This document shows, in pieces, positions 1 to 9,110 of a DNA stretch of 9,110 nt; within the stretch, counting starts at the first letter, position 1, and each line of letters opens with the position of its first letter. Source of the stretch: Acidobacteriota bacterium (GTDB lineage Bacteria > Acidobacteriota > Terriglobia > UBA7540). Both the position numbers and the translations under genes were made by a program. The notes below the pieces were generated by a model. That model had not been told where the DNA came from, did not search any database, and saw only the letters and a list, made by a program, of their open reading frames with translations. The stretch lies in the NCBI GenBank assembly GCA_003165615.1, contig PLWR01000455.1, positions 2,018 to 11,127 of the forward strand, in the 5' to 3' direction.

Positions 1-207
1 AGTTCCGCTCGGATAAAGTCGCATTCTGTTAGCCCGGGAAAGACGGCAACTCAAGCTGTATAACCTTCGCCGCGGGCTTACGGTAGAAAGCATCGAGGTG
101 ACCCGGTCCCAGCCAGGTCACCCCGAAGCCTTTCGGAAGGAACTAAAACTGCGTTGCGTGCAGACGCGGACCTTCCGTTCAGCACCTGAGAGAAATTCAG
201 GAATACA
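1..207. other. Region downstream of the receptor gene, no convincing gene
   Basis: No recognisable gene lies here. On the minus strand a 30-codon open frame (GTG at 121 to TAA at 29) reads VTWLGPGHLDAFYRK and ends ELPSFPG. It looks protein-like, but the frame is closed by a TAG just upstream at about 140, and no good ribosome binding site is visible. It could be the eroded end of another gene or chance. A weak 5-bp stem, cctga/tcagg, at about 185-199 lies just beyond the receptor stop. It has no T-tract on either strand, so I do not call it a terminator. Confidence 0.3.
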
Positions 208-1577
208 CTAAAAACTGAGCTTCATGCCGAAATCGATAATCCGGTTCCCCCCATAGGCCTCCTGGATGGCGCTTCCCGCCTGCAGGGTACTCGTAACCTG
301 GCCAAAGCTCGAATCTCCAAAACCCCCATCCGGACTGCCGAATTGCGGAGTATTGGTTGCGCTGAACATCTCCATGCGAACTTCCAAACCGACTCTCTCG
401 GACAATCGAATCTGCCGCGAAAGACCGGCATCGAGGTTGAAAAGTCCAGGGCCGGAATAAACATTGACGCCCGCATTGCCAAACGTACTGGCTCCGGCAG
501 GTTGAGCAAATACGGTGGGATCAAACCACGGCTGGGTGTTTATTCCATGAAGAACCTTCCACGCGCCGATAAGATTTGGCGAATCGTTGTTGCCGGGCGT
601 GTTGGTGTCGCACGAGCAACTGAAATCGAAAGGTAATCCCGTTGAAAGCCGCAAGACTCCGTTCAACTGCCACCCACGCATAAGGGCACTCGGGACGCCT
701 TTCTCGAACAGATGGTGACCTGGGCCAAAAGGCAAACTCCATGTGTAGTTCGCAACGAAGACCTGCCTTTGGTCAATATCAAGTCGTGCCCAATTGCGGT
801 TAAAATTCACGTAGTAGTCTGGTTCGCAATTGGACTCACCGCACTCGCCCGAAACTCCCAGCGCCTTGGCGTAAGTGTAAGCGAACGCGACGGAATAGCC
901 GGCGGCAAAATGATGTTTGAGGGTGGCCTGCAAGGAATTGTAACTGGAGGAGGAGGTGGCGAAGAACATATCGGTACTCGCCGTACGGCCGAACAAATTA
1001 TACAAAGGTTGGCCCGCTGTCCCGGCGCCGGCGACAAAGCCCGCATTGAGGTTGTATTCCAAGGGCACGTGGACTCCATGATTTCCCACATAACCGACAT
1101 CAAGAATCCATTGTCCGGGCAGTGCCCGCTCGGCGGTCAGGTTCCAGGATTGGACGTAGGGGTCCAGGTAATGCGTGTTGATCACCTTGTAACTGGAAGC
1201 CAAAAGCAAGGCAGTATTGGCAGCAATAATTCCGTTTGATGGAATCGCCGCTGCAATCTGTGTCGGGAGGCCGGCTTCAAACGTTGCCGGGGCGCCGCTG
1301 GGAAGCAAGGCCGGGGAATAGGAGTTGACGGCGGTGAACACATTGGTCTGCGTCACGGGATAGTTATAGGCGTACAGCTTGTTTTCGAACGGAGCAAAGC
1401 TGACGCCGAACCCCGCGCGCAGGACCGTCTTGTCCCAGGCTCGGTATGCCAACGCGGCGCGCGGCGCGAAATCGTGGGGACGTTGCTGCATGCCCAGGTT
1501 CATCGGATTGCCGCCGATGCCGGGTGAGGCCGATGCGGGTCTGGGTGAGGAGGGTGGGCGAGAAGATGTGATTCCAG
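208..1577 (-). pseudogene. TonB-dependent receptor (Oar-like), C-terminal half only
   Basis: This is the 3' half of an outer-membrane TonB-dependent receptor of the large acidobacterial Oar-like type, which normally have about 1,000 residues or more and carry a carboxypeptidase-like N-terminal domain. Only about 450 codons remain. Seen in the translation: the barrel-entry signature DFAPRAALAY followed by DKTVLRAGFGVSFAPF, then YVQSWNLTAERALPGQWILD, DVGYVGNHG, the DQRQVFVANYTWSLPFG strand, RGWQLNGVLRLSTGLPF, and a C-terminal strand ending GMKLSF. The terminal Phe is the usual outer-membrane beta-signal. The signal peptide, plug and N-terminal barrel are absent. The reading frame runs unbroken into a hairpin element at 1578, whose TTG at 1620 is not a credible native start. 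A second lesion near 1500-1545 is reported in the findings. The neighbouring transporter and DUF1080 genes fit a role in glycan uptake, but this copy is very probably dead. Confidence 0.85.
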
Positions 1578-1695
1578 CTAGGAGCCTGTCGGAGATAGAT
1601 TTCACTGTACGTAGAATCAATGACTTACAGACACAGCCGTGCCGCTAAGTTATTGATTCTACGTATGGCCAATTCTATCTCCGACAGGCTCCTAG
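1578..1695. mobile_element. 118-bp MITE-like hairpin element with 50-bp terminal inverted repeats
   Basis: Positions 1578-1627 and 1646-1695 are inverted repeats of 50 bp each, with 44 of 50 positions matching by my count, separated by an 18-bp spacer. The outer 22 bp (beginning CTAGGAGCCTGTCGGAG) are identical in both arms. Mismatches cluster at arm positions 23-30, plus one near the inner end. Both edges are CTAG, a palindrome that may be a 4-bp target duplication or part of the repeat. CTAG (YTAR) targets are known for some IS5-type elements. No transposase is encoded, so this is a non-autonomous (MITE-like) element or two fused ends of an insertion sequence whose centre was lost. It separates a receptor gene lacking its 5' half from an EamA gene lacking its 3' end, both on the minus strand. 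It also supplies the stop codon (TAG at 1677-1675) of the truncated EamA gene. As RNA the whole unit would fold into one long hairpin. Confidence 0.8.
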
Positions 1696-1836
1696 CAAGA
1701 GGAATCCGACGACCAGCCAAATCAAGGATGATTCCGCAGAGATGTAATTCGTCGAGAGTTTCTGGAGCAATCCAACGATTCCCCACGCCATCAGCGTGAT
1801 AACAGCAAACCAGAACCACGGAGCGACATGCAACAT
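1675..1836 (-). pseudogene. EamA/DMT half-transporter, second subunit of copy 1, truncated
   Basis: The first 49 codons (MLHVAPWFWFAVITLMAWG, then GLLQKLSTNYISAE) match the start of the intact 143-residue gene at 3413-3844, which reads MHLPPWFWFALVTLLAWG and GLLQKLSTNHLSAE. The match stops at the CTAG edge of the hairpin element (1695). The frame then runs four codons into the element and ends at TAG. Only about one and a half of the expected four or five membrane segments remain, so the product cannot work as a transporter subunit. The start ATG (1836-1834) lies 11 bp after the stop of the preceding EamA gene, with GGGG at 1847-1844 as ribosome binding site, so the two were cotranscribed. 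The lost 3' part would have lain where the element and the receptor remnant now sit. Confidence 0.85.
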
Positions 1837-1847
1837 TTGAAAACCCC

Positions 1848-2282
1848 TTATAGCGAGAAGAGCACAATGGCGGCTCCAGCGAAAGCGAGCCCGAGGGCCT
1901 GAGTTGCGGTAAGCCGCTCGCGGAGAATCAACACGGCAAGCACGACCGTTATCATCGGATAAAGCGCCGTCGCAGCGGTGATGAGAGACGTGCTGCTGTT
2001 GGTGTGATAAGCGGCGAAAAGCGTAAGGCCGCCGATGGCCGAGAGTATGCCATTCACCACGGCAAAGGAAATCCCCTTCCCACTTTTCTCCAGCTTGAAG
2101 CGGCGTGCAATGAGCAGCGCCATGCCGACGGTCAGCGCCCCCACCGTGAAGAGGAACTGCATGGTTTCGGGAGGAATTTCCCGGGAGCCGAGTTTTGAAA
2201 GCAGCGCCCACAGTCCCCAACAGAGCACGCACAAGATGGAATACCAGAACCAACGTGTCTTTAGAGTCTCAAGCAAGACCAT
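1848..2282 (-). CDS. EamA/DMT family half-size transporter subunit (copy 1, first gene)
   Basis: An intact 144-residue integral inner-membrane protein with a single EamA-type domain, half the size of the usual ten-segment DMT permease. It has about four to five hydrophobic segments: residues about 11-29 (WFWYSILCVLCWGLWALLSK), 41-58, 73-91, 98-117 and 124-144. The typical EamA ending is visible (ALYPMITVVLAVLILRERLT, then a last helix ending IVLFSL). Such half-size proteins are expected to work as dimers, and the adjacent gene encodes a second, different half, so a heterodimer is likely. The substrate is unknown; the context suggests a sugar or sugar derivative. The ATG at 2282 has GAGGAG at 2298-2293, ten bases upstream. 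The protein is clearly homologous to the one at 3856-4293, roughly 60% identical by eye. Its partner gene downstream is truncated, so the pair may no longer be functional. Confidence 0.85.
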   Translation of the reverse strand: MVLLETLKTRWFWYSILCVLCWGLWALLSKLGSREIPPETMQFLFTVGALTVGMALLIARRFKLEKSGKGISFAVVNGILSAIGGLTLFAAYHTNSSTSLITAATALYPMITVVLAVLILRERLTATQALGLAFAGAAIVLFSL

Positions 2283-2385
2283 TCAGGGAAATCTCCTCAT
2301 CATGATGGGACGTTGAAAGCCCAGACTCTTCCGCGTAATGCCGTCTCGTGACCGGAGAGACCATCAGATCCAAATCGCTCGTGAA

Positions 2386-3351
2386 TCATTCCTGCGCCGG
2401 CGTAATCACTATGTTCCGGAAAGCCACCCGTCCCTCCTCGCTACCCTGAAGGTAAATAGGCCCCGGCAACTCTTCGTGGCTGTCGAGAGCGCCTCCCGTG
2501 ATTCCGGAGATCGCCTGGTGATCGATGACGGATTGACCATTCTGCACAACCGTAATGGTGCGTCCCACGAAGGTGATATCGAAGCTCTGCCATTCTCCGG
2601 ACTTGCGCGGCAGCTCCGGCGAAGGGGCAAGGAATCCATACACCCCGCCCGTATGGTGACTGGGTGGTTCCTGCATGGAGTCGGTTTCTATCTGCACTTC
2701 ATAGCGGCCCCGCAGATACAGGCCACTATTGGATTGGGGGCCACAGTTGAACTCCAGATGTATTTTGAAATCCTCAAACGTGGAAGTGGTAATGATCTCT
2801 GCCCCCTTTCCGTTGCCAACCAGCGTGCCGCCTTCAACCTTCCAATTGCCTGCCCGCCCTGGATCACTAAACCTCCAGCCGGTGAAATCCTTGCCCTTGA
2901 ACAAATTGACGGGCTTGCCTTATTTCGGGGCGACTTTCCGCTTCAGGGAGGGGGCTCGATGGCCGATCCAATACCAGGAAACTGCGCCGGGGCTGATGGT
3001 TGTTCCCACAAGCTGGCCACCGACCAACTTCCCTTATGAACACCGTATCATCACTAAAACCTTCGTCTCATTTGGGTGAGAGAAATTCGATCTCCCCTTC
3101 CTTGATTTCGACCCTCGCCAGCGGGGTCGCATAGTCCGAAACCCCTACCATCACCACCTTGGGCTTGGCCTCTTCCTCCGAGATCTCGATCCAAGAGGGA
3201 AGCTCCCGCGACGGGGTTCTGTGCTCAAATCCCAGTGCCCCAGGAACGGCTTAATCCCGACAGATGCACTGAAGAAGGAACCTGCTTGGAAGTTCTGACT
3301 ACCGGAATATGCCTCAGGAGACAACAGCACAGCTAAAACGCAACCGAATAT
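2386..3351 (-). pseudogene. DUF1080 (3-keto-disaccharide hydrolase-type) secreted protein, decayed
   Basis: Joining frames gives a protein of about 320 residues. It starts with a signal-peptide-like stretch (GCVLAVLLS), then an N-terminal domain (SVGIKPFLGHWDLSTE, PSWIEISEEEAKPKVV, YATPLARVEIKEGE, GKLVGGQLVG, WYWIGHRAPSLKRKVAPK) and a C-terminal DUF1080 jelly-roll domain (LFKGKDFTGW, NWKVEGGTLVGNGKG, SNSGLYLRGRYEVQIE, SGEWQSFDITFVGRTITVV, GPIYLQGSEEGRVAFRNI). Members of this family have been linked to hydrolysis of 3-keto-glycosides. Lesions seen: a frameshift near 3205-3225, TGA at 3070-3068, a compensating frameshift near 3034-3038 (one extra base in ttcataaggg), and TAA at 2922-2920, where the family usually has Trp before GKP. 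The start is also poor: GAAGGAGGT precedes ATA (3351-3349) with no normal start codon nearby, perhaps a mutated ATG. The 172-codon frame 2386-2904 remains open but lacks the signal peptide and N-terminal domain. It lies between the two EamA pairs. Confidence 0.8.
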
Positions 3352-3412
3352 ACCTCCTTCGACCTATCATCTAATCCCCCTTGAGTAAGAAGATAAAACC
3401 ATACACTGCCAG

Positions 3413-3844
3413 CTATGACGCCGAACCTTCTGTCGACAGCAGCACCACGGCAATCAATGCACAGACGATGCCGACTCCCTGGAGGGCGGTAACAGATTCC
3501 TGCAGAACGAAGGGGGCGAGGAAGACCACGACAAGGGGATAAAGCGCCGTGAAAGGCGCCACGATGGAAGCCTTCCCGCCAGTCTTCATCGCCACCAGCA
3601 ATGCCCACGCTCCTAAAGCGTTAAAGACCCCGCCGAGAAAGGCCCATCCCAATGCATGAGCCGAATACGTGAAGAGTTTTCTTCCTGGGTAAAGCCATGG
3701 CAGGAGGATGAATAACCCGACGGCCAACCAAACTAGCGCCCACTCCGCAGAGAGATGGTTTGTGGAAAGCTTCTGAAGCAAGCCGACAATGCCCCACGCA
3801 AGTAAAGTGACAAGGGCAAACCAGAACCAGGGAGGCAAGTGCAT
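3413..3844 (-). CDS. EamA/DMT family half-size transporter subunit (copy 2, second gene)
   Basis: An intact 143-residue inner-membrane protein made of one EamA domain, with hydrophobic segments at residues about 5-23 (PWFWFALVTLLAWGIVGLL), 35-50, 63-86 (HALGWAFLGGVFNALGAWAL), 97-113 (APFTALYPLVVVFLAPF) and 120-136. It pairs with the gene just upstream (3856-4293). The gap between them is 11 bp, and a weak AGGA overlapping the upstream stop serves as ribosome binding site, so translation is probably coupled. Both halves share a WFW...WG...L.KL signature at the N-terminus, which suggests an old internal duplication split into two genes. The expected role is one half of a heterodimeric metabolite transporter. 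The substrate cannot be read from the sequence. The first 49 residues are closely matched by the truncated gene at 1675-1836. Confidence 0.85.
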   Translation of the reverse strand: MHLPPWFWFALVTLLAWGIVGLLQKLSTNHLSAEWALVWLAVGLFILLPWLYPGRKLFTYSAHALGWAFLGGVFNALGAWALLVAMKTGGKASIVAPFTALYPLVVVFLAPFVLQESVTALQGVGIVCALIAVVLLSTEGSAS

Positions 3845-3855
3845 AAAGTCCGTTC

Positions 3856-4293
3856 CTACAGCGAGAAGATGATGATGGCCACCACGGCAAATCCCAGACC
3901 CCCGACTTGGAGCCAGGTTAGCCGTTCCCGCAGAACCAGGATTGCAAGAACGACGGTAATGAGCGGATAAAGTGCCGTGGCAGCGGTAATGACCGAGGTG
4001 TTTCCCCCAGTCCGGTAGGCGGCAAAGAGGGCGAGGCCACCGATACCGGCCAGAACGCCATTGCCGAGGCTACAAGCGATTCCCTTCATGCTTTTTTCGA
4101 ACTTCACGGGCTTGAGGATAAGAACAAGAAGCGCCACCGGAATGAATCCGAATGCGAAGAGAAATTGCATCGCGCTGGCGGGGATCTCATCGGAACCCAG
4201 CTTCGAAAATAGCACCCATGCTCCCCAACAGAGGACACAAATTACGGAGTACCAGAACCACTTAGCCTTAGGCGCCTCAGGCATTCCCATCAT
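3856..4293 (-). CDS. EamA/DMT family half-size transporter subunit (copy 2, first gene)
   Basis: An intact single-EamA-domain membrane protein of about 145 residues: KWFWYSVICVLCWGAWVLFS, a second segment QFLFAFGFIPVALLVLIL, a middle segment NGVLAGIGGLALFAAY, then ITAATALYPLITVVLAILVL, RERLT and a last helix ending AIIIFSL. The open frame extends upstream to 4401, but I choose ATG at 4293 (or ATG 4290, the next codon) because AGGAG lies four or seven bases before it and homology with the other copy begins here. The start overlaps the end of the SIS isomerase gene by 17 bp (isomerase stop at 4279-4277), so the two genes are one operon and probably translationally coupled. This ties transport to the isomerase: the transported compound may be the isomerase's substrate or precursor (inference). 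Confidence 0.87.
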   Translation of the reverse strand: MMGMPEAPKAKWFWYSVICVLCWGAWVLFSKLGSDEIPASAMQFLFAFGFIPVALLVLILKPVKFEKSMKGIACSLGNGVLAGIGGLALFAAYRTGGNTSVITAATALYPLITVVLAILVLRERLTWLQVGGLGFAVVAIIIFSL

Positions 4294-5350
4294 GCAACTC
4301 CTGCTTGTGCAACAGCCCGGACTCGTCTTCAACAATGTAGGAACAAAGACGAAAAGAATCGCAATCCACCCCCGAAAGCCACGCCAAATGTTCCGCCGCA
4401 AGCTGTGCCGGGATGATGTCGATCAGGAACTGCCACTCAGGCGGAATATGAGGAAGCTGGAATACCAAGTCTCCGCCCTGATCAGGCAAATCTTGGCCGA
4501 TGAGCATGACGCAAGCGCCCAATTCCCTCAGGTCCCGGGCTAGGGCCAAGTCTTGCTCGCGCATATGTTGACCGTCAATCCACAGGCCGAAACGCACGTT
4601 TTTAGCAACGATCTCTTGTGGTCCATGCCGAAAGCTGCCGGTTCCCAACGCCGTCGCCGGCGACTTGACCCCTTCCTCCCAGAGCAGCCGAGCTTCATGA
4701 CAACTGCCTAGGCTGGTACTGCGTGCGAGGAAGTAATAAACCGAATGGGCCTCAAGCCAAGACGAATTAGCGATCTGTTCCTGCCAGGCTGGCAAGGCCC
4801 GGGCGGTGTCGCTGACAGCACGCGCGAGCGAGGCTGCCAAAGAGACGTTAAAGGAACCAACAACGCCACTCGCCAGAGCGCTGGCGGCAAGGGAAAGTGT
4901 GGAATACGTATTGACAGAGATTCCATGGTCCAAACTGACAGGGATCACAAGCGGGACTTGCGCCTCGTGAGCGAGTGGGCCATCCCCGGAATTGGTCACG
5001 CCGATCACCTGTGCCCTACCCTTGCGAGCTTTCGGAAGCAAATTGACGACTTCCGCACTGCGGCCGGTCCGGGAAATAATGATAGTCACCGAATCCTTGG
5101 GAAGCGTGTCAAAATGCAGCAAGTCGGCGGCATCGCGAATATATACGGGAAAGCCGCCGCGGTGGAATAGCGACCCGGCGTTTAGTGCGGCGTGCCAACT
5201 GCTGCCAATTCCCGTCAAATACACATGGCGGGCATTCCGGACTGCCTCCGCCGCCTCATCAAGTGGGGAACGAGCGCCACCGCAAAGAAAATCGATCGCC
5301 CCTCGCAGTTCATCAGATTGGCGGAGAATATCGTGCAACAAATGGGTCAT
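4277..5350 (-). CDS. Two-domain SIS sugar-phosphate isomerase (GlmS C-domain/AgaS-like)
   Basis: An intact 357-residue cytoplasmic protein with two SIS (sugar isomerase) domains, about residues 40-170 and 198-335, and no glutaminase domain. Visible motifs: TGIGSSWHA (46-54, phosphosugar-binding loop), SRTGRSAE (93-100, equivalent to the SQSGET loop of GlmS), EEGVKSPATA (225-234) and FRHGP (240-244, the conserved HGP of aldose/ketose isomerases and deaminases). GlmS carries a catalytic Lys near its C-terminus in a PRNLAK stretch. Here the matching stretch reads GVDCDSFRLCSYIVEDE without Lys, so glucosamine-6-phosphate synthesis is unlikely and a catabolic isomerase or deaminase/deglycase role is more plausible. 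The ATG at 5350 is the only early start in frame, since a TGA lies about 10 codons upstream; its own ribosome binding site is weak (AAGG two bases away). It is preceded by an ATGA-overlapping leader ORF and followed, with overlap, by the EamA genes. Confidence 0.85.
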   Translation of the reverse strand: MTHLLHDILRQSDELRGAIDFLCGGARSPLDEAAEAVRNARHVYLTGIGSSWHAALNAGSLFHRGGFPVYIRDAADLLHFDTLPKDSVTIIISRTGRSAEVVNLLPKARKGRAQVIGVTNSGDGPLAHEAQVPLVIPVSLDHGISVNTYSTLSLAASALASGVVGSFNVSLAASLARAVSDTARALPAWQEQIANSSWLEAHSVYYFLARSTSLGSCHEARLLWEEGVKSPATALGTGSFRHGPQEIVAKNVRFGLWIDGQHMREQDLALARDLRELGACVMLIGQDLPDQGGDLVFQLPHIPPEWQFLIDIIPAQLAAEHLAWLSGVDCDSFRLCSYIVEDESGLLHKQELHDGNA

Positions 5351-5445
5351 GGCCTTGTCCGATGGATTTCAAAATCAGAGGGATGCATACTACCTTGTTC
5401 CGTTTGGGGCACGACGATTGCCTCCGCGAGCGAATCGAGCGACAA
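5347..5445 (-). CDS. Possible 32-codon leader ORF coupled to the SIS gene
   Basis: A TTG at 5445 follows an excellent ribosome binding site, AAGGAGGG (5459-5452), by six bases. It opens a 32-codon frame beginning LSLDSLAEAIVVPQTE and ending EIHRTRP. The TGA stop (5349-5347) overlaps the SIS start as ATGA, the classic arrangement for translational coupling. The SIS start has almost no ribosome binding site of its own, which makes this the most economical explanation of how it is translated. The frame can be extended upstream to CTG at about 5457 before a TAA, but the TTG has far better spacing. I recognise no family. It might be a small protein, a leader peptide, or the displaced N-terminus of the isomerase after an ancestral frameshift. 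Confidence 0.45.
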   Translation of the reverse strand: MSLDSLAEAIVVPQTEQGSMHPSDFEIHRTRP

Positions 5446-5469
5446 GGTGGACCCTCCTTCGAGCAGTTA

Positions 5470-5496
5470 TGCAATCGATTTCAGCAATCGATTGCA
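5470..5496 (-). promoter_or_regulatory. Tandem LacI-family-type operators
   Basis: Two overlapping 14-bp sites lie at the predicted transcription start. Site 1 (5470-5483), tgcaatcgatttca, matches the general LacI/GalR-family pattern TGNAANCGNTTNCA at every fixed position. Site 2 (5483-5496), agcaatcgattgca, matches at all but the first base. Their centres are 13 bp apart. Placement just after the -10 box predicts repression by steric block, relieved by a sugar ligand. The cognate regulator is not encoded in this window. Confidence 0.6.
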
Positions 5497-5501
5497 CACA
5501 C

Positions 5502-5529
5502 ATTTTAGTATCTCTGCCGGACTTGTCAA
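5502..5529 (-). promoter_or_regulatory. Near-consensus sigma70-type promoter of the SIS-EamA operon
   Basis: On the minus strand TTGACA (5529-5524) is followed after 16 bp by TAAAAT (5507-5502). The -35 box is perfect and the -10 box differs from TATAAT at one position. Transcription would start at about 5495, inside the operator pair just downstream, giving a leader of about 145 nt before the SIS start. Confidence 0.65.
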
Positions 5530-5660
5530 GCACTTTCCGGCTTTCCCTAGTATACCCGGATTGAGCACCTCTTCCTGGATGCGGGACCACGCCGATTGGA
5601 AATGCGAAGGGTAGAACCCTATGGAAGTGATTTCAAAGGGCATGACCGCGAATATGGCTG

Positions 5661-6287
5661 CACGTCGGTTTTGTCGATGGAACTGAGAACCCGAGGGGCT
5701 AGGCGGCGATTGACGCCGTGCTTATTGGCCAGGAGGATGCCGCATTCGCCGGCGGCCGTTACGTCATCGTGCAGAAATGTCTTCACGACCTCGACGGATG
5801 GAATGCGCTATCCACGGAGGCGCCGGAACGAATCATCGGCCGCACCAAACTCGCGAACATTGAATTGGACGATTCCATAAAGCCCACCTCAGCGCACAAA
5901 GCGCTCACAACGATTGTCGAGGACGGAAAAGAGATCAAAATTCTGCGTGACAACATGCCCTTCGGCCGGCCCGGATACGCTGAATTTGGCACCTATTTCA
6001 TTGGCGACAGCCGTTCGTCGCGCACCACCGAGGAGAGGCTCGAGAACATGCTTATTGGCCCGCCGCCTGGAAACTATGACCGGCTGTTTGACTTCAGCCA
6101 CGCCGTCACTGGAAGCCTGTTCTTCGTGCCGACGGCCACATTTTTGGAGACCATCACCGAATACCCACCGGCCATTGCGGCGCGTTCCACCGCGTCGGCG
6201 ACGGTTGAACCCCCTCCATCCAGCCATTCGGAGAACGATGGTTCGCTCGGAATCGGTTCACTCAAAGGAGATATCACCCATGAATAA
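5661..6287 (+). pseudogene. DyP-type peroxidase, encapsulin cargo, 5'-truncated with nonsense codon
   Basis: This is the C-terminal part of a dye-decolourising heme peroxidase. The translation shows GFVDGTENP (5667-5693, the catalytic-Asp GxxDGTENP signature), then TAG at 5700-5702 inside the frame. After it come AAIDAVLIGQEDAAFAGGRY, VIVQKCLHDLDGWNAL, KPTSAHKAL with the expected proximal heme His (codon 5895-5897), RDNMPFG with the distal Arg (5946-5948) and Asn, EFGTYFIGDSR, DRLFDFSHAVTGSLFFVP, and finally the encapsulin cargo-loading peptide DGSLGIGSLKG (6237-6269). Family members have about 300-350 residues; the first 130-150 are missing, and upstream DNA belongs to the divergent isomerase promoter. 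The frame is closed by TGA 5' of 5661. The stop (6285-6287) overlaps the encapsulin start by eight bases. Similarity to mycobacterial and actinobacterial encapsulated DyPs is from memory of the family. Confidence 0.88.
6264..6270 (+). promoter_or_regulatory. Encapsulin ribosome binding site inside the cargo-loading peptide codons
   Basis: AAAGGAG sits nine bases before the encapsulin ATG (6280). It is formed by the last Leu-Lys-Gly-Asp codons of the peroxidase, so the cargo-targeting tail and the shell's translation signal are the same DNA. With the stop/start overlap, this implies translational coupling of cargo and shell in the ancestral operon. Confidence 0.75.
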
Positions 6288-7097
6288 TCTGCATCGCAAG
6301 CTTGCGCCCATCTCCGACGGGGCGTGGGCGCAGATTGAAGAGGAAACATTGCGCACGCTCAAGCGCTACCTCGCCGGGCGGCGCGTCGTCGACGTGAAGG
6401 GGCCGGCGGGCACAGGTCTTTCCGCCGTCGGCACCTGCCATCTGAAGGCCATTGAGGCCCTGAAAGACAGCACTATCGCCAGACAGCGCGAGGTGAAGCC
6501 GCCGGTCGAGCTGCGCGTTCCGTTCGAGATGGACCGGCAGGCGATCGACGACGTTGATCGGGGCGCAAACGACTCGGACTGGCAACCGGCGAAGGACGCC
6601 GCGCGCCAAATTGCTTTTGCCGAGGACGGCGCCGTGTTCGAGAGCTATGCCGAGGCCGGCATCGGGGACATACGCCGGGGGACCATTAATCCGCCGATGA
6701 CGCTTCCCGCCGACGTCCGTGAGTAACCGGAAGCCATTGCCCAGGGCTTGAGCCGATTGCGGCTGGTCGGCATCAACGGTCCCTACGCCGTTCTGCTCGG
6801 CGCCGATGCCTACACCGCGCTTCCCCAGACCGGCGACCATGGATACCCCATGCTGGAGCACGTCAAGCGGCTCGTCAACGATAAGATCATCTGGGCGCCC
6901 GCCATCGCCGGGGCTTTCGTGCTGACGCCCGTGGCGGCGACTTCGACCTTCACATTGGCCAGGACGTTTCCATGGGCTATTCCAGCCACACCGACGCCAT
7001 TGTTCGCCTGTATCTGCGGGAGGCCTTTACCTTCCTGCTGCTCACCGCCGAAGCCGCCGTCGGTCTCGCCCCTCCCGCGAAGATGCGGATGGCATGA
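6280..7097 (+). pseudogene. Family 1 encapsulin shell protein (linocin M18-like), nonsense plus frameshift
   Basis: Corrected for two lesions this is a complete HK97-fold encapsulin of about 272 residues, the usual size of family 1 shells that form nanocompartments around DyP or ferritin-like cargo. Family landmarks: MNNLHRKLAPISDGAWAQIE, TLKRYLAGRRVVDVKGPAG, VELRVPFEMDRQAIDDVDRG, DSDWQPAKDAARQIAFAEDG, NPPMTLPADVRE, LRLVGINGPYAVLLGADAYT, GYPMLEHVKRLVNDKIIWAP, then in the shifted frame RGGDFDLHIGQDVSMGYSSH, DAIVRLYLREAFTFLLLTAE and AAVGLAPPAKMRMA before TGA 7095-7097. Lesion 1: TAA at 6724-6726, where family members usually have Tyr before PEA. Lesion 2: loss of one base near 6925-6931, between FVLT and RGGD. 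As read, translation gives 148 residues, lacking the C-terminal half of the fold and most of the A-domain, so no shell should form. Confidence 0.92.
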
Positions 7098-7954
7098 GGC
7101 GCATCCGCACTCAATTTGTTAACGATGCCGGTTCGAATCTGGTCCAGACCTTCAGCGGCATTATGTACGGATGAAGTGAAGTGGTACGAATTGGTACCCT
7201 TTCAAAATGGTTCGGTATGCAGCCCTCCCATTTGCTCCCACCACAACGGCATACTTGTGTGGGCCTTCTTTCCCATCAGGTGAGGATCTGTGATGGGTCT
7301 TATACTATTAATTCTAGTCGGTTTGGATTTTCGTGCGATCGTTGCAGATTCCAACTTGCGCCGCGGCCCGTGCTTCGGTTGGCCTTCATAGCGCGGCCCA
7401 CAGGGCATGCCAAGACTTTTCAAACAGTGAAAATGAATTTTCCTTGACAAAATATTGATGCAGGCAGTAAAACCACCTTGCCTTTATTAGATAGTTTCGA
7501 TTAATGGCAGAGTGGCGTTGGATGATTTCGACAAATCAGTGGGTAAAACTGGGAATCCGGAATTCCATTCTGATACGGCCCAGTTGCCTGGACGTGGGGC
7601 TGGATAAGTCATTCCGTGCAATACCTGTCGTGTGTAGGCATGCACAGAGGTCCGCCGAATAGAACCTCTCCGAGCTCAAACCCGCCAATCCTGTGTTTGC
7701 TTTGTGGGGCCCTATAAGTACCTGGTCCGGCTTCATTTGAGGAGCATGGAGGGGCCAACCCCAAGCCCATATTTTTTGGCGCAAAACAATCGAGCTCACT
7801 ACAGCATAGGATGGTAGTTCGACATGCGACACGCTTTCGGGTGTGATCACGTGATCACGAATTCCGGTAAGGGCAGATGCCCACATCTTTGTCTTCTGCC
7901 ACAGCCGCACATGCAGCACGAGCTGCATTCTTAATCCTTTATTGAGGTGATCTC
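7098..7954. other. About 850-bp region without a convincing gene
   Basis: No recognisable gene lies between the encapsulin relic and the hydrolase. The longest frame is on the minus strand (7536-8006, 156 codons). It resembles no family I know and overlaps the hydrolase signal peptide, so I do not annotate it. A possible weak plus-strand promoter is TTGACA at 7444-7449 with TAAAAC 18 bp later (7468-7473); it lies 480 bp before the hydrolase and has a poor -10. A 16-bp palindrome lies at 7843-7858 (separate entry). The base composition of about 7140-7550 looks more AT-rich than the flanks, judged by eye. Confidence 0.4.
7843..7858. promoter_or_regulatory. Perfect 16-bp palindrome upstream of the glycoside hydrolase
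   Basis: GTGATCACGTGATCAC is its own reverse complement and is also a tandem duplication of the 8-bp palindrome GTGATCAC. It is centred about 104 bp before the hydrolase GTG start, a typical distance for an activator or repressor site. It resembles the TGTGA...TCAC halves of CRP-type sites, but with 8 rather than 6 bp between half-sites when TGTGA (from 7842) is used. The regulator is unknown. Confidence 0.35.
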
Positions 7955-9110
7955 GTGAAAATTCTAGGAATCGCCCGACCAACGGTCTTCTTGCTGTCGG
8001 CAGCAATTATCGTCCTCGCTTCTTGTGCCCGGAAGGAAATTACGTCGCAGTCCACGGTGCCGGAGAAGGCTACGATCACGGTTAAATGGGACAAGGTGAT
8101 CATGGTTTCGAAGTCGACGCCCACCCTGCAAGTGGTTGTCAATCCGCTCTTGCGGCCAGGCACGAAGATTCACGATCGCGTCTTTCAAGCGCTGCAGGAT
8201 CTGGGCGCCGACTACGTTCGATACGTGCCCTGGCTGCCTTACCCCAAGCTCGGAGTTGCCGAGCTCGATCCTCCGCAGGACGGAAAGACCTCGTGGGACT
8301 TCTCGCTGATCGATCCCATGATGGCGGACCTGATGAATGCCCAGACCGGGCACACGGTCATCATCAATTTCAGCACTATTCCCCAGTGGATGTTCAAGAC
8401 CGACAAGCCCGTGGCATATCCTAGTGATCCCGAGCAGGTGACATGGAATTACGAACAGGGTACGGAGTTTCGTGATCCCACCTTGAAGGAAGTGGGGGAT
8501 TATTACGCCCGCCTAGTGAATTGGTATACACAAGGTGGATTTACTGACGAATTCGGCACGCGCCACGACTCCGGCCATCACTTCAAGATCGACTATTGGG
8601 AAATCTTGAACGAAGTCGATAGTGAACATAGCATGACGCCGCAGACTTATACGCGCGTCTATGACGCGATTGTGGCAGCCATTCATCGCGTCGATCCGAA
8701 AATCACGTGTGTGGCGATGGCCCTTGGTGGCGAACCCCGGGAATATTTTGAATACTTCCTGGATCACAAGAACCACAAGCCCGGCACCCCCATTGCTATG
8801 ATTTCCTACCATTTCTATGCCGTCCCCAGTTCGGACGAGACACCTGAGATTATGGAGCATACCTATTGGGACCAGGCCGATCGTTTTCTGGACGTCGTCA
8901 GCTATATCCAGGGAATCCGCGAGCGGCTGTCGCCCGAAACCAAAACCGATACGGACGAGCTGGGTTCGATTTCCGCTGACGACACGGAGCAAGACAAACC
9001 CGGTCACGTCACGAAGCCGATTCCGAACTCCTACTGGAACCTCTGCGGAAGCATGTACGCCTACCTTTATGTCGAACTCGCCAAACGAGGCGTCGAGGTT
9101 GCGGGCGAAT
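7955..9110 (+). CDS. Lipoprotein glycoside hydrolase, clan GH-A (GH39-like), 3' end outside window
   Basis: The first 385 residues are present; the frame is open to the window edge. The GTG start at 7955 is preceded by GAGG (7944-7947) at seven bases. Residues 10-24 form a lipoprotein signal with lipobox LAS-Cys24, so the protein is probably exported and lipid-anchored. The body looks like a TIM-barrel retaining glycosidase: GADYVRYVPWLPYP near the first strands, WDFSLIDPMMADLM, TVIINFSTIPQWMF, then DYWEILNE (acid/base Glu220 in the NE motif at the end of strand 4), AMISYHFYAVPS, and TDTDELGS, where Glu335 sits where the nucleophile of clan GH-A enzymes lies. NPYWNL-type residues follow (NSYWNLCGSMYAYLY). 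The GH39 (xylosidase-like) assignment is by motif style only; another clan A family is possible. Substrate is unknown, presumably plant or microbial polysaccharide. Confidence 0.7.
   Translation, partial: MKILGIARPTVFLLSAAIIVLASCARKEITSQSTVPEKATITVKWDKVIMVSKSTPTLQVVVNPLLRPGTKIHDRVFQALQDLGADYVRYVPWLPYPKLGVAELDPPQDGKTSWDFSLIDPMMADLMNAQTGHTVIINFSTIPQWMFKTDKPVAYPSDPEQVTWNYEQGTEFRDPTLKEVGDYYARLVNWYTQGGFTDEFGTRHDSGHHFKIDYWEILNEVDSEHSMTPQTYTRVYDAIVAAIHRVDPKITCVAMALGGEPREYFEYFLDHKNHKPGTPIAMISYHFYAVPSSDETPEIMEHTYWDQADRFLDVVSYIQGIRERLSPETKTDTDELGSISADDTEQDKPGHVTKPIPNSYWNLCGSMYAYLYVELAKRGVEVAGE

Follow-up and report, generated by a model that had tools for sequence, protein, structure and literature searches.

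The window (the whole stretch of 9,110 nucleotides that was analysed) very probably holds a DyP-encapsulin operon of the standard type that has recently been inactivated, judging from its sequence. In the working system, as published for relatives, DyP hexamers dock via a C-terminal peptide inside the encapsulin shell, and peroxide is reduced by the DyP. The initial annotation had called this region a fossil operon, which is supported by four lesions across the two genes (5' truncation at 5665-5667, TAG at 5700, TAA at 6724 and a frameshift at 6927-6930) and by lost constraint, seen both in dN/dS and in broken invariant columns.

Profile searches, proposed earlier as a check, matched the relic pieces of both genes (see Table 1 for coordinates). 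Dyp_perox_C is the Pfam match of 5718-6284 (3e-40), and Linocin_M18 (PF04454) matches three pieces of the shell, at 1.1e-46 (profile 1-147), 1.1e-19 (150-219) and 1.6e-05 (225-253). Aligned with intact relatives, 5664-6284 corresponds to DyP residues 158-366 of 366 with one internal stop, the in-frame TAG, and DyP residues before 158 have no match anywhere in the window at E 0.01. The first motif of the relic is GFVDGTENP, from 5667, and the longest ORF left in its frame is one of 189 aa (5718-6287, GTG start). The alignment and translation thus bear out the annotated peroxidase without its N-terminal half and with a stop. For the shell, residues 1-216 are found at 6280-6927 in frame 1 with one stop, the in-frame TAA, and residues 218-268 at 6930-7082 in frame 3; both the TAA and the frameshift annotated near 6928 were therefore recovered. 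A programmed frameshift was considered here and rejected, since none of the relatives displayed in the alignment shifts frame at this position. Cargo and shell are adjacent and overlapping in the order of encapsulated DyP systems, again as annotated. When compared with the features of a Family 1 DyP-encapsulin operon, the window has Linocin_M18 (HK97-type) shell sequence in three pieces spanning profile 1-253, a DyP cargo gene directly 5' of the shell gene (C-terminal half only) and a cargo targeting tail, DGSLGIGSLKGD, which is in frame and unbroken; the core cargo consensus is printed in a passage of PMC6934571 as DGSLGTIGSLKGE. Complete cargo and shell reading frames are lacking, given the truncation, two stops and one shift, and we take the operon to be a relic of a Family 1 member, not a working one.

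Table 1. Features of the relic operon, in window positions.
Feature	Position	Strand	Details
Junction where homology to DyP operons begins on the left	5665..5667	+	blastn edges against relatives
DyP peroxidase relic, C-terminal half, residues ~158-366	5667..6287	+	in-frame TAG at 5700, stop at 6285-6287
DyP C-terminal end and encapsulin targeting peptide (ENDGSLGIGSLKGDITHE), unbroken	6231..6284	+	translation
Shell start overlapping cargo stop by 8 nt	6280..6287	+	cargo gene first
Family 1 encapsulin shell relic	6280..7097	+	TAA at 6724-6726, frameshift between 6927 and 6930, terminal TGA at 7095-7097

Further support for inactivation is provided by the loss of constraint. Invariant columns number 73 in DyP and 82 in the shell among 53 intact rows (12 of 65 loci were omitted as broken, truncated where a contig ends, gapped or lacking a DyP). 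Of these, the relic breaks 7 in DyP, a Tyr to Cys change at alignment column 196 among them, and 7 in the shell; leave-one-out maxima among the intact rows were 1 (DyP) and 5 (shell), and none breaks as many as the relic. A tree built from 14 rows places the window copy beside a clade of seven operon copies (support 98) that includes L044 (truncated DyP) and L043 (NN gap upstream of the compared stretch). The proposed dN/dS check was run as a three-point estimate from Nei-Gojobori distances with six sisters and six outgroups, and the relic branch is raised over the sister tips. Branch dN/dS was 0.243 (DyP), 0.225 (shell) and 0.234 (the two together), compared with 0.077-0.116 in the six sister tips (0.081-0.122 measured from the window's node). 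For both genes the bootstrap interval, from 100 resamples of a smaller set of three sisters and two outgroups, was 0.21-0.56; it was wide for each gene (DyP alone 0.17-1.02, shell alone 0.19-0.66). Statistically, both genes show relaxed constraint relative to intact relatives, which is how a pseudogene would be recognized. With 0.10 taken as normal and 1 as neutral, about 15% of the window branch would be neutral (12-51% across the bootstrap interval), and dS from the window copy to its nearest relatives is 0.59-0.82. Because branch dN/dS is 0.23 as opposed to 0.08-0.12 in the six sister tips, the inactivation appears recent relative to the divergence of these nearest relatives, and the claim of recent inactivation holds on this relative scale.

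The left edge of the relic is sharp, since blastn alignments start at 5665 or 5667 in all fetched relatives with a DyP reaching that far (loci L010-L062). On the right, alignments to relatives of the operon stop between 7030 and 7103, the exceptions being L058, L013/L062 and L061, where the relative has a contig end or gap, and L059, which stops at 6156. The nearest genes on the two sides are a divergent SIS gene, whose upstream region forms the DNA left of the junction, and a GH39-like gene. All nine loci found for the SIS-domain protein have acidobacterial names (best 67%), the GH39-like protein is closest to those of genomes G370 and G236 (83%), and the window reads as acidobacterial DNA. 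No DyP or shell gene was found beside GH39-like relatives in the eight loci examined; in G370 the GH39-like relative and a whole operon are on separate contigs (C418 and C80). The GH39-like protein had no match in plasmid records, and a search of the window for tRNAs and Rfam families found none.

In the history that we favour, a standard operon was inactivated in this lineage, where the first half of the DyP gene is missing and unrelated DNA joins at about codon 158, the remaining DyP has a stop, the shell gene has a stop and a frameshift, and both genes statistically show relaxed constraint. Alternatively, the copy may have been dead on arrival, as a partial duplicate or transferred fragment without the DyP 5' half that came to lie by the SIS gene with a whole operon working elsewhere in the same genome; it too would end as a relic. 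This is possible but rather unlikely. The sharp left edge points to it, as do the different neighbourhoods of the operon in nearly all close relatives and the presence of two operon copies in G255 (the second with an NN gap) and two shells in G035, but the lost constraint in both genes would need time after arrival. Because the relative G255 has two operon copies, a second whole copy in the host of the window is possible, and the annotated loss of a whole nanocompartment is only a candidate reading for the organism.

A further alternative is an error of sequencing or assembly in a working operon. The 148-aa shell ORF ending at the TAA heads cluster P0243 (4 sequences, 17 contigs) and the 189-aa DyP ORF that follows the stop corresponds to cluster P0123 (6 sequences, 4 contigs), although these are 90%-identity clusters and not each counted contig is known to have the stop. 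Since the stopped shell ORF clusters on 17 contigs and the DyP fragment ORF on 4, sequencing error or misassembly appears unlikely as the source of the lesions. Apparent breaks in two relatives (L043 and L061) do fall at NN gaps, yet no N characters occur in the stretch and 14 invariant columns are broken in the relic, and it is highly improbable that a working operon was misread. Retention of the 189-aa C-terminal DyP ORF with its tail, or of the N-terminal shell piece, as a short protein in use is scarcely credible either: the targeting tail is unbroken and C-terminal DyP proteins of 172-254 aa occur among the best 120 listed (some maybe through gene callers' choice of start site), but branch dN/dS is raised alike in DyP (0.24) and shell (0.23), 7 invariant DyP columns are broken, including the Tyr to Cys at column 196, and a DyP lacking the N-terminal domain (PF04261) would not be expected to fold as a peroxidase.

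To place the relic among its relatives we drew 397 genomes from the order (Terriglobales) and searched them for the shell at 1e-10. Matches were found in 63 genomes, of which all 65 loci were read, and the close relatives have whole operons, which the annotation had proposed to look for. The shell is broken in 4 of the 65 loci, all at one syntenic site, in G038, G059, G025 and G039. G038 has a full-length DyP and a shell with a single frame change near residue 150; a stop flagged in its second shell piece falls in the overlap before the frame change, and the shift alone counts. G059 retains pieces whose DNA is 86-95% identical to that of G038, and its shell has a stop at residue 255. All that remains in G025 and G039 is the last 98-100 shell residues and a segment from close to the beginning of the G038 query, with a gap whose right end is identical (query 1740) and whose left end is nearly so (109 and 115), and G039 has a further frame change at shell residue 218. 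The extent of decay at this single site differs among the four genomes. Elsewhere, the shell of G334 is whole but follows a DyP in which everything ahead of residue 190 is missing, and no N lies close by. When 250 genomes of the family were searched for DyP, 51 gave matches, 30 of them at 63-100% identity and most others being distant DyPs. This search added G404 (L097, 1163-1937), where a whole DyP is followed by a shell with a frame change at residue 130 on a 4.8-kb contig whose sole N run lies elsewhere (2620-2671), none being at the frame change, and DyP-only fragments in G115 and G207. The copies in G038 and G404 could each be sequencing errors, because each rests on a single shift. Several candidates were dropped: the breaks in L043 (DyP) and L061 (shell), which are at NN gaps; the shells of G300 and G007, which end at contig ends; G130 and G054, flagged with one stop, which have none within residues 1-265; and weak DyP matches in G055 and G388, which were not counted as relics of this operon. 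In G035, the second shell (L183) has no DyP match nearby on its strand, and a complete operon is also present in that genome.

The operon rarely keeps its neighbours. For genes lying up to 8 kb from the operon in nine genomes, 2 of 568 gene-genome comparisons gave a partner close to the operon of another genome; for the surroundings of recA, which was found in 9 of 12 genomes searched, 282 of 768 comparisons among the same nine had a partner. Across 11 genomes the figure for the operon was 4 of 920. By a rule of two shared genes, 64 loci fall into 54 neighbourhoods, a count inflated by short contigs, and the operons occupy different neighbourhoods in nearly all close relatives. DNA common to close relatives mostly stops some tens of nucleotides from the two genes, except between L048 and L049 (as far as 1151 nt beyond the start of the shell) and between L047 and L050 (to about 938). 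Transfer is supported by G126 and G255, because their shell dS is 0.15 and their recA dS 0.55. Against special mobility, no more than 21 of 36 pairs have a shell dS lower than their recA dS, and such mobility is further disfavoured because the GH39-like gene too has no common flanks over the compared DNA in L208 and L209 (two genomes), where it is 92% identical. No transposase was among the 25 of 71 families listed from a scan of 54 of 60 listed neighbour genes, nor in 10 further proteins. An empty-site test with two neighbour genes was uninformative, both belonging to multicopy families. Separately, a close relative's shell finds matches in 63 plasmid records, from Escherichia, Burkholderia, Shinella and others.

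Overall, the operon may be an accessory gene set that is repeatedly gained, relocated and lost in the order, with the window as one loss. We give about even chances to a broader reading in which the Terriglobales DyP-encapsulin operon is a wandering cassette, found in a new place in most genomes, transferred at least on occasion and repeatedly decaying, so that the encapsulated peroxidase would be a temporary trait; the decay cases are the window, G334 and the G038 site, and perhaps G404, G115 and G207. The relics and the graded-decay site in four related genomes would mark where the nanocompartment became dispensable, and matched genome pairs with and without the operon would be usable for testing its role outside pathogens.

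The closest working counterparts are whole operons of the same order. Shells P0002-P0004 are 83-84% identical to the window shell, and the operon DNA of L045, L046, L048 and L050 is 77-80% identical, with the same order, overlap and tail; these copies are open, whereas the window copy is truncated, stopped and shifted. The G038/G059/G025/G039 site (L055, L054, L056, L057) is of the same operon type and decays by frameshift or deletion, but differs from the window copy in neighbours and lesions. Among characterized systems, the Family 1 DyP encapsulin of Klebsiella pneumoniae is matched by the window DyP fragment (PDB 8u4z, 1.1e-62) and by the shell P0002 of a relative (PDB 8u50, 1.7e-104). Passages of PMC10960027 describe a two-gene operon of DyP cargo and shell in K. 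pneumoniae, as in the window, usually with FDH and RpoH partners and between transposases; the window copy, in contrast, is broken and has SIS and GH39-like genes as its nearest genes. Transposases nearly always flank enterobacterial DyP-encapsulin operons according to passages of PMC12140327 and PMC10960027, a passage of PMC8346489 finds the spread of Family 1 operon types to fit frequent horizontal transfer, and one in PMC6934571 mentions an acidobacterial encapsulin and a DyP-encapsulin fusion architecture. Given these passages, operon mobility and acidobacterial encapsulin are already in print. A keyword search of the literature, in the text that it reached, found no account of decayed encapsulin operons, an absence that is not proof. 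The system is of a known kind, and relocation with repeated decay in one order is the modest new part.

Variant proteins were also seen among the matches. P0015 and P0070 are predicted fusions of a DyP C-terminal domain to encapsulin, on contigs of 138 kb and 627 kb; we rejected them as a new fusion architecture, as their linkers, judged from the proteins, look like the tail region out of frame. Among 120 listed shell fragments, 8 are of 201 aa and 8 of 214 aa (P0244, P0254, P0258, P0301 and others), and 14 of these 16 seem to finish in a tail read out of frame; the contigs of some measure 116 kb to 2.3 Mb. A shared break point was rejected for them, since the break varies in 25 proteins read and the length is seemingly set by the next out-of-frame stop.

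Other elements lie in the window outside the relic. Upstream of the SIS gene, two facing half sites of the TGCAATCGATT type follow a TTGACA box at 5470-5496, and GAAACCGGTTTC-type repeats occur at a comparable place in L004 and L006; the half sites look like repressor operators, putatively, and presumably of LacI type. In 7 of 9 relatives the SIS gene has a 3-keto-disaccharide hydrolase gene close by (window 2389-5350; L001, L004-L009), suggesting a kept pair, unlike the flanks of the operon. A gene for an outer-membrane beta-barrel is cut at its 5' end, and there, at 1577-1696, lies a long inverted repeat with 58-nt arms (84% complementary, 4-nt gap) and ends like GAGCCTGTCGGAG; it is matched in 6 of 200 genomes, at four places each in G113 and G119, and looks like a MITE. 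By this repeat, 1694-1832 is 71% identical to 3705-3843, part of an EamA transporter gene 2 kb off, and looks like a partly deleted duplicate.
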